The notes beneath the pieces are model-generated. The model saw only the letters and a program-made list of their open reading frames with translations, did no database searches and was not told the origin of the DNA. From assembly GCF_030378165.1 (NCBI RefSeq), contig NZ_CP119766.1:3224001-3288000 (forward strand): 64,000 bases of DNA, read 5' to 3'. The DNA is from Flavobacterium panacagri (GTDB taxonomy: Bacteria > Bacteroidota > Bacteroidia > Flavobacteriales > Flavobacteriaceae). Shown here piece by piece: positions 1 through 64,000 of the stretch. Every line of letters begins with the position of its first letter. Within the stretch, counting starts at the first letter, position 1. Position numbers and translations under genes: made by a program.

Positions 1-2
1 CT

Positions 3-767
3 GCAGAGAAAAGCCTTGTTGAATTTGAAATGCTCGGTGTAATGGAACAGAAAATTTTATATCGTGAGCAGAAGAAACAATTGAATCTTGAAAAGATTAT
101 TGAAATTGCTGCCGAGCAGATAAATCAGGATTCGCAGGTTAATTCTGAAAAGGTGGATTTCGACTGGACGACAAGATTTTTTAATCTCGCAGAAGATATT
201 TCAAATGAACAGATGCAGGAGCTGTGGGGAAAAATACTCTCGGGAGAAGTAAAAAAGCCAGGTTCGTTTTCGTTAAGGACTTTGGAGCTTTTAAAGAATA
301 TTTCTAAAAATGAGGCTGAAATTTTTACAAAATTTGTCCAGTTAAACGTAAGGCACAGCAGGGGGCACTTTATTCCTTACATTGACCAGAATACCTTTGA
401 GGAGTATTTTAATATTTCCTATTCAGAAATTCTGCTGATGTATGAAATAGGACTGCTTTCAAGCGGACCTAATATTGGGCTGCATTTTCCAGCTTTAGAG
501 TTTCCCAGCTTAATGTTGTATGAATTCGGAACTACGGGAATACAGGTAACCACTGCCGCACACGACAGACCAAACAGCGTCGCTATATTGTCTCTTACGC
601 AAATCGGATTAGAGCTTGCTGCGCTGATACGTTTTGAAAGAAATGAACAGAATATAAAGTATCTCTGCAAAGCTCTAACTACTCCCTACACCAAAATTAT
701 ACTCGGAGAATTAGTGAAAGAGGCGGGGCAGGTAAAGCTAAAAAATGTATTTGAATATAAGCCTTAA
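3..767 (+). CDS. DUF2806-like protein, 5'-truncated by window
   Basis: The reading frame is open from the first complete codon (position 3), and the first ATG codons (30, 42) lie in mid-frame, so the true start is upstream of the window. The visible part has the hallmark stretch DWTTRFFNLAEDISNEQMQ, then a LWGKILSGEV segment and a GSFSLRTLELL segment. I associate this arrangement with the DUF2806 family of soluble proteins often found in accessory regions. No membrane segment or catalytic motif is visible. Function unknown. The family call comes from recalled motif similarity. The gene opens the accessory region, and nothing downstream is clearly co-transcribed with it. Confidence 0.65.
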   Translation, partial: AEKSLVEFEMLGVMEQKILYREQKKQLNLEKIIEIAAEQINQDSQVNSEKVDFDWTTRFFNLAEDISNEQMQELWGKILSGEVKKPGSFSLRTLELLKNISKNEAEIFTKFVQLNVRHSRGHFIPYIDQNTFEEYFNISYSEILLMYEIGLLSSGPNIGLHFPALEFPSLMLYEFGTTGIQVTTAAHDRPNSVAILSLTQIGLELAALIRFERNEQNIKYLCKALTTPYTKIILGELVKEAGQVKLKNVFEYKP

Positions 768-911
768 ACAATATGATATTAATGATCAAATATTATATGA
801 TTGTTTTATATTTTAAAGTTTTAAAATATAAAAGAGTCAGGGGGGTATAGGATGAAGAGTTTTTAGAAGTGAAAATGTATAGAGTAAGAATTAATCGATG
901 ATAAAATTAAT

Positions 912-1166
912 TTGAGTGTGAGAGGAATCGTAAGGTATGTGAATTCACAAAAAGGGTTGTGCGCTATTGAAACAGAAACAAATAACTTTACAATCTTTGA
1001 AGATTTTGATGAAGGTTTAGAAGTTGGAGATATTGTCATGGGCAATTTGGAAAATCTGGGAGGAGAAACGCTATATAATAAGACACAGGGAATAGAAGTT
1101 GATGGCTGTATTGAAAATTTCGGCTGTAGCAAGGATCAGTTAGAAACTCAGCTTAAGTTGAAATAA
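912..1166 (+). CDS. Small conserved protein, OB-like/cold-shock-like, TTG start
   Basis: This 84-aa protein starts at TTG; there is no in-frame ATG before the glycine-rich core. It resembles a family of small bacterial proteins with the pattern G-x-V-x-YVNxxxGxxAIxTE near the N-terminus, a VGDIVxG turn around residues 38-43 and a LGGETLYNxTQG segment around residues 49-60. The alternating hydrophobic pattern fits a small beta-barrel. Its function is not known. It lies between the DUF2806-like gene and the HNH gene, with more than 70 bp of spacing on each side, so operon membership is unclear. Confidence 0.5.
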   Translation: MSVRGIVRYVNSQKGLCAIETETNNFTIFEDFDEGLEVGDIVMGNLENLGGETLYNKTQGIEVDGCIENFGCSKDQLETQLKLK

Positions 1167-1237
1167 AGCAAAAAAATACCTACTAAGAGTTTTTGAGTAA
1201 TCGGGTTGTTATATTGACGATTAAAATCTATAGATAA

Positions 1238-2098
1238 ATGAAAGAAGTATCAAGAAACATCCCTGCAGAAGTAAAAAGAATTCTTAGAAAAGAGGTCAAT
1301 TATGGCTGTCCTATTGAATCTTGTGGCAGCCCTTTTCTAAGTTATCATCATTTTAATCCTCCCTGGCATATTGAGAATCATCACAACCCAGAAGGCATGA
1401 TTGCATTATGTCTGCATCATCATAAAGCAGCTGATAATGGGGCTTACACTAATACACAATTAGAAGAATGTAAAAAGAAACCATTTTTATCTGGAAATGA
1501 TATGCTGCTAGGAGAGATAGCTTTGAAAAGAGAAAATATTTTATTCGATGTCGGAGGCAATTATTATTTGGGAGCATCTGAAATTCATCTTCGTAAAAAT
1601 GAAAAGCTGATTTGGCTAGAATTTGACGAGAAGGGACACATTATGATTAATCTTGAGATCAAAGATAAGGGTGGTGAGCCAATTTTTTCCATGATAAATA
1701 ATGACTGGATAATATCAACCTCTTTAAAAGACATTGAGAGTCCGCCTGCCATGAAAATGGTCAAGTTCAGCGATAATGAAAAAAATATTAGATTGAGCAT
1801 TGAATACAAGATCTATTCATTAGAAAGTTTTATAAGGGAATACCAGACTATAATCGACATAAGAAGAATTTATGAAATTGTGCAATCTCTGCCCAAAAAT
1901 GATATAGTTATTTGTAAAGTAAGAGGTCTTCTGCAGTATCCTTTTCATATTCATTTTAAAGATGGCCAGACCAATTTTAGAAATCTTAAAGGTCCCTTTA
2001 CTATTAACGGCATCTTTAAGCTTGCGGAAGATGCTACAATGGAATACTTTGAAATTAAAGACGCCTTTACAATCGGTGATGGCACTCTGATAAAATAA
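1238..2098 (+). CDS. HNH endonuclease-domain protein
   Basis: This 286-aa soluble protein has an N-terminal HNH-type zinc nuclease domain. C24-x4-C29 forms a knuckle, H37-H38 would supply the catalytic beta-strand histidine, N50 follows, and H60-H62 after a MIALCLHHH helix completes the metal site. The remaining 200 residues are rich in beta structure, show no motif I recognise, and probably recognise target or partner. HNH proteins of this size in accessory regions are usually restriction-like or abortive-infection nucleases. No modification gene is adjacent. A TTAG repeat tract and a terminator follow the stop codon. Confidence 0.7.
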   Translation: MKEVSRNIPAEVKRILRKEVNYGCPIESCGSPFLSYHHFNPPWHIENHHNPEGMIALCLHHHKAADNGAYTNTQLEECKKKPFLSGNDMLLGEIALKRENILFDVGGNYYLGASEIHLRKNEKLIWLEFDEKGHIMINLEIKDKGGEPIFSMINNDWIISTSLKDIESPPAMKMVKFSDNEKNIRLSIEYKIYSLESFIREYQTIIDIRRIYEIVQSLPKNDIVICKVRGLLQYPFHIHFKDGQTNFRNLKGPFTINGIFKLAEDATMEYFEIKDAFTIGDGTLIK

Positions 2099-2175
2099 AG
2101 GTACTGCTTTTTGGTGCAAGGCTTACGGCTGTATTTTTTTAGTCTTAATCTCAGTCTTCTATTACAAAGCTTTTT

Positions 2176-2214
<39 letters not shown>

Positions 2215-2409
2215 TTGGTTTTCTCTCTGGTTTTTTATATGTGATTTTCTTTATTTTGATTTTGACCGGTGATAGTGCAGTTGGTAGGAAAGATGATTTA
2301 TATAAGAAGGAAAATGATCTGACTTACTCTTTGAGATTTTATAGAAAGCAGCGGTTAATGTTAATTGCATTTTTTAATCTGGTAGGATTTAAGGCTTTTT
2401 TAGAAAGTA

Positions 2410-2444
2410 AAAAAGCCTGAGAAATTTAGATTTCCAGGCTTTTT
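2410..2444. terminator. Bidirectional hairpin terminator between HNH gene and NADAR gene
   Basis: AAAAAGCCTG (2410-2419) pairs with CAGGCTTTTT (2435-2444) across a 15-nt loop. A- and T-runs on the two sides allow it to end plus-strand transcription from the HNH gene and minus-strand transcription from the NADAR gene. Confidence 0.75.
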
Positions 2445-2525
2445 GCTGTTTGATGCTTTTTGCATCAATTATTTTCTTAAATAGAAGATTTTGATTTTTA
2501 ACCAGACAAAGTTTAATCAGTTAAA

Positions 2526-3146
2526 TTATGCATAATCCAAATCAAATAACAGATGGTTCTCGTATTCAACCAGTGGATTGCATACCGTATCAATTTCCGA
2601 CCCGTAAAGATTGAATCCGTGTATATTCAAGGGCTCAACGCAGTTGATGCAGTTGTCGTTAAAAACATACTCTGATCTTAATTGCATCAACAGCCTGCCT
2701 AGTGCATTTTTTCCCTTTAGTTTGCCATTTCCCTCAGGAACGACAGCCCAATCTTTATCCTTATTGGATAATTCAACGATAGGCGCATTGCCGGTCCTTT
2801 CCAATAGTTTGTAAAACTTCTCAGAGTTTTGCGATAACTTAACTTTTAAAACCCAATACATGATGTCGTATTTCACCATTTCCCAGTCCTGTCTGGTATA
2901 AGAATTGAATTTGCGGCTGACCATTTTAGCGGTCATCGGACTATTCTGAACGATGATTTCTTCCTGGATGTGGGGAAACAGAGGATATCGGCATGCCTGG
3001 TATAATGCTTCGGCGGAGGGTATAATTATATCATTAACGCGTAAAGAATAACCGGGTGCCATATTGGACAGCCCCCCGAATTCTTCTTTAGTGCTTTTAA
3101 AAGATATAACATCAGAACTATTATATGTTCTTTCAGATATTTTCAT
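2526..3146 (-). CDS. NADAR domain protein (YbiA-like, DUF1768)
   Basis: This 206-aa protein carries the NADAR fold: FGGLSNM at residues 23-29, SAEALYQACR at 44-53, the W-x-x-V-K-x-x-I-M-x-x-V-L-x-x-K helix, an ELSNKDKDWAV segment and the closing KNALGRLLMQLR. NADAR proteins bind NAD/ADP-ribose-type ligands, and some are reported to remove ADP-ribose from guanine. It begins 20 nt after the stop of the PRTase-like gene, so the two are almost certainly co-transcribed, with the HD gene further upstream. The extra 45 C-terminal residues after the NADAR core are unassigned. The family call is strong. The role in a conflict system is inferred from context. Confidence 0.88.
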   Translation of the reverse strand: MKISERTYNSSDVISFKSTKEEFGGLSNMAPGYSLRVNDIIIPSAEALYQACRYPLFPHIQEEIIVQNSPMTAKMVSRKFNSYTRQDWEMVKYDIMYWVLKVKLSQNSEKFYKLLERTGNAPIVELSNKDKDWAVVPEGNGKLKGKNALGRLLMQLRSEYVFNDNCINCVEPLNIHGFNLYGSEIDTVCNPLVEYENHLLFDLDYA

Positions 3147-3166
3147 ACTGCAAATTAAGGAAAAAA

Positions 3167-4225
3167 TTAATTAATACCCCTATTTCTCAAGCAAAATAAT
3201 GGAATCCAGTCATGGCCGGGGACATCCCACCAAAATACAACGGGACATGTATTGGAAATATTTCTCCACGTGAAAAATAAAGTGCCGGTCCCTAGGGTGC
3301 GATGCGATTTTACGGTGTCTCCCAGAGGCCTTTTTCTTGGATCGGGATTTACTTTCTTTATTTTTTTGATCAGATCCAGGCCTTTTTCCAAAACTATGCT
3401 TTCAAAACGCACTCTGTTTTCCGGACTTGAAAAAAAAGTTTCTTCAAAAGGCAGGTTTGCCGGTCTAAAAGGGGCAATTTTTGAGTTTTCCGCTTCAAGT
3501 GATGCCAAATACTCCAATACCTCTTTTGACTGTTTTTCGATAGGATAGATACAATTGAGCTTTTGTTTTTCTGCAACCCATTTAGTTTTAAGCTGATTTT
3601 CAATTTTGTAGTCAAACCCGACAAGCAGAAAATTTTGAATTTTATCGTCAAACTGCTTCATTAGGCCCCATTCCATATTTTCATACCCAAGCTGGTGATA
3701 GCAGAACAGGCTTATGGCAATGGTCTTCTGCTTATTCAATACCTCATCCAGATTATTGTTTTCAGAAAACCAGTTATGCAGATCTTTATAAATTGTTCCG
3801 CCCGTTGCCAAAACATCGTCAAAGTAGATGTAATGTTTTTTGGGCTGATCTATTAATAATTCATAATTTACTCCGAACCGTTCATCAAGAATCTGCTTCA
3901 CTATTGCAATGATCTCCTTTTGGCTTTTTTCAGCCTTTTGAGTATCGATGAAATGTGTATTGTTGATAAATTCCTGCATGGTGGCATACTTGTAGAAAGT
4001 CTGGAATCTGACCAGACGTTTTTCAAGCAGTTCCGACGCTTTGCTTTTGGAGATGTATATTTCAGGCAGAAAATGAAGCAACTCGGAAAGGACAAATTCC
4101 GCACTGTCATCAAATTGGCCCGCCCAATCCATTATATGTTCTACCGACATCCTATAGTCGGTCTCAGGGGTATCGCAATGGTAGTCCTGTAAAATCTTAA
4201 ATATCCTTTCGGCGGTTTCCTGCAT
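3167..4225 (-). CDS. Phosphoribosyltransferase-like protein (PRTase-CE type)
   Basis: This 352-aa protein has a PRPP-binding loop, FDDVLATGGT, at residues 135-144: acidic DD, then TGGT as in type I phosphoribosyltransferases. An N-terminal helical region of about 110 residues precedes it. The C-terminus ends in a tryptophan-rich tail (TWRN, then FWW, then W-I-P-L-F) of a kind I associate with PRTase-like proteins predicted in prokaryotic conflict systems. The substrate is unknown; a nucleobase or nucleotide ligand is the natural guess. It sits between the HD phosphohydrolase (277 nt upstream) and the NADAR gene (20 nt downstream). Confidence 0.75.
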   Translation of the reverse strand: MQETAERIFKILQDYHCDTPETDYRMSVEHIMDWAGQFDDSAEFVLSELLHFLPEIYISKSKASELLEKRLVRFQTFYKYATMQEFINNTHFIDTQKAEKSQKEIIAIVKQILDERFGVNYELLIDQPKKHYIYFDDVLATGGTIYKDLHNWFSENNNLDEVLNKQKTIAISLFCYHQLGYENMEWGLMKQFDDKIQNFLLVGFDYKIENQLKTKWVAEKQKLNCIYPIEKQSKEVLEYLASLEAENSKIAPFRPANLPFEETFFSSPENRVRFESIVLEKGLDLIKKIKKVNPDPRKRPLGDTVKSHRTLGTGTLFFTWRNISNTCPVVFWWDVPGHDWIPLFCLRNRGIN

Positions 4226-4502
4226 TTATGTTAGTTTTCAATAAAATATAAATGTATAATATTGTTCTTTATGGTACAAGAAAGAAAATTCAATATGTTG
4301 AAATTACAAAAGAAATTTAGACTCGTGCCAGCTTTCTGCTCAGTAAAACATAAGCATTCCATTTGAAATTATCATTTGAACTGATCTAGCATTAAATCCG
4401 GGGAAATTGCATTAATTCAGAAGCTTAAAAATTATATAGGCAACTGCATTAATATCCCATAACTTAAAGGCCTTCCTGTTTTTTTTGCTTTCGGATTCGG
4501 AA

Positions 4503-6083
4503 TCAGGTATTTGCATACTTTTCCAGCTCAGAAAGTTCAGATGAAACACTGTCCAGAATAGTTTTCTTTTTCCTTTCGAAATCATTGGAACTTGTAAATG
4601 TCCTTCTTAAGTAGATCCTAACCATTACAACATTCATATTCATCAGCGAGAATTCTTTACTTACATTTTCCCATTGCGCATTAAACTGATAACTCCCTTT
4701 GCTTTTTTGCGCAATTATGATACATTTTATATCCGAATCCTTGAAGGTCTTATTTTCATAAATATCAGTAGTTGCAAATATATCCTCTGTAACAAAAGGT
4801 TTTAATTTTTCATTTATAGCTTCCTTTATTTTTTCTATTTTATCAAAGTCATCGAAGTTGTCTTTAGTCAATATAATTTTTGCCTGATAAACCCGCTTGA
4901 ATAATTTTCTCTCCAACAATTCTTCAAGAACCTCTTTTTCAGAGTCCCTAATAGTCACATCCGTTTTTGCAGTGTCATTCAAAAAAACTTCATCACTGTT
5001 TTTAATGTAAAAATCCATTAACTCCTGTATCGTTTTACTCTTATTCAAAAGCTTGGTACCTAATGTTTTACTTGATGCGCTCGCATAAGCGAGCATTGTA
5101 TTGGCCGATCTGTTTGTTTTATGGAAATACACCTGGTTATATAGGTGGGTTCTGGATTGGATAAATCTCAGCATGGAATCCAATCCGCTTTCCTTATACG
5201 CTAGATATACATTATCATGAGCATCTTTACTAGCCATAAATGAAGCGAAAATCCTATTGATATCGTAGATACCGTAGGTCACTCCGGAGAAATAGCTATC
5301 CCTTAAAAGGTAATCCATCCTATCGGCATCAATTGGAAATGATGTGATGATGCGGGAAAAGAAAGAGGTGTAATTATTCTCTTTTGAATCGATAAACTCA
5401 TCCAGATTTTCAAAATCAGGTTCAATCAATTTTACGATCCTTTCAGCAGATAGGCTTTCAATTACAATCTTGGCCGAGGGTGAAAATTTATGTTCATCGG
5501 TTATGTGCTTTGTCTTTAATTCGTCAATAAGAATAAAAATAAATGCGCATGAAATGATTTCATGCTCCACTTTATTTTTATTGGCCGCAATCAGCTTTTC
5601 AAAACCTAAATAATAATTTTTGAGCACAGTTGAGTCTTCCACAATCTTTAGAAAAGCATCCTTACTTATTGCGAATTTATCGAAAAGATGTGATAGCGGG
5701 CCATGCCCGATATCATGCAGAAGAGCAGCCAATCTTAATTCTTGATAAAAAAACTCCTCCCGATCCTCTAGATTATTAAGATTATAGAAGCTGCTCTGTC
5801 CTTTAATGGAATACTTTTCTTTTTTTTTCTGCCCGGTTGCAAAGTTTTCCTTGCAGGAATCAAATATTTTTCCTGCTAAATGCATTACTCCTATAGAGTG
5901 TTCAAATCGTGTATGATTTGCCGAGGGAAAGACATAATATAAAAAAGTGTTCTGCTTCACTTTTCGTAACCTGGTGAAGATGGGATGTTTTATAATCCAT
6001 TTTTCAATTTCTGAAAGTTTGATATCGCCGTGTAAAGGATCAAGAATACTTCCATAGTAATTATCTCTGTAATTGTAAATCAT
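4503..6083 (-). CDS. HD-superfamily phosphohydrolase (SAMHD1/dGTPase-like, COG1078 type)
   Basis: This 526-aa protein shows a full HD metal site: H57 and H62 in NHTRFEHSIGVMHL, H123-D124 with H127 in LLHDIGHGPLSH, and a later D in a DADRMDYLLRD helix. The N-terminal DPLHGDIKL and FTRLRKVKQ segments are typical of dNTP triphosphohydrolase relatives, including SAMHD1. A roughly 200-residue C-terminal extension is unassigned. The family suggests nucleotide or dNTP hydrolysis. It is the first gene of the minus-strand HD / PRTase-like / NADAR set. The 277-nt gap to the next gene leaves room for a second promoter. Confidence 0.85.
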   Translation of the reverse strand: MIYNYRDNYYGSILDPLHGDIKLSEIEKWIIKHPIFTRLRKVKQNTFLYYVFPSANHTRFEHSIGVMHLAGKIFDSCKENFATGQKKKEKYSIKGQSSFYNLNNLEDREEFFYQELRLAALLHDIGHGPLSHLFDKFAISKDAFLKIVEDSTVLKNYYLGFEKLIAANKNKVEHEIISCAFIFILIDELKTKHITDEHKFSPSAKIVIESLSAERIVKLIEPDFENLDEFIDSKENNYTSFFSRIITSFPIDADRMDYLLRDSYFSGVTYGIYDINRIFASFMASKDAHDNVYLAYKESGLDSMLRFIQSRTHLYNQVYFHKTNRSANTMLAYASASSKTLGTKLLNKSKTIQELMDFYIKNSDEVFLNDTAKTDVTIRDSEKEVLEELLERKLFKRVYQAKIILTKDNFDDFDKIEKIKEAINEKLKPFVTEDIFATTDIYENKTFKDSDIKCIIIAQKSKGSYQFNAQWENVSKEFSLMNMNVVMVRIYLRRTFTSSNDFERKKKTILDSVSSELSELEKYANT

Positions 6084-6406
6084 AATATTGCATTTAATAT
6101 AAATCGTTGTTTTTCTGAAAAAGCAGCTCTAATTGCCCGTATAAATTAATAAGTCTTTTTATTCCTCTCAGCCATGATCGCTGGAATTTTTTTCAGGAAT
6201 ATTTTACTAAGTTCCTGGGCTTTGCAGCATATGGCAAAAAAATGGAGACAGATTAATCTGCGAATTTTCTTCATCTTGCGAAGCAAGCTGCCTGTAATTG
6301 GGACTGATTTTATTTTTGCTGCAAGATTGCGCGTAAAAATAAATACTTTTTCAGGGCTGGAATAGAGGGTTTATACTTGATTTTTCATTATAATTAAAGG
6401 ATTTTT
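6084..6406. other. Intergenic stretch without a supported gene
   Basis: This 323-bp gap separates two minus-strand units and must hold the promoter for the HD gene at its left edge. A 63-codon plus-strand open frame is present, but its composition is unlike a protein and I do not call it. No strong hairpin or promoter consensus was found. Confidence 0.4.
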
Positions 6407-6983
6407 CTAGTTTTTATGGGAACCTAGCAAGGGTTTTAATTTTTTGGCCAGTTCAATTTCAAATATCCCGATTAAGGTCTTCAGCTCTTCGTCGAGAACT
6501 ATGTAGTTTAATTTTAGATTGCCATACAGAAAGGTGTCGTACCAATAGGTCAGCTGAAGGCTTCCAGTCTTGCCATTTACAGAATGACCCAAATGGTTGA
6601 CGAATCTGTAATGGAATTTATCCTTCACTTTACCCACATAAAGAGTCCCTTTGGATTCTCTTTGGATTTTAGGTACCTGCAATTTTTCTATTTTCAATAA
6701 GTCCGTTTATGCTTGCAAGTGCCTGCTGCAAAGTTTCATTTTTTAGTTTTGATGTATCGAAGCTGAACCAATATAAGACCGGTTTGTTTTTTGGCAAACT
6801 GTCATATAGGTCTTTAAATTCTGTGCATTTTGAAAACGTCTGGGTCTGTCTGAAGTTCTCAGCAAGGTAACTGCTGTCAATATCGATCGATTTGACCTCC
6901 AGGTCATTTTTTGCAAGAGCATCAAGATATGCGGTCAATTTATTGATCTGGTTGTTAACGATGTTTTGTATGGTTTCTTTCAT
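6407..6983 (-). pseudogene. GIY-YIG nuclease-like gene split by a +1 frameshift
   Basis: Two overlapping minus-strand frames make one protein. The first (6983 to 6669, 104 aa) is a helical N-terminal half. The second (TTG at 6697, to 6407, 96 aa) carries LYVGKV, a spaced R, HLG, SLQLTYW and a terminal E-x(7)-KPLLG block, a pattern I recognise from GIY-YIG-fold proteins. The frames overlap by 29 nt around an A-run (AGAAAAATTG on the minus strand). Removing one A there joins them smoothly. The second half has no good start of its own. This could be a true inactivating indel, a sequencing error in a homopolymer, or a slippage-regulated gene. Family confidence is moderate. Confidence 0.6.
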
Positions 6984-7182
6984 GCTCTTCGTTAAATTTA
7001 TTTTTTGTCATTTGCAGTTTCCAAAGCCTTCTTGTGCTTACTGTTTCCGTTTTGGTTTTACCCTTTCGCCGGAGTTAAGCTTTTGACTGTAACTTCTACA
7101 TTGATGATAGAAATGTGGCAATACAGAAAATCAGGATTATTGGCAGTGAATATTCTGCTGCTGCGTTTTTTTATTTTAGAAT

Positions 7183-10125
7183 TTAGCGCTCATACTTTTT
7201 TAGTATGTCATCGATGTCACTTTCAAGCATTTTGTATAGCCAGCTTCTTATGACGCAATTTTCCTCGAGTTTTGAAGCGCTTATTCCCTCGAATATCTGC
7301 ACGTTATATCGATATGAATCTTGGACCTTAAGGATCAGTTCCATTGAGAAATGCTTTACACATATGATTCCTTGTTCGGCAAATGCCTTTTCTTCCTCTT
7401 GGAAACCTTTGAAATAAATACCGAAATCACCTGAATCAGAATGGCGGTAGCCAAAACCACCCCACTGCAGGATGTCATCATCCTTAAGGTAAACAATGTA
7501 CTCGTGCGGCATGGTATTGTAGAATTCAAAAGAATCTTTTAAAGTCGGAAAATTGTATTCCACAAATTCCTTGTAACAGGATTCCAGGTGCCTGAAAAAG
7601 CTTGCGGTATATTCCTTGGCCTGACTTTCACTGAACTGGACCGTCCGCATGCGGTTGGAATTCTGCATCCTACTATGATGGTACGTTTCTTTTGTTTCCT
7701 TTAGGGATACATCGGCAAGCGGCAGATAGTGTGCGTCAATCTGACGGTAGCCCTTCTTAAGCAGCAGATCCACTATCTTTGAAAGCCCCTCAAATGGCGG
7801 AACATGGCCCTTTGTTGTGAATTTAGGAATCGGAAGGTTTTCCGATATGGTTCGTTCAATAATCTCCGCCAGTTCCTCCCGTGCAATATTTTTATATCTG
7901 TAATGCTCTCTGATCTTAAAGAGATTTAACCTGTTTTTCAGATCCAAAAGGTCAATAGGGTAAATCTGCTCATATCGGGGCATGTAATAATCTTCTATTT
8001 TGTAGCTGTAGTTCAATTTTTCATGATAGTGATACACTATGGCCGCCAGCTGCTCGAAAAGAAGCGTATCTGAGCTGAAAGTAGGGATGGATTCTTTGCC
8101 GATTATTTCCCGAAGCTGGCTGAAAATAGACTGTGTTACAATTGTCTCATTGTCTTCCACCAATAGAGAGATATTGCTTGTTCTGTATGATTTGGCGCCC
8201 GTCTGTAAAAAAGGATTGTTTTTGTATGGAGCTTCAAAAGGATTACGGAGGTTAAGATGTACCACATTGTCAATGCTTTTTTCCGATAGTGGAAATAAGG
8301 CATAGCCATCGCCTTTGATGAGGTCTTCCGGCAGTATAATACCGATTTCTCCTGCTGTATGGGGAGTAAACTTTTCCTTGAAAGCGGAAAAATTTTCGTC
8401 CAGATAAGAATTATAGGCAGAAAGGTAGGACAGGCATTTGTCTTTCTTAAATGAAACCAGTGTACTTTTATGGGAGTGGGAAGCATTTTCAATGTAAAAG
8501 TCAATTGCGCTTTTGCCAATATGGTTTTGATAGAAATGGGTGAGGACATCATAAAAGTCGCCATTGCTTTTTTTATCCAGTTTATAAATTTGGAAGCAGA
8601 TGGCGTAATCGCGGATTTTCGAGTAGTAGAATGATACATTATAAGAATCCTCATTGTTGGATCTGATCAGGATATTTCGGGTGAACAGGTCTTCCGGTAT
8701 TTTTTGGTCCAGAGCATAGTTTAGCCTCTCAATGATATGGTTGACATCTATACCGTCATTATTATGAACTTCCGTATGCGAGTAGGTATAATCCAGCAGC
8801 AGGTTTGCAATTGCGCAAAGCGTTCTTGTTCCGGCCTCAAAGCCAATCTCTGTTTCTTGAAGGGTCTGTTTGAGGTATTTTGCAATAAGTTCCCTGTCGC
8901 TGATCTTTTCAGGAATCTGTTTTTCCGCATAGACTTCGCAGAATATCTTTAAAAAGAATCCGTTCCTTAATTCGGGAAAGAGTTTATCGGAAATGTCACC
9001 TTTGAAACCAAATTCCGTCTGATACAGGGGAAGAATGGCCGCTAATTCCTCATCAGTGAAATCAGTCAAATGATAGCCCGGGTTTTTCAAGCTGCTGTTA
9101 AATCTATGGAAGCTGTCCGCTTCCTGATAAAGCTGCGTAGGCTTATTTTTGATTTTAAGGACGGTGTCCCATATATTGGTTTTGCAGCTGATAATTATCT
9201 TTATTTTATCAACATGTTTTGCAATTAGAGCCATTTCACTTAATTCTTGGGCAATGCTGGAATTGGTGCTTTCATCAACGGCATCGATGAATATGAGGAC
9301 GGTTTTGCCTGCATAACGTCCCATTTCATCAAGTTTTTTCAGAGCAACATCTTTTTCAATCCTGCTTGAAAAAGCTAAATTGAGGTCCTGGGCAATGCAC
9401 TCTGTGGGAGAAGTGATGATGGCACAGTTATAGAAGAATACAAAGAAGTCCTCCAGTTTCTGCAGGGCGAGAGAGCACATAGCATTGGTTTTGCCTACTC
9501 CAGCATCGCCCACCAGACCAAATACGGAATCACCAGAAGCCACAAAGGTTTCAAATACATCCCCCAGATCTTTTCGCTGTACGTAAAGTTTTTTGATAAA
9601 TTTGGCATAGCGGCTGTCGGAATCGCCGATGATCATGCCCATGCGGTCATTAACCTGCAGTTCACAGAAGGCCCTCAGATTTTCAGGAGACATGGCAATG
9701 AAGTTTTTCAAAGCCTCATATCTGAGCTTTAAATCCTCATCTGAAGACAATGAGCATTCATTTCTCCAGAAAGCCGATTTTTCTGAAATGCAGCCCGATA
9801 GCTCTTCTTTGGTAATGGAATCATATATTTTAGTCAAGGCTCCGTTTGAGACTATGGTGAAAGGCGCTATTTCATCCAGCAGCCTTGCATAGGAAATTCC
9901 CTGATCCCGATCCGCATCCGTAAGCTGTTTGGACTCCGCTTTTACTTCAATGACAAAAAGATTTCTGCCATGCCTTTTAATGAGCATATCAGATCTGCCT
10001 GTTGCATGCTTGTTTCTTCCAAGACGAATGGTAAAGGAATCTTCAAAGGTTATTTCTGAAGGATCTATTCCTAAATCCTTTAAATAGGGCAGCAGGATTC
10101 TGCCTGTAATGTCAAATTCACTCAT
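7183..10125 (-). CDS. Nuclease-STAND ATPase (HSDR_N-like PD-(D/E)XK plus NACHT/AAA-type P-loop), Avs-like
   Basis: This 980-aa protein has three parts. Residues about 1-110 form an HSDR_N-like PD-(D/E)XK domain: D46 in GRSDMLIK, E60-x-K62 in FVIEVKAE, and a Q75-x3-YA motif. Residues about 165-480 form a P-loop NTPase with Walker A GDAGVGKT (206-213) and Walker B VLIFIDAVDE (276-285). The last 500 residues are a large helical/beta region with no motif I know, suitable as a sensor. The layout of effector, STAND switch and sensor matches anti-phage Avs-type proteins. It lies 74 nt after the small PD-(D/E)XK gene, so a three-gene operon is likely. Confidence 0.75.
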   Translation of the reverse strand: MSEFDITGRILLPYLKDLGIDPSEITFEDSFTIRLGRNKHATGRSDMLIKRHGRNLFVIEVKAESKQLTDADRDQGISYARLLDEIAPFTIVSNGALTKIYDSITKEELSGCISEKSAFWRNECSLSSDEDLKLRYEALKNFIAMSPENLRAFCELQVNDRMGMIIGDSDSRYAKFIKKLYVQRKDLGDVFETFVASGDSVFGLVGDAGVGKTNAMCSLALQKLEDFFVFFYNCAIITSPTECIAQDLNLAFSSRIEKDVALKKLDEMGRYAGKTVLIFIDAVDESTNSSIAQELSEMALIAKHVDKIKIIISCKTNIWDTVLKIKNKPTQLYQEADSFHRFNSSLKNPGYHLTDFTDEELAAILPLYQTEFGFKGDISDKLFPELRNGFFLKIFCEVYAEKQIPEKISDRELIAKYLKQTLQETEIGFEAGTRTLCAIANLLLDYTYSHTEVHNNDGIDVNHIIERLNYALDQKIPEDLFTRNILIRSNNEDSYNVSFYYSKIRDYAICFQIYKLDKKSNGDFYDVLTHFYQNHIGKSAIDFYIENASHSHKSTLVSFKKDKCLSYLSAYNSYLDENFSAFKEKFTPHTAGEIGIILPEDLIKGDGYALFPLSEKSIDNVVHLNLRNPFEAPYKNNPFLQTGAKSYRTSNISLLVEDNETIVTQSIFSQLREIIGKESIPTFSSDTLLFEQLAAIVYHYHEKLNYSYKIEDYYMPRYEQIYPIDLLDLKNRLNLFKIREHYRYKNIAREELAEIIERTISENLPIPKFTTKGHVPPFEGLSKIVDLLLKKGYRQIDAHYLPLADVSLKETKETYHHSRMQNSNRMRTVQFSESQAKEYTASFFRHLESCYKEFVEYNFPTLKDSFEFYNTMPHEYIVYLKDDDILQWGGFGYRHSDSGDFGIYFKGFQEEEKAFAEQGIICVKHFSMELILKVQDSYRYNVQIFEGISASKLEENCVIRSWLYKMLESDIDDILKKYER

Positions 10126-10199
10126 AGATTTTTAAATCTGGTTAAGTCTTTGCGGGCGGGCAATGCGTCTTTCAATTGCGTTTTGTGGCGTCTTCTGGA

Positions 10200-10883
10200 T
10201 CACAAACTGTGATGGATAAGTTTAATGCCGAATGCCTCGCAGCTTTCCCTGTAATGCTGCAGAATTGACCCATGAGTGGTATACAGCATGTGTATTGAAG
10301 GAGGATCAGCATTGATGGCTGGTGCTGGCCAGTTGGTAAAAGTGGTAGGCTCTGCATAACCAACGAATGAAAGTTCTCTCCTAAAGCCCAGCAATTCCCT
10401 GATGGTGCTTTTCTCCAATGTCGTGTTTTTGCATTCAATTGCAATGAGGATCTCTTCGGGTTCAGGTCTGATCTGCACACCTGTTGCTATCAGGGCAATG
10501 TCAAGTTCATGATAGTCACCGCGCTGCTTTATCAGAGTATTCGCTCTTCTGCTTCTGCTAATAGTAGAGAAATAGATGTCGGTGAAGAGCTCTGCGACAG
10601 GACGACCACCCTGTGAAATTTCGAAATAAGGATAGTTGCGGTTGATTGGGCCGCCTTTCTGTTTAAGATGCAAAAAGGTTCCAGTGCCGGCAAGCGTTAC
10701 CGTTAAATTTTCATCGACTGCGAGCCTTTCTATAACTTCCGCCAGCACAGACGCCTCATAGAGTTTTCCGGTCAGATCTGTAATATTTAAGAGGCTAAGT
10801 GTACGGGCTGGTGTAATATTCGCATGTCTGTTGAGCACGTCTGCAATATTGTCTTTTATCTCATCGATTTCTGCTGTAGTCAT
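10200..10883 (-). CDS. PD-(D/E)XK nuclease-like protein
   Basis: This 227-aa protein carries a restriction-endonuclease-like core: E43 in an N-terminal helix, H125-E126-L127-D128 in YHELDIALIA, and E150-C151-K152 in ILIAIECKN. It also has downstream helices rich in R and E (ELLGFRREL). It starts 8 nt after the stop of the 131-aa gene and is followed after 74 nt by the large nuclease-STAND gene. No specificity domain or methylase is present. I infer a DNA nuclease or a degenerate, non-cleaving binding module. The catalytic triad looks intact. Confidence 0.65.
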   Translation of the reverse strand: MTTAEIDEIKDNIADVLNRHANITPARTLSLLNITDLTGKLYEASVLAEVIERLAVDENLTVTLAGTGTFLHLKQKGGPINRNYPYFEISQGGRPVAELFTDIYFSTISRSRRANTLIKQRGDYHELDIALIATGVQIRPEPEEILIAIECKNTTLEKSTIRELLGFRRELSFVGYAEPTTFTNWPAPAINADPPSIHMLYTTHGSILQHYRESCEAFGIKLIHHSL

Positions 10884-10891
10884 CTTTGCTA

Positions 10892-11287
10892 TTATATGTT
10901 TTTTAGTATACTTTCACGAACCATACCGAGCATATGGTAAACCTCAGAATAGTTGGGAAGGCGGGACAGGTCATACGGCTCCGATTCGCCAGGTAGCTCG
11001 GCCATAATTCCTTCTATTTTTTCACCATTGAGATTTTTATTGATCTTTGCAATTATTCCACCGTAATTTTCATTAGAGTTGTTTCTGAAAAGCTCAATGG
11101 TCTCAGAAAGAAAATCTACAAGCAGACGTTCGGGATCAGGGCCTTTTGGATAGTAGCTCCGCTCAGGGTCGTACTCAAATTTTTCTTGCAGCCTTTTGTT
11201 GGCCTGTTCTGCAATAAAGAAAAAACCGTTGCGTTCCAGCTGGTTTGTTAAAAATAATCTTAGTTCTATGGCTTCTTCTGGTTTCAT
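10892..11287 (-). CDS. Hypothetical protein, first gene of the STAND operon
   Basis: I do not recognise this 131-aa protein. It is soluble, charged and largely helical, with a proline-rich middle (YYPKGPDPERL). No cysteine or histidine cluster is seen. It is separated by only 8 nt from the PD-(D/E)XK gene, so the two are likely translated together. The pairing suggests a partner or regulator of the nuclease; that is inference only. Confidence 0.6.
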   Translation of the reverse strand: MKPEEAIELRLFLTNQLERNGFFFIAEQANKRLQEKFEYDPERSYYPKGPDPERLLVDFLSETIELFRNNSNENYGGIIAKINKNLNGEKIEGIMAELPGESEPYDLSRLPNYSEVYHMLGMVRESILKNI

Positions 11288-12024
11288 TTCTAAATAGTCT
11301 CAGGTTTTTAAATTACTTCAAATCAAAGTGCCGTATGATGGGCAGCAAATCAAGTGCATAATCAATGAATAATCTTAAAAGCAAAATTTAAAATTGTAAT
11401 TAAGGATTTTGACAAGATATATGATGATTAAAACGGCTCCAAACGGGCTATATAGCTACGCATCTAAAATATAACTTTTATTGATACATTAAAAATAATG
11501 ATTGCTAGAAAAATTCTTTGGAAGATTATAAATAAGGTTGATTCTTATAAAGGCCAGTTGAAAAAGATGCTTTATAATTTTACCGCATATAATCGTATCA
11601 ATTAACAAAGAAAGAAGAGTATTATGCTGGAAAGAAAATAAACTGCATGCCTGCATTGAATAAATAAATTTATAAAAGCAAGATGGTTAATTATTCCTGA
11701 ATTGGCTAAAACAATAAAGGGAGCCACTGCTTTTTCAAATGATAATATTTTAATTCTTTAATTAGCCATAATTCTCATGAATAAAATGCAGTATTGTTTT
11801 ATGGAAAATCTTTTCAAAATAGTAATTATATACCGTTTCAGGATCAAAGATCCTTAATTTCCGGAAGGCATACAGTTATCTCAGATGTATTGTTTAGGTT
11901 CGGCCTTGTATTAAAAGCTTATAAATGGAATTATTTTTAACTGCGCAGAATTACTGCGTACTTTTGAAGTAGCTTTGGCCACAGATAAGTATAATCGATT
12001 TTCTAAAGTATAAAATGTAATGTT
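11288..12024. other. Long AT-rich intergenic region between divergent units
   Basis: This 737-bp stretch lies between the minus-strand STAND operon and the plus-strand HEPN genes, so it must hold promoters for both. I found no open frame with protein-like composition. A small hairpin, AGGATC-AAA-GATCCT, is at 11840-11854. No clear TAnnTTTG box or repeat array was seen. Confidence 0.5.
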
Positions 12025-12717
12025 ATGGGAAGACCTTTTGATTTTATGGAAAAGTTATCCGCTGGATACACGTTTGTCGACCTCGGATACCGGGATTATA
12101 TTGCTGCCCGCTTTTTGCTGAATAACGATTTCATAGTTCAGGGATTGGCACTTGCCAGTACAGCAGTAGAAAAATATCTTAAAGCTGTAATCGTATTTAA
12201 CCTTCAGGAAAAAGAATGGTACAATTATCATTTTGACAGATTTGAGAAACTCAAAAATCTGCTGGGTAAAGTTAACCGTGATGTAACCGAAGAGTTCGAT
12301 TCCCTTTTCGTGGCAATACTTGAAAAAGCATTTAAGATCAGATATTATGATAAACTTGAAAAGCCGATTTATATAGGGTTTTATATCAATCAATTTATAG
12401 GGGAACTAGATTACACAATCAACTATTTGGAAACGTTCATTTTTAATACTCAAAGTGCCGGACAATCCATGACCGATTATAGTAAAGCAGTCAGAAATAA
12501 AGATTCAGGTCTCTATTATAATAATTTTGTGCTAAATAATAAGAATAAGAAAGATTTTATGGAAAAACCTGACAAAGGATTTTCCTTATACCTTAGCATA
12601 GGCCCAGTGATCCAAAAAGAAGAAATTACAAAAGGGGGAAGTACAAGAAATAGTTATGACGGACGAATAGCGGAATTCAGGGAGTTTGGATCGGATTTGA
12701 TAATGGACCAGCTGTGA
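12025..12717 (+). CDS. HEPN-domain protein
   Basis: This 230-aa protein has an N-terminal HEPN-like four-helix segment: FVDLGYRDYIAARFLL, then the diagnostic ALASTAVEKYLKAVI helix (about residues 45-60), then a FKIRYYDK helix. The classical R-x4-6-H RNase motif is not obvious, so it may be a non-catalytic or substrate-binding HEPN. The C-terminal 90 residues are polar and unassigned. It precedes a second, catalytic-looking HEPN gene on the same strand, with a weak short frame between them. Confidence 0.6.
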   Translation: MGRPFDFMEKLSAGYTFVDLGYRDYIAARFLLNNDFIVQGLALASTAVEKYLKAVIVFNLQEKEWYNYHFDRFEKLKNLLGKVNRDVTEEFDSLFVAILEKAFKIRYYDKLEKPIYIGFYINQFIGELDYTINYLETFIFNTQSAGQSMTDYSKAVRNKDSGLYYNNFVLNNKNKKDFMEKPDKGFSLYLSIGPVIQKEEITKGGSTRNSYDGRIAEFREFGSDLIMDQL

Positions 12718-12745
12718 CGGTAAAAGTGTCAGCTGAAAAAAAACA

Positions 12746-12967
12746 GTGCTAAGAGAGTGCAGATGGAATGAATTAAATCCGAAGGCAAATCATCAGGTAA
12801 AGTCTCTTTTGAAAAATATCGGCCCAATGACAAGCCAGTTTTATATTACGGACGATTTGTTCCCCCAGTTAGCCTCCACTGTGGCGAGAGATCAGAAAAA
12901 TTTGGCTGGTGCGGTAACAAACAATCCAGAGTACTATAACATTACAAGCCACTATAAAAAATGCTAA
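12746..12967 (+). CDS. Possible small protein between the HEPN genes (doubtful)
   Basis: A 73-codon frame from a GTG start ends exactly at the base before the ATG of the following HEPN gene. The abutting stop and start would suit translational coupling. The sequence is unlike any family I know, there is no ATG start, and it may be a remnant. Low confidence. Confidence 0.2.
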   Translation: MLRECRWNELNPKANHQVKSLLKNIGPMTSQFYITDDLFPQLASTVARDQKNLAGAVTNNPEYYNITSHYKKC

Positions 12968-13729
12968 ATGGAAATAACAGAATTTAACGACAAATTAGTT
13001 AAAGAATTTTTTGAAATTGTCAACCGCACAATGGAAGAGGTTCATGAACATCCAGATTACAGCCGGTCTGGAAACAATCATCATTTATTAAGCCCTGAAG
13101 GAAAATATGCCAATAAAGTTTTTGGCATTTATTTGAAAATTAAAGAAATTAAAGAAGATTTGAGAAAAATAGAAATTTTTCTCCGCCGTTTTCCATTAAA
13201 AAAATTTTATGAAGAAAATGAAATTTCTCATCTAGATTATATTAAATACCATACCGAAGTTTTCTATCACAAATCAAATACTCTCCTAGATTTGTTCAAA
13301 TTATTTACAAATGAAGTATATGAACTTGGCTATTCAGAAAAAAAATGCACTTGGAACAATTTAATGAAATCGGAAGCGGTTAAAGACTCATTATCAATAA
13401 AAGTAATAGAATATTATCATAAAAGTTTTGAACACATTATCGAAGCCAGAAATTTGAATACGCACCGCGGAATATTCAAAGATTCCAAAAAAGATGATAT
13501 AGAAGCTCCAATGATGATTTATAAAAATTCAGAAAAATTTAATTTGGAATTAAATGAAGTATTCAGAAAAATGATGCCCAAATTTTTATTGGAGTATAAA
13601 ATCAAAAAATACAAAAATGAAAGATTATTGTTCATTAAAAGCGGAAATAATGCAGCGGAACAATATATCAATTTTTTTATGAACGTAACTCTCCCAGAAT
13701 TTTTGAACAGGGCTAAAGCGAAGCAGTAG
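12968..13729 (+). CDS. HEPN RNase-like protein (Cthe_2314-type)
   Basis: This 253-aa all-helical protein carries the catalytic HEPN motif R-x4-H at residues 161-166, inside EARNLNTHRGIF. The preceding helices (SHLDYIKYHTEVFYHKSN and LDLFKLFTNEVYELG) match the Cthe_2314-type HEPN family as I recall it. HEPN proteins with an intact R-x4-6-H are usually metal-independent RNases acting in toxin-antitoxin or abortive-infection settings. No dedicated antitoxin (for example an MNT nucleotidyltransferase) is adjacent. The upstream HEPN-like protein could be a partner. Confidence 0.7.
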   Translation: MEITEFNDKLVKEFFEIVNRTMEEVHEHPDYSRSGNNHHLLSPEGKYANKVFGIYLKIKEIKEDLRKIEIFLRRFPLKKFYEENEISHLDYIKYHTEVFYHKSNTLLDLFKLFTNEVYELGYSEKKCTWNNLMKSEAVKDSLSIKVIEYYHKSFEHIIEARNLNTHRGIFKDSKKDDIEAPMMIYKNSEKFNLELNEVFRKMMPKFLLEYKIKKYKNERLLFIKSGNNAAEQYINFFMNVTLPEFLNRAKAKQ

Positions 13730-13978
13730 CGGCTTCTACGCCACTTCTTGCGCAATTTAGGAAATCAGCACTGACCCCGTTTTTACTCATTTCTGTCCAG
13801 GACAAAATAACAGTTTTGGAGGACGAAGACGTGGCAATGGGGTATTTTTAATACAATGCTTTAGCATATGCAAATACATAATTCCTATTGCTTTTACACT
13901 TAGCTTATAATTAGGTTTTTAAGTGGGATTTGTGACTTAAATAAAGAATTTAGCTGTACTTTGGTTTTAAACCATTAG

Positions 13979-16537
13979 TTAATCTAAATCATAGTCTGTT
14001 TTGCTCTCGTAAAAAGCATCTATGAAATTTTTTAACGTAGTTTTTTGATCCTTATCCAGATTCAGCATGTCTAAGGCTCCTTTATGAAGCGCTTTGCCTA
14101 TAATATAATTCAATTCATTTTTCATGACATAATCAAAGTCATTCCTTGTAATGTTTGGTACAATGTTACGCGAATTGATATTTACAACAATGCTTTCAAT
14201 TTCAAATATGGAAGCAGAGTACGGAAAATTAAATAAGAAATCCTGTATTAGAACATTGCGGACAAACAATTCTTTTCTTTTCTTATCTTTGTAACGGTAC
14301 ATATATGTTTCACCTTTCTCGAATGGAAGGTACAATTCATTTTTTCTTCCTTCAAAAATATTGATTTCTTTTTCAAAAATAGATGTTGAGCAATTTTCAG
14401 TATGTCCCAATTCTACCAAATCGGATAAGGTTAATTTGTCAAAGAGGCAGGAAGTATCATCGTCCATGATACAGGAGTAGATTTTGTATTGAAAATCCTT
14501 ATGGACAATTACGGCAATCCATCTTAATTCGCGGTCCAATTTTTCAATTACATCATTAACATCCGAATCGGTAAACTTTATGCCGTTTAAAAAACGTTCT
14601 TCCATTTCGGCATCAACAAGCGGAATAGACATATATTTTATATTATTATCAATAATGAAGTCGTCCATTTCCAGTACAGTATTTTCATCAACTTTTTGTA
14701 ATCCGTCATCGTCATTGTAACAGTACAATTCTCCTTCGAAATCTAAATCATCAATTTTTAAAGCATAATTTTTTTTCTCTTTTATGATTATTTGGCCCTC
14801 AATGTTCTTAAGGTAATTACTTAAATTAATTTCCACAAAATCCGAAGAAAATGGAGTTCGGATCGAATTAATTATTTCAGTAGCGACTTGAGTCTGTTTG
14901 TTGATTAATTCTATTGAAACACCATCGGTTAAAAAGTATCTCTTCATGAAATCATGAACATTGTCAAACTTATTGGAGAAGACTTTAATGAAAGCATTAT
15001 AGTTTAAAATCACTTCAGTTCCATCAAAATTGAAATCATCAATCTGGGTAAGTGACGTATATTCATTATTTTTTTCCAGTTCAATTGTTATCTTATGCCT
15101 GGATTTAAATTTTCTTGTGATCACTTTAACATTATCTGAAAGCATAAAGCACGACAAAAATCCAATCCCGTAATTTCCGATCGGATTATATTTAAAATTT
15201 CTCAATTTAAAATCCCAGGAATTGTAGTATGAAACGCCTATGTTCAAAAAATGGTCTTTAATAATTTCCATTGACATTCCCATGCCATTGTCTTTAATAA
15301 TGACCATGTCTTTGATTGGATCCAGTATTATTTTAATTTTTGGATAGAATCTCTCATTTCCGAACTCATAACTTTCTTCCTCTATTTCTTGCCTAACTTT
15401 GCAGGAGTCAAATGAATTTTGAATTAATTCTCGTAAACCTAAGTTTTTGTTGCCATAAATTTTTTCTCCCATCAGCAAATTGCTAATAGCCTTATAATCT
15501 AGCGTCATTTTATAGTCAGAAAAACTGAAGCCGTTGGGTTTTATATTAATTTCTGGAGATGGATTGTAAAGTAAGTTATACTGGCTGGACATTTTGTTGA
15601 CTAAGTCCATGGAATGAGTTAGTTCGTCCTTTACCCAGTCAATGTACGATAATATTTTCCGGTGTATGTTAGCATTTTCTGATGTTCCGTGAAATACGAT
15701 TTTCTTCTGATTGGTAACTTTATCAAATTCAATTTTTTCTGTATTGGAAATAATAAAATGCTGCTTCCATTCCGATTCACTTTGCCCGACAGGATTGATT
15801 GATTTAAACAAAGTGTATGGAGTTCTGCTTGAGTCGATGTCAAGGATATCAGCTAATCTTAAAATACAGGCTATATACTGTGAATTGAAATGGTACCGGC
15901 CTTTAATCTCTCTCTGCGTTAAAGACGATTTTAGCCAGTCGAAATTTTGTGTATGACTTTCACATATTGAAGCTAGTTCGCCAACAAAATTTTGGCTTGA
16001 AAGGTCTGGTATGCGGAAATGATCTTTAAGAACTTCATGTATGAATTTCGCAGAAAGAGATGAATGGAATTTTCGGACATATTCTTTGAGCGCCGCTTCT
16101 TCGTCATTCCCCATTACTTTCTTCATGGATGAATATTTAATGTCGGAAAATACCAATTGGTCACTTTTAATTAAATCAATATCTTCCTGACTGACTGCCA
16201 TCCCTACATCATGTAGTAATGCAGAATATACTAAAAGGACAATTTCTAACTCATCCAAAAGAGAAATATCATGAATCAGTTTAGCCATATATTCCATAAT
16301 TCTGAAAGAATGCTGTGTGTTGTGCAGCGTGTAGTTATCAAAAATCGTAGGTATACGATCATCTAACAAATTACAAACCTTATTGTATACAGCCTTAATT
16401 TCCGGTAAAAATTCACTATTCTGAAGATGTTTAATTAATATTAAATCTTCTATAGCTATCCTTGAGTCTAATTTTAATTTATTGTTTTGTACCTGCATAT
16501 TTTTTAATGTTCTATAAGCGTATGGGCTAAATGGCAA
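13979..16537 (-). CDS. HD domain fused to Hsp90-like (GHKL) ATPase
   Basis: This 852-aa protein has two domains. Residues about 60-310 hold an HD-type domain: H72 and H76 in TLHNTQHSF, H109-D110 in LLHDVGMA, and LRLADILDID with D230. Residues about 350-560 hold a GHKL/Hsp90-type ATPase: E370-L-I-Q-N374, D416-N-G-M-G420, and GNYGIGF from 454. The last 290 residues are unassigned. Such HD plus HATPase proteins are predicted conflict-system components (HD-CE type) with unknown substrate. It is the last gene of a minus-strand set, 113 nt after the small acidic gene. Confidence 0.75.
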   Translation of the reverse strand: MPFSPYAYRTLKNMQVQNNKLKLDSRIAIEDLILIKHLQNSEFLPEIKAVYNKVCNLLDDRIPTIFDNYTLHNTQHSFRIMEYMAKLIHDISLLDELEIVLLVYSALLHDVGMAVSQEDIDLIKSDQLVFSDIKYSSMKKVMGNDEEAALKEYVRKFHSSLSAKFIHEVLKDHFRIPDLSSQNFVGELASICESHTQNFDWLKSSLTQREIKGRYHFNSQYIACILRLADILDIDSSRTPYTLFKSINPVGQSESEWKQHFIISNTEKIEFDKVTNQKKIVFHGTSENANIHRKILSYIDWVKDELTHSMDLVNKMSSQYNLLYNPSPEINIKPNGFSFSDYKMTLDYKAISNLLMGEKIYGNKNLGLRELIQNSFDSCKVRQEIEEESYEFGNERFYPKIKIILDPIKDMVIIKDNGMGMSMEIIKDHFLNIGVSYYNSWDFKLRNFKYNPIGNYGIGFLSCFMLSDNVKVITRKFKSRHKITIELEKNNEYTSLTQIDDFNFDGTEVILNYNAFIKVFSNKFDNVHDFMKRYFLTDGVSIELINKQTQVATEIINSIRTPFSSDFVEINLSNYLKNIEGQIIIKEKKNYALKIDDLDFEGELYCYNDDDGLQKVDENTVLEMDDFIIDNNIKYMSIPLVDAEMEERFLNGIKFTDSDVNDVIEKLDRELRWIAVIVHKDFQYKIYSCIMDDDTSCLFDKLTLSDLVELGHTENCSTSIFEKEINIFEGRKNELYLPFEKGETYMYRYKDKKRKELFVRNVLIQDFLFNFPYSASIFEIESIVVNINSRNIVPNITRNDFDYVMKNELNYIIGKALHKGALDMLNLDKDQKTTLKNFIDAFYESKTDYDLD

Positions 16538-16650
16538 GAGTAATTTATTATGGATATTAATTTAAAATTATTGGCAGTTCGCTTTATATCCTTATTGATG
16601 AGTGTAGATTCCATTTGGGAAGTATGTTCACAATTATGGAAACCTCAGGA

Positions 16651-16971
16651 TTAAAAATCTTCATCTTCAATTATAGTTTCATCCTCTTTTAATATATTTG
16701 AATTAAAAGAATCAAATATATCGTCAAGAGTTTCCTTTATCAATTTTATTTTTGAGTCCTGTGAAAGTAAGGAGAGAGAATCGACATATCGTATTTCCAG
16801 CTTGGTATCCAATTCAAGTAAAGCTGTTAGTTTCAAAATCAAAGGATTTAAGTCGATATCTCCATTGGTAGTTAAATCGACTGATGGGAAGGAAAGGGTC
16901 CCGTCCTGTGGATCGAAATTAATTGTGATTTTATCCTGTTCAATTATATTTGATACAATTATGTTGTTCAT
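16651..16971 (-). CDS. Small acidic hypothetical protein
   Basis: I do not recognise this 106-aa protein. It is acidic and rich in isoleucine, leucine and aspartate, with a strongly acidic C-terminal tail (EDETIIEDEDF). It has no cysteine or membrane segment. It starts 7 nt after the stop of the PHP-ATPase gene and is followed by the HD-ATPase gene, so all three are probably one transcript. The size and charge fit an accessory, inhibitor or DNA-mimic-like partner, but that is only a guess. Confidence 0.6.
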   Translation of the reverse strand: MNNIIVSNIIEQDKITINFDPQDGTLSFPSVDLTTNGDIDLNPLILKLTALLELDTKLEIRYVDSLSLLSQDSKIKLIKETLDDIFDSFNSNILKEDETIIEDEDF

Positions 16972-16978
16972 AGCTTGA

Positions 16979-19354
16979 TTATTGTATTATTTTTTTGATA
17001 TTATACTTTCTGGCTCTTTGTTCAAAAATATACTGGCCACCGTCCAGTACATTGCAGATTTCTTTTTGATGGTCTTTTTCCTCTAATACGAATTGCTCGT
17101 ATTCGATTATGTTTTCATTATTAGTGCACATTATGACGTTTTCCGCATCACCATATACCACAATAGATGGATTATGGGTGACTAGGAAGATCTGCTTTTT
17201 AAATTTTAAAATTCTGATCAGATTGATAAGTTTGTCAGTAATGAATTTGTTTCCCAGATTATCTTCAGGCTGATCAATAAAAATTATTTTTGAAATGCCG
17301 CTTCGCAGAATTGTTTCCAGATATTTCTCGGAATTGTAGCCAGGCGAATTGTTTTTAGAGGTGCTTTCCTCGGAATATTTGAGATATTCGGTTGGCTTAT
17401 CGAATGATTCTAGTATGCTTTTAATGTTAGTATAGGTTTTTTTTGAAAGGTTTTCGGCAGAATTTTCGTTTAAGTTTTTTATTTTCACTGCGCCTAATGC
17501 TAGTTTAATAAGGGCTTCATATAAATTCAGGCTGTTGTTTACACCGCTTATGCCATCAAAGACTTTCTCTTTTAGAATTTCAGTGCTTTCAACTTCCAGC
17601 ACTACGGTAACTTCATCGTTAATGGCAATTTCCTGAACTCCTCCATAACTGTAATTTTCGAAATGGATACAATGGTCACGAATCTGCAGAGCAATGTCAA
17701 ATGCCTCGGAAATATTATTTTTAAGGATTGCAAGCCTTTGATTGGATGCTTCTTTTTCCCTTCCTTTTAAATCCAAATTTGCATTTTTGCTTACAATGAC
17801 ATTCTTAACTTCTTCAATAAAATTTTCTTTTTTGCTGTATTCGTTTTTTAAATTCTCAAATATACCTTTCTTATTTTCTACTAATTCTTTAAAAGCCTTA
17901 ATTATTTTTTGTTCTTCGACTGTAAACGTCCAGTTCTCATTAACCTCGAATTTTTCAGCATTTTCAAGAAGTACGTTGATGATATCATCCGAGCTTTTGA
18001 ACGAGTCCGTCATGCTTTCAATCTTTTGAATACTTTTGAAAATGTAGCTCGAATCAAGAATAGAAGTGATATCTTTATCGTGAAAAGTGAAATTTGAGTT
18101 TAAAACATCATATAATTTACTATACAGTGAAGTAAGTTCATCAATAATATTAATTAAATCTTGTTTTTTAGTTTTGAAAAACTCTAAAGCTGTCTTATAG
18201 TTTTCAATTTCTCCCGATTCATTAATCAAATCTTTTAATGATTTATTTTCAAAATAATTTACAATGTCGCCCTGATTGATGTAAATGATATCGTGAGTAT
18301 TATAACTGATCATATTCTTGTAGTCATTATCCAAAAAGCTTTTGACATTCGCATTGCTGATATTTATACCGTATTTTTCGATCTGGCTCTTTCTGTTATT
18401 TATTTTCTTCCCCAAGATATTAAAAAGCAGGCTTTTGCCGCTTGAACGGCCCCCAATAATTGCATTTAGGTTTGGGCTGAAGGTTATTGTTGTATCTTTA
18501 ATAATTGGACTGTCGGTAAATTCAATGCTGTGCAGGAAATTGTCAAATCTCTGTAAGACTTCTACTTCTGAAAATTTCTTTATCCTGGAACTTGGATCAA
18601 TGAATGCAAATCTGATGGATTCAAATGTAGGTTTTCCTTTTATACAGTAAAACTGGTGGTCATCCCCATCCTTATTAGTGCATGGATATTTATTACAGTT
18701 ATGATTGTCTGAAAAATTGATATACGGGATATCATCTTTTTCCTTAAAATCCAGTGTTTTGATTCTATCGAAACCTTCGTTATATCTTTGTCTGGCACTT
18801 TCTTTCACTTTTTCAAACGCACTCGGCATAAGAAGCACCATCTGCTGGCATAGTTTCAGGTCATAACTCATGTAGGGATCCAATATGCTCTTTGTATTCC
18901 CTGCATGCGGTATGAAGAAGAAATTTAAATCATTGAATAAGTCATATAGGTCATCTATAACAATCTTTCTGTCGGTCAATACGCAATTTTTCTTGGCATA
19001 CAAATCTTCTATTTTTTGCGAGATTGTCTGAACGCTCTCAAAATTGTCATTTTCGAAAATGATGACACTGTGGTAGGTAATCGATTTGCCTGATTCTGGC
19101 ACTTCAATATCAAACTCGCATCCAATTAAGAGCTTTGGATCTCCCACGGCGTAATTGTCGTAATAAACTTTGTAAGCATCAATATTTATAATATTGTGGT
19201 CAGTTAATGAAAATAACTTTACATCGTTCTCAATTAATTTTTGCTTGAGGACAAGTATATCAAAATTTCCTTGATAGTCATTAGTTTTAGTTTTTTTACT
19301 AAAATCAGTATGGATATGTAAATCGACCTTAAACCAATCAGAATATTTTTTCAT
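16979..19354 (-). CDS. PHP phosphoesterase fused to SMC/ABC-like ATPase (TrlF-type)
   Basis: This 791-aa protein has an N-terminal PHP domain (about 1-250): D-L-H13-I-H15-T, TDH at 51-53, E80 in GCEFDIE, H150 in IPHAG, and D216-x-H218. An SMC-like ATPase follows: Walker A GGRSSGKS at 301-308, a coiled-coil-rich middle (about 360-560), Walker B near 690-700 in IIFIDQPEDNLGN, and VTHNP beyond. PHP domains hydrolyse phosphoesters with a metal cluster. The fusion resembles NCBI TrlF-family AAA-like ATPases found in accessory loci. It is the first gene of the operon with the acidic protein and the HD-HATPase. Confidence 0.8.
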   Translation of the reverse strand: MKKYSDWFKVDLHIHTDFSKKTKTNDYQGNFDILVLKQKLIENDVKLFSLTDHNIINIDAYKVYYDNYAVGDPKLLIGCEFDIEVPESGKSITYHSVIIFENDNFESVQTISQKIEDLYAKKNCVLTDRKIVIDDLYDLFNDLNFFFIPHAGNTKSILDPYMSYDLKLCQQMVLLMPSAFEKVKESARQRYNEGFDRIKTLDFKEKDDIPYINFSDNHNCNKYPCTNKDGDDHQFYCIKGKPTFESIRFAFIDPSSRIKKFSEVEVLQRFDNFLHSIEFTDSPIIKDTTITFSPNLNAIIGGRSSGKSLLFNILGKKINNRKSQIEKYGINISNANVKSFLDNDYKNMISYNTHDIIYINQGDIVNYFENKSLKDLINESGEIENYKTALEFFKTKKQDLINIIDELTSLYSKLYDVLNSNFTFHDKDITSILDSSYIFKSIQKIESMTDSFKSSDDIINVLLENAEKFEVNENWTFTVEEQKIIKAFKELVENKKGIFENLKNEYSKKENFIEEVKNVIVSKNANLDLKGREKEASNQRLAILKNNISEAFDIALQIRDHCIHFENYSYGGVQEIAINDEVTVVLEVESTEILKEKVFDGISGVNNSLNLYEALIKLALGAVKIKNLNENSAENLSKKTYTNIKSILESFDKPTEYLKYSEESTSKNNSPGYNSEKYLETILRSGISKIIFIDQPEDNLGNKFITDKLINLIRILKFKKQIFLVTHNPSIVVYGDAENVIMCTNNENIIEYEQFVLEEKDHQKEICNVLDGGQYIFEQRARKYNIKKIIQ

Positions 19355-19851
19355 TATTTTAATAGTACGTTAGTAAATTCTTTATGCAAATATTGAATTT
19401 CAGCATTTAAAATTTTTATGGAAAACCATAATATGAACAAGTAATTTCAAACTTATAGATTACGGTTAACATAATCATAAGTATTAATACTTGTTTTTTG
19501 ATATCAAGGATAAGATTTGGTATCGTCCAGATTTTTTTAATTTGATATCTCACTAAAATTTATAATCAAAATATTAGGATTATTTTGCTTTAACCTCTTT
19601 AGCATTTTCCATTATGAAGCTTTCTTGATATTGACTGCTTTCTCTTTTAATAATTACAGATGGCTATAAAATGGATAGCTTATTAAATCCCCCGTGATTT
19701 GGAATTTTTAAGCTCAGCATTGAACATGCTTGAGGTTAATAGTGAGGAAGGTTTTTGATTTGTTCTACGTGGGTGTCGATTCCTATGTAGAAGCAGCTGT
19801 GAACTTTTTCTGAAAGATAAAAGTATAAAATCTATTAAATTTTTTCATTCG

Positions 19852-19972
19852 AAACGGATAAAGAGGTAGCCAAGATAGCGCCCGCTGTCTGCTGCATGTA
19901 CATAACGGAGTGTGCTTTCTCTCCATGCGCCCTTCGGAACTTATAGCACTCCTAATCCTTTATCGAGCGTTT
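19852..19972. repeat. Foldable element with three nested/adjacent stems
   Basis: The outer stem joins AAACGGATAAAG (19852-19863) with CTTTATC-GAG-CGTTT (19958-19972), with a 3-nt bulge. Inside lie AGATAGCG/CGCTGTCT (about 19873-19890) and GGAGTGTGCT (19907-19916) with AGCACTCC (19945-19952). The result is a three-way-junction shape. It resembles dispersed flavobacterial intergenic repeats but could also be a structured RNA. Confidence 0.55.
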
Positions 19973-20516
19973 TTCCCTTGCTTTAATTTATAAGTATTTC
20001 GAGTTAGTTATGTTTTTATTTTTTATTTTGAACAGTGAGGAGAGATTGATGAGAATAGTAGGTTGCTTATTTAATATATTACTATTTAATTTTGTTATCA
20101 AGACATTAGCCCTAGAGTATATAAAGTTTCGAACCTAAGCTTGTAAGGATTTTATTTTACTGGATTTCTGTTTTTTAAAATGCAATGTGCCACAAATCTG
20201 CCATTAAAATTTGAGCAGTTTTGAAGATGATCAAATTAAATTTCTGATAATAAGTTTGTTGAAAAACTGGAATGTAAATAGTATTTAAAGTTTTGATTTT
20301 TAATTAAGTAAATCTTTTTTTGATTGGGAAACTTTTGAGATCCAATGAGTGGACAAATCTTTAATTTAGTAGTCTTTTTACTCGTTATTTTGCAGATTTA
20401 TTTGTACCTTATTTGTACCATTGCTTTGTAATGTGCCGTTATATATAGGTTTGTTACTTTTGAAGAAGTAAAATAATTCTTTAGTATTAAGAAATTAGTA
20501 CAAAGTATTAAGATAG

Positions 20517-20544
20517 AAAACCGAGTCAGAAATGGCTCGGTTTT
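20517..20544. terminator. Hairpin terminator of the CarboxypepD_reg gene
   Basis: AAAACCGAG (20517-20525) pairs with CTCGGTTTT (20536-20544) over a 10-nt loop, directly past the minus-strand stop at 20548. A T-rich tract follows on both strands. Confidence 0.85.
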
Positions 20545-20547
20545 TTT

Positions 20548-21177
20548 TTAATCTTCATTTTCTGATTTGATTTTCGAAATAATTATAACTCCTGGAGTTG
20601 GCACGTGTGTTAGTTTTATTATGATTTTATGTTTTTTTCTAAGTCTGAATTCTCTAGTTTCGTAACCTATAGATTTGCATATTAATACATCTCTTTTTTT
20701 TCCTTTAATCGTAAATTCACCATTAAAATCCGTTGTAACAAAAGTTCTAGTTCCTTTTACATTTACTTCCACACCAGGAACTGGCATGTTGGTTTCCGTA
20801 TCATATATGGTTCCTATATACTCGACGATAGGATTTTTGCTATCCTGCTGATTTGTTGTTTGTTCTATTCTAGGTCTTCCTTGTGCTCTTGCAGTGTGAT
20901 TTCCTAGACCCAATAAAGCAATAAAAGTTGCCGCTGCAATTACCCAAATCGATTTTTTCTCTTTAGGAAATATATAACCTCTTTCAACCTGAGAAAGTCT
21001 AAAACGGCCACATGAATTTTTATTGTAAGCAGCAATAATTTCCTTGTCTGAAGATTTTGTAAAATCAATCACATTTTGTTGACATACACTGCAAAATTTT
21101 CCTTTTTCTGCATGTGACATTTCCTTCCAATTTTCATGGCATGGTTCCGGAATGGAGATTTTTATTTTATGATTCAT
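20548..21177 (-). CDS. Membrane-anchored CarboxypepD_reg-like protein with cysteine-rich head
   Basis: This 209-aa protein begins with a Bacteroidota-typical cytoplasmic head, PxPCHENWKEM...FCSVCQQ...SCGRF, with C13, C29, C32 and C56 placed to bind a metal. One membrane helix follows (about 77-91). A beta-sandwich carboxypeptidase-regulatory-like domain (about 113-195) comes next, with the patterns GTIYDTETNMPVPGVEVNVKGT and TTDFNGEFTI. The beta domain would lie in the periplasm. The role is unknown. It stands alone, with its own terminator, and marks the return to core-type genes. Confidence 0.75.
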   Translation of the reverse strand: MNHKIKISIPEPCHENWKEMSHAEKGKFCSVCQQNVIDFTKSSDKEIIAAYNKNSCGRFRLSQVERGYIFPKEKKSIWVIAAATFIALLGLGNHTARAQGRPRIEQTTNQQDSKNPIVEYIGTIYDTETNMPVPGVEVNVKGTRTFVTTDFNGEFTIKGKKRDVLICKSIGYETREFRLRKKHKIIIKLTHVPTPGVIIISKIKSENED

Positions 21178-21330
21178 CTTTGGCGCTTATTAATTAACAA
21201 AATTCATAACTTAGATTTTATAAAAGTAATTTTTTTTTAATTTTCTATTTTAGAATTTCTCATCAAACTGATAATTGTCATTTCTTCTTCGAATTCTTTT
21301 TCGTAATATTACTATTGTAAATTTTTTTGA

Positions 21331-22404
21331 ATGAGAAAGATCAAATACAAGAAAGGACGTAAGCTGCAACACATTACATTAGAGTACACAGGCACACACA
21401 AAGAGCACGAAACCGAAATGCAGCTTTTTGTATATGATGATGAAGATGTTGTTGAATATGATAAGTTTACGGTTCTTGCCTTGAATTCTTGTTTTGATTA
21501 TACTAAAAACAATTGGTTAAATGTTCATGGTTTAAATGACATTGGTTTGCTTAAAACAATTGGGGCACATTTTAAATTGGATGATTTCCTCTTAGCTGAT
21601 ATTTTAAACACAACCAAAAGAACCAAATTAGAAGAACAGCAGAATGTCTTATTCTTCAATATAAAATCCCTTTTACCTTCTGAATATTCAGATAATATCA
21701 GTGTTGAGCAGATTAGTTTTATTCTAAAAGAAGGTATTCTAATTTCATTTCAGGAAAAACGAAGCGATTTTTTTACACACATTCGCGAGCGTCTTCGTAC
21801 GCATGCGGGAATTGTACGAACTAAAAAAGTAGATTATCTCTTGTATTTGCTTTTAGATGCCGTTATGGAAAATTTCTATATTACGCTGGAAGATGAAGAA
21901 GATAAGATTGAAGAATTAATCAATATAACTAAAAAAGAAGCTAAACCGGTAATTTTAGAAAAAATTGAAAACCATCGTGATAATTTAAACTTTTTAAAAC
22001 GTTCGATTGTGCCGTTGCGAGATTCATTATATTATCTGAAAACGATTAAAGATGATGATGAAAATAACGGTCTTATACAGAGAGAAACGTTTAATTTCTT
22101 TGTAAGACTTCATCAGAAAAGTTTAGAGCTCTTAGAACAGATAGAATCGGATATGAGTGCATTGGAGAGTGCTTCTAATTTTTATTTCTCAGAACAAAGC
22201 CGAAAAATGAACGAAATCATGAAAACGCTGACAATCATTTCGGCCATCTTTATCCCGCTTACTTTTATTGTTGGAGTGTACGGAATGAACTTTGAATACA
22301 TGCCAGAACTCAAAATGAGAAATGGCTATTTTGTGGTAATGGGCATAATGCTTTTACTAGTTGTAGCTTTGATTGTTTATTTCAAAAAAAGGCGCTGGTT
22401 TTAA
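21331..22404 (+). CDS. corA: Magnesium/cobalt transporter CorA
   Basis: This 357-aa protein has a long cytoplasmic N-terminal domain with the coiled helix region (about 180-290) and two C-terminal membrane helices. The pore signature GMN is at 318-320, inside YGMNFEYMPEL. The basic C-terminal tail (KKRRWF) is typical. It mediates Mg2+ (or Co2+/Ni2+) influx as a pentamer. Length matches the family. It is monocistronic as far as can be seen; pta follows after 66 nt. Confidence 0.93.
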   Translation: MRKIKYKKGRKLQHITLEYTGTHKEHETEMQLFVYDDEDVVEYDKFTVLALNSCFDYTKNNWLNVHGLNDIGLLKTIGAHFKLDDFLLADILNTTKRTKLEEQQNVLFFNIKSLLPSEYSDNISVEQISFILKEGILISFQEKRSDFFTHIRERLRTHAGIVRTKKVDYLLYLLLDAVMENFYITLEDEEDKIEELINITKKEAKPVILEKIENHRDNLNFLKRSIVPLRDSLYYLKTIKDDDENNGLIQRETFNFFVRLHQKSLELLEQIESDMSALESASNFYFSEQSRKMNEIMKTLTIISAIFIPLTFIVGVYGMNFEYMPELKMRNGYFVVMGIMLLLVVALIVYFKKRRWF

Positions 22405-22437
22405 CGTTTGTTTCTGTAAAAAAAGAATGATTTCTAT

Positions 22438-22445
22438 TAAATTTG
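22438..22445 (+). promoter_or_regulatory. Candidate -7 box for pta
   Basis: TAAATTTG matches the Bacteroidota TAnnTTTG consensus and ends 25 nt before the pta ATG. A TTTG lies upstream at 22407-22410, but its spacing is longer than usual. Confidence 0.45.
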
Positions 22446-22470
22446 TTATTTAGAATAAATATAAATAATT

Positions 22471-24564
22471 ATGAGTAAAGCAATATATATAGCCACTAGT
22501 GATCACAATAGTGGTAAATCAATTATTACACTCGGTTTGATGAGTATCTTAATTGGTAAAACGGCCAAAGTAGGATATTTTAGACCTATCATTGAAGATT
22601 TTGTTGATGGCGAGGTAGATAATCATATTCAAACTGTTTTGTCTTATTTTAACCTTGATATTCAATTTGAAGATGCTTATGCAATTACGAAAAGCAGATT
22701 AATCAAGAAAAAGAATAAAGGAAAAATAGGAGAGGTTTTGGATTTAATTATTGAAAAATACAAAAAGCTCGAAGAACGATTTGATTTTGTTTTAGTTGAA
22801 GGAACAAGTTTTACAGGAGAAGGGACTTCAATTGAATTAGATTTGAATGTTTTAATTGCCAAAAATCTTGGAATTCCAACCATAATTATAGGGTCGGGAG
22901 TTGGAAAAACTTTAGAAGAATTAGTAGATAGTTTGTACTTGGTTTACGATTCATTTAAAGTAAAAGAGGTAGAAGTTTTATCTGTTTTTGCTAATAAAGT
23001 ACAACCCGAAAATATAGAATTGGTTACCAAAAGCCTTCAGAAAAGTCTTCCTCCAAATGTTTTAGTTAATACGATTCCGCTCATATCAAGTTTGAATAAT
23101 CCAACGATGCAGGAAATTGTAAACGAATTGGATGCAAAAGTTTTATTTGGAGAAAATTATCTGAATAACGAGATCGGTCATTACAGTGTTGGAGCGATGC
23201 AGTTGCATAACTATTTGGTGCATCTGCATAATAATGCTTTAGTAATTACTCCTGGAGATCGCTCAGATATTATTTTGGGAGCTTTGCAAGCAAATGAATC
23301 GGCTAATTATCCAACGATTTCAGGAATTATCCTAACAGGAAATATTGTTCCTGAAGAAAGTATTTTAAAACTTATTGAAGGACTTTCTGCCATTGTACCC
23401 ATTATAGCTGTTGATGGTGGAACTTATCACATTACAAACAAAATTGGATCGATTAAATCGGAGATTTATGCCAACAACACGCATAAGATTGAAACTTCAA
23501 TAACTACTTTTGAGAAATATGTCAATAACGATGCTTTATCAGAAAGATTAATCACTTTCCAAGCAGAAGGTATGACGCCGAAAATGTTTCAATACAACAT
23601 GGTTAAAAGAGCGAAACAGCACCGAAAACATATTGTGCTTCCAGAAGGAAATGACGATCGAATTATTACGGCTGCTTCAAGATTATTAGACATGGATGTA
23701 GTCGATATTTCGATTATTGGAGATAAAAAACAAATAGAAAATAAGGTTGTAGAACTTGGAATTACATTCGATTTTTCTAAAGTAAATATCATTAATCCGA
23801 TAGAATCTGAGTTTTACGAAGATTATGCAAATACATATTATGAGTTGAGAAAAGCCAAAAACGTAAGCATTACAATGGCAAGAGATTTAATGGAAGATGT
23901 ATCGTATTTCGGAACCATGATGGTGTACAAAGGCCACGCAGACGGAATGGTTTCTGGAGCGGCTCATACGACACAGCATACGATTTTACCAGCGCTGCAA
24001 TTCATTAAAACCAAGCCAAATTCATCTGTTGTTTCTTCAGTATTTTTTATGTGTTTGGAAGACCGTGTTTCTGTTTTTGGAGATTGTGCCATCAATCCAA
24101 ATCCAACTGCAGAACAATTGGCAGAAATAGCTATTTCATCAGCAGAATCAAGTGCTGCTTTTGGAATTGAACCAAAAATTGCCATGCTTTCATATTCTTC
24201 TGGAGCTTCTGGAAAAGGAGATGAAGTAGAAAAAGTTCGAACTGCAACCGAAATTGTAAAAGAAAAAAGACCTGATTTAAAGATTGAAGGCCCAATTCAG
24301 TATGATGCTGCGGTTGATTTAAGTGTCGGAAAAAGCAAAATGCCAGATTCTGAAGTAGCAGGACAAGCAAGTGTATTAATTTTCCCTGATTTAAATACAG
24401 GAAACAATACTTATAAAGCTGTTCAAAGAGAAACCGGAGCTTTGGCGATTGGTCCAATGTTACAAGGTTTAAATAAACCCGTAAACGATTTAAGTCGTGG
24501 CTGTACTGTAGATGACATCATCAATACAGTTGTCATTACAGCGATTCAGGCACAAGGAATGTAA
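22471..24564 (+). CDS. pta: Phosphate acetyltransferase
   Basis: This 697-aa long-form Pta has an N-terminal P-loop/dethiobiotin-synthetase-like domain (SDHNSGKSI around residue 10), a middle DRTGG-type domain (about 215-320) and the C-terminal catalytic PTA domain from about residue 375 (RKHIVLPEGNDDRI, then GMVSGAAHTTQHT, then IGPMLQGLNKPVNDLSRG). It interconverts acetyl-CoA and acetyl phosphate. With ackA 223 bp downstream it forms the overflow/acetate route. The spacer is filled by a repeat element. Confidence 0.96.
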   Translation: MSKAIYIATSDHNSGKSIITLGLMSILIGKTAKVGYFRPIIEDFVDGEVDNHIQTVLSYFNLDIQFEDAYAITKSRLIKKKNKGKIGEVLDLIIEKYKKLEERFDFVLVEGTSFTGEGTSIELDLNVLIAKNLGIPTIIIGSGVGKTLEELVDSLYLVYDSFKVKEVEVLSVFANKVQPENIELVTKSLQKSLPPNVLVNTIPLISSLNNPTMQEIVNELDAKVLFGENYLNNEIGHYSVGAMQLHNYLVHLHNNALVITPGDRSDIILGALQANESANYPTISGIILTGNIVPEESILKLIEGLSAIVPIIAVDGGTYHITNKIGSIKSEIYANNTHKIETSITTFEKYVNNDALSERLITFQAEGMTPKMFQYNMVKRAKQHRKHIVLPEGNDDRIITAASRLLDMDVVDISIIGDKKQIENKVVELGITFDFSKVNIINPIESEFYEDYANTYYELRKAKNVSITMARDLMEDVSYFGTMMVYKGHADGMVSGAAHTTQHTILPALQFIKTKPNSSVVSSVFFMCLEDRVSVFGDCAINPNPTAEQLAEIAISSAESSAAFGIEPKIAMLSYSSGASGKGDEVEKVRTATEIVKEKRPDLKIEGPIQYDAAVDLSVGKSKMPDSEVAGQASVLIFPDLNTGNNTYKAVQRETGALAIGPMLQGLNKPVNDLSRGCTVDDIINTVVITAIQAQGM

Positions 24565-24586
24565 ATTCATTAACAATTAAAAAATA

Positions 24587-24712
24587 GAACGCGGATAAGA
24601 CAGATTCGCTATCGCGAAAACACAGATTTGCACAGATTTTATTTTGATGAAATGAAAAATACGTTTTAATCCGCGTCTTTACGAAGTAAATCAGGGTCAT
24701 CTGCGTTCTAAT
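24587..24712. repeat. Intergenic inverted-repeat element between pta and ackA
   Basis: AGAACGC near the left edge is matched by GCGTTCT near the right. Inner pairs are CGCGGAT (left) with ATCCGCG (right), and a small palindrome TTCGCTATCGCGAA sits inside. Similar AT-rich CGCGGAT/CAGATT repeats recur in this window, which suggests a dispersed family. Confidence 0.6.
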
Positions 24713-24787
24713 TCAACAATAAAATTTCTGTCTTCGAGAAGAAAACTTAGCATCTCAGAGACTCAGTATCTTAGCAACTTAAAAAAA

Positions 24788-25972
24788 ATGAAAATACTTA
24801 TAATAAACTCAGGAAGTTCCTCAATTAAATATCAATTAATGGTTATGCCGACAAACGAAGTAATTTGTAGCGGTATGATTGACAGAATTGGTTTAGAAAC
24901 TTCAAATATAACCTTTAAAACAGCTTCCAATTCATTGGAAGAAATACTACCAATGCCAACACACAAAGTAGGTTTACAGAAAGTTTCGGATTTGCTTTTA
25001 GATCCAGAAAAAGGAGTGATTAAAACGACTTCGGAGATTGCAGCAGTTGGACATAGGGTAGTTCATGGAGGAAGTTATTTTTCTGATACGACCATCATTA
25101 CAGAAGAAGTTAAAGAAAAAATTAAAGAGCTTTCAGAGTTGGCGCCTTTGCATAATCCCGCACATTTGGTTGGAATAAACGTTGCTGAAGAAATCTTTTC
25201 AGATGCCAAACAAGTGGCTGTTTTTGATACCGCTTTTCACCAGACCATTCCAGTTGAAGCACATAAATATGCGATTCCGAATTTCCTTTTAACTGAGCAT
25301 AAAGTTCGTGTTTATGGTTTTCATGGAACAAGCCATAAATATGTTTCAGAAAAGGCTATTAATTACTTAGATAAGAATTCTAAAATCATTACGATTCACT
25401 TAGGCAACGGTTGCAGTATGAGCGCTGTAAAAGATGGAAAAAGTATTGATACCACAATGGGATTTTCGCCATCAAATGGTTTAATTATGGGAACTCGCGC
25501 TGGGGATATTGATCAGTCGGTTATCTTTTATTTAGTGAAAAATCTTGGCTACACTCCAGACGAAGTGAATTCTATTTTGCTAAAACAAAGCGGAATGCTT
25601 GGTTTAACAGGTTACAGCGACTTAAGAGATATCGAATCTAAAGCTCAAGAAGGAGATAAAGACTGCAAACTAGCCTTATTGATGAATGCGTATAGAATTC
25701 GAAAAACAATTGGTGCTTATGCGGCAGCTTTAAACGGTTTGGATGCTATCATATTTACAGCAGGAATTGGCGAGAATTCGTCATTTATGCGTAATTTAAT
25801 CTGTACCGATATGGATTATTTCGGAATTCAAATTGACGCAGGAAAAAATCAAATTCGTTCTAAAGAATTGAGAGAAATCAACTCAGAAAACTCAATTGTA
25901 AAAGTGTTGGTTGTTCCTACTGATGAAGAGTATGAAATCGCCAATCAGGTTTTTCAGTTGCTTGAAAATTAA
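24788..25972 (+). CDS. ackA: Acetate kinase
   Basis: This 394-aa protein carries all ASKHA-type acetate kinase marks: NSGSSSIKYQL at the N-terminus, GHRVVHGG, GFHGTSHKYV, IHLGNGCSM, a DTTMGFSPSNGLIMGTRAGDID block and FTAGIGENS. It makes ATP and acetate from acetyl phosphate. The PSNG variant of the more common P-L-E-G loop is a minor departure. It is followed by a strong terminator, so pta and ackA end there. Confidence 0.96.
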   Translation: MKILIINSGSSSIKYQLMVMPTNEVICSGMIDRIGLETSNITFKTASNSLEEILPMPTHKVGLQKVSDLLLDPEKGVIKTTSEIAAVGHRVVHGGSYFSDTTIITEEVKEKIKELSELAPLHNPAHLVGINVAEEIFSDAKQVAVFDTAFHQTIPVEAHKYAIPNFLLTEHKVRVYGFHGTSHKYVSEKAINYLDKNSKIITIHLGNGCSMSAVKDGKSIDTTMGFSPSNGLIMGTRAGDIDQSVIFYLVKNLGYTPDEVNSILLKQSGMLGLTGYSDLRDIESKAQEGDKDCKLALLMNAYRIRKTIGAYAAALNGLDAIIFTAGIGENSSFMRNLICTDMDYFGIQIDAGKNQIRSKELREINSENSIVKVLVVPTDEEYEIANQVFQLLEN

Positions 25973-25991
25973 ATATTAATTCTAATAGTTC

Positions 25992-26019
25992 AAAAAGCTT
26001 CTCCATCGAGAAGCTTTTT
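25992..26019 (+). terminator. ackA terminator
   Basis: AAAAAGCTTCTC (25992-26003) and GAGAAGCTTTTT (26008-26019) form a perfect 12-bp stem with the 4-nt loop CATC, 19 nt past the ackA stop. Confidence 0.92.
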
Positions 26020-26052
26020 TACTTTTTAGAAATTAAATTTTTGTGAGTATCT

Positions 26053-28818
26053 TTGAGTTTTAATCTGAACATATTGAAATCGATACTTTTAAAATCAGTT
26101 TTCTTCTTTTTCATCGCTTTACAACTTCAAGCACAAGAATTACTTCCTTTCGTAGAAAATTACAGCAAATCCGATTATCAGGGAGATAATCAAATTTGGA
26201 ATGTAGTTCAGGGAAATGATGATGCGATGTATTTTGCTAACAATCACTATTTGCTTCGCTATGATGGAGTAAAATGGGAAAAATATACACTACCGAACAA
26301 AACTATTATCAGATCCATTCTTATTGAAGGCGATAAAATATATTCTGGTTCGTATAAAGAGTTTGGCTACTGGTACCGAAAAGACGGAACTATGCATTAT
26401 GTTTCGATTACCAAAAATCTAAGATTATTTGATGAAAGGGATAATGAAGAAATCTGGAAAATTTTCAGATTTAATGGTTCGCTTTATTTTCAATCCTTTA
26501 ATGATGTCTTTATTTATAATGGAAAGACAATCAAGAAAATTAAATTTCCTTTTCTTATTTCGTACTGTTTTGCTGTAGATAAAAATCTATACGTGGCTTC
26601 TGTTCAGGACGGAATTTTTAAAATGAACGATAAGTATATTTCAAATCCTAAAGGATGGAATGTTCTTAAAAAGACAGTCGTTCATGCTATCGAAAAACAT
26701 GAAAACAAGACCTATATATTTACTCAGAAAAAAGGTGTTTTTGTCGTAGATAAAGATGGCTTAAAAAGCTGGGACAATCCGATAAATGAAACTTTGAAAT
26801 CGGCTACAATAAATGTTGCTAAATTTATAAAAGGAGAAAAATTAGTTATTGGAACAGGGAATCGAGGCATTATTATTTTAGATCTCAAAAACAATACCTA
26901 TAAAAATATTGAACGAGATAATGTTTTGATGAATAACTCAGTGCTGAGTTTAGGATTTGATAAAGAAAATGATCTTTGGGTTGGGTTGGATAACGGAATT
27001 GCACATGTTGAGGTCAATTCACCGATTTCTTTCTTTTATGACAATTCGGGACTTTTAGGTTCTGTTTATTCTGTTGCAACTATTAATAAAGGTTATTTAA
27101 TCGCGTCTAATCACGGAATATTCGAATACAGTTCAGGAAAATTTAATATGATGCCCAATACACAAGGTCAGGGCTGGAATATTTCATTAATAAACGGGAA
27201 GTATATTATTGGTCATAATGATGGTACTTTCTCTTATGAAAATGGTTTGCTGACCAAGATAAATGGAGTTAGTGGAGGCTGGAATATGTCCAAGAGCAGT
27301 ATTAATGATACCTATTTTCAGTCTACCTATAGCGGTATTCTGGTTTATGATAATCCTTCAGATCTTTCACATTATAAGATTATCAAAGAACTTGCAAAAC
27401 CTATAAAATATGTAGCGCAGAATAAAAAAAATGAAATTTGGGCTGCTGATAATTATCGCGGTTTGTATCGTGTTGTATTAGATGATAATTATAATACTTT
27501 GAAAGTTGAAAATGTCACACAGCAAAGTAAAATAATAAACGATTTTGGGATCAAGATTTTTGAATTCAGAAAAGAAATCCTTTTTCTGATTAATAATGTT
27601 TGGTATACTTATAACTCGATTGCAGGTAAATTGGAAGAAAACGAGCTGTTTAATGAAAATTTTAAAAATGTAACAGACATTGTTTCTATAGACGAAGATC
27701 ACTTTATGGTTTTGCAAAATGGCATATTATACCATATTTATGTTGAAGGAAATAAGTTTATCTGGAATATTATTCAAGAGAAATATTATAAAGGAAAACT
27801 CATCAATGAAAATTTAAGAATCTTTAAGAAAGATAATTATTACTTGTTTAATCTTGACGACGGATTTATTTCGCTTAAGCTAAAATATGAGAATAAACAA
27901 AACTCTAAAATAGAAATTGAAGCATTCAGCAATAATGTTTTAGTTCCGAATGAATCCAAAATTAAATTCAATACCGAATTAAGAATAAATGCCATTTCGG
28001 GAATTTATGGAGCAAGTAAGCCTAATTTATTTTATAAGTTAGATAAAGGGAAAGACTTTTTTTCAATTTCTGACGGATTGATTATTCTAAACAATTTAAG
28101 TAGCGGGAATCATTCTGTAGAGATATTTAAGCATGACGGAGCAACTTATGAAAAAGTTTCTGTTTACAAATTTAAAGTAGCAGAGCCTTGGTATTTCTCT
28201 TTTTGGATGATCCTTCTTTATTTATTTGTAATCGGTGCGGTCCTATTTTTCTATTACAGATGGAATAAATTTAGATATACTCAAAAATTAAAGCTACAGG
28301 CTGAAGAATTAAAACATCAGAGAGAAATCCTGGAAATGGAATTGAAAAAAGAAAATGAGCTCAATCTTCAGGAATACGAAAAACATATTTTAGAATTAGA
28401 GCTTCAAAGTAAATCTTCTGAAGTAGCAGGCAAATCGTTATCAATTGCGAAGCAGACAGAAATGATTGATAAAATTCAAGGAATTCTAGAAACGGAAAAA
28501 GATTTTTCTAAACTAAAAAGCGAAATTAAAAAAGCAATAAAGATTAATGAAGTAAATAAGCACGAATGGGAAATATTTGAAACCAATTTGAATCAGATCC
28601 ATAATGAGTTTATCATCAATCTTTCTAAAAAATATCCACACTTGACTCCAAAAGATATTAAGCTTTGTGTTTATCTTAAAATGAACCTTTCTTCTAAGGA
28701 AATTGCTCCTATGATGAACATCTCTTTTAGAGGTGTAGAATTGCATAGATATCGTCTCAGAAAGAAATTAAACCTCACACAAGACGAAAACCTGTCGAAG
28801 TTTTTATTAAGTCTGTAA
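26053..28818 (+). CDS. Membrane sensor-regulator: beta-propeller, triple-Tyr domain, coiled coil, LuxR-type HTH
   Basis: This 921-aa protein has a signal peptide or N-terminal helix, about 600 residues of propeller-type repeats and a Y_Y_Y-like domain ending near residue 715. One membrane helix follows (WMILLYLFVIGAVLFFYY), then a coiled coil (about 740-830), then a C-terminal LuxR-type HTH (LTPKDIKLCVYLKMNLSSKEIAPMM and R-x-R-LRKKLNL). There is no kinase domain. It should sense a glycan periplasmically and act on DNA directly, probably on the adjacent susC operon. No ATG fits the N-terminus. TTG at 26053 or TTG at 26074 is the start; a TATCTTTG box at 26048-26055 favours the latter. Confidence 0.82.
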   Translation: MSFNLNILKSILLKSVFFFFIALQLQAQELLPFVENYSKSDYQGDNQIWNVVQGNDDAMYFANNHYLLRYDGVKWEKYTLPNKTIIRSILIEGDKIYSGSYKEFGYWYRKDGTMHYVSITKNLRLFDERDNEEIWKIFRFNGSLYFQSFNDVFIYNGKTIKKIKFPFLISYCFAVDKNLYVASVQDGIFKMNDKYISNPKGWNVLKKTVVHAIEKHENKTYIFTQKKGVFVVDKDGLKSWDNPINETLKSATINVAKFIKGEKLVIGTGNRGIIILDLKNNTYKNIERDNVLMNNSVLSLGFDKENDLWVGLDNGIAHVEVNSPISFFYDNSGLLGSVYSVATINKGYLIASNHGIFEYSSGKFNMMPNTQGQGWNISLINGKYIIGHNDGTFSYENGLLTKINGVSGGWNMSKSSINDTYFQSTYSGILVYDNPSDLSHYKIIKELAKPIKYVAQNKKNEIWAADNYRGLYRVVLDDNYNTLKVENVTQQSKIINDFGIKIFEFRKEILFLINNVWYTYNSIAGKLEENELFNENFKNVTDIVSIDEDHFMVLQNGILYHIYVEGNKFIWNIIQEKYYKGKLINENLRIFKKDNYYLFNLDDGFISLKLKYENKQNSKIEIEAFSNNVLVPNESKIKFNTELRINAISGIYGASKPNLFYKLDKGKDFFSISDGLIILNNLSSGNHSVEIFKHDGATYEKVSVYKFKVAEPWYFSFWMILLYLFVIGAVLFFYYRWNKFRYTQKLKLQAEELKHQREILEMELKKENELNLQEYEKHILELELQSKSSEVAGKSLSIAKQTEMIDKIQGILETEKDFSKLKSEIKKAIKINEVNKHEWEIFETNLNQIHNEFIINLSKKYPHLTPKDIKLCVYLKMNLSSKEIAPMMNISFRGVELHRYRLRKKLNLTQDENLSKFLLSL

Positions 28819-28880
28819 GATTTGATTTTATTTTTTGCAGATATTATATTTTTAGATATCTATTATTACATATTTCTAAT

Positions 28881-29019
28881 ACATCATTACTACATCATAA
28901 CGTTATGTTAAAGAAAATTTACTAATGTTTATTTTGTTGATAATCAATTATATAATCTTAAAATTTAACATAATGATGTAGCTGTGTTGTAGTGGTAATT
29001 GATGTACTACAACGTTGTA
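28881..29019. promoter_or_regulatory. Operator-like region upstream of susC with two AACGTT dyads
   Basis: CATAACGTTATG (28896-28907) and TACAACGTTGTA (29008-29019) are perfect 12-bp palindromes sharing the AACGTT core. ACATCAT repeats directly at 28881 and 28892, 11 bp apart. CTACATCAT (28890-28898) is inverted as ATGATGTAG (28973-28981). This density of symmetric sites in the 244-bp gap before susC suggests regulator binding. Confidence 0.55.
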
Positions 29020-29062
29020 ATTGTTTAATTTGGCTCTACTAACTTAAACGATTACGTACTGT

Positions 29063-32000
29063 ATGAAAAATTTTATTTTTAGCTTTTTAGCACTCTTGTT
29101 GCTGCCTACATATATGATGGGACAGGCACAAGCAATTAAAGGAAAAGTAGTAGACAGTAGCGGAATGGGAGTTCCGGGAGCCATTATTAGTGCTTCAGAA
29201 TCCAGAGCTTCTGCTGATGCTGACTTCGATGGTAATTTTACCATTAATGCTAAAGTTGGAGAAATCCTAAAAATCTCTATGCTTGGTTTCGATGCTGTTT
29301 CTGTACCAGCAACAGCAGGTCAAATGACTATTACATTAAAAGAAGCAGGTGATACTGCTTTAAAAGAAGTCGTGGTTATTGGTTATGGTACAAGAAAGAA
29401 AATTGATAATACTTCAGCAATTACTTCATTAAAAGCAGAAGATGTTACTAAAACAAAAGTATTAAACGCTTCTCAGGCTATTCAAGGTAAAGCAGCTGGG
29501 GTACAGGTTACTTCTTCAGATGCTCCAGGAAGTACGCCTTCTGTAGTGATTAGAGGTTTAGGTACTGCATTAGGAGGTAGAAATCCTTTATATATTGTTG
29601 ATGGAATGCCAACAGAAAACATCAATAATATTAATACAAATGATATTACTTCTTATGAAATCCTTAAAGACGCTTCTTCTCTGGCTATTTATGGTACAAG
29701 AGCGGCAAACGGGGTTATCATTATTACTACTAAAAAAGGTAAAGGTGACAAAGTTTCTGTAGAAGTTGAAAGCTTTGGCGGTATCAGAACGCCACTTAAA
29801 AAAGTGAAAATGGCTGATGCGAATCAATATGCAAGCTATACTAACGCAGCTTTAGGAACAAACAGATTCTCTACAAATCAGCCGATTAATACAAATTGGT
29901 TTGATGAAATTACAAGAACTGGAACTTACACTCAAAATAATATTTCTATTTCTGGTGCTACAGAAAATGTGAAATACTTTTTTAGTGCAGGAAACTATCA
30001 AGAAAAAGCGGTTCTAAACGGTTTAGATTACAGCCGTACAAATTTTAGAAATAATAATGAATTTAAACTTTCTAAAAAGATCACTTTAAATCAGAACTTT
30101 AGCTTCACTTCAGCTAATTCTACACCAAAACCATTAAGCGCATTTACAAATGCATACAAACAATCATCAATTGTTCCTGTACGTTTTGCAAATGGTCAAT
30201 ACGGTGCGCCTTTTGCAGATGGAAATGGAGTAGCAAGTCCAACAGGAAATTCATTTAACAATGTTGGTAATCCTGTAGCACAATTAGATTTCTATAATGA
30301 AGAGCAAAGAAGTATTACACTTCAAGGCGGTTTGAAATTGGATTATGAAATCTTAGAAGGTTTAAAATTCACATCACAATTTAATGGTGAATATTACACT
30401 TGGAAAAATTACAATTTTGAGGATACTAAAAATGTTTGGCTAGCGGCTAATCCAACTCGTAAAGATGCTGATTATTCAAGCACAGATCCTATCAATTTAT
30501 TGACTAGAGGTAGAGAGCAATATTTTAATTGGAACTTATCTAACTATTTAACTTATAATAAAGTATTTGCTAAAATTCACGATGTTGAATTAACTGCTGG
30601 TATTGAGACGTCTGTAAAAGGACCAAGAGAAAAATTAGTTATTACTAGAAAAAATGTAAGCCCAGATTCGAACTATTGGTCTTTATATAATGCAACAGAT
30701 GCAAAAGGTGTAGATTATTCTGGAACTGTTACGAATTTACAAGATATCGTATTTAACGAAAGTAAATTGGCTTCTTATTTTGGACGTGTTCAATACAAAT
30801 TAATGGACAGATATTTAGTAACTGGAACTATTAGACGTGATGGATCTTCAAACTTTGCAAAAGATTACCGTTGGGGAACTTTCCCATCTGTAGGTCTTGG
30901 ATGGATTATGACTAAAGAAAGTTTCTTGTCAGATATTAAAGGAGTTGATTTAATTAAATTAAGAGGTAGTTGGGGTAAATTAGGAAACCAAAATGTACCA
31001 TTAAACAGCCAGAGTTATAATTCTGGATTAAACAGTTATTTAGGAGGTTCAATTTTATATGAAGGATCAAGCATTACCTCTCAAATTGATCCAGCTTTAA
31101 CATGGGAAATTACAGAAGAGTCTTCTGCGGGTATTGATTTCGAATTTTTAGACAGCAGGTTAAAAGGATCATTTGATGTTTATAACAAAAACACAGACAA
31201 TGTAATTTTATATGTAAAACCTTATCCAACTTCAGGAATCACAACAGCTTCTCCTTCGCACGTGGGTGAAGTTTCAAACAAAGGTTATGAAATCTCTTTA
31301 CGTTGGGATGATAAAATTACTGAAGATTTAAGCTACTGGGTTGGAGGTAACTTCTCTCACAATAAAAATGAACTTACTAGTTTAAAAGATGTTTCGTTAT
31401 CTCAAGTTATTGGAGGTAATTTAGGAAATGGTCAGGATACTAAATTGTTATACAACAACTCTGTTGGTCAGCCATTAGGTAGTTTTTACCTTTATGAATA
31501 TGCAGGTGTAGATCCAGCAAATGGAAATATGCTTTATTATAATGCTGCAGGAAATAAAGTAACTCAGGATGCTTTATCTGCAACAGAAGATAAAAAATAT
31601 GTAGGTTCGATTTTACCAAAAGTAAACTATGGAGTTTCTTTAGGATTAGTTTACAAAAACATTGATTTCTCTGTTGATGGATACGGTACTGGTGGAGCTA
31701 AAGTTTACAATGGTAAAAAAGCACAGCGTTTTGGAGGTGAAAACATAGAAGCTTCTATGACAAGCAATTATTGGACACCAACAAATACAACAGCACCAAA
31801 TCCAAGACCATTTAATACTGTTCCTGTTGCTTCAACTTATTATATGGAGTCAGGTGATTTCTTTAGAATCAACAACATTACTGTAGGATATAAACTTCCT
31901 TTAAGCGGTGATCAATTTATTAGTTCTTGCAGAATTTATCTTAATGCAATCAACCCATTCATTACACAGAAATTTTCTGGATTCTCTCCTGAGCTAAATG

Positions 32001-32092
32001 CAGATGGAGATCCTTATAAACTTCAAGGTATTGAATTGGATGCTTATCCAACATTAAGATCATTTGTAATTGGTGCTAATTTAAAATTTTAA
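29063..32092 (+). CDS. SusC/RagA-family TonB-linked outer membrane glycan importer
   Basis: This 1009-aa protein has a signal peptide (about 1-22), an N-terminal CarboxypepD_reg domain (IKGKVVDSSGMGVPGAIIS), the linker EVVVIGYGTRKK that is typical of SusC plugs, a plug domain (PLYIVDGMP, then YEILKDASSLAIYGTRAANGVIIITTKKG) and a 22-strand-type barrel ending in LRSFVIGANLKF. It imports oligosaccharides across the outer membrane with SusD as lid. susD begins 4 nt later. The substrate is suggested by downstream enzymes to be a beta-glucan. Confidence 0.95.
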   Translation: MKNFIFSFLALLLLPTYMMGQAQAIKGKVVDSSGMGVPGAIISASESRASADADFDGNFTINAKVGEILKISMLGFDAVSVPATAGQMTITLKEAGDTALKEVVVIGYGTRKKIDNTSAITSLKAEDVTKTKVLNASQAIQGKAAGVQVTSSDAPGSTPSVVIRGLGTALGGRNPLYIVDGMPTENINNINTNDITSYEILKDASSLAIYGTRAANGVIIITTKKGKGDKVSVEVESFGGIRTPLKKVKMADANQYASYTNAALGTNRFSTNQPINTNWFDEITRTGTYTQNNISISGATENVKYFFSAGNYQEKAVLNGLDYSRTNFRNNNEFKLSKKITLNQNFSFTSANSTPKPLSAFTNAYKQSSIVPVRFANGQYGAPFADGNGVASPTGNSFNNVGNPVAQLDFYNEEQRSITLQGGLKLDYEILEGLKFTSQFNGEYYTWKNYNFEDTKNVWLAANPTRKDADYSSTDPINLLTRGREQYFNWNLSNYLTYNKVFAKIHDVELTAGIETSVKGPREKLVITRKNVSPDSNYWSLYNATDAKGVDYSGTVTNLQDIVFNESKLASYFGRVQYKLMDRYLVTGTIRRDGSSNFAKDYRWGTFPSVGLGWIMTKESFLSDIKGVDLIKLRGSWGKLGNQNVPLNSQSYNSGLNSYLGGSILYEGSSITSQIDPALTWEITEESSAGIDFEFLDSRLKGSFDVYNKNTDNVILYVKPYPTSGITTASPSHVGEVSNKGYEISLRWDDKITEDLSYWVGGNFSHNKNELTSLKDVSLSQVIGGNLGNGQDTKLLYNNSVGQPLGSFYLYEYAGVDPANGNMLYYNAAGNKVTQDALSATEDKKYVGSILPKVNYGVSLGLVYKNIDFSVDGYGTGGAKVYNGKKAQRFGGENIEASMTSNYWTPTNTTAPNPRPFNTVPVASTYYMESGDFFRINNITVGYKLPLSGDQFISSCRIYLNAINPFITQKFSGFSPELNADGDPYKLQGIELDAYPTLRSFVIGANLKF

Positions 32093-32096
32093 TATT

Positions 32097-33578
32097 ATGA
32101 AAAAGATATATATATCAATCTTCGTTTTAGCAGCATTTACTTTTACTGGATGTGCTGATGATTACCTAGATGTTAAACAAACAGAAACTATTTCTACAGA
32201 TGATATCGAATTGTTTAACAATGACAACGGAGCAAAAACTTTTGTGACTTCAATCTACAGTAAATTCTTAGATTGGGATATGAGTTCATTCGGATGGATT
32301 GGATTAGCCAGTATTACATCTGATGATGCTGATAAAGGATCAACTCCAAGTGATACTGGTACAGATAAAGATGTTTTAGATGCCCTAACTTATAATGCAT
32401 CAAATCCATCTGCTGAAAGTACTTTTAATGCAAACTATGACGGAATCAACAGATGTAACCAAGCATTAGCGATTCTTCCTAAATTAGATAAAGCTGATCC
32501 TGCATTAAGAGAAAGATTAATGGCGGAGGCAAAATTTTTAAGAGCTTTTATGTATTTTACTTTAGTGAAATGTTATGGAGGTGTGCCAATTGTAGATCAT
32601 GTATCTAGTCTTCCATTATCTGCAGAAGATAAAGCCATGCAGTTAACTCGTAAAACAGCTGCTGAAGTTTATGCTTTTATTGAAAAAGATCTTACTGAAG
32701 CTGCTGCAGTTTTACCAAATAAATCGCAGTATGCTGATGCTGAAAAAGCAAGAGCATCAAAAGGAGCTTGTTATGCTTTGTTGGCAAAAGTTAGTTTGTA
32801 TCAGAAAAAATGGCAAAGTGTTGTTGATAATTGCAACTTGGTTACAGGATATATTATTTCTCCAGATTATGCTAAAATGTTCAGGCTTGAAGGAGAAAAT
32901 GACGGAGAGTCTATTTTTGAAATAAACGGAAATGGTGCAGTACCAGCTCGTGGAATTCAAGGATATTCTAATACTCAAGGTGTTCGTGATGCATGGGGAT
33001 GGGGATTCAATCAGCCTTCTCAAAGTTTGGTAAATGCTTATGAAACTGGAGATGTTAGAAAAGATGCAACTATCATTTTTAGAGGAACAACTTTATATGA
33101 CGGAAGAGTAATTCCTCAAATATATGATAAAGATGGTAATGTAGATACTACGCTTAATCCGAGATATAACTTTAAGGCTTATTCTTCTGCTTACACAAGT
33201 GCATGGGAAACAGATGCTAACATTAAATATTTAAGATACGGAGAAGTATTATTAATGAAAGCGGAAGCTTTAAATGAATTAAATCAAACTTCAGAAGCAA
33301 TTTCATTATTAAACATAATCAGACACAGAGCTGGTTTAGGTGATACTCCAGCAACTTCTCAAGCGGCGGTTAGAACTGCAATCTGGAAGGAAAGAAGAGT
33401 TGAATTAGCATTCGAATTTGACAGATTCTTCGACTTAGTGAGAACTGGTCAGGCAAAAGATGCTTTTACAGCAGACGGAAAAGTATTTACAGTAGGTAAA
33501 AATGAATTGTTCCCAATTCCAGCATCATTTATTTTGATTGCTGAGGGAATGTCTTCTCAAAACCCTGGATATAATTAA
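32097..33578 (+). CDS. SusD/RagB-family glycan-binding lipoprotein
   Basis: This 493-aa lipoprotein has its lipobox at FTGC (C19). The TPR-like helical core carries NRCNQALAILP, the AEAKFLRAFMYFTLVKCYGGVPIV block and the C-terminal RRVELAFEFDRFFDLVRTGQA motif, all typical of SusD. It caps the SusC barrel and captures glycan at the cell surface. The two genes are translationally close (4 nt). A strong hairpin follows the stop and may reduce expression of the downstream enzymes. Confidence 0.95.
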   Translation: MKKIYISIFVLAAFTFTGCADDYLDVKQTETISTDDIELFNNDNGAKTFVTSIYSKFLDWDMSSFGWIGLASITSDDADKGSTPSDTGTDKDVLDALTYNASNPSAESTFNANYDGINRCNQALAILPKLDKADPALRERLMAEAKFLRAFMYFTLVKCYGGVPIVDHVSSLPLSAEDKAMQLTRKTAAEVYAFIEKDLTEAAAVLPNKSQYADAEKARASKGACYALLAKVSLYQKKWQSVVDNCNLVTGYIISPDYAKMFRLEGENDGESIFEINGNGAVPARGIQGYSNTQGVRDAWGWGFNQPSQSLVNAYETGDVRKDATIIFRGTTLYDGRVIPQIYDKDGNVDTTLNPRYNFKAYSSAYTSAWETDANIKYLRYGEVLLMKAEALNELNQTSEAISLLNIIRHRAGLGDTPATSQAAVRTAIWKERRVELAFEFDRFFDLVRTGQAKDAFTADGKVFTVGKNELFPIPASFILIAEGMSSQNPGYN

Positions 33579-33589
33579 TTATTCTTTAT

Positions 33590-33622
33590 ATCACTTCCTT
33601 CTAGTTTCTAGAAGGAAGTGAT
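33590..33622 (+). promoter_or_regulatory. Intercistronic hairpin between susD and the GH144-like gene
   Basis: ATCACTTCCTTCTAG (33590-33604) and CTAGAAGGAAGTGAT (33608-33622) form a perfect 15-bp stem with a TTT loop. No real T-run follows, so it is more likely a partial attenuator or an RNA-processing and stability element than a full terminator. Confidence 0.7.
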
Positions 33623-33650
33623 TATTTATTACAATCTCAAAATCTTTATA

Positions 33651-35024
33651 ATGATTAGAATTTCAGTTTTATTTTTAGCTTTTACTTTTTTTGGTTGCGG
33701 TAATACCGATAAATCAAAAAAGGATGTACAGGAAAATACTTCTGTTGTTGCTGCATTAACAGATGAACAGCTATTAGATGCTGTTCAAAAACAAACTTTT
33801 AAGTACTTCTGGGATTATGCTGAACCAAATTCTGGATTGGCCAGAGAGCGTTACCATCCTGACGGAAATTATCCTGAAAACGATTCAAATATTGTAACAA
33901 CAGGCGGTTCAGGTTTTGGATTAATGGCTTTGGTTTCAGGAATGTCTCAAGGATATATTACAAAAGAACAAGGAGTTGAAAGACTAAACAAAATTGCAGA
34001 TTTTTTAGGCAAAGCAGATCGTTTTCATGGAGCATGGTCACATTGGATCGACGGAAATACAGGAAAAGTAAAACCTTTTGGAACCAAGGATAACGGTGGT
34101 GATTTGGTAGAAACCTCATTTTTGGTTGCAGGAATGATTACAGTTCGTGAATATCTTAAAGATGGTTCTGAAAAAGAGAAAGCAGTTGCTCAAAAATTTG
34201 ATGCACTTTGGAAAGGTGTAGACTGGCAATGGTATACTAATCATAAGAATGTTTTGTATTGGCATTGGTCGCCAAATTATGCCTGGCAGATGAACTTTCC
34301 TCTACAAGGATATAATGAATGCCTGATTACTTATGTAATGGCGGCATCTTCACCAACTCATTCAATTGATGCAAAAGCGTATCATGAAGGATGGGCAAGA
34401 GGCGGAGAAATAGTTTCTCCAAAAACAAAATACAATCTGCCTTTAATTTTAAAGCATAATGGTGCTGAAGAATTTGGCGGGCCTTTATTCTGGGCGCATT
34501 ATTCTTACGTTGGTTTAGATCCAAATCAATTAAGTGATAAATATGCTAATTATTGGGATTTAAATGTAAATCAGACCAAAATCAATTATCAGTATTGTGT
34601 TGAAAACCCTAACAAAATTCCTGGATACGGCCCAGAATATTGGGGATTAACAGCATCTTATTCTAGAAATCCTGATGGTTCTATTGGATATAATGCACAT
34701 ATGCCAAGCAATGATCAAGGCGTGATTTCGCCTACTGCAGCAATCAGTTCAATTGTTTATACGCCAAAAGAGTCTATGACTTTTATCCGCAATTTATACG
34801 AAAATCATAAAAAAGAAACTTGGGGAGATGCGGGATTCTACGATGCACTTAGTTTAGGAAATAAATGGGTTGCAAAACGTTATCTGGCAATTGATCAAGG
34901 GCCTGAAGTAGTGATGATTGAAAATTACAGAACAGGTCTTTTATGGAAATTATTCATGAATGCACCTGAGGTAAAACAAGGTTTAACAAAACTTGGATTT
35001 AAATCTGGGAAATACGGAATCTAA
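33651..35024 (+). CDS. Glucoamylase-fold (PF10091) lipoprotein, GH144-like endo-beta-1,2-glucanase
   Basis: An upstream in-frame codon at 33618 lies inside the hairpin. The ATG at 33651 gives a clean lipoprotein signal (FLAFTFFGC), so I use it; the product is 457 aa. The alpha/alpha-barrel pattern is that of the glucoamylase-domain/GH144 family: QKQTFKYFWDYAEPNSGLARER, then TTGGSGFGLMAL, then HWIDGNTGKVKPF, then DLVETSFLVAGM, then YVGLDP. GH144 members cleave beta-1,2-glucans endo-wise. The protein would be surface or periplasm anchored. Specificity is inferred. Confidence 0.75.
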   Translation: MIRISVLFLAFTFFGCGNTDKSKKDVQENTSVVAALTDEQLLDAVQKQTFKYFWDYAEPNSGLARERYHPDGNYPENDSNIVTTGGSGFGLMALVSGMSQGYITKEQGVERLNKIADFLGKADRFHGAWSHWIDGNTGKVKPFGTKDNGGDLVETSFLVAGMITVREYLKDGSEKEKAVAQKFDALWKGVDWQWYTNHKNVLYWHWSPNYAWQMNFPLQGYNECLITYVMAASSPTHSIDAKAYHEGWARGGEIVSPKTKYNLPLILKHNGAEEFGGPLFWAHYSYVGLDPNQLSDKYANYWDLNVNQTKINYQYCVENPNKIPGYGPEYWGLTASYSRNPDGSIGYNAHMPSNDQGVISPTAAISSIVYTPKESMTFIRNLYENHKKETWGDAGFYDALSLGNKWVAKRYLAIDQGPEVVMIENYRTGLLWKLFMNAPEVKQGLTKLGFKSGKYGI

Positions 35025-35032
35025 GAATTCAC

Positions 35033-35746
35033 ATGAAATACAAATTAGCTTTTTTATCTCTTTTATTTTCTTTTTTCGGCTTTAGCCAAAGCGAAACAAC
35101 TGGGAAAATTAATACCGTCATAATGTCAAAGTATGAACTTGGTTATGTTTTGCATAAACCAAAAAATACTAAAGAGAAAAAGCCTTTGATTGTTTTTATT
35201 TCTGGTGATGGAGAAAAAGGAACCGATCTTGAAAAAGTGAAAGTTCATGGTCCTTTAAAATATTTAAAAACACACCAATTGGATGCTTACGTTCTGGCTC
35301 CGCAGTGCAAAGAAGATGAAAATTGGGATATAGAGTCGATTTATCAGCTGATTCTAAAAATTCAGAAAGAGAATAAAATCGATTCAGAAAGAATATATGT
35401 TACTGGTTTGAGCTCAGGAGGTTGGGCTTCTTGGAATTTGGCTTTTGCACATCCGGATCTATTTGCAGCAAACGTACCTGTCGCTGGTTTTGTAGATTTA
35501 ATTCAGTTAGAACACGCTTGTGAAATAGCCAATATTCCAACCAGAATTTTCCACGGACTATTGGACGATGTAGTAAATGTAAATTATGCCATCACGATTT
35601 ACAAAGAATTGAAAAAATGTAATGCAAAAGATGTTAAGCTGACCATTTTTGATGATGCAAATCATGACAGCTGGACAAGAGTTTATGATAATCAAGAAAT
35701 CTATGACTGGATGTTCCAGCAGAAAAAAACGAATACAAACAAATAA
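35033..35746 (+). CDS. Secreted alpha/beta-hydrolase (esterase-like)
   Basis: This 237-aa protein has a signal peptide (about 1-19, ending FGFSQS) and an alpha/beta-hydrolase fold. The nucleophile elbow is GLSSGG (residues about 125-130), an acid lies in FHGLLDDVVN, and the histidine is in DDANHDSW near residue 207. It follows the GH144-like gene by 8 nt and precedes GH3 by 11 nt, so it is part of the same operon. In PULs such enzymes remove acyl decorations from glycans. Peptidase or feruloyl-esterase-like activity is an alternative. Confidence 0.75.
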   Translation: MKYKLAFLSLLFSFFGFSQSETTGKINTVIMSKYELGYVLHKPKNTKEKKPLIVFISGDGEKGTDLEKVKVHGPLKYLKTHQLDAYVLAPQCKEDENWDIESIYQLILKIQKENKIDSERIYVTGLSSGGWASWNLAFAHPDLFAANVPVAGFVDLIQLEHACEIANIPTRIFHGLLDDVVNVNYAITIYKELKKCNAKDVKLTIFDDANHDSWTRVYDNQEIYDWMFQQKKTNTNK

Positions 35747-35757
35747 ATAAATTAGGA

Positions 35758-38058
35758 ATGAAAAACAAATTAGTCTTACTTTTTTTAGGATGCGCTGTTT
35801 TGGGTTATGCTCAGAAAAAGCCTTCTAAAAATACAGTGAAAATTAAACCCAAGTCTGAATTTGTGGCGGAATTAATGTCAAAAATGACATTGGAAGAAAA
35901 ATTAGGGCAGTTAAATTTACCAACTTCGGGCGATATTACTACAGGGCAAGCAAACAGCTCAAATGTTGCAAAAAATATTGCTGAAGGTAAAGTGGGCGGT
36001 TTGTTCAATATAAAATCAGTTCAAAAAATTAAAGAAGTACAGAAAATTGCTGTTGAACAAAGCCGTTTAAAAATTCCATTGCTTTTTGGTATGGATGTTA
36101 TTCACGGTTACGAGACAACATTCCCAATTTCGTTAGGATTATCTTGTACTTGGGATATGGCTTTAATTGAAAGAAGTGCGCAGATTGCAGCGAAAGAAGC
36201 AAGTGCAGACGGAATCAACTGGACATTCTCTCCAATGGTTGATGTGTCTCGCGATCCAAGATGGGGAAGAGTTTCTGAAGGTTCAGGAGAAGATCCGTAT
36301 TTAGGAAGCCAAATTGCGAAAGCAATGGTTAACGGATATCAGCAGCACGATCTTTCTAAAAACAATTCAATTTTAGCTTGTGTAAAACACTTTGCATTAT
36401 ATGGTGCTCCAGAAGCTGGACGTGATTATAACACAGTTGATATGAGCCATATCAGAATGTTCAATGATTATTTCCCTCCTTACAAAGCAGCAGTTGATGC
36501 AGGTGTAGGTTCGGTTATGGCATCTTTTAACGAAGTGGACGGAATTCCAGCAACTGGAAACAAATGGTTAATGACTGACGTTTTAAGAAAACAATGGGGC
36601 TTTAAAGGTTTTGTGGTAACCGATTTTACAGGAATTCCCGAAATGATCGAACATGGAATGGGGAATCTTCAAGATGTTTCTGCTTTAGCATTAAACGCTG
36701 GAGTTGAAATGGATATGGTTGGAGAAGGTTTCTTAGGAACTTTAAAAAAATCTTTGGATGAAAAAAGAGTTTCAATCGAAACAATCGACAATGCTGTAAA
36801 ATTGATTTTAGAAGCAAAATACGATTTAGGATTATTCCAAGATCCTTATAAATATTGTGATGAGAAAAGAGCTAAAACGGAGATCTTCACAACTGATAGC
36901 AGAAAAGAAGCGCGTCAGATTGCAGCGCAGTCTTTGGTTTTATTAAAAAACCAAAATCAGTTATTGCCTCTTAAAAAATCAGGGACAATTGGTTTAATCG
37001 GGCCGTTAGCAGATGCGAAAGAAAACATGCCGGGAACTTGGAGCGTAGCTACAAAAATGGAAAATGCGGTTTCATTATTAAGAGGAATCAAAGAAGTTGC
37101 TGGAGCAGGAACTAAGGTTTTGTATGCAAAAGGAAGCAACTTAGATTACGATGAAACGTTTGAAACTAATGCAACCATGTTCGGGAAAACATTACATCGT
37201 GATGCTCGTTCAAAAGAAGAAATGTTAGCAGAAGCTTTAAAAGTTGCGGAACAGTCAGATGTAATTGTGGCAGCTTTAGGAGAATCTGCAGAAATGAGTG
37301 GAGAATCTAGCAGTCGTACCAACTTAGAAATTCCACAAGCGCAGAAAGATTTATTAAACGCTTTATTGAAAACAGGAAAACCAGTTGTTTTAGTTTTATT
37401 TGATGGACGTCCGTTAGTTATTACTGACGAAGAGAAATCAGTTCCAGCTATTTTAAATGCTTGGTTCGCAGGAACAGAAGCAGGTTACGCTATCGCTGAT
37501 GTTTTATTTGGAGATGTAAATCCATCTGGAAAATTGACTTCAACTTTCCCAAGAAGTGTTGGACAATTGCCAATTTATTATGCACACAAAAATACAGGAA
37601 GACCGCTTTCTAACACTGAAGGAAAATTCGAAAAATTCAGATCAAATTATATTGACGAAAGAAACGAGCCATTATTCCCATTCGGATTTGGATTAAGCTA
37701 CACGACTTTCGATTATTCAAACTTGAAAATTTCTTCAGATAAAATGAATTCGACGGGAAAATTAAAAGTAACTGTTGATGTAACAAACACTGGAAATTTT
37801 GACGGAAAAGAAACAGTTCAATTATACATTAGAGATTTAGTTGGTTCTGTAACAAGACCAGTTAGAGAATTGAAAGGTTTCCAAAAAATAACTCTTAAAA
37901 AAGGAGAGAAACAAACAGTAAGTTTTGACATTACTGTAGAGGATTTAAAATTTTATAACTCTGATTTACAGTTCGTAGCAGAGCCTGGGCAGTTTGATAT
38001 CTTCATTGGAGGTAATTCAAATGCCGATAAGAAAGTTAGTTTTGAGTTAACTAAATAG
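35758..38058 (+). CDS. GH3 beta-glucosidase (BglX-type)
   Basis: This 766-aa protein has a signal peptide (about 1-18), a TIM barrel with KH at 210-211 and the nucleophile D289 in VTDFTG, and an alpha/beta-sandwich domain that should supply the acid/base. A C-terminal fibronectin-III-like domain follows (PFGFGLSYTTF, then VTNTGNFDGKETVQLYI). Full length for a BglX-type enzyme. It releases glucose from beta-linked oligosaccharides in the periplasm. Next to a GH144-like enzyme, sophoro-oligosaccharides (beta-1,2) are the likely substrate; beta-1,3 or beta-1,4 cannot be excluded by sequence. Confidence 0.93.
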   Translation: MKNKLVLLFLGCAVLGYAQKKPSKNTVKIKPKSEFVAELMSKMTLEEKLGQLNLPTSGDITTGQANSSNVAKNIAEGKVGGLFNIKSVQKIKEVQKIAVEQSRLKIPLLFGMDVIHGYETTFPISLGLSCTWDMALIERSAQIAAKEASADGINWTFSPMVDVSRDPRWGRVSEGSGEDPYLGSQIAKAMVNGYQQHDLSKNNSILACVKHFALYGAPEAGRDYNTVDMSHIRMFNDYFPPYKAAVDAGVGSVMASFNEVDGIPATGNKWLMTDVLRKQWGFKGFVVTDFTGIPEMIEHGMGNLQDVSALALNAGVEMDMVGEGFLGTLKKSLDEKRVSIETIDNAVKLILEAKYDLGLFQDPYKYCDEKRAKTEIFTTDSRKEARQIAAQSLVLLKNQNQLLPLKKSGTIGLIGPLADAKENMPGTWSVATKMENAVSLLRGIKEVAGAGTKVLYAKGSNLDYDETFETNATMFGKTLHRDARSKEEMLAEALKVAEQSDVIVAALGESAEMSGESSSRTNLEIPQAQKDLLNALLKTGKPVVLVLFDGRPLVITDEEKSVPAILNAWFAGTEAGYAIADVLFGDVNPSGKLTSTFPRSVGQLPIYYAHKNTGRPLSNTEGKFEKFRSNYIDERNEPLFPFGFGLSYTTFDYSNLKISSDKMNSTGKLKVTVDVTNTGNFDGKETVQLYIRDLVGSVTRPVRELKGFQKITLKKGEKQTVSFDITVEDLKFYNSDLQFVAEPGQFDIFIGGNSNADKKVSFELTK

Positions 38059-38079
38059 TTGGTTTATTGATTAGTAATT

Positions 38080-38118
38080 AGCCCTTCGCGTGTTTGGTTA
38101 GCGAAGGGCTTTTTTTCT
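38080..38118 (+). terminator. Terminator after GH3
   Basis: AGCCCTTCGC (38080-38089) pairs with GCGAAGGGCT (38101-38110), followed by a T-run, 21 nt past the GH3 stop. It separates the GDPD and GH43-like genes from the upstream operon or gives partial read-through. Confidence 0.9.
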
Positions 38119-38150
38119 GAAATAAAAAATCAATTTTAAAAAGGAATGAA

Positions 38151-38927
38151 ATGAAGAATTTTAAAATAGTAAGTTCAGTTGTTTTTGTGCTTGTTTTTTC
38201 TTTTTGTAATGCACAGAAAAATGCGATTGTAGCACATCGTGGCGCGTGGAAAAAGAATAATCTGCCAGAAAACTCCATCGCATCATTAAGACATGCAATT
38301 GACTTAAAACTGCCAGGATCAGAGTTTGATGTTTGGAGAACCGCTGATGATTCGCTTGTGATCAATCATGATGCACATTACAATAAAATGCTGATTGAAG
38401 AAACGAATTACGCCGATTTAATCAAGTTTAAGCTTTCTAACGGAGAAAAACTTCCAACGCTTCACGAGTATATCTCAGAAGGAAAAAGAAACAATAAAAA
38501 GACTCTTTTAGTCTGTGAAATAAAACCATCAGAAATCAGTAAAGAAAGAGGACAAAAAACGGGTGTAGCAGCAGTCGAAACCATTAAAAAAATAAAAGCC
38601 GATAAAAACACCTGCTACATCAGTTTTGATTATGATATTCTAAAAGCAATCAGAAAAGTGGATGCTAAAACTTCACTGCAATATTTGGAAGGAAATAAAT
38701 CTCCAAAAGAAGTGAAAGCAGCTAACATCAATGGTGTCGATTATCATTATTCAGTCTTTCAAAAACATCCAGAATGGATTCAGGAGGCAAAAGATAATAA
38801 AGTGATTTTGAATGCGTGGACTGTAAATGAAGCTGCAGATATGGATTGGCTTATAGAACACAAATTCAATTACATTACAACAAATGAGCCCGAACTTTTA
38901 AGCGAAAGATTAAAAATCAAAAAATAA
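38151..38927 (+). CDS. Secreted glycerophosphodiester phosphodiesterase
   Basis: This 258-aa GDPD TIM-barrel enzyme has a signal peptide (about 1-21) and a complete active site: H29-R30, E40-N41, E58 and D60 in SEFDVW, and H73-D74. It hydrolyses glycerophosphodiesters to glycerol-3-phosphate and an alcohol. Its place between a GH3 and a GH43-like enzyme suggests that it acts on phosphoglycerol groups of a glycan, or scavenges phosphate from lipid headgroups. It starts 92 nt after GH3, past a terminator, and 28 nt before the next gene. Confidence 0.9.
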   Translation: MKNFKIVSSVVFVLVFSFCNAQKNAIVAHRGAWKKNNLPENSIASLRHAIDLKLPGSEFDVWRTADDSLVINHDAHYNKMLIEETNYADLIKFKLSNGEKLPTLHEYISEGKRNNKKTLLVCEIKPSEISKERGQKTGVAAVETIKKIKADKNTCYISFDYDILKAIRKVDAKTSLQYLEGNKSPKEVKAANINGVDYHYSVFQKHPEWIQEAKDNKVILNAWTVNEAADMDWLIEHKFNYITTNEPELLSERLKIKK

Positions 38928-38955
38928 TCCTGAGCTTACTAACATCTATCAAACA

Positions 38956-40875
38956 ATGAAAAAAAGATATAAACTGCCTGCATTGCCAATCTTATTTGTG
39001 ATTCTTTTTAGTCACAGTCTTTTGGCACAAAAATTAGGTAAAACGGAATGGTTTGATCCTAATAAACCAGCAACTACATATTGTAATCCAATTAATATTG
39101 GCTACAATTATACCACTCACAATCACAATGGAATTCCAGAATCTCGTCGTTCAAGCGCTGATCCTGTTATTATAACTTACAAAGGAGAGTATTATTTATT
39201 TGCCACTAATCAAGCAGGTTTTTTCTGGAGCAAAGACATGTCAGATTGGAATTTTGTTTACGGAAGTTTTCAAAGACAGCCGGGAGACGATGATCAATGT
39301 GCTCCTGCAGCTTGGGTTGTAAATGATACCTTATTTTACGTAGGATCAACTTGGAAAAGAGACCATCCCATCTGGAAAACTGCCGATCCAAAATCAGGAA
39401 GATGGACACGTCACGTAGACAAAGCAATGCTTCCAACTTGGGATCCAGCGATTTTTCAGGATGATGACAAAAAGGTATATATGTATTATGGTTCAAGCGG
39501 AAAACTACCGCTTGTAGGTGTTGAGGTGGATTATAATACTTGGCTCCCAAAAGGTAATCAGGCAGATTACGCAATATTATATAAAGCAACAGAAGTAGAA
39601 GATATTCAAAAACCTTATGGACAGATTAAAGAAGTCGTTGGTTTAGATCCTTCTGCTCATGGTTGGGAACGTTTTGGACCAAATAATGATATGGAACCAG
39701 CACCTTGGGGAAATTTCATTGAAGGAGCCTGGATGACCAAACACAACGGAAAATACTATATGCAGTACGGTGCGCCAGCAACAGAATTTAAAGGGTATGC
39801 AAATGGTGTCCATGTTGGCGATAATCCGCTTGGGCCGTTTACCTATCAAAAACATAATCCAATGTCTTACAAACCAGGCGGATTTGTGATTGGAGCAGGA
39901 CACGGAAATACTTTCGCAGATAATTACGGAAATTATTGGAACACTGGAACTTGTAAAATCTCAATCAAAGATCGTTTTGAGCGACGCATAGATATGTTTC
40001 CAGCTGGATTTGATAAAGATGATGTAATGTATTCTATTACTTCTTATGGCGATTTTCCAATCGTTTTGCCAACAAGTGAACGCGATCAAACAAAAGGCGC
40101 TTCATCGGGTTGGATGTTACTTTCGTATAAAAAGCCTGTAACGGTTTCTTCTTCTGAAGAATGTATGGAAGTAGAAACACACAGAATGGATAACGGTGGC
40201 AAAAAAGTCTATGAGAAATTCTGCTACGGCCCCGAGAATTTAACCGATGAAAATATTCAAACCTATTGGTCAGCTAAAACAAGTAATCCTGGTGAATGGC
40301 TTCAAATGGATTTAGGAAGACCAATGGAAGTAAAGGCGCTACAGATTAATTATGCAGATCATAAAGCGACGCAGTTCAATAAAGCAATGGATATTTATTA
40401 CCAATATAAAATATTCATGTCTGATGATGCTCAAAACTGGACGTTGGTAGTAGATAAATCTAAAAATGATAAAGATGCACCACACGATTACGTAGAATTG
40501 ACAAAGCCATTTAAAGCGCGTTATATCAAAATGGAAAATATCCATAACGCTTCTGGATTATTTGCCATTTCAGATTTCAGAGTTTTTGGAAACGGATTAG
40601 CTTCAAAACCAAAAGCAGTGGCTTCATTTAAAGTTGATAGAAACAAAGCAGATTCCAGAAACGCCATGATTTCTTGGAAAAAACAAAACGATGCCGTTGG
40701 TTACAATATTTATTACGGAATTACTCCAGATAAATTATATAATAGTATTATGGTTTATGGCGACAATACGTATGATTTTAGAGGTTTAGATAAAGGAACA
40801 AAATATTATTTCACTATTGAGCCTTTTAATGAAAATGGTATTGGTTCAAAAAATAAGATTATCGAAGTAAAATAG
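38956..40875 (+). CDS. GH43-like glycosidase with discoidin (F5/8C) and FN3 domains
   Basis: This 639-aa protein has a signal peptide (about 1-24) and a five-bladed propeller of GH43 type. Plausible triad residues are D69 (SADPVI), D163 (TWDPAIF) and E256 (FIEGAWM). An F5/8-type C (discoidin) domain follows at about 415-545 (EWLQMDLGRPMEVKALQINY, then FKARYIKME), then an FN3 domain to the C-terminus. GH43 relatives act on arabinose, xylose or galactose linkages, but bond specificity here is unknown. It is co-directional with the GDPD gene and followed by a terminator. Confidence 0.8.
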   Translation: MKKRYKLPALPILFVILFSHSLLAQKLGKTEWFDPNKPATTYCNPINIGYNYTTHNHNGIPESRRSSADPVIITYKGEYYLFATNQAGFFWSKDMSDWNFVYGSFQRQPGDDDQCAPAAWVVNDTLFYVGSTWKRDHPIWKTADPKSGRWTRHVDKAMLPTWDPAIFQDDDKKVYMYYGSSGKLPLVGVEVDYNTWLPKGNQADYAILYKATEVEDIQKPYGQIKEVVGLDPSAHGWERFGPNNDMEPAPWGNFIEGAWMTKHNGKYYMQYGAPATEFKGYANGVHVGDNPLGPFTYQKHNPMSYKPGGFVIGAGHGNTFADNYGNYWNTGTCKISIKDRFERRIDMFPAGFDKDDVMYSITSYGDFPIVLPTSERDQTKGASSGWMLLSYKKPVTVSSSEECMEVETHRMDNGGKKVYEKFCYGPENLTDENIQTYWSAKTSNPGEWLQMDLGRPMEVKALQINYADHKATQFNKAMDIYYQYKIFMSDDAQNWTLVVDKSKNDKDAPHDYVELTKPFKARYIKMENIHNASGLFAISDFRVFGNGLASKPKAVASFKVDRNKADSRNAMISWKKQNDAVGYNIYYGITPDKLYNSIMVYGDNTYDFRGLDKGTKYYFTIEPFNENGIGSKNKIIEVK

Positions 40876-40894
40876 ATTTTATTTTAGGAATATT

Positions 40895-40942
40895 AAAAAG
40901 CTCCGATTGCAAATTGAAGAATTTGTAATTGGAGCTTTTTTT
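40895..40942 (+). terminator. Terminator after the GH43-like gene
   Basis: AAAAAGCTCC (40895-40904) pairs with GGAGCTTTTT (40931-40940). The inner arms AAATT/AATTT extend the hairpin, and a T-run follows. It marks the end of the polysaccharide locus. Confidence 0.88.
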
Positions 40943-41041
40943 TGAGAAAAGGTTGAAGAAAAAGCTTTCGAACTGTCTGAAATTTTGTTCCTTTGTGAAT
41001 ACGCCATTGGCAGAATAAACTCCAAAATTACTATAGAAACT

Positions 41042-42433
41042 ATGAAAAAAACGATTCTTTTAACTGCTTTAGTTTTAAACGGATTGCTGTCATCTGCTCA
41101 GACAAATGACGAAAAAAACATCAAATTATTTTATAAAAAAGCTTTAACCGAAGCAAAATGCTACACTTGGTTAGAATATTTGTCTAATGATATTGGAGCT
41201 CGTTTATCTGGTTCTAAAGGCGCTGCTGAAGCGGTAGAATATACCAAAAGACAATTAGAAGCATTAGGTTTAGATAAAGTCTATCTTCAAGAAGTAATGG
41301 TGCCGCACTGGGTTCGTGGCGAGAAAGAAACTGCTTATATTTTAGACGGAAAAGTAAAAACAAATGTGCCAATCTGTGCTTTAGGAGGCTCTATTGCAAC
41401 ACCAAAAACGGGTCTTACAGCAGAAATAATTGAAGTTCAAGGCATAAAAGAACTAAACGAACTTGGAGCAGACAAAGTAAAAGGCAAAATTGTTTTTTTC
41501 AACAGGCCAATGAATCCTGAAAACATTGAAACTTTTACATCTTACGGAGCATGTGTTGACCAAAGATATGCTGGTGCAAAAGAAGCTGCAAAATTAGGAG
41601 CAGTTGGAACAATTGTACGTTCAATGAATTTACGTTTAGACGATTTTCCTCATACAGGAGCGCAAAGTTATGGCGATTTACCAAAGGAACAATATATTTC
41701 AACAGCAGCAATTAGTACAAATGGAGCGGAATTATTGAGTAAATCTTTAAAAGCAAATCCGTCTTTAAAATTTTATTTCAAGCAATCTTGTGAAACCTTA
41801 CCAGATGTATTGTCGCATAACGTAATTGGAGAGTTAACAGGAAGTGTAAATCCTGACAATATTATGGTTGTAGGCGGTCACTTAGATTCTTGGGACTTAG
41901 CTGATGGTTCTCATGACGATGGAGCAGGAGTAGTGCAGAGTATGGAAGTAATCAGAATTCTTAAGAATTTAAATTACAAACCTAAAAATACGATTCGAGT
42001 GGTTTTATTCATGAATGAAGAAAACGGCGGAAAAGGCGGTGCTAAATATGAAGAAGTTTCCAAACAAAAGAACGAAAACCATATTTTTGCTTTAGAAAGT
42101 GATTCAGGCGGATTTTCTCCAAGAGGATTTTCTATTGAAGCTGATGATGCGAACTTGAAAAAAATACAAGGATTCAGAGACTTTTTTGAGCCTTATTTAG
42201 TACATAGTTTTACCATTGGACACGCAGGTTCAGATATCAGTCATTTAACGTCTAAAGCGATTGTAAAAGCAGGTTTAAAACCAGATTCACAACGTTATTT
42301 TGATTACCACCATGCAGCAAACGATAAATTTGATGCCATCAACAAAAGAGAGTTAGAATTGGGTGCTGCAACGATGACTTCTTTAGTTTATTTAATTGAC
42401 CAAACCGGAATTGAATTGCCAAAAGCGAACTAA
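41042..42433 (+). CDS. Secreted M28 zinc peptidase
   Basis: An upstream in-frame codon at 40985 would add 19 residues unlike a leader. ATG at 41042 gives a standard signal peptide (MKKTILLTALVLNGLLSSAQ), so I start there (463 aa). A PA-like insert (about 110-260) precedes the M28 catalytic core: GGHLDSWD, HDDGAGV, MNEENGG, ESDSGGF and the late YHHAAND histidine, giving the two-zinc ligand set. It should be a periplasmic amino- or carboxypeptidase. It is monocistronic with a clear terminator. Confidence 0.9.
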   Translation: MKKTILLTALVLNGLLSSAQTNDEKNIKLFYKKALTEAKCYTWLEYLSNDIGARLSGSKGAAEAVEYTKRQLEALGLDKVYLQEVMVPHWVRGEKETAYILDGKVKTNVPICALGGSIATPKTGLTAEIIEVQGIKELNELGADKVKGKIVFFNRPMNPENIETFTSYGACVDQRYAGAKEAAKLGAVGTIVRSMNLRLDDFPHTGAQSYGDLPKEQYISTAAISTNGAELLSKSLKANPSLKFYFKQSCETLPDVLSHNVIGELTGSVNPDNIMVVGGHLDSWDLADGSHDDGAGVVQSMEVIRILKNLNYKPKNTIRVVLFMNEENGGKGGAKYEEVSKQKNENHIFALESDSGGFSPRGFSIEADDANLKKIQGFRDFFEPYLVHSFTIGHAGSDISHLTSKAIVKAGLKPDSQRYFDYHHAANDKFDAINKRELELGAATMTSLVYLIDQTGIELPKAN

Positions 42434-42453
42434 GATTTTTAAAATCGACATAG

Positions 42454-42488
42454 AAAATAGGCTGTCATTTTTGACAGCCTATTTTTTT
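42454..42488 (+). terminator. M28 gene terminator
   Basis: AAAATAGGCTGTCA (42454-42467) and TGACAGCCTATTTT (42472-42485) form a perfect 14-bp stem with a TTTT loop and a following T-run. Confidence 0.93.
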
Positions 42489-42590
42489 ATGCCAAAAACG
42501 ATAAAGCATTTTTGGCATAAAAATTCCGTAGGAATGATTCATATTGTAGCAACGGATTTTAATCCGTTGTGAGATTATGTAGGCTGCAAA
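42489..42590. repeat. Dispersed flavobacterial-type palindromic element
   Basis: ATGCCAAAAA (42489-42498) pairs with TTTTTGGCAT (42509-42518). A block beginning AATTCCGTAGGAATGATTC follows, ending in the palindrome CAACGGATT-TT-AATCCGTTG (42550-42569). I recall similar blocks between genes in other Flavobacterium genomes. It is non-coding. Confidence 0.6.
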
Positions 42591-42619
42591 AAGTTCCAGC
42601 TGAACGATCAATATAATAA

Positions 42620-42925
42620 TCAATTTTTCATGACAATTAAATAATACAAATAGGTTATTGGAATATTAGAAAGCAATAATAAAATCTTAATTCCAATTTC
42701 TTTTCGTTGTTGCGGTAAATGAATGAATCTATCTGTCAAATGAACAAACATGATGAGGTTTACAATTATTGCAAACAAAGCAAACGGCCAGGCAATAACC
42801 AAAACGTTTGGACTTTCATTTGAAACGATATAAAGCATAAATAGGACTGTACTGATAATAAATGTGCCAACAGTCAGTTCGATAGATTGTTTTTCTTTAA
42901 AAGGTTTATCCTGAATAGTTTTCAT
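42620..42925 (-). CDS. Small membrane protein, unknown
   Basis: This 101-aa protein has three predicted membrane helices (about 22-38, 45-62 and 80-98) and short polar loops. No family was recognised. It begins 5 nt after the stop of the Coq4-like gene, so the pair is an operon. Confidence 0.65.
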   Translation of the reverse strand: MKTIQDKPFKEKQSIELTVGTFIISTVLFMLYIVSNESPNVLVIAWPFALFAIIVNLIMFVHLTDRFIHLPQQRKEIGIKILLLLSNIPITYLYYLIVMKN

Positions 42926-42930
42926 AGAAA

Positions 42931-43383
42931 TTAAATTTTAAAAGTTTGTTGAATAGATGGAATTGGAACTAAAAGCATTTTCGAAAAGTCCAAATAATGA
43001 AACGGAAGTGCCTTTTTTCCTTTTTTGTATTGTTCAATGAAGTATTTAATTCGTTTTGGATAAAAGAGAGTTCCTGTTAAAATAACCATATACAAATACA
43101 AGCTTCTTTTTCCGTTTCCGAAAAGATAATACTGCATTCCGATTTCTTCATAAACCGAAACTCCTGTATTGGTCAGTACATGAATAATATCGTGATCTTC
43201 CAGTTTTTCCTGAATATCAAAATGATTGTTATAAAGAAAATTTCCCAACCCCAATCCTAAACTTTCTTGCGGATAATCCAACAATTTAGTTTTATCAATT
43301 TTCCAAGGTTCATTTTTCTTGAAATATTTTTGATACGGTTTTTTAGAAGATTCATAAAGTTTCTCAATCAAATAATCTCTCAT
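42931..43383 (-). CDS. Coq4-like protein
   Basis: This 150-aa protein has an H-D-x-x-H-V-L-T motif (EDHDIIHVLTNTGVSVYEEIGMQYYLFGNG) that resembles the zinc-binding HDxxH region of Coq4-family proteins. Coq4 scaffolds ubiquinone synthesis, but Bacteroidota use menaquinone, so the function here must differ. It overlaps no other gene and is probably co-transcribed with the small membrane protein downstream. The family assignment is tentative. Confidence 0.5.
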   Translation of the reverse strand: MRDYLIEKLYESSKKPYQKYFKKNEPWKIDKTKLLDYPQESLGLGLGNFLYNNHFDIQEKLEDHDIIHVLTNTGVSVYEEIGMQYYLFGNGKRSLYLYMVILTGTLFYPKRIKYFIEQYKKGKKALPFHYLDFSKMLLVPIPSIQQTFKI

Positions 43384-43433
43384 AAATTGTATTTTTAAAA
43401 AGTTCTTTGAAATTCAAAGTTAATTGGTAAATA

Positions 43434-43467
43434 AAAAAGCTAGGAATAATGAGTCAGCTAGCTTTTT
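43434..43467 (-). terminator. Terminator of the YiiX-like gene
   Basis: AAAAAGCTAG (43434-43443) pairs with CTAGCTTTTT (43458-43467), 6 nt past the minus-strand stop. Confidence 0.85.
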
Positions 43468-43472
43468 GCTAT

Positions 43473-44147
43473 TTAGTAAGTGTCTATAACAGTTTTCAGT
43501 AAACTAGAATCGGAAAGGTCAGAAGGAGCAACGACTTTCTCTTCCAACGGAATATCATTGCCATAACGTTCTTTTAGTATTGTTTGAACCCTTGGATCAG
43601 TCAAATTAAATTCTTTCAATTCACGAAGTTTTGACAACTCAATTCCTGCTGCATTTTTATAAATTTTCCAAACCAACTCAGAGCAGTAAATCCTGTTGTC
43701 TGTCCATTCAAAATAAGCATCATATTCTTTACCATCAAACTGCTGACTGTAGTCTTTCATTTTTTGCAAAACTTCCGGTTTTAAAACAGTATCATTTTTT
43801 AATCTTTTAACCACATATTTACTGTCTCTTCCATGTTTGATCCAATCTTCAAGCGGTGTTAGTTTCACAGGCTGAACGGCTTCAAAAACAAACCATTTTC
43901 CGTCAATATCATAAATAATTCCACAATGCGAAAACTTAGAATTCGTTGCAATACGAACCGCCTCACATTGTTTAGATTCAGAAGTCTGAAAAATTATATC
44001 GCCATCTTTGTATTTACTAGCAACTTTCTTTTCCTGTTTATTTCCGGTAAACGGATTATTTGGAAAAACTTTTAGACTAATAAATAGAGCACACCCAAAA
44101 CTGATGACGAATGTAATCAACGGAAATAAAAATTTCTTACTTTTCAT
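43473..44147 (-). CDS. YiiX/YebB-like permuted papain-fold hydrolase
   Basis: A TTG nine bases upstream is possible, but ATG at 44147 gives the better start (MKSKKFLFPLI, 224 aa). After an N-terminal membrane helix, the domain shows DGDIIFQTSES, SHCGIIYD (catalytic H) and YCSELVW (catalytic C) in the circularly permuted NlpC/P60 order. These proteins may cleave acyl or amide bonds in the envelope. It stands alone, between two terminators. Confidence 0.75.
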   Translation of the reverse strand: MKSKKFLFPLITFVISFGCALFISLKVFPNNPFTGNKQEKKVASKYKDGDIIFQTSESKQCEAVRIATNSKFSHCGIIYDIDGKWFVFEAVQPVKLTPLEDWIKHGRDSKYVVKRLKNDTVLKPEVLQKMKDYSQQFDGKEYDAYFEWTDNRIYCSELVWKIYKNAAGIELSKLRELKEFNLTDPRVQTILKERYGNDIPLEEKVVAPSDLSDSSLLKTVIDTY

Positions 44148-44192
44148 AAAACACAATTTAAAGTACTTTGAGTTGCAAAGTAAATAATAAAA

Positions 44193-44225
44193 AAAATAGC
44201 TGCCAAATAAAATGACAGCTATTTT
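44193..44225 (-). terminator. Terminator of the outer-membrane protein gene
   Basis: AAAATAGCTG (44193-44202) pairs with CAGCTATTTT (44216-44225) past the minus-strand stop at 44246. Confidence 0.8.
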
Positions 44226-44245
44226 CTAAATTTATTTACGAAATA

Positions 44246-45151
44246 TTAGATTCTAAAGATTCCTCCAACAGCAATAATTCTTTGAAAATAAGTAAAGTGC
44301 TGAGAAGCTTTATCTTCGTTGCTTGTAGTAGTTCTAATATCCTGCATATTGATATAACCTCCTTTTAACTCTCCTTGGATATAAAAATGTTTGAAAAAAG
44401 TAACGTTAAGACCCGCTTTTGCAGAAACACCGTAACCAGAAACATGAAAATCATCATGACGTTCTTTGCCCAAAAGAGTAGTATTGGTTTTTGGATACAA
44501 AACTCCAACTCCCAATCCTTCAGTTAAATTAATCTGAACTTTATCAATGTTTGGTAATCCAAACCATTTAGAAACATCATCAAATCTCGCAACTTCTGTG
44601 TTGATGTAGTTTAAACCATCAGTATGCTCATACATTAAAAAAGCCGGGCCGTTTGTGTTTATTTCACCATTTCCATAACCGCCTTCTTGAGCTCCTCCTT
44701 GAGACATATCAACAGGAGTATGGTTGTAATTACCATTGTAAATTGATGCAGGATCATCTGCAGGCAAATTGATGTTTCCGGTAACATTTGCAATTTGATT
44801 TTGTGCCATTACATATTTCATGTGGTCTACACCAATTGTAACACTGTAATGATCGCTAAAAAAGTAACCCAATCTTAAATTAGTTTGCGGAATTGTCATA
44901 TTAGCCGGATTGATATAATCAACATGCCATCCTTTTGGTTTGTCATGCGCTTTCATATCTTCAACTGTAAAATTGTAATCTTTACCTCTAAAGTTTACAT
45001 CAGATTTTGAGTAACTCTCTCTGTTACCACCCCACATCACAAAGAATTTTCCTTTGTTGTGCGCGGCGTATTTTTGTACTGGTATTTCTTCCTGAGCAAA
45101 AGTGTTTAGAGAAACACAAGTCAGTAAGAAAAATAAAATTTTTGTTTTCAA
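44246..45151 (-). CDS. Outer membrane beta-barrel protein, unknown
   Basis: This 301-aa protein has a signal peptide (about 1-19, ending LNTFAQ) and alternating amphipathic beta-strands with aromatic girdles (FFVMWGG, LRLGYFFSDHYSVTIGVDHMKYV, GYGVSAKAGLNVTFF, FYIQGELKGGYINM). It ends in a hydrophobic strand, AVGGIFRI. This is typical of an 8- to 12-stranded barrel. No ligand is evident. kdsA lies 19 nt upstream on the same strand, so both may share a transcript. Confidence 0.75.
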   Translation of the reverse strand: MKTKILFFLLTCVSLNTFAQEEIPVQKYAAHNKGKFFVMWGGNRESYSKSDVNFRGKDYNFTVEDMKAHDKPKGWHVDYINPANMTIPQTNLRLGYFFSDHYSVTIGVDHMKYVMAQNQIANVTGNINLPADDPASIYNGNYNHTPVDMSQGGAQEGGYGNGEINTNGPAFLMYEHTDGLNYINTEVARFDDVSKWFGLPNIDKVQINLTEGLGVGVLYPKTNTTLLGKERHDDFHVSGYGVSAKAGLNVTFFKHFYIQGELKGGYINMQDIRTTTSNEDKASQHFTYFQRIIAVGGIFRI

Positions 45152-45170
45152 AGAACTTAAGTATTATAAA

Positions 45171-45989
45171 TTAAAATGCGTTAATTGTTTTTCTAATAGC
45201 AACTAACTTGTTCATTAAACCTTCAAAATAGTCTAAGTGTAACATGTTAGCGCCATCACTTTTTGCATTTGCAGGATCAAAATGCGTTTCAATAAAGATT
45301 CCATCAACGCCAACAGCAATACCAGCTTTAGCAACGGTTTCAATCATATCAGGTCTTCCGCCTGTAACTCCTGCAGTCTGGTTTGGCTGTTGCAATGAAT
45401 GCGTAACATCCAAAACAGTAGAAGCATATTGCTGCATAGTAGGAATGCCTCTAAAATCAACAATCATGTCTTGGTAGCCAAACATGGTACCGCGATCTGT
45501 AACCATAACATTTTCGTTATTACAGTCCAACACTTTTTGCACGGCATGTTTCATGCTTTCTGGACTCATAAATTGTCCTTTTTTCAAGTTTACTGTTTTT
45601 CCAGTATTTGCGGCTGCAACAACAAGATCAGTCTGGCGCACTAAGAAAGCAGGAATCTGTAAAACGTCTACATATTGCGCAGCCATATCGGCATCTTCGT
45701 TTGTATGAATGTCAGTAACAGTTGGAACGTGAAAAGTTTCAGATACTTTTCTTAAGATTTTTAAAGCTTTTTCGTCACCAATTCCAGAGAAACTGTCAAT
45801 TCTAGAACGGTTTGCTTTTTTAAAAGATCCTTTAAACACATAAGGAATCTGAAGATTATCGGTAATACCAACTAATTTTTCAGCAATTCTCAGCGCCATT
45901 TCTTCTCCTTCAATGGCGCAAGGCCCCGCTAATAAAAAGAAATTTCCGCTGTCAGTATGTTTAATTTGTGGAATATGTTGTATGTTCAT
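45171..45989 (-). CDS. kdsA: 3-deoxy-8-phosphooctulonate (KDO-8-P) synthase
   Basis: ATG at 45989 is chosen over an upstream TTG because it starts the conserved region and lies behind a -7 box; the product is 272 aa. Motifs: LLAGPCAIEGEE, KGSFKKANRSR, TDIHTNEDA, QIPAFLVRQTDL, KKGQFMSPE, DRGTMFGY and the final GVDGIFIETHFDPANAKSDGAN. It condenses arabinose-5-phosphate with PEP for LPS inner core. The outer membrane protein downstream fits an envelope context. Confidence 0.96.
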   Translation of the reverse strand: MNIQHIPQIKHTDSGNFFLLAGPCAIEGEEMALRIAEKLVGITDNLQIPYVFKGSFKKANRSRIDSFSGIGDEKALKILRKVSETFHVPTVTDIHTNEDADMAAQYVDVLQIPAFLVRQTDLVVAAANTGKTVNLKKGQFMSPESMKHAVQKVLDCNNENVMVTDRGTMFGYQDMIVDFRGIPTMQQYASTVLDVTHSLQQPNQTAGVTGGRPDMIETVAKAGIAVGVDGIFIETHFDPANAKSDGANMLHLDYFEGLMNKLVAIRKTINAF

Positions 45990-46010
45990 AAAATTTATTT
46001 TTTTGCACTG

Positions 46011-46018
46011 CAAAGGTA
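46011..46018 (-). promoter_or_regulatory. Candidate -7 box for kdsA
   Basis: On the minus strand this reads TACCTTTG, an exact match to TAnnTTTG, 21 nt before the kdsA ATG at 45989. It supports that start. Confidence 0.6.
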
Positions 46019-46060
46019 GTCATGATTTATGAATACCAGATTAAGATTTAAGATTATTTT

Positions 46061-46215
46061 ATGAAGCCATTCCTGCTATTCGCTTCAATATTTTTCTCTA
46101 AAACTTTTTTTTCCAATGGCTGTTCAGGAGCTTCCTTCGGTCGCTCTGCCCAGCCAGGAAAAAATAAGTTTTAGAGAAAAATGATTTCCGCTGCTATCAG
46201 GGCTAGGACTTTAGT
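46061..46215. repeat. Flavobacterial dispersed inverted-repeat element
   Basis: TTTTTCTCTAAAACTT (46091-46106) and AAGTTTTAGAGAAAAA (46166-46181) form a perfect 16-bp stem. Inside are TTTTTTCC/GGAAAAAA and a GAGC-CTTCGG-GCTC-like tip. On the minus strand the right end reads CTAGCCCTGATAGCAGCGG, which I recall as a recurrent start of Flavobacterium intergenic repeats. It fills the gap between kdsA and the next operon. Confidence 0.7.
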
Positions 46216-46376
46216 GGAATTACAATAATTCATCTAAAATCATATTTGATAATTTGGTTGCAATATTAGGATATCAAAAGAAAGTAGTAAATGATATTTA
46301 TCATGTTTTATGATTCTCCAGCGTTCTTTATTTAAACCTCATTAAGAGCTATTTCTTTTAATTGAATTTGGAAAAA

Positions 46377-46835
46377 TTAAGTTAAATTGTTAATCCCAGA
46401 AGATCTTTTGGCTAGAATATAAAACCTCCAAAAATAAATTTGTCCAATAAAAAACAAAATATTCAAGAAAATATTGATAAAAACTACAATTCGGATACGA
46501 TCCATAAAGCCTTCAGAACCAAATGAAGTTAGTTCATAAAGACTAATTCTTCCAATAAATAGCGCTGGAAACGTAAATAAAAGATAAGTAATAAAAAATT
46601 TTAAAGCTATCTCTTTTTTGATTTTGAAAAGTTTCCACCCACAAATTGCAGTCACAAGAAGTACAAGGAATTTAATCGAATTAGAAATAATCTGTCCAGG
46701 AATAATGGTAGTGTTCCAGCCGGGAACTATTGATGATAAAGAATCCGAATTAATAAGGAGAATAGCTATATGATAAGGGAAAATACATATGCATAGTAAT
46801 AAGAGTATTACAAAAGCAGATTTAGTATTAATCAT
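46377..46835 (-). CDS. Four-helix membrane protein, unknown
   Basis: This 152-aa protein has four membrane helices (about 8-30, 45-68, 78-97 and 115-138). No motif was recognised. It starts 2 nt after the stop of the lipoprotein gene and is the last gene of the four-gene operon that begins with the fatty acid hydroxylase. Confidence 0.65.
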   Translation of the reverse strand: MINTKSAFVILLLLCICIFPYHIAILLINSDSLSSIVPGWNTTIIPGQIISNSIKFLVLLVTAICGWKLFKIKKEIALKFFITYLLFTFPALFIGRISLYELTSFGSEGFMDRIRIVVFINIFLNILFFIGQIYFWRFYILAKRSSGINNLT

Positions 46836-46837
46836 AA

Positions 46838-47290
46838 CTAATTCTGCTTCAATCTCAATCCCATAGGAACCATTAAAATCCCTTTTTCATAGATATTCAG
46901 ATAAAGTTTAATCGGCTTTTTTTGCCCTTCCCAAGTCAATTCATAAACATTTAAAAATCCGGCACCCATATTACTTCTTTTGGTAGGGAACGGACAACAG
47001 GTTTCCAGTTTTGTATAGGTAATTTTTTCACCGCTAGGCCCAGCAAGAGCATTTAGAAAACGGTTTTCGTTTAAGGTCTCACTGTTTGTATTCTGGAAAA
47101 ATAGATTAACAGGATAGTCAGGGTCATAACCGTATTTTTTGTCTTTAGCAAATTGAGTAATGACAAAAGTATTGTCCTTTTTTAAAACCAAATCAGGCGC
47201 ATTGTCGTCTACATTTTTTAAAGTCGATTTGGTGCTTACGCAAGAAGAAAAGGTAATTAATAAAACAATAAAAAGAGTTATTTTTTTCAT
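46838..47290 (-). CDS. Hypothetical lipoprotein
   Basis: This 150-aa protein has a lipoprotein signal with lipobox FSSC (C17). It then shows a mainly beta domain with a paired CC (KLETCCPFPTKRSN), a combination I have seen in uncharacterised Bacteroidota lipoproteins. No catalytic role is apparent. It is 16 nt downstream of the lysoplasmalogenase gene and thus in the same operon. Confidence 0.65.
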   Translation of the reverse strand: MKKITLFIVLLITFSSCVSTKSTLKNVDDNAPDLVLKKDNTFVITQFAKDKKYGYDPDYPVNLFFQNTNSETLNENRFLNALAGPSGEKITYTKLETCCPFPTKRSNMGAGFLNVYELTWEGQKKPIKLYLNIYEKGILMVPMGLRLKQN

Positions 47291-47306
47291 GAGGTAATAC
47301 TATAAA

Positions 47307-47990
47307 CTAAGATTCTTTTACTTTTTTTGGGTTTAGTTTTAAAATACCAAGCACAATCAGATATTGTGCCAGAAGGTAGGTAATCATTATAAAAAATGAA
47401 CTTTTTGGAATAGGTGTATAAAACTTATTCACAGCCAATATACTATCTGAAATGATAAAGAAAAAAGCACCTAAAAACACCAATAGATTTCCTGGTCTTT
47501 CCCAAACCAAAAGCCCGTTAAAAGCAAACAAAAGCATAATTGAAATGACTGTGGCGTAAATAGAAACTGGAATTTCAAGATCGCCTAAATGTGGCATTAA
47601 TAAAGACACCATTCCAATTAAATATGTAGCAATTAAGATGCTTCCAATTACAAAAAATGTTTTGTTTTGTTTTTTTCTCACTCTGTTCAGTTTGTTAAAC
47701 AAGATACAGTAGAGAATATGTGCTATTAAAAAGGATACTAGACCTATAATGAAATAGATTTCCCCAAGATCAGTAAAAAGCAGGACAACATCTCCAATCC
47801 AAGAAAATAAAAGGGCAATCAATAAAGTATTCTGAGTTGGAAATTTTCGGTAAAAATAAACCGCAAACCCTAGAATAGGTATTAAAATAGGCTTTAAAAA
47901 AAGATCGAAACGTTCATGACCAAGCACCAGAATAGCTAGATAAACGATGCTGAAAGCTATAAAAAGTTTAAAAAATGAAGAGTTTCTCAT
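47307..47990 (-). CDS. Lysoplasmalogenase family protein (YhhN/TMEM86)
   Basis: This 227-aa protein has seven to eight membrane helices. It carries the family pattern LLFSWIGDVVLLF near residue 60-72, FLIAHILYC, and a late FFIISDSILAVNKF segment with conserved D. TMEM86/YhhN enzymes hydrolyse the vinyl ether bond of lysoplasmalogens. It lies 9 nt after the fatty acid hydroxylase gene, which may act on related ether lipids. Confidence 0.85.
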   Translation of the reverse strand: MRNSSFFKLFIAFSIVYLAILVLGHERFDLFLKPILIPILGFAVYFYRKFPTQNTLLIALLFSWIGDVVLLFTDLGEIYFIIGLVSFLIAHILYCILFNKLNRVRKKQNKTFFVIGSILIATYLIGMVSLLMPHLGDLEIPVSIYATVISIMLLFAFNGLLVWERPGNLLVFLGAFFFIISDSILAVNKFYTPIPKSSFFIMITYLLAQYLIVLGILKLNPKKVKES

Positions 47991-47999
47991 AATAGGGGA

Positions 48000-49271
48000 T
48001 TATGAATTATATATCGGTTTTGGTTGGTTTTTAAAATCATAACGAACAAAATATACTGTCGCTATAATTGATAGTATTGAATATGTAAAAATAATATAAT
48101 TACCAATTGGAATTACATTATTTAAACCAAACCAGTCTCCATAATAGCTTATAATGCAGATTACGATGCCCAATCGTAAAATTTCCCACAAAACAGCAAA
48201 CCTGTTTTTGTCCATTAACTCTGAATAACTGTAAATGGTAATGAAAATAAAAAAGCCATAAACAAAGATATTTGGAAGTCCAATCTTAGCGATATTATCA
48301 AAAAGAAAACTAACAAATAATAAGGTTATCAAAACTTGAGCAACAGACCAATATATTAATCTTTGAGAATTCTGCGTTCCGTATTTTTCAAAATCAAAAA
48401 CATTTTCAATTTTATTTACCGGATATTTTTCTTCAAAGTTTTCAGGACGCCATCCAGTGGGTTTAAACCAAATCGTGAATTTGTCTTTCCATTTTGGGGC
48501 ACGCCAGGCATCTTTTATAAGCAAAGTTAAATGTTGAAAATTAATCTTAATTGGATTCCAGGTATTAGCAGGCCTTGTGATTCCGAAAACTGGTGGAACG
48601 TCATCTAATTCTTCCTGAAAAGTGCCGAAAAGTTTATCCCAGAAAATAAAAATCTGAGAATGGTTTTTATCCAAATATTCAGGATTTATGGCATGATGCA
48701 CTCTGTGATGAGATGGAGTAACCAAAATATGCTCTACAAACCCCATTTTTTTTATATGTTTGGTATGATACCAAAATTGTAAAAACAAATGAATAGGAAG
48801 CGTAATGGCAATTACAGAAGCTGGAACGCCCAACAAAGCGGCAGGAATTAACAAAAAAGTAAATAGATTGACCAAACTCGCAATGGGCTGACGAAGCGCA
48901 CAGGATAAATTAAATTCTTCACTGCTGTGATGAATCGCATGTTTGTTCCAAAGAAAATTGATTTGATGTGCCAAACGATGACTCCAATAACCGTAGAAGT
49001 CAATGACAAAAAAAGCAATGAAGTAGGAGAGAACGTTTGCTTCTAAGTGCTGTAAAGCAATTTTTGAAACCAGCCATTCGTAGGAAAGAAAAGTAATACT
49101 TAAACCCAAAACATCTTTTACGGAATTTGTAATTCCAGAACTAATGCTGGATACGCTATCAATTAGAGGTGCCGTATCATTTTTAGTATAGATGCCGTAT
49201 ATTTTTTCGATGATAATTAAGGTCAAAAAAATAGGCATTGCAATAATCAATATCTTTCCATATTCCTCCAT
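48000..49271 (-). CDS. Fatty acid hydroxylase / sterol desaturase family protein
   Basis: This 423-aa membrane protein carries the di-iron histidine motifs of the superfamily: SHRLAH (about residue 97), NKHAIHH and SHHRVHH. Several membrane helices lie before and after, and a C-terminal membrane bundle follows (about 300-415). Members hydroxylate or desaturate lipids; the long form resembles alkylglycerol monooxygenase (AGMO), which cleaves ether lipids. Its operon partner is a lysoplasmalogenase, which supports an ether-lipid role. Substrate unproven. Confidence 0.85.
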   Translation of the reverse strand: MEEYGKILIIAMPIFLTLIIIEKIYGIYTKNDTAPLIDSVSSISSGITNSVKDVLGLSITFLSYEWLVSKIALQHLEANVLSYFIAFFVIDFYGYWSHRLAHQINFLWNKHAIHHSSEEFNLSCALRQPIASLVNLFTFLLIPAALLGVPASVIAITLPIHLFLQFWYHTKHIKKMGFVEHILVTPSHHRVHHAINPEYLDKNHSQIFIFWDKLFGTFQEELDDVPPVFGITRPANTWNPIKINFQHLTLLIKDAWRAPKWKDKFTIWFKPTGWRPENFEEKYPVNKIENVFDFEKYGTQNSQRLIYWSVAQVLITLLFVSFLFDNIAKIGLPNIFVYGFFIFITIYSYSELMDKNRFAVLWEILRLGIVICIISYYGDWFGLNNVIPIGNYIIFTYSILSIIATVYFVRYDFKNQPKPIYNS

Positions 49272-49273
49272 AA

Positions 49274-49323
49274 AAAAAGCATTCTATTTCATCCAAATAT
49301 AGAATAAAATAGAATGCCTTTTG
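49274..49323 (-). terminator. clpS terminator
   Basis: On the minus strand AAAGGCATTCTATTT pairs with AAATAGAATGCTTT, with one unpaired base, then a T-run. It lies between clpS (stop at 49336) and the hydroxylase ATG and overlaps the hydroxylase promoter. Confidence 0.7.
49294..49301 (-). promoter_or_regulatory. Candidate -7 box for the hydroxylase operon
   Basis: Minus strand reads TATATTTG, an exact TAnnTTTG match, 22 nt upstream of the ATG at 49271. It sits in the loop of the clpS terminator hairpin. Confidence 0.5.
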
Positions 49324-49335
49324 AATTATTTTCAA

Positions 49336-49611
49336 CTAAACAATTTCAGCGCTCAGTCCTGCTTCTAAAAGTTGTGTACATTGTGGTTTTAATTTGTCAA
49401 TCGGGCCTGTTTTTACAGTGCATTTCCCGTTGTAATGTACAATTAAAGAACACTGTTCAGCTTGTTCGGCTGTGTGGCTGCAAACACGCATAAGAGTGTC
49501 AATTACGTGATCAAAAGTGTTTACGTCATCATTGTAAACGATAATTTCGTTATTGAAACCCGTTGCTTCTTTCTCGCGAATTCTTTCTCTAACTTTTTCT
49601 TTAGTACTCAT
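49336..49611 (-). CDS. clpS: ClpS adaptor protein
   Basis: This 91-aa protein has the ClpS core: YNDDVNTFDHVIDTLMRVCSHTAEQAEQCSLIVHYNGKC. D-D-x-x-T and the H-T-x-x-Q-A-x-Q helix bind N-degron substrates and the ClpA/ClpC N-domain. The length is normal. It is downstream of prmA by 37 nt and is followed by a terminator. Confidence 0.93.
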   Translation of the reverse strand: MSTKEKVRERIREKEATGFNNEIIVYNDDVNTFDHVIDTLMRVCSHTAEQAEQCSLIVHYNGKCTVKTGPIDKLKPQCTQLLEAGLSAEIV

Positions 49612-49648
49612 TTTGTTTAAGTTTTTGTACTGATTTGATTATCAATAT

Positions 49649-50482
49649 CTAATTTACGTATTTTAATGATACCCAGTTGTTTCTTTGAATCTTTTTAACA
49701 TAAGTTAAACCTTTCTCAACACAAGAAGCATCGATAAACGGAATATCTTCTTCGTAAAAACCACTGAATAATATAATTCCTTTTGGATTCAAAGCATCAA
49801 CATAAGCCTGCATGTCGTTCAACAAAATATTTCTGTTGATATTGGCAATAATCAAATCATATTTTTTACCTGCCAATAAAGCAGCATCGCCCTCATAAAC
49901 GCTGATGTGTTTACAATTATTGCGTTCGGCATTTTCAATAGAGTTTAAATAACACCAGTTGTCAATATCAATAGCATCAATAGGTGCTGCACCTTTCATT
50001 TCAGCCAAAATAGCCAAAATAGCAGTACCGCATCCCATATCAAGAGTCTTTAGGCCTTTAACATCCATTTCCAATAAATGCTGAATCATCATGTGGGTTG
50101 TTTCGTGATGACCTGTTCCAAAACTCATTTTGGGCTCGATTACAATATCAAATTCGGCATTCGTTTTTTCATGAAAAGGAGCACGAACATGGCATTTTCC
50201 ATCAACATCAATAGGTTCAAAATTCTTTTCCCATTCCTCGTTCCAGTTTACCTGATCGATTTCTTCAATAGTATATTCAATCTTAAACTCTTCTGATTGT
50301 AAAATATAAATATCATCCAGAATATTCTCATCCCATAAATCTTTCTTCACAAAAGCCGAAATTCCGTTTTCCGTTTCTGTAAAACTTTCAAACGCTTTTT
50401 CGCCCAATTCTGCCACTAAAATTTCTGAACCCAATTCTTTTGGTTCAATAGTAAAATGATATCCTAAATAGATGTTTGACAT
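49649..50482 (-). CDS. prmA: Ribosomal protein L11 methyltransferase
   Basis: ATG at 50482 (MSNIYLGYHF) is chosen; an in-frame TTG 27 nt upstream would overlap the promoter. The product is 277 aa. An N-terminal substrate-recognition domain precedes the SAM-dependent methyltransferase with motif I LDMGCGTAILAILAEMKGA, SFGTGHHETT before it, and LIIANINRNIL as motif IV. It trimethylates L11. The prmA-clpS order, after tpiA, is a common Bacteroidota arrangement. Confidence 0.95.
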   Translation of the reverse strand: MSNIYLGYHFTIEPKELGSEILVAELGEKAFESFTETENGISAFVKKDLWDENILDDIYILQSEEFKIEYTIEEIDQVNWNEEWEKNFEPIDVDGKCHVRAPFHEKTNAEFDIVIEPKMSFGTGHHETTHMMIQHLLEMDVKGLKTLDMGCGTAILAILAEMKGAAPIDAIDIDNWCYLNSIENAERNNCKHISVYEGDAALLAGKKYDLIIANINRNILLNDMQAYVDALNPKGIILFSGFYEEDIPFIDASCVEKGLTYVKKIQRNNWVSLKYVN

Positions 50483-50497
50483 AAATAAAATTTTTTG

Positions 50498-50505
50498 CAA
50501 AGGTA
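50498..50505 (-). promoter_or_regulatory. Candidate -7 box for prmA
   Basis: Minus strand reads TACCTTTG, an exact TAnnTTTG match, 15 nt upstream of ATG 50482. Confidence 0.55.
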
Positions 50506-50572
50506 ACAATACAAAGTAAAATCTATCAAGAAATGTAAAAGAACATTCCTAATTTAAGAATAATTTAAAACA

Positions 50573-50602
50573 AAAAAGTGTTCGCACGAGCGAACACTTT
50601 TT
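50573..50602 (-). terminator. tpiA terminator
   Basis: AAAAAGTGTTCGC (50573-50585) and GCGAACACTTTTT (50590-50602) form a perfect 13-bp stem with loop ACGA, 68 nt past the tpiA stop. Confidence 0.93.
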
Positions 50603-50617
50603 AATATGTAGAATTTC

Positions 50618-50666
50618 AAAATCTAAAATCTAAAATCTAAAATCTAAAATCTAAAATCTAAAATCT
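50618..50666. repeat. AAAATCT heptanucleotide tandem repeat, 7 copies
   Basis: Seven exact AAAATCT units run up to a degenerate eighth (AAAATTA) that overlaps the tpiA stop codon at 50671-50673. The tract lies in the 3' untranslated part of tpiA, before its terminator. Confidence 0.95.
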
Positions 50667-50670
50667 AAAA

Positions 50671-51423
50671 TTAGATAGCTGTAACGATTGCTAAGAAATC
50701 ATCTGCTTTTAAAGCAGCGCCTCCAATTAAACCACCGTCAACGTCTGGTTTAGAGAAAATTTCTTTAGCGTTTTCTGGTTTTACAGAACCACCGTATAAG
50801 ATTGAAACTTCATCAGCGATTTCAGCTCCAAAAGCTTTACGGATAGTTTCTCTGATGAATTCGTGCATTTCTTGTGCTTGTTCTGGTGAAGCAGTTTCTC
50901 CAGTTCCGATAGCCCAAACTGGCTCATAAGCTAAAACCACTTTTGACCAAGATTCTTTTGTGATGTGGAATAATCCGTCACGTAATTGATTCTCAACAAT
51001 ATTGAAATGATTATCAGACTGACGGTCTTTTAATTCTTCTCCGAAGCAGAAAATAACAGTCATATCATGTTTTAAAGCAGTATCTACTTTGTTTGCGATT
51101 AAAGCATCTGTTTCGTGGAAAATAGCTCTACGCTCAGAGTGACCTAAAATTACAGTGTTAACACCAATGCTAGTTAACATATCAGCAGAAATTTCTCCCG
51201 TAAAAGCACCGCCTTCAGCTTGGTGAACATTTTGAGCAGAAACACCGATAGTGGTATTTTTTAATTTTGCAGCAGCTGCTTGTAAGTTTACAAATGTTGG
51301 AGCTACAATTACTTGTGCATTTGTTTTAGCTGGAATTTTAGCTACTAATTCATTTAATAATTCTTCAGTCTGTGCCGCATTTTTATGCATTTTCCAGTTT
51401 CCTGCAACAATCGATTTTCTCAT
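50671..51423 (-). CDS. tpiA: Triosephosphate isomerase
   Basis: This 250-aa TIM barrel has AGNWKMHKN (K11), LGHSERR (catalytic H), AYEPVWAIGTG (catalytic E and loop 6), YGGSVKPEN and GGLIGGAAL. It interconverts DHAP and glyceraldehyde-3-phosphate in glycolysis. Length and motifs are complete. It lies between a thioredoxin-like gene upstream and prmA downstream, all on the minus strand. A small inverted repeat (TGTCAAAATT/AATTTTGACA, 51467-51499) lies ahead of it. Confidence 0.97.
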   Translation of the reverse strand: MRKSIVAGNWKMHKNAAQTEELLNELVAKIPAKTNAQVIVAPTFVNLQAAAAKLKNTTIGVSAQNVHQAEGGAFTGEISADMLTSIGVNTVILGHSERRAIFHETDALIANKVDTALKHDMTVIFCFGEELKDRQSDNHFNIVENQLRDGLFHITKESWSKVVLAYEPVWAIGTGETASPEQAQEMHEFIRETIRKAFGAEIADEVSILYGGSVKPENAKEIFSKPDVDGGLIGGAALKADDFLAIVTAI

Positions 51424-51530
51424 TTTGGTAGTTTTTATTATTTTTTAATTTTTTGTTTTTGAAGGATGTCAAAATTGCAATTGTAATTGAATTTTGACAT
51501 TGAAATTGTATTTGTTATTGTAATTGAAAA

Positions 51531-52028
51531 TTATTTCAATGATTTTAAAGTTTCATCGATTTTAGCAAAATCAGTTTCGATAGCGCGGTAAAGGACAATT
51601 TTACCTGTTTTATCTACAACAATGTATCTTGGAATCCAGTCTAAATCGATCGCTTTTCCGAAAAGACCTTTCATTCCGTCATTCATCATATAATGATCAC
51701 CTTTGTTTAATTCGTGTTTTTCGATTCCAGCTTTCCATTTGTCAGCTGTTTTATCAGCCGAAATGAATAAGTAAGATACATCAGGATTATTAGCTTGTAA
51801 TTCTTTTAATTTTGGCATTGCTTTTACGCAATCACCACACCAGGAAGCCCAAACTTCAATCACTAAAGTTTTGCCTTTGTATTTTTTTAAGATGTTTTTA
51901 AAGGTAGTTTGGCTGTCGTCTGTTCCTAATAATTTTTCGGCTAAAGCTTCTTTGGAGAAAGCTGTTTTTTGAGCCTGAGAGCAAGAAAAGGTAATAAATG
52001 CAATTACTACTAAAGCAATTTGTTTCAT
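51531..52028 (-). CDS. Secreted thioredoxin-like (TlpA/ResA-type) protein
   Basis: This 165-aa protein has a signal peptide or lipobox-like start (FITFSCSQAQ, C15) and a thioredoxin fold with the active site WCGDC in VIEVWASWCGDCVKAMPKL. An IPRYIVVD cis-proline segment follows. It is likely a periplasmic thiol reductase or oxidoreductase. It sits in the cluster with the DoxX-type gene and tpiA, a gene order common in Bacteroidota. Confidence 0.85.
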   Translation of the reverse strand: MKQIALVVIAFITFSCSQAQKTAFSKEALAEKLLGTDDSQTTFKNILKKYKGKTLVIEVWASWCGDCVKAMPKLKELQANNPDVSYLFISADKTADKWKAGIEKHELNKGDHYMMNDGMKGLFGKAIDLDWIPRYIVVDKTGKIVLYRAIETDFAKIDETLKSLK

Positions 52029-52358
52029 ATGTAAAATAAATTATTTTTAAAATTAAGTACTGAATTCACAAAGTTAAACAAACAATTTGAAAGCCAAATG
52101 GAGATTAACAAAATTTGAAGACTCGTTTGTTTTGTAACAATAAGTTAAATTTCGGTTAGAAAAACGAGAATGAAATCGTAATAGTAGAGGAGAAATTTGA
52201 ATGATTTTCTAAACTTTACTTTTCGAATCAGAAAAAAAAGATTGTTTTTTTGATTTAAGGAATAAAATTGAGAGCAAAAAAACGTCAGATTTCAATAAAA
52301 AAGTCTCCAAATAAATTGAATCATTTGAAGACTTTATTGCTTGTATTTTCCACAATTT
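52029..52358. other. Intergenic stretch before the thioredoxin-like gene
   Basis: This 330-bp gap holds the promoter region of the thioredoxin-like gene and, at its left-to-right end, the terminator of the secreted hydrolase. No open frame is credible. No TAnnTTTG exact match was noted. Confidence 0.45.
52301..52335 (-). terminator. Terminator of the secreted alpha/beta-hydrolase gene
   Basis: On the minus strand AAAGTCTTCAAAT pairs with ATTTGGAGACTTT (one wobble), followed by T-residues, about 25 nt past the stop at 52359. Confidence 0.8.
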
Positions 52359-53027
52359 TTAATTCAGATTATAATTTCCATTTGCCCATTTTTTACTTGG
52401 AACAATCCATTCGTCTAAAGCTTTATATAAAAAACCATGTTTAAGATTGGTATTCAATTCTATTTCTTTAAAATGATTGACTTTCAGTTTTGAAGTTTCT
52501 TTGCGTTTGATTGCTGAAACACCATAAATATCTGATTTCTCGTAAATGGTTAGAATGTTACCACAGAAATTAATATCCGGAATTTCTTTTATGTCAACAT
52601 CTCTGAAACATCCAATAAAAACAAAATTCATTTCTGGATTGGCCACAAAAGTCGAAACGTATTGGGCAATATAACCACCTTTAGAAGTTCCGATTACGGT
52701 AATTTTATTCGGAGCAATTCCTTGTTTTAGAAGTTTTTTGATTTGTTTTGTTATCTTTTCGGCGTAGTCGTATGCATTCGTATTTTTCTTTCTGATTTCG
52801 CTATAGACAACGAAACCGTCTTTTCGAAAAGAAGCTAAAATTTCATTGTATTCAGCTTTTCCATATTCTGGATGTGCAACATTCAAAGGATTTTCTTCTA
52901 TAAACTTATTGTGAAGGAAAAAGATATAACGTTGGTCTTTTTTTAATGTTTCGGATTGGCTAAAACTTGTTTGAATTAAGAAAACAATTAGTAAAAAGGT
53001 CAGGAATGACTTTGAGATTTGTTTCAT
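52359..53027 (-). CDS. Secreted alpha/beta-hydrolase, unknown substrate
   Basis: This 222-aa protein has a signal peptide (about 1-23) and an alpha/beta-hydrolase core. The nucleophile elbow is GTSKGG (about residues 111-116), and the histidine is likely in NLKHGFLY near residue 200. It has no lid and resembles small Bacteroidota lipase/esterase-like proteins. It is inserted between the DoxX-type gene and the thioredoxin-like gene but has its own terminator. Confidence 0.7.
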   Translation of the reverse strand: MKQISKSFLTFLLIVFLIQTSFSQSETLKKDQRYIFFLHNKFIEENPLNVAHPEYGKAEYNEILASFRKDGFVVYSEIRKKNTNAYDYAEKITKQIKKLLKQGIAPNKITVIGTSKGGYIAQYVSTFVANPEMNFVFIGCFRDVDIKEIPDINFCGNILTIYEKSDIYGVSAIKRKETSKLKVNHFKEIELNTNLKHGFLYKALDEWIVPSKKWANGNYNLN

Positions 53028-53116
53028 AGATTTTCTTGTTTTTTTAGAATAGCGATAATAAATATAGAAAATAAAATATCTAATTTAATATTTTTCTTAC
53101 GTTGTATTTTGAATGA

Positions 53117-53152
53117 AAAAAGCGCCAAATTCTAATTGAATTGGCGCTTTTT
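53117..53152 (-). terminator. Terminator of the DoxX-type gene
   Basis: AAAAAGCGCCAA (53117-53128) pairs with TTGGCGCTTTTT (53141-53152), a perfect 12-bp stem just past the stop at 53174. Confidence 0.92.
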
Positions 53153-53173
53153 AAATTTAGTATATTGAAAATC

Positions 53174-54274
53174 CTACAACTTCAAATCATCAACATCGTT
53201 GTAATGTACTTTTTGAACAATAGTTCCGTTTTGAACTACCACAATACTTGGATTTGCTCTTTCAACGGTTTTTAAAGCTGTTCCGTCGCAGAAATAGAAT
53301 TCTGTATCCAAGTTATATTGTTTTTTAGCTTTTGCTATTTCATCTGCTCCGGAAGCAGTCATTCCAATCACTTTATATCCTTTAGCTTTTGCATCACCAC
53401 TTACTTTTGCTAATTTTTTCATTCCTTCAGGATTTGATAAATTCAAATCGTAGGTAACAAAAATTAATAGTTTTGGCTCTTTTAACAACTCTTCTTTATA
53501 ATCAGAATCGTCTTTTGTCATGGTGAAATCATGAATTGGAGGAACGTAACCTTCAGAAATTACCTTGTCTTTTCTATCAACGAAAGTCGCGCCTTCCGGG
53601 ATATTCATTAAATCTTTCTCCGTAAATTCTTTTTCAACACCATTTACTTTGTAGATAAAAATCATTTCAACCACCGATTTTGGTGCACCTTCTGGAATTT
53701 CCATTCCTTTCTCAATGTTGGTTCCCACTTTATAAGGACGGAAATCCTTTATCGGATTGTGATTTAAAACCCAAACCGCCATAAATACACAAAGAATAAT
53801 GCTGATTAATACAACGATATTGGTAATCATTTTTGAAAATAAAGGTTTTACCAATTTTTTATTGATGAACAAAATCAAAATAAAGAAAAGTAAAACAACA
53901 TCTTTTGTGAAAGACTGCCAAGGTGTTAAGTGTAAAGCATCTCCAAAACAGCCACAATCTTTAACGACATCAAAATAAGCAGAGTAGAAGGTAAGGAATG
54001 TAAAGAAAACTATTAAAAGCAATAATGCCCAAATCGTTAATTTTGATTTGTAACCCACTAAAAGCATTACACCTAATACTACTTCCAGAATTACTAAAAA
54101 GATAGCTAATCCTAAAGCCAATGGCTCTAAAAATGGCATATTGAAAACGGGTTCGCTAAAATATTCTGCTAATTTATAAGAGAAACCAACTGGATCATTT
54201 AGCTTGATTAATCCAGAAATGATAAATAGGATGCCGACAAATAATCGGGAGAATTGGGTAATGATGTTTTTCAT
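53174..54274 (-). CDS. DoxX-domain plus thioredoxin-like membrane protein (BT_3928 family)
   Basis: This 366-aa protein has four N-terminal membrane helices of the DoxX type (RLFVGILFIISGLIKLNDP near the start) and a cysteine pair in DCGCFGD (about residue 107-113). A fifth helix follows (about 147-168), then a periplasmic C-terminal thioredoxin-like domain without a clear CxxC (KLLIFVTYDLNL, then MTASGADE). It is probably linked to periplasmic thiol/redox handling together with the nearby TlpA-like protein. It begins 83 nt after the DUF1599 gene on the same strand. Confidence 0.85.
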   Translation of the reverse strand: MKNIITQFSRLFVGILFIISGLIKLNDPVGFSYKLAEYFSEPVFNMPFLEPLALGLAIFLVILEVVLGVMLLVGYKSKLTIWALLLLIVFFTFLTFYSAYFDVVKDCGCFGDALHLTPWQSFTKDVVLLFFILILFINKKLVKPLFSKMITNIVVLISIILCVFMAVWVLNHNPIKDFRPYKVGTNIEKGMEIPEGAPKSVVEMIFIYKVNGVEKEFTEKDLMNIPEGATFVDRKDKVISEGYVPPIHDFTMTKDDSDYKEELLKEPKLLIFVTYDLNLSNPEGMKKLAKVSGDAKAKGYKVIGMTASGADEIAKAKKQYNLDTEFYFCDGTALKTVERANPSIVVVQNGTIVQKVHYNDVDDLKL

Positions 54275-54357
54275 GGCTAATATTTAAATTTAGAAATGCA
54301 ATAAAAAAATCCCAAATTCCAATCTTACTTGGATTTTGGAATTTAAAATATTGGATT

Positions 54358-54900
54358 TTATTTGTTTATTGGATTTAAAATTAAGGCAAAAACGGAGTAA
54401 TTAATCATATCCTGATAATTCGCATCAATTCCTTCAGAAACTATCGTTTTTCCTTTGTTGTCTTCGATTTGTTTGACGCGAAGTAATTTCTGCAAAATCA
54501 AATCGGTTAAAGAGCTTACACGCATGTCGCGCCACGCTTCTCCATAATCGTGATTTTTGGCTTCCATCAAATCTTTAGTCAGTTTTACTTTAGCATCATA
54601 TAATTCAGTTGCTTTTTCAACGTCCAAATCAGGTTGATCTACGACACCTAAATCTAACTGAATCAAAGCCATAATAGAATAATTGATGATTCCGATAAAT
54701 TCTCCTTTTTCGTCTTCATCTACTTTACGGACTTCATTTTCCTGTAAACTTCTAATTCTTTGTGCTTTTATAAAAATCTGATCAGTAAGCGATGGTAATC
54801 TCAAAATTCTCCATGCACTGCCATAATCTGTCATTTTATTGATAAACAACGTACGGCAAACCGCGATAACATTATCAAACTCTTCGGAAGTATTCTTCAT
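54358..54900 (-). CDS. DUF1599 protein with internal duplication
   Basis: This 180-aa protein is built from two copies of one motif: DYGSAWRILRLPSLTDQIFIKAQR (residues about 20-43) and DYGEAWRDMRVSSLTDLILQKLLR (about 117-140). Each is followed by an I-x-N-Y-S-x-x-ALI helix. The helical fold with conserved D, W and R residues suggests a nucleotide-related metal enzyme; DUF1599 has been linked to nucleotide modification, but activity is unknown. It is divergent from folP (218-bp gap) and upstream of the DoxX-type gene, as in many Bacteroidota. Confidence 0.85.
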   Translation of the reverse strand: MKNTSEEFDNVIAVCRTLFINKMTDYGSAWRILRLPSLTDQIFIKAQRIRSLQENEVRKVDEDEKGEFIGIINYSIMALIQLDLGVVDQPDLDVEKATELYDAKVKLTKDLMEAKNHDYGEAWRDMRVSSLTDLILQKLLRVKQIEDNKGKTIVSEGIDANYQDMINYSVFALILNPINK

Positions 54901-54978
54901 TTATATGCTGTATATTTGCTAAAATTTCTTCAAAAATAAGGATAATTTTTTAAGAGTTTCAATTTTCAGGTTTTCTTT

Positions 54979-55114
54979 GTTTCAAGTTTTTTCTAAACAA
55001 ATTGTTAACGCTGAGAACTTGAAACTGAAAAAATGTTTCAGGTTTCAGGTTTCAAGTTCCCAAACTTGCGTAATCTGCATGAACTTGAAACTTTAAACAA
55101 ATAAAACTTGAAAC
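54979..55114. repeat. AACTTGAAAC-rich inverted/direct repeat cluster
   Basis: GTTTCAAGTTTT (54979-54990) is inverted exactly as AAAACTTGAAAC (55103-55114). Copies of GAACTTGAAACT lie at about 55015-55026 and 55081-55092, and GTTTCAGGTTTCAGGTTTCAAGTT lies between. It fills the DUF1599-folP divergent gap, so it overlaps both promoters. Confidence 0.75.
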
Positions 55115-55117
55115 CAA

Positions 55118-55939
55118 ATGTTTATTAACTGTAAAGGCGAACTTATAGATTTAACGATTCCGAAAGTAATGGGAATTCTAAACGTAACGCCAAATTCTTT
55201 CTTTGACGGAGGAAAATATAAAAATGAAGACGAGATTATTTCACAAGTTGATAAAATGCTTTCTGAAGGCGCCACATTCATAGATATTGGAGCGTATTCA
55301 AGCAAGCCAAGTGCTGAATTTGTTTCAGAACAAGAAGAAATCAATCGAATTGTTCCCGCAATAGAATTGATTTTAAAGCATTTTCCAGATGCATTATTGT
55401 CAATTGATACTTTTCGAGCAGAAGTTGCAAAAGCTAGCATCGAAAGTGGCGCAGCAATTATAAATGATATTGCAGCTGGCGAACTGGACGATAAAATGTT
55501 TGAAGTGATTGCCAAATACAACGTTCCATACATTATGATGCACATGCGCGGTAATCCGCAGACCATGCAGAGTTTGACGCAATATGAGGATATTGTAAAA
55601 GAAATGCTTTTTTATTTTTCTGAAAAAGTGCAAGAAGCAAGAGCTTTAGGAATCAACGATTTGATTTTAGATCCGGGTTTTGGTTTTGCCAAAACAACCG
55701 ATCAAAATTATGAAGTGATGAAACAAATGGAACTTTTTAATTTATTAGAATTGCCAGTTTTAGCAGGAATTTCAAGAAAATCGATGATTTATAAGACACT
55801 TGATATTACACCGCAGGAAGCTTTAAATGGCACCACTTTTCTGAATACGATTGCTTTGATGAAAGGGGCAAAAATTCTTCGTGTTCATGATGTGAAGGAA
55901 GCTGTGGAATGTGTTACTTTGTTTGATAAGATTAATTAA
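55118..55939 (+). CDS. folP: Dihydropteroate synthase
   Basis: This 273-aa TIM barrel has MGILNVTPNSFFDGGKY (pterin loop 1), GAYSSKPSAEFVSEQEE, LSIDTFRAEVAKA, INDIAAG, MMHMRGNPQTMQ, LDPGFGFAKT and SRKSMIYK. It condenses p-aminobenzoate with dihydropterin pyrophosphate in folate synthesis and is the target of sulfonamides. The DPGFGFAKT and SRKS loops look standard. The next gene starts 15 nt later, but its function is unrelated. Confidence 0.96.
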   Translation: MFINCKGELIDLTIPKVMGILNVTPNSFFDGGKYKNEDEIISQVDKMLSEGATFIDIGAYSSKPSAEFVSEQEEINRIVPAIELILKHFPDALLSIDTFRAEVAKASIESGAAIINDIAAGELDDKMFEVIAKYNVPYIMMHMRGNPQTMQSLTQYEDIVKEMLFYFSEKVQEARALGINDLILDPGFGFAKTTDQNYEVMKQMELFNLLELPVLAGISRKSMIYKTLDITPQEALNGTTFLNTIALMKGAKILRVHDVKEAVECVTLFDKIN

Positions 55940-55954
55940 TTTATCGTTACAATT

Positions 55955-56407
55955 ATGGAAAATCCTAATGTTTTAAATACTCTGAATGTACTTCAAAAAG
56001 TTGAAATAGATGAAAACAATGATATTCTATTTTATTTGGGAGATATACCTAGTTGGACTATAAATGAATTTAGACTAGGAATGAATGGTCCGGTTGACTT
56101 TTATGAAGTATTTAAAATAAATCTCAATTTGAATCATGCAGATAAGGTTAGTTTATATTGGAAAGCTCGTAGATTTGTTGGCGAAAAATTTCTTATAACT
56201 ATCAATAAAGATAGGATGAATATCTGGAAAGGAGAGCTAGATGAGTATGAAGAACAGTGGAATTTTTTTGATGATTTGGATGAGGAAATTTTAATTTTGA
56301 ATTATTCAAAGTATAATGTACCAAAAACTGTTGAAGATTGGAAAAATGATTATACTAAATTAGAAAAGAGATATTATTCATTGTTACAAGAAAAAATACA
56401 GAGTTGA
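55955..56407 (+). CDS. Hypothetical protein
   Basis: I do not recognise this 150-aa soluble protein. It is acidic (EYEEQWNFFDDLDEE) and begins 15 nt after folP on the same strand, with an ATG. No motif, signal peptide or membrane segment. Codon and base use resemble its neighbours. Confidence 0.55.
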   Translation: MENPNVLNTLNVLQKVEIDENNDILFYLGDIPSWTINEFRLGMNGPVDFYEVFKINLNLNHADKVSLYWKARRFVGEKFLITINKDRMNIWKGELDEYEEQWNFFDDLDEEILILNYSKYNVPKTVEDWKNDYTKLEKRYYSLLQEKIQS

Positions 56408-56434
56408 ATAATTTTTAAAAATGTTATTAATGAT

Positions 56435-57067
56435 ATGAAATACATTGCCTTAGCTATAATTTGTTTTTTGTTTTCCTGTGGAAAAAAAGAAGATGTATTG
56501 TTACCAAAATCAAATGTTACAATTGTAAAAGATGTACAAGATCATTCGCCTATTTATATCTTTTTTAAAACAGAAGGAAAAGATACAATCGCCGATTTAA
56601 ACCGAAAAAGCGCCATAATATCTACGAATTGGATTGTGAATATAGACAAACGCCTTCCTTTGAAATTGGTAATTCCGCAAGTAATGAAAATGCAGGATAA
56701 AAAGCGTAATGAAAAAATGCATCAGAATGAAGAATCTGAAAACTATTATTCTTACGCCGATTCTATTGGAAAGAATTTAGCTTTTCTGCCTTTCACGAAA
56801 GTGTTTTATAAAATAGAAAGACCTGCTAAAGGAAGTTTTATAGTTTACTTTAAAAAAGGAAAACAACAAGTTTTTATGGGGAATCAGGAAATAAAAATAG
56901 CAGAAATATTAAAACAATTTTACAGTATAAAATTTGAAAGAGTACCGGATTTAGTCTTTTTGTTTGATAAAAATATGAGCTATGAAGAATATCTCCAATA
57001 CAAGATTTTATTGCAAAAAGAGGTGACTTACAATCTCGATAAACTTCCAGTAGAGTACATTTTTTAA
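56435..57067 (+). CDS. Hypothetical lipoprotein
   Basis: This 210-aa protein has a short lipoprotein signal, IALAIICFLFSCGKKED, with lipobox FSC at C15. The rest is mixed alpha/beta with many lysines. No family was recognised. It lies 27 nt after the previous hypothetical gene. A palindrome flanked by short direct repeats follows its stop. Confidence 0.6.
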   Translation: MKYIALAIICFLFSCGKKEDVLLPKSNVTIVKDVQDHSPIYIFFKTEGKDTIADLNRKSAIISTNWIVNIDKRLPLKLVIPQVMKMQDKKRNEKMHQNEESENYYSYADSIGKNLAFLPFTKVFYKIERPAKGSFIVYFKKGKQQVFMGNQEIKIAEILKQFYSIKFERVPDLVFLFDKNMSYEEYLQYKILLQKEVTYNLDKLPVEYIF

Positions 57068-57068
57068 A

Positions 57069-57112
57069 ACTGAACACTAATCCCGATAGCTATCGGGAGA
57101 GACTGAACACTA
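57069..57112. repeat. 18-bp palindrome flanked by 11-bp direct repeats
   Basis: TCCCGATAGCTATCGGGA (57081-57098) is a perfect palindrome. ACTGAACACTA occurs at 57069-57079 and again at 57102-57112. It sits between the convergent lipoprotein and rlmH genes and may serve as a shared terminator-like hairpin. Confidence 0.85.
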
Positions 57113-57116
57113 TTTT

Positions 57117-57590
57117 CTACTGATGATGATAAGGTTCGTTTCGTAAAATCGTAAATCCGCGGTACAATTGTTCGATAAAAAATAAACGAACCATTTGATG
57201 CGAAAACGTCATTAGTGAAAGCGAAACTTTTCCCTGTGCTTTTTTATAAACGGTTTCAGAAAATCCGTAAGGCCCGCCAATTACATAAACCAAAGTTTTA
57301 ACACCAGAATTCATTTTCTTTTGCAATTCTTCAGAGAAACCAACGCTTGAGAATGTTTTTCCGTTTTCATCCAATAAAATTAATTGGTCGGTTGGGGAAA
57401 GTTTCGATAAAATCAATTCGCCTTCTTTTTCCTTTTGCTGACTTTCAGATAAATTTTTTACGTTTTTGATGTCGGGAATAATCTCCAGATCAAATTTGAT
57501 GTAAAAAGACAAACGTTTGGTATAATCGTCAATAAGAGTTTGAAGCGATTTGTTATCTGTTTTGCCAATGGCGATGAGTTTGATATTCAT
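57117..57590 (-). CDS. rlmH: 23S rRNA (pseudouridine-1915-N3) methyltransferase RlmH
   Basis: ATG at 57590 (MNIKLIAIGKTDNK) is the family start; the upstream 14-codon extension is not conserved. The product is 157 aa. SPOUT-fold marks: LLDENGKTFSSVGF, VYVIGGPYGFSE (SAM knot) and the C-terminal MTFSHQMVRLFFIEQLYRG with the NEPYHH tail. It methylates pseudouridine 1915 in helix 69. It is convergent with the lipoprotein gene. Confidence 0.96.
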   Translation of the reverse strand: MNIKLIAIGKTDNKSLQTLIDDYTKRLSFYIKFDLEIIPDIKNVKNLSESQQKEKEGELILSKLSPTDQLILLDENGKTFSSVGFSEELQKKMNSGVKTLVYVIGGPYGFSETVYKKAQGKVSLSLMTFSHQMVRLFFIEQLYRGFTILRNEPYHHQ

Positions 57591-57602
57591 TGTTTTGTTT
57601 TC

Positions 57603-57815
57603 TTTTTTGCCACGAATTGCTCGAATTGGCACGAATTTAATTTAAACACATAGAGACATAGTTTCTCTTTGTCTGTAAAAGGCGTTTCACTTGCATCAAT
57701 TCACATAGCTTCAATTGTAATCTATGTGTTAAAATCTAGATTTTTTCTAAATTCTTATATTCCTAATTTACTTTAAAATCTATGTTTCTATGTGTTTAAT
57801 TTTTTTAGCACAAAG
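57603..57815. repeat. Repeat-rich intergenic stretch (CACATAGA / TCTATGTG units)
   Basis: AAACACATAGA near 57643, ATCTATGTGTT near 57720 and TTTCTATGTGTTT near 57786 are inverted or direct copies of one unit. It is non-coding and lies between rlmH and the monooxygenase-like gene. It resembles the dispersed flavobacterial repeats elsewhere in the window. Confidence 0.6.
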
Positions 57816-57823
57816 CATAGCTA

Positions 57824-58126
57824 TTATTTTTTATTCTCAAAAACGGTTTCGAAATGTTCTACAATTGGAAATGGTTCGTAATAATGGTGTAGAATCTTTT
57901 TCCATTCTAAATACGCTTCAGAGGTTCTAAAACCTACTGTGTGGTCTTCAAGTGTATTCCAGTCCACCAGCAAGAGATATTTGTTTTCGACTTCAAGACA
58001 CTTTTCCAAACGATGTCCTAAATAACCATCTATTGATGAAATGTATTGACTTGCTTTTGCAAAATCATCTTCAAATTGATTGACTAATTCTGGTTTTACA
58101 TAAAGAAATGCTGCTTCTAGAATCAT
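57824..58126 (-). CDS. Antibiotic biosynthesis monooxygenase (ABM) domain protein
   Basis: This 100-aa dimeric ferredoxin-like protein has the ABM pattern: FLYVKPELVNQFEDDFAKASQYISS, then GYLGHRLEKCLEVENKYLLLVDWNTLEDHTVGFRTSEAYLEWKKILHHYYEPFPIVEHFE. The substrate is unknown. Many such proteins bind haem or quinone-like compounds. It appears monocistronic. Confidence 0.85.
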   Translation of the reverse strand: MILEAAFLYVKPELVNQFEDDFAKASQYISSIDGYLGHRLEKCLEVENKYLLLVDWNTLEDHTVGFRTSEAYLEWKKILHHYYEPFPIVEHFETVFENKK

Positions 58127-58152
58127 AGTAAATTATTTTATCTGCTTGATCA

Positions 58153-58193
58153 GCTAAATCTGCGGGAGAAAATTATACTCTCGCAGATTTAGC
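58153..58193. repeat. Inverted repeat (AATCTGCG type) upstream of the ABM gene
   Basis: GCTAAATCTGCGGGAG (58153-58168) pairs with CTCTCGCAGATTTAGC (58178-58193) with one wobble. Further AAATCTG copies extend to about 58290. It lies in the ABM gene promoter region and beyond the adenosine deaminase stop, so it could also end that transcript. Confidence 0.7.
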
Positions 58194-58299
58194 AGATTCA
58201 GCAGATTTTATTTTTATATTTTGGTTAAAAATAATCTGCAATTATCAGCTTAAATCTGTTTAAAATCTGCGTGAAACTTTTGACACAGATTTGTGAGTT

Positions 58300-59715
58300 T
58301 TAGTTTTTAGAAAACTTAGCTTCAAAAGTTTTAAAACGATTGTCTAAATCTTTAATCAATTGTTTTTTAACCGATTCGTCCTGAATAAAACTGTAATTGA
58401 TGCTGTTGTAAACGTATTTTTTAATGGTTTCATAATTCACATCAGGGTATCTTTTTGCCAATAAAACATATTGCTCCGTCATATTGCTTCTTAAAATTCC
58501 CGCGTCGTCTGTGCTGATTACAATTGGTACATTAAAATCTTTATAAAGTGTAAACGGATGTCTGTTTTCTTTTACTTTCAAAATAAATTCGTTGCTTGCT
58601 AAATTGATTTCAATTGGGATGTTTTTTTGAGCCATATATTTCAATAAATCATACGAATTGGCTTCGTAAGCGATATCAACTCCGTGACCAATTCTGTTTG
58701 CGCCTGCTACATAAATCGCATCGTTGATGTGCCAAGTCAATTCTTCCGGCTGTACTAAACCTAAAGTCAATTCGCCGGCGTGAAGCGTATATTTTACGTC
58801 TGGAAACTTAGAGTGACAGTATTTAAACATAACCATGTGAAGCCAGTAATCTTTCATAGAAGTTTGCCCATGCTCCGGAGAAACGATATTTACACCAGCT
58901 GTCAATTTACTTTCGCTTGACGAAATAAAAGCAATTACTAGATTTTTGAATAAATCTACAGGTTCCATAAAACGAAGAACAAAGTTTTGGTAACGCATTG
59001 TGAAGTTCTCGTCATCCATTTTTAGGTCTTTGTGCAGTTTTGCTATGAAATTAGTATTGAAATCTTCAGCATATTTTTTAGCCTCTTTTTTCTGAAGTGA
59101 TTTATACAATTCATCCAAAAGTTTTAGAACTGCTTTCTCGTCTTTTTGACTTGCAGCTTGGCGAAGTTTTGTGTTGAAATCAGTCAAATCGGAAACATTC
59201 ATATCACACGGAATCGTAGATAATTGTGTTTCGATATAAAGTACATTTTCGGCAATAGCACGTTTTTTTAATTCCAGCATACCTTCTGCAAAATGACCTT
59301 TAATCGTAGGCTCAAATTTCATGAAAGAATCAAAAAACTGATCGTCAGAAGGTACAGAACCATTATAATCTTTAATCGACCAAGTCTGCATAACCTGTTG
59401 TTCGTAATAATCTAATTTTCCTTTATTTTTAAGAGAGGAGAAGTTTTCCCAGTTTCCTTGTGCAGGTTTGGTTTTCGAAACTGCCATAGTTTCTAAATTC
59501 AAATAAAAATCTTCTGCAATCGCTCTTTCTAAAAGCGGTTCTGCATAAACTGATCCTGAAAAATGATGGTGTAAATCGCCTCCTTTTGGCATTTGTTGAA
59601 AGAAAGCAGTTAGGAGCGCTTCGTTATTTCTGATTTTTTCTAAATAACTTTCAGCTGATTGAGAAAAGCCGATTTGTGCTATAAAAATGCAGAAAATTGT
59701 AATTATTCTTGTCAT
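58300..59715 (-). CDS. Secreted adenosine deaminase family protein
   Basis: This 471-aa protein has a signal peptide (about 1-20, ending GFSQS). The metal-site motifs are DLHHHFSG (H49, H51), TLHAGELTLG (H and E), RIGHGVDI, ASNEFILK and the STDDAGIL DD pair. The length exceeds cytosolic enzymes (about 340 aa) because of an insert around residues 150-270, as in secreted ADGF-type deaminases. It would convert adenosine to inosine in the periplasm for nucleoside scavenging. It is monocistronic with its own -7 box. Confidence 0.88.
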   Translation of the reverse strand: MTRIITIFCIFIAQIGFSQSAESYLEKIRNNEALLTAFFQQMPKGGDLHHHFSGSVYAEPLLERAIAEDFYLNLETMAVSKTKPAQGNWENFSSLKNKGKLDYYEQQVMQTWSIKDYNGSVPSDDQFFDSFMKFEPTIKGHFAEGMLELKKRAIAENVLYIETQLSTIPCDMNVSDLTDFNTKLRQAASQKDEKAVLKLLDELYKSLQKKEAKKYAEDFNTNFIAKLHKDLKMDDENFTMRYQNFVLRFMEPVDLFKNLVIAFISSSESKLTAGVNIVSPEHGQTSMKDYWLHMVMFKYCHSKFPDVKYTLHAGELTLGLVQPEELTWHINDAIYVAGANRIGHGVDIAYEANSYDLLKYMAQKNIPIEINLASNEFILKVKENRHPFTLYKDFNVPIVISTDDAGILRSNMTEQYVLLAKRYPDVNYETIKKYVYNSINYSFIQDESVKKQLIKDLDNRFKTFEAKFSKN

Positions 59716-59736
59716 ACTCTAAGATTAAATTACATG

Positions 59737-59744
59737 CAAATATA
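59737..59744 (-). promoter_or_regulatory. Candidate -7 box for the adenosine deaminase gene
   Basis: Minus strand reads TATATTTG, an exact TAnnTTTG match, 21 nt upstream of the ATG at 59715. Confidence 0.5.
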
Positions 59745-59789
59745 CGACTTTCTGCGAAAATTTGAAAACCGAATTTCGTTACGTTGAAT

Positions 59790-59911
59790 TTAACCGCAAA
59801 GAACGCAAGGTTTTTTTTCAAGCTTAACTTAATAGTAACGCAAAGTTCGCAAAGCTTTGTCTAAAAAAACTTTGCGAACTTTGCGTAATTCTTTGCGCGC
59901 TTTGCGGTTAA
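59790..59911. repeat. Nested inverted-repeat element (GCAAAG family)
   Basis: The outer arms TTAACCGCAAAG (59790-59801) and CTTTGCGGTTAA (59900-59911) are perfect inverse copies. The inner arms ACGCAAAGTTCGCAAAG (59838-59854) and CTTTGCGAACTTTGCGT (59870-59886) form a perfect 17-bp stem with a 15-nt loop. It is non-coding, lies between the adenosine deaminase promoter and the GNAT gene stop, and is likely a dispersed repeat. Confidence 0.9.
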
Positions 59912-59935
59912 AAAAAACTCAGAACCTTAGCCCCT

Positions 59936-60220
59936 TCAAGAAAAAAGTACATCACGAATTTCTTCAACTTTATCAAAAACGCTTTTAGCAAAAGGACAAA
60001 GTGGGATAATTTTCAGATTGTTATTTCTGGCATATTCTACAGCTGCCATCACTAATTTTTTTCCAACGCCTTTACCATTGAATTCTGGACTAACTTCAGT
60101 ATGGTCAATGATGAATTTAGAATCTCCAGCCCAGGTATAGGTCATTTTTCCAGCTTCTTTTCCGTCTTCTACAGCTTCAAAATAGCCTTTTTTTGTATCG
60201 TTTATTTGTTGAACTTCCAT
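59936..60220 (-). CDS. Small GNAT-fold N-acetyltransferase (YidJ/YjdJ type)
   Basis: This 94-aa protein has the acetyl-CoA loop EFNGKGVGKKLVMAAVEYARNN and the CPFAKSVFDK end typical of the short GCN5-related group. FIIDHTEVSPEF precedes the loop. The substrate is unknown. It starts 5 nt after the OsmC gene and is the last gene of the pirin-OsmC-GNAT operon. Confidence 0.88.
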   Translation of the reverse strand: MEVQQINDTKKGYFEAVEDGKEAGKMTYTWAGDSKFIIDHTEVSPEFNGKGVGKKLVMAAVEYARNNNLKIIPLCPFAKSVFDKVEEIRDVLFS

Positions 60221-60225
60221 GATAA

Positions 60226-60621
60226 TTATATTAGTGTGGTTTTAATTTCTATTGAATGTGTTAGTGTTTTATGAATCGGACAGATGTTGGCAATGGTTTC
60301 CAATCTTTGCCTTTGTGTTTCGTCAACTTCGCCAATTACTTCGATTTTTCTTGTAAATACCGATACACCTCTTTCAGAATCTCTTTCAAAATCAATTTTG
60401 ACATCGATTTCTTCAACATTCCATTGTTTACGATTAATGTACATTCGTAAAGTGATAACAGTGCAGGAAGCCAATGAAGCGGCTAGAAGTTCTGTTGGAT
60501 TTAAGCCTAAATTTTTTCCGCCCAATTCCTGAGGTTCATCAGAAATTAAAACATTATCGCTGGCTGATTTTATTTCTGTACGATACAAACGAGTATCTAT
60601 TTTTGCTGAGATTGTATCCAT
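60226..60621 (-). CDS. OsmC/Ohr-family peroxiredoxin-like protein
   Basis: This 131-aa protein carries the family pattern: GGKNLGLNPTELLAASLASCTVITLRMYINRK with the first conserved cysteine (C53), and ANICPIHKTL with the second (near residue 114). These reduce organic hydroperoxides or sense thiol stress. It lies 3 nt downstream of pirin, which supports a joint stress role. Confidence 0.92.
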   Translation of the reverse strand: MDTISAKIDTRLYRTEIKSASDNVLISDEPQELGGKNLGLNPTELLAASLASCTVITLRMYINRKQWNVEEIDVKIDFERDSERGVSVFTRKIEVIGEVDETQRQRLETIANICPIHKTLTHSIEIKTTLI

Positions 60622-60624
60622 AAA

Positions 60625-61506
60625 TTATTTGATTCTTGGTTCAGGTAATGGCACAAATTCTGTTTCTCCGGGAACTTTTGGGAAAGTTTGTTCTGTCCAG
60701 TCTTTTTTAGCTTTTTCGATGAGGTTTTTGTCTGATGAAACGAAGTTCCAAAAGATAAAATGTTCTTCCGGAAACGGCTCTCCACCAAAAATGTAAACTG
60801 TAGAATTTTCGGCAATTTCAAATTCGCAAAGAGAAGCTTCAGTTGTAATTAAAATTTGTCTTGGATCGTATGTATGTTCACCATTTTTAATACTTCCTTC
60901 TAAAATATATAAACCGCTTTCGCCAAATAAATGGTTTCCAATATTGATTTTCTTAGCTTCTTTGCTTTTAATCTCAATAAAATAAAGCGGACTATAAACA
61001 GGAACCGGAGATTTTTTACCAAAAGCTTCACCGGCAATTAATTTGTACGAAACGCCATCTTCTTCCCAAGCCGGAATATCATCTGCTTCAACATGTGTAA
61101 AATTAGGCTCCATTTGCTCTAATTCTTTTGGAAGTGCCACCCAGATCTGTAATCCGTGAAGCATTTTGTCTGAATGTCTTAAATATTCAGGAGTTCTTTC
61201 GGAATGTACGATTCCTTTTCCAGCAGTCATCCAGTTTACAGCGCCTGGTTTTATTTCCAATTCTGTTCCTAAACTGTCGCGGTGCATAATGCTTCCTTCA
61301 AACAAAAATGTAAGCGTTGAAAGTCCAATATGCGGATGTGGCGGAACATCCATATTTTCATGATCACTTAAATGTGCAGGTCCCATATGGTCGATAAATA
61401 CAAATGGCCCAACAGCTCTTTTTTCACGGAAAGGCAATAAACGACCTACCATAAAGTTGCCAATATTGGCAGCGCGTTCTTCGATAATTAAACTGATATT
61501 TGACAT
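60625..61506 (-). CDS. Pirin family protein
   Basis: This 293-aa bicupin has the pirin signature: FVFIDHMGPAHL, PHPHIGLSTLTFLFEGSIMHRDSLG (H-x-H metal ligands), NWMTAGKGIVHSERTPE and a C-terminal pirin cupin (FGEKSPVPVYSPLYFI-like region onward). It binds Fe and may act as a quercetinase or a redox-linked regulator. It is the first gene of the three-gene operon. Confidence 0.93.
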   Translation of the reverse strand: MSNISLIIEERAANIGNFMVGRLLPFREKRAVGPFVFIDHMGPAHLSDHENMDVPPHPHIGLSTLTFLFEGSIMHRDSLGTELEIKPGAVNWMTAGKGIVHSERTPEYLRHSDKMLHGLQIWVALPKELEQMEPNFTHVEADDIPAWEEDGVSYKLIAGEAFGKKSPVPVYSPLYFIEIKSKEAKKINIGNHLFGESGLYILEGSIKNGEHTYDPRQILITTEASLCEFEIAENSTVYIFGGEPFPEEHFIFWNFVSSDKNLIEKAKKDWTEQTFPKVPGETEFVPLPEPRIK

Positions 61507-61528
61507 GTGGTATTATTTGATTTGAAAA

Positions 61529-61536
61529 CAAAATTA
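61529..61536 (-). promoter_or_regulatory. Candidate -7 box for the pirin operon
   Basis: Minus strand reads TAATTTTG, an exact TAnnTTTG match, 22 nt upstream of the ATG at 61506. Confidence 0.45.
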
Positions 61537-61696
61537 CAGTTGTGATAGAAATCTGTAACTTAATTTAGATTAAGAAAGCTTGTTTTTTGTATTTATAAAA
61601 ATAAGGAAAATCGTTGAGTATGTATTAGTTTTAAATACAAGATTTAAGGATTTTAATGTATATGTGTTTTGTAGTCAGTATTTTAATGTTGTTTTG

Positions 61697-62041
61697 TTAT
61701 TTGACTATTTCGATTTGTGTATATAAAAATACTTGTGCAGGCTCTGGATTTCCTTTTGTTGAAAAACCTTTAGGAACTCCAACTTTCTTTTTAAAATGCC
61801 CTTTGACTTTCAATTTTAAGGGCAAAGTTTTTCCATCCCAAATTTGATCAGCATCCAATAATTTGTCATTGGCTCTCTCGAGATAAATGTTCTTTTTATT
61901 GTTTCTATTCTCTATCTTCCATTGTGCACAAGGACAGCTTATGGCTGAATAATAAACAATTAAAGTCTCTTCGTTTTTAGTTTGAGAGCTGAAAATAAAA
62001 ACAGAAAGAATTAAGTATAATATAAAGCTAAGTTTAATCAT
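61697..62041 (-). CDS. Hypothetical secreted protein
   Basis: ATG at 62041 starts a clean signal peptide (MIKLSFILYLILSVFIFSSQ); an upstream ATG at 62062 would add seven residues. The 114-aa product has a SCPCAQW motif (a C-x-C pair) after the leader and a short beta domain. No function is known. It lies 15-36 nt after the AlkD-like gene stop, so the two are probably co-transcribed. Confidence 0.65.
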   Translation of the reverse strand: MIKLSFILYLILSVFIFSSQTKNEETLIVYYSAISCPCAQWKIENRNNKKNIYLERANDKLLDADQIWDGKTLPLKLKVKGHFKKKVGVPKGFSTKGNPEPAQVFLYTQIEIVK

Positions 62042-62077
62042 TAATTTTCTCAGATGCCACATAAGTTTTGGGTTAAG

Positions 62078-63178
62078 TTAATTAGTGAGTTCAAATTCTA
62101 AAACTTCACTTTCTGTTCCGTTAATTATAATCGATAATTGATGAATTCCAGTATAAAAAACTCTTGTTGTAATTAACTTAAAAGACTGATTTCTTTCAAT
62201 CTTAATCATTTGATTTGGATGATAGATTTTCTCACTGATTTTAAAGACTTTTTTTGCCAGATGCCCTTTTGCTTTTTTGTAATGAACAGCGTATTCTAAA
62301 CGAACCGTTTTTGGTTCTTCGTTTTTATTGTTTAAATGAAATTGAAACTGAAGATAATCGCCAATTTTTACAGTCGGTGTTTTAATTTCGAAAGACGAAA
62401 GTTCAATATTACTGCTTTCTAAACCATAATGACTCAGGATTTCTGGGTGTCCTTGTTTTAATAAAGTTCGGCATCCGTGTTTGATAATTCCATCAGTTTC
62501 TTTGCTATGGCCTTTCCATTTACAAGCAATTTCTAATACTATCTGCGGATTATCTTTGGCAATATCATTTAGATTATTGGCGACACTTCTTCGGACATAT
62601 TCTGATGGATCATTTTTGAGATTCTCTAAAATTAGAAGAATAGAGGATGGATCTTTCTTCAAAAACGGAATCGCCATAGCCCAAGGCAATCTCGGACGTG
62701 AGCCTTCACTGGCTAAACGACGCACATGATGATTTTCGTGTAATGACCATTTGATCATTTCGTCAATCATTTGTTCTTTGTATTTTAAGATGAAAGGGCG
62801 AACGGCAAATTCACAACTGATAAACTGTGTTACAGAAACAAAGGCTTTTTTGGAAGTTTCAAAATCTTCTAAACCGTACATTTCAACATAATCTGCAAAG
62901 AAAATGAAGGCCAGATTACTGTCGGCAAAATTATTTTTTCTTAAGTTTTCTATGATTTTGTCAATTAAAGAAACGGCTTCAGGGAAATTTTGAGGTATAA
63001 ACTGATGAAAAACAACAGTGGTATGTTTCATTCTTTCTTTCCATTCTTTTTGGGCGAAATTTCCATCAAAAATAGCTTCAATAAATTTTTGTTTATTGAA
63101 AGCCGGATAGACTTCAGCGACAGCCTGACTAAAATTTTGGTAAAAAGAAACCGAATAAATATCTTTAATTAATCCCAT
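62078..63178 (-). CDS. DNA alkylation repair (AlkD-like) HEAT protein
   Basis: ATG at 63178 (MGLIKDIYSVSF) is chosen over an upstream TTG; the product is 366 aa. The N-terminal 240 residues are HEAT-type helical repeats in the AlkC/AlkD manner (FFADYVEMYGLEDF, HHVRRLASEGSRPRLPWAM, DPSEYVRRSVANNLNDIAKDNP). The last 120 residues form a beta domain with an Ig-like pattern. AlkC/AlkD enzymes excise N3/N7-alkylated purines. The W, D and R surface residues seem present, but activity is unproven. Confidence 0.82.
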   Translation of the reverse strand: MGLIKDIYSVSFYQNFSQAVAEVYPAFNKQKFIEAIFDGNFAQKEWKERMKHTTVVFHQFIPQNFPEAVSLIDKIIENLRKNNFADSNLAFIFFADYVEMYGLEDFETSKKAFVSVTQFISCEFAVRPFILKYKEQMIDEMIKWSLHENHHVRRLASEGSRPRLPWAMAIPFLKKDPSSILLILENLKNDPSEYVRRSVANNLNDIAKDNPQIVLEIACKWKGHSKETDGIIKHGCRTLLKQGHPEILSHYGLESSNIELSSFEIKTPTVKIGDYLQFQFHLNNKNEEPKTVRLEYAVHYKKAKGHLAKKVFKISEKIYHPNQMIKIERNQSFKLITTRVFYTGIHQLSIIINGTESEVLEFELTN

Positions 63179-63199
63179 GATTTTTGTTTGAATAAACCT

Positions 63200-63207
63200 C
63201 AAAGATA
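63200..63207 (-). promoter_or_regulatory. Candidate -7 box and adjacent palindrome for the AlkD-like gene
   Basis: Minus strand reads TATCTTTG, an exact TAnnTTTG match, 21 nt upstream of ATG 63178. A perfect dyad ATCTCTTATTAAGAGAT (63216-63232) lies just upstream, near the expected -33 region, and could be an operator. Confidence 0.5.
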
Positions 63208-63382
63208 TTTAATTGATCTCTTATTAAGAGATTAAGTTTTGTTAAGAATTGTAACTTTATTTTCCTTAATATCTTAATGGTTAAAAAAGAGATGTTTAAT
63301 GTTTTAAGTAATTTTTCGGACAAAGTAAACTTTTAATTCCATAAAATAAGTTCTAATTTAGCGTATTATTAAAAACAAGAAA

Positions 63383-64000
63383 ATGATAAGTAAAGTTCAG
63401 TTTCAATCAGAGTTACAGCTTTTGATAAGCAATGCCATTAGAGAAGATGTTGGTACAGGAGATTACAGTTCACTGGCCTGTATTCCTGATACGGCTCATG
63501 GTCAGGCAAAATTATTAGTAAAAGATCAGGGAATTATTGCTGGTGTTGAACTTGCTAAAATGATATTTGAATACGTAGATCCTAAGCTGAAGGTAAAAAC
63601 GTATATCGAAGACGGAACCCATGTAGAATACGGAGAAGTAGTTTTTGAAGTTTCAGGAAGTTCACAATCTATTTTAAAAGCCGAAAGAGTGGTTTTAAAT
63701 ACGATGCAGAGAATGTCGGCAATTGCTACTAAAACGAATCAATATGCACAGCTTTTAGAAGGAACCGGAGCTAAAATTCTGGACACTCGAAAAACAACAC
63801 CCAATTTTAGAGTAGCGGAAAAATGGGCAGTAAAAATTGGTGGAGGAGAAAATCACCGTTTTGCCTTGTATGATATGGTAATGTTAAAAGACAATCATAT
63901 TGATTTTGCTGGTGGAATTACTCGTGCTATTGCTAAAACAAAAGAATACTTAAAAGCAAATAATCTTGATTTGAAGATTATTGTAGAAGCTCGTAATTTG
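63383..64000 (+). CDS. nadC: Nicotinate-nucleotide (quinolinate) pyrophosphorylase, 3'-truncated by window
   Basis: The ATG at 63383 opens 206 codons that run off the window. Visible marks are REDVGTGDYSS, QGIIAGVELAK, LKAERVVLNTMQRMSAIAT, LDTRKTTPNFRVAEKWAVKIGGGENHRF and MLKDNHIDFAGG. These give the N-terminal domain and the R-K-T-T-P and K-x-GGG-x-x-HR parts of the quinolinate/PRPP site. It makes nicotinate mononucleotide in de novo NAD synthesis. It is divergent from the AlkD-like gene. Confidence 0.95.
   Translation, partial: MISKVQFQSELQLLISNAIREDVGTGDYSSLACIPDTAHGQAKLLVKDQGIIAGVELAKMIFEYVDPKLKVKTYIEDGTHVEYGEVVFEVSGSSQSILKAERVVLNTMQRMSAIATKTNQYAQLLEGTGAKILDTRKTTPNFRVAEKWAVKIGGGENHRFALYDMVMLKDNHIDFAGGITRAIAKTKEYLKANNLDLKIIVEARNL

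Follow-up and report, generated by a model that had tools for sequence, protein, structure and literature searches.

A PHP-SMC ATPase and its constant small acidic partner in a defence island of Flavobacterium panacagri

Genes and setting of the locus

The window (the whole 64-kb stretch that was analysed) spans positions 3,224,001-3,288,000 of a single-contig 5.98-Mb genome. Between 13979 and 19354 it encodes, on the minus strand and with the coordinates and gene order given in a preliminary description of this DNA, a PHP-ATPase (791 aa), a small acidic protein, here called ACID (106 aa), and an HD-CE/Hsp90-like protein called there as an 852-aa open reading frame (13979-16537). The features are listed in Table 1.

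Table 1. Features of the PHP-ACID locus and the adjoining HD-CE gene (window coordinates)
Feature	Position	Strand	Basis
PHP-SMC/ABC ATPase gene, TrlF-like, 791 aa; ABC ATPase halves flank a middle region	16979..19354	-	ORF, profiles, alignment
PHP domain, residues ~1-250	18605..19354	-	Invariant residues; Pfam PHP sub-threshold
ABC/SMC-like ATPase, residues ~274-791	16982..18535	-	Motifs, weak PDB profile matches
ACID, 106-aa acidic partner	16651..16971	-	Structure model, dN/dS, occurrence only with PHP
ACID acidic tail, SSB-C-terminus-like (..IEDEDF)	16654..16683	-	Partial similarity; putative function
Upstream region also present in F. phragmitis (L003); putative promoter/leader of PHP-ACID	19355..19497	-	blastn match 19497 to 16651
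HD-CE/Hsp90-like (GHKL) ATPase gene, 839 aa, probably an independent neighbour	13979..16498	-	Profiles, relatives' neighbourhoods
HD-CE domain, PDE-like H-N-x-x-H ... H-D ... D set	15617..16342	-	PF24391, invariants, model
GHKL/Hsp90-like ATPase domain (E370/N374, DNGMGM, GNYGIGF; 852-aa numbering)	15065..15436	-	PF13589, HtpG model, PDB

The PHP-ATPase and ACID genes are separated by 7 nt, as described before. The 113-nt spacing given for ACID and the third gene requires the TTG start codon of the 852-aa frame. The database copy of the same protein begins at ATG 16498 (839 aa), and the 119 other relatives among the matches listed are 826-864 aa long. The ATG is thus most likely the start, and the gap is more likely 152 nt. 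An operon, as had been proposed for all three genes, fits the PHP-ATPase and ACID, the third gene being only a possible member; promoter-like and terminator-like sites at the locus did not rise above shuffled sequence. Genes for NADAR, PRTase-CE, HD, Avs2-like NACHT and HEPN proteins are neighbours in the window, which bears out the defence setting suggested earlier.

The PHP-ATPase clade and its small partner

The active residues of both large proteins are intact, as had been claimed. In the PHP-ATPase, H13, H15, D52, H53, E80, H95, H150, D216 and H218 of the PHP domain are invariant in 25/25 aligned rows, as are Walker A K307, D694/E697 and H727 of the ATPase; the HD and GHKL motifs of the HD-CE protein are invariant in 21/21 rows (the rows are samples from the best 120 of 571 and 503 matches, respectively). 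By analogy with other PHP enzymes, the PHP residues are taken to be metal ligands. The Pfam PHP model scores 23.4 bits on the protein, slightly below its cut-off of 26.4. By eye, we recognized a Walker A motif (GGRSSGKS at 301), a signature-like motif (SPGYNSEK at 670), a Walker B motif (FIDQPEDN at 692) and an H-loop (THNP at 726). These ABC ATPase motifs are common to AriA of PARIS, Rad50 and RecN, although similarity to these proteins is weak and local (PDB profile matches, AriA E 2.2e-4 and Rad50 E 0.001), and AriB was not seen at the window locus.

The PHP-SMC ATPase, recognized as such before, resembles the anti-phage protein Ppl in its general type. Its nearest family by score is TrlF (NF045780), which has the same arrangement of an N-terminal PHP domain and a C-terminal ABC-type ATPase and matches over most of its length, at 259.3 bits versus a cut-off of 350. 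Scores with Ppl (NF042955, 70.5 bits versus 1000) and Spaf_1101 (NF045781, 86 bits versus 475) are also below cut-off. The TrlF model matches 25/25 sampled members of the PHP-ACID clade, with a best E of 2.7e-77, the level of 259 bits, whereas three complete plasmid TrlFs, used as positive controls, reach 520, 550 and 595-596 bits. On these scores we place the clade as a sister group of TrlF, outside the family as drawn by the NCBI cut-off. The window protein is 22-26% identical to four plasmid TrlFs and is shorter (791 aa versus 880-904 aa). None of the four plasmid TrlF loci (L056-L059) has ACID or an annotated small partner. The plasmid gene table has gaps, however, and in L056 the TrlF gene is followed by a mechanical ORF of 76 aa. 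Absence of a small acidic partner is our own criterion for TrlF, drawn from these four loci, and the window protein, which has such a partner, falls outside it. By sequence, the PHP-ATPase is a distant relative of Ppl. In PADLOC-DB 2.0.0 it weakly matches Ppl (56.6 bits), PDC-M49A and others, and no modelled system was recognized.

PHP-ATPases of this clade are rare. A profile search found them in 4/398 Flavobacterium genomes (the window's own, G209, G265 and G733), and at E 1e-60 in 1/395 genomes of the class, again its own. Relatives with flanking sequence were found by a scan of genome contigs (F. phragmitis, L003, 90% identity; F. amniphilum, L004 in G209, 82%; F. yafengii, L005 in G265, 76%; Capnocytophaga bilenii, L006) and by the profile search (L068 in G733, 46% over 789 aligned positions). 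ACID lies directly 3' of the PHP gene in all four intact relatives, at 7 nt in L003, 9 nt in L004 and L005, and 1 nt in L068. In C. bilenii the PHP gene is decayed, and ACID still stands beside the remnant. The sample for this pairing is five other loci, four of them from Flavobacterium. Across 79 fetched loci, the ACID profile matches at PHP-ACID loci only and at none of the four TrlF loci or the HD-CE loci. It matches 2/204 Flavobacterium genomes, and these two, G000 and G209, also carry PHP; G265 and G733 were perhaps outside that sample. Adjoining the pair are PDC-S71, a candidate defence gene in PADLOC, in L004 and an HNH gene in L005.

Comparison with F. phragmitis gives the boundary of the module. 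Homology at the DNA level (blastn) runs from 19497 and breaks off at 16651, exactly where the ACID stop codon ends; farther out, the upstream flank 20548-20205 also matches F. phragmitis DNA, and 20204-19498 is without a match. The L003 contig has only 782 bases upstream of the PHP gene before it begins. The CorA gene, which lies farther upstream in the window, is on another F. phragmitis contig, 764 nt from its end; the two contigs are unjoined in the record, and the 209-aa gene that falls between them is without a DNA match. Because the upstream flank matches and CorA is near the end of the other contig, the F. phragmitis pair is probably at the same genomic site as that of the window. Downstream of ACID, F. 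phragmitis has, in place of the HD-CE gene, two ORFs that match no Pfam family (387 and 371 aa). Between window and F. phragmitis, dN/dS is 0.043 for the PHP-ATPase and 0.102 for ACID, indicating purifying selection on both, although these values are rough because dS is >1.2.

ACID has a pI of 4.05 and a net charge of -15. It had no match in Pfam with an E of 1 or lower, nor any in NCBIfam or PADLOC. The predicted fold is a beta3-alpha-beta-alpha core followed by an acidic tail modelled at low confidence (pLDDT <50). The C-terminal tip of SSB is an acidic run ending in [LI]PF, and 12/13 ACID rows end in acidic residues and F, although the rows are related, so these are not 12 independent events; the exception, from L005, ends KLH, without F. 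Two rows, the most diverged, end in DDLPF, and 10 more in acidic residues and F. Tails of the close group (EDEDF, EDDDF) lack LP, so the likeness to SSB is partial. The SSB domain (PF00436) is absent from ACID and matches two other genes of the genome, one product ending NDLPF and the other (L069) NEILLL. The control consisted of mechanical ORFs (150 aa or longer) taken from the window and from 17 Flavobacterium loci, a set not size-matched to ACID; an acidic end with F occurs in 0/247 of these. The preliminary description was silent on ACID as a constant partner and on its SSB-like tail.

New here is a clade of PHP-SMC ATPases, themselves of a known kind, with a constant small partner that bears an SSB-tip-like tail. 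We consider the chance about even that the functional unit in this defence island consists of these two genes, PHP-ATPase and ACID. The literature searched, with most subscription journals outside its coverage, yielded no description of the pair or of the pair with the HD-CE gene. Menshen was considered as the identity of the locus and rejected, as its components include DUF262 and an OLD nuclease (PMC10952713).

The HD-CE gene

The third gene encodes a protein that scores 174.5 bits with HD-CE (PF24391), above the gathering cut-off of 27, and 37.2 bits with HATPase_c_3 (PF13589; cut-off 25). The Hsp90/HtpG model NF003555 scores 82.8 bits over residues 355-575, below its cut-off of 371, and the best PDB matches of the GHKL part are N-domains of Hsp90 (lowest E 1.9e-12). 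Metal sites of class I cyclic-nucleotide phosphodiesterases (PDEs) have the form HNxxH ... HD ... D, on an all-helical fold. The HD-CE residues H59, H63, H96, D97, H145, H182 and D217 (839-aa numbering) are invariant in 17/17 domains, down to 19% identity. A model of the domain (pLDDT 83.7) has cyclic-nucleotide PDEs and Ppx/GppA as its nearest solved folds. The window protein has no match in PADLOC-DB 2.0.0, and 17/21 relatives weakly match REase_II in PADLOC. Neither eLife.70394 nor eLife.52696 uses the term HD-CE in its main text.

Close HD-CE proteins occur in 3/299 genomes of the genus, the window's own included (the two others at 62%, one of them cut by a contig end), and in one further genome of 395 in the class (56%). 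The surroundings of close relatives are varied and of defence type. In L037 the HD-CE relative adjoins the gene for BovA, the CHAT protein of Borvo (PADLOC, 435.6 bits), which is not homologous to HD-CE. In L055 a gene for a PrrC-like AAA_13 ATPase precedes the relative and is itself preceded by type I restriction genes (identified by eye). The HD-CE gene is probably a separate defence-type gene of the PDE-like HD/GHKL kind. One account of it, compatible with a two-gene PHP-ACID unit, is that the protein alone serves as a one-gene defence effector. Closure of an Hsp90-type ATP clamp would sense a client formed in infection and switch a PDE-like HD phosphodiesterase, whose target, either a nucleotide or nucleic acid, would be destroyed. 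The even size of the family, its varied defence surroundings, the retention of all HD and GHKL residues and the PDE and Ppx/GppA folds nearest to the HD model are consistent with this account, and we judge its chances to be evenly balanced.

Possible function of the pair

We infer an antiphage function, nuclease activity, a complex of the PHP-ATPase with ACID, and a part played by SSB. In the model that we put forward, the ABC/SMC head would bind nucleic-acid structures formed in phage replication, and an ATP- or NTP-dependent state of the ATPase would license the metal-dependent PHP phosphoesterase to degrade the bound nucleic acid. The PHP domain would most likely be a single-strand exonuclease, as in the related Ppl. 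ACID would be the constant regulator: its folded part would bind the ATPase, and the acidic tail with its terminal Phe would act like the SSB C-terminal tip. The tail may fill an SSB-tail pocket on the nuclease, keeping the nuclease off until SSB-coated phage DNA competes for the site, or it may dock the nuclease onto SSB-partner proteins. We give this model, with its two-gene unit, about even odds. In its boldest form the pair would be a defence nuclease of two components: the ACID tail, as a mimic of the SSB tip, would plug or tether a PHP ssDNA nuclease, SSB-coated phage replication intermediates would release or target it, and competition between SSB tails would make the switch between self and non-self. 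This form is tentative and rather unlikely.

Ppl is the best candidate for shared chemistry, as it too has an N-terminal PHP domain and a C-terminal SMC/ABC-type ATPase. In the part of a review that treats it (PMC12904381), Ppl is an ssDNA 3'-5' exonuclease needing 3'-OH ends, and NTPs inhibit its PHP domain as well as its NTPase domain (a sentence that carries no reference there). Ppl is described there as a single-gene system, whereas the window protein has a constant acidic partner. The chemistry of Ppl is the best available guess for the PHP-ATPase, made across a large distance; it may not carry over, because the window protein scores far short of the Ppl cut-off (70 versus 1000 bits). For the SSB steps, phage SSB is reported as the trigger of AbpAB, Hna and Retron-Eco8. 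These systems provide a precedent for phage SSB as the cue for a nuclease defence, although their proteins are unrelated to PHP-ACID, for which the suggested link to SSB comes from the tail motif only.

Another account of the pair dispenses with SSB: ACID would be an ordinary antitoxin that blocks toxicity of the PHP-ATPase by stoichiometric binding, the two forming a toxin-antitoxin module. A small acidic partner, encoded in a tight operon, seen only with the PHP gene and evolving faster than the large protein, is what such a module would look like. However, charge alone needs no C-terminal Phe, which is present in 12/13 rows despite varying tail lengths, and the exact DDLPF tips occur in the two most distant members. 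The gene order, with the small gene after the large one in the window and the four intact relatives, is weak evidence either way. We regard the antitoxin account as possible, if on the unlikely side. ACID has been found with the clade in every case so far, and the pairing may help to show how PHP-SMC ATPases are restrained in uninfected cells. If the ACID tail does work like an SSB tip, it would link these ATPases with systems for which SSB is a cue of infection.

The preliminary description had proposed instead a single three-gene system with two ATPases. In its surviving form, one PHP-ACID sublineage would have recruited the HD-CE protein, which would act downstream of the PHP-ATPase sensor as an accessory, either effector or regulator. 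The three genes are closely spaced on the same strand and both families are rare (4/398 genomes for PHP, 3/299 for close HD-CE, own genome included). However, HD-CE adjoins PHP-ACID in 0/5 other loci, and an HD-CE query of those five genomes returned matches at the level of HtpG only (best E 1.5e-9 in G209 and 1.6e-10 in G265; GHKL-region matches of 2.5e-10 to 9.6e-7 in the L003, L006 and G733 genomes). Conversely, PHP and ACID are absent from 17/17 fetched HD-CE regions (L037-L053), 15 of which hold remote members (24-30%), and from the ORF list of L055 (G651 region). HD-CE relatives keep other company, F. phragmitis has other genes downstream at what is probably the same site, the gap is 152 nt in the more likely gene call, and defence islands gather unrelated rare genes. 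The conserved linkage by which the description proposed to judge the trio is largely absent. The exception is a metagenomic contig of 33,287 bp, the longest contig size reported both for a PHP relative (P0055, 70%) and for an HD-CE relative (P0136, 78%, the closest among the matches listed). A rough density estimate over the 119 x 119 pairs listed gives 0.01 chance agreements in contig size above 20 kb and 0.41 at any size; the two relatives are probably on one contig. The trio survives as a minority reading because this contig appears to carry both families, and we consider it quite improbable. The unit is corrected here to two genes, not three, with HD-CE apart.

It is very improbable that PHP-ACID is a DNA-repair or housekeeping module present in the defence island by chance, as the weak RecN/Rad50-like similarity of the ATPase might suggest, given the rarity of the PHP gene in the genus and class, its decay in Capnocytophaga, and the PDC-S71 and HNH genes beside it in L004 and L005. 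On plasmids, TrlF-type PHP-SMC ATPases are common, with 785 matching records.

Apparently mosaic PHP relatives and genes beside PHP

In the alignment of PHP relatives (A3), in which P0055, P0057 and P0061 were compared with P0085 and P0122, the PHP domains of P0055 and P0057 resemble by eye those of the Elizabethkingia/Myroides group (PHAGGHKNIID), and their ATPase parts resemble those of the Flavobacterium group. These two proteins thus appear mosaic, which suggests domain exchange through recombination.

The 221-aa genes beside PHP and its acidic partner gene in L005 (F. yafengii) and L068 are alike when compared by eye. This gene is possibly a third travelling companion of the pair. Next to the decayed PHP copy of Capnocytophaga bilenii (L006), the acidic partner gene is still recognisable. 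The split TrlF gene of L078 is followed by a long open reading frame, read by eye as a helicase.

Genes in the listed loci and in the window
Gene	Location	Strand	Remarks
221-aa gene	L005:9317-9982		directly upstream of PHP
221-aa gene	L068:11361-12026		directly downstream of acidic partner; without Pfam family
Decayed PHP copy	L006:9974-10689		large internal losses
TrlF gene	L078:8-2589		two overlapping open frames; genome from genus of L006
NADAR	window 2526-3146	minus
PRTase-CE (PF24390)	window 3167-4225	minus
HD protein	window 4503-6083	minus	weak PADLOC matches: dGTPase, Cas3
STAND/NACHT-like, 980 aa	window 7183-10125	minus	HSDR_N-type N-terminus
Two tandem HEPN-type genes	window 12025-13729	plus

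Defence-type genes near HD-CE

The NADAR, PRTase-CE and HD genes are consecutive on one strand and may form a conflict set. The Pfam entries for PRTase-CE and HD-CE (PF24391) are neighbours. The STAND/NACHT-like protein has a weak likeness to Avs2 (PADLOC, 50 bits; NCBIfam Avs2, 38.6 bits against a cut-off of 1000). For the tandem HEPN-type genes, which are convergent to the HD-CE gene, the HEPN match lies below its cut-off and the HEPN_Cthe2314 match above cut-off. In another Flavobacterium, a BovA gene (Borvo, CHAT) is directly downstream of the HD-CE relative, the two lying at L037:6357-11264.
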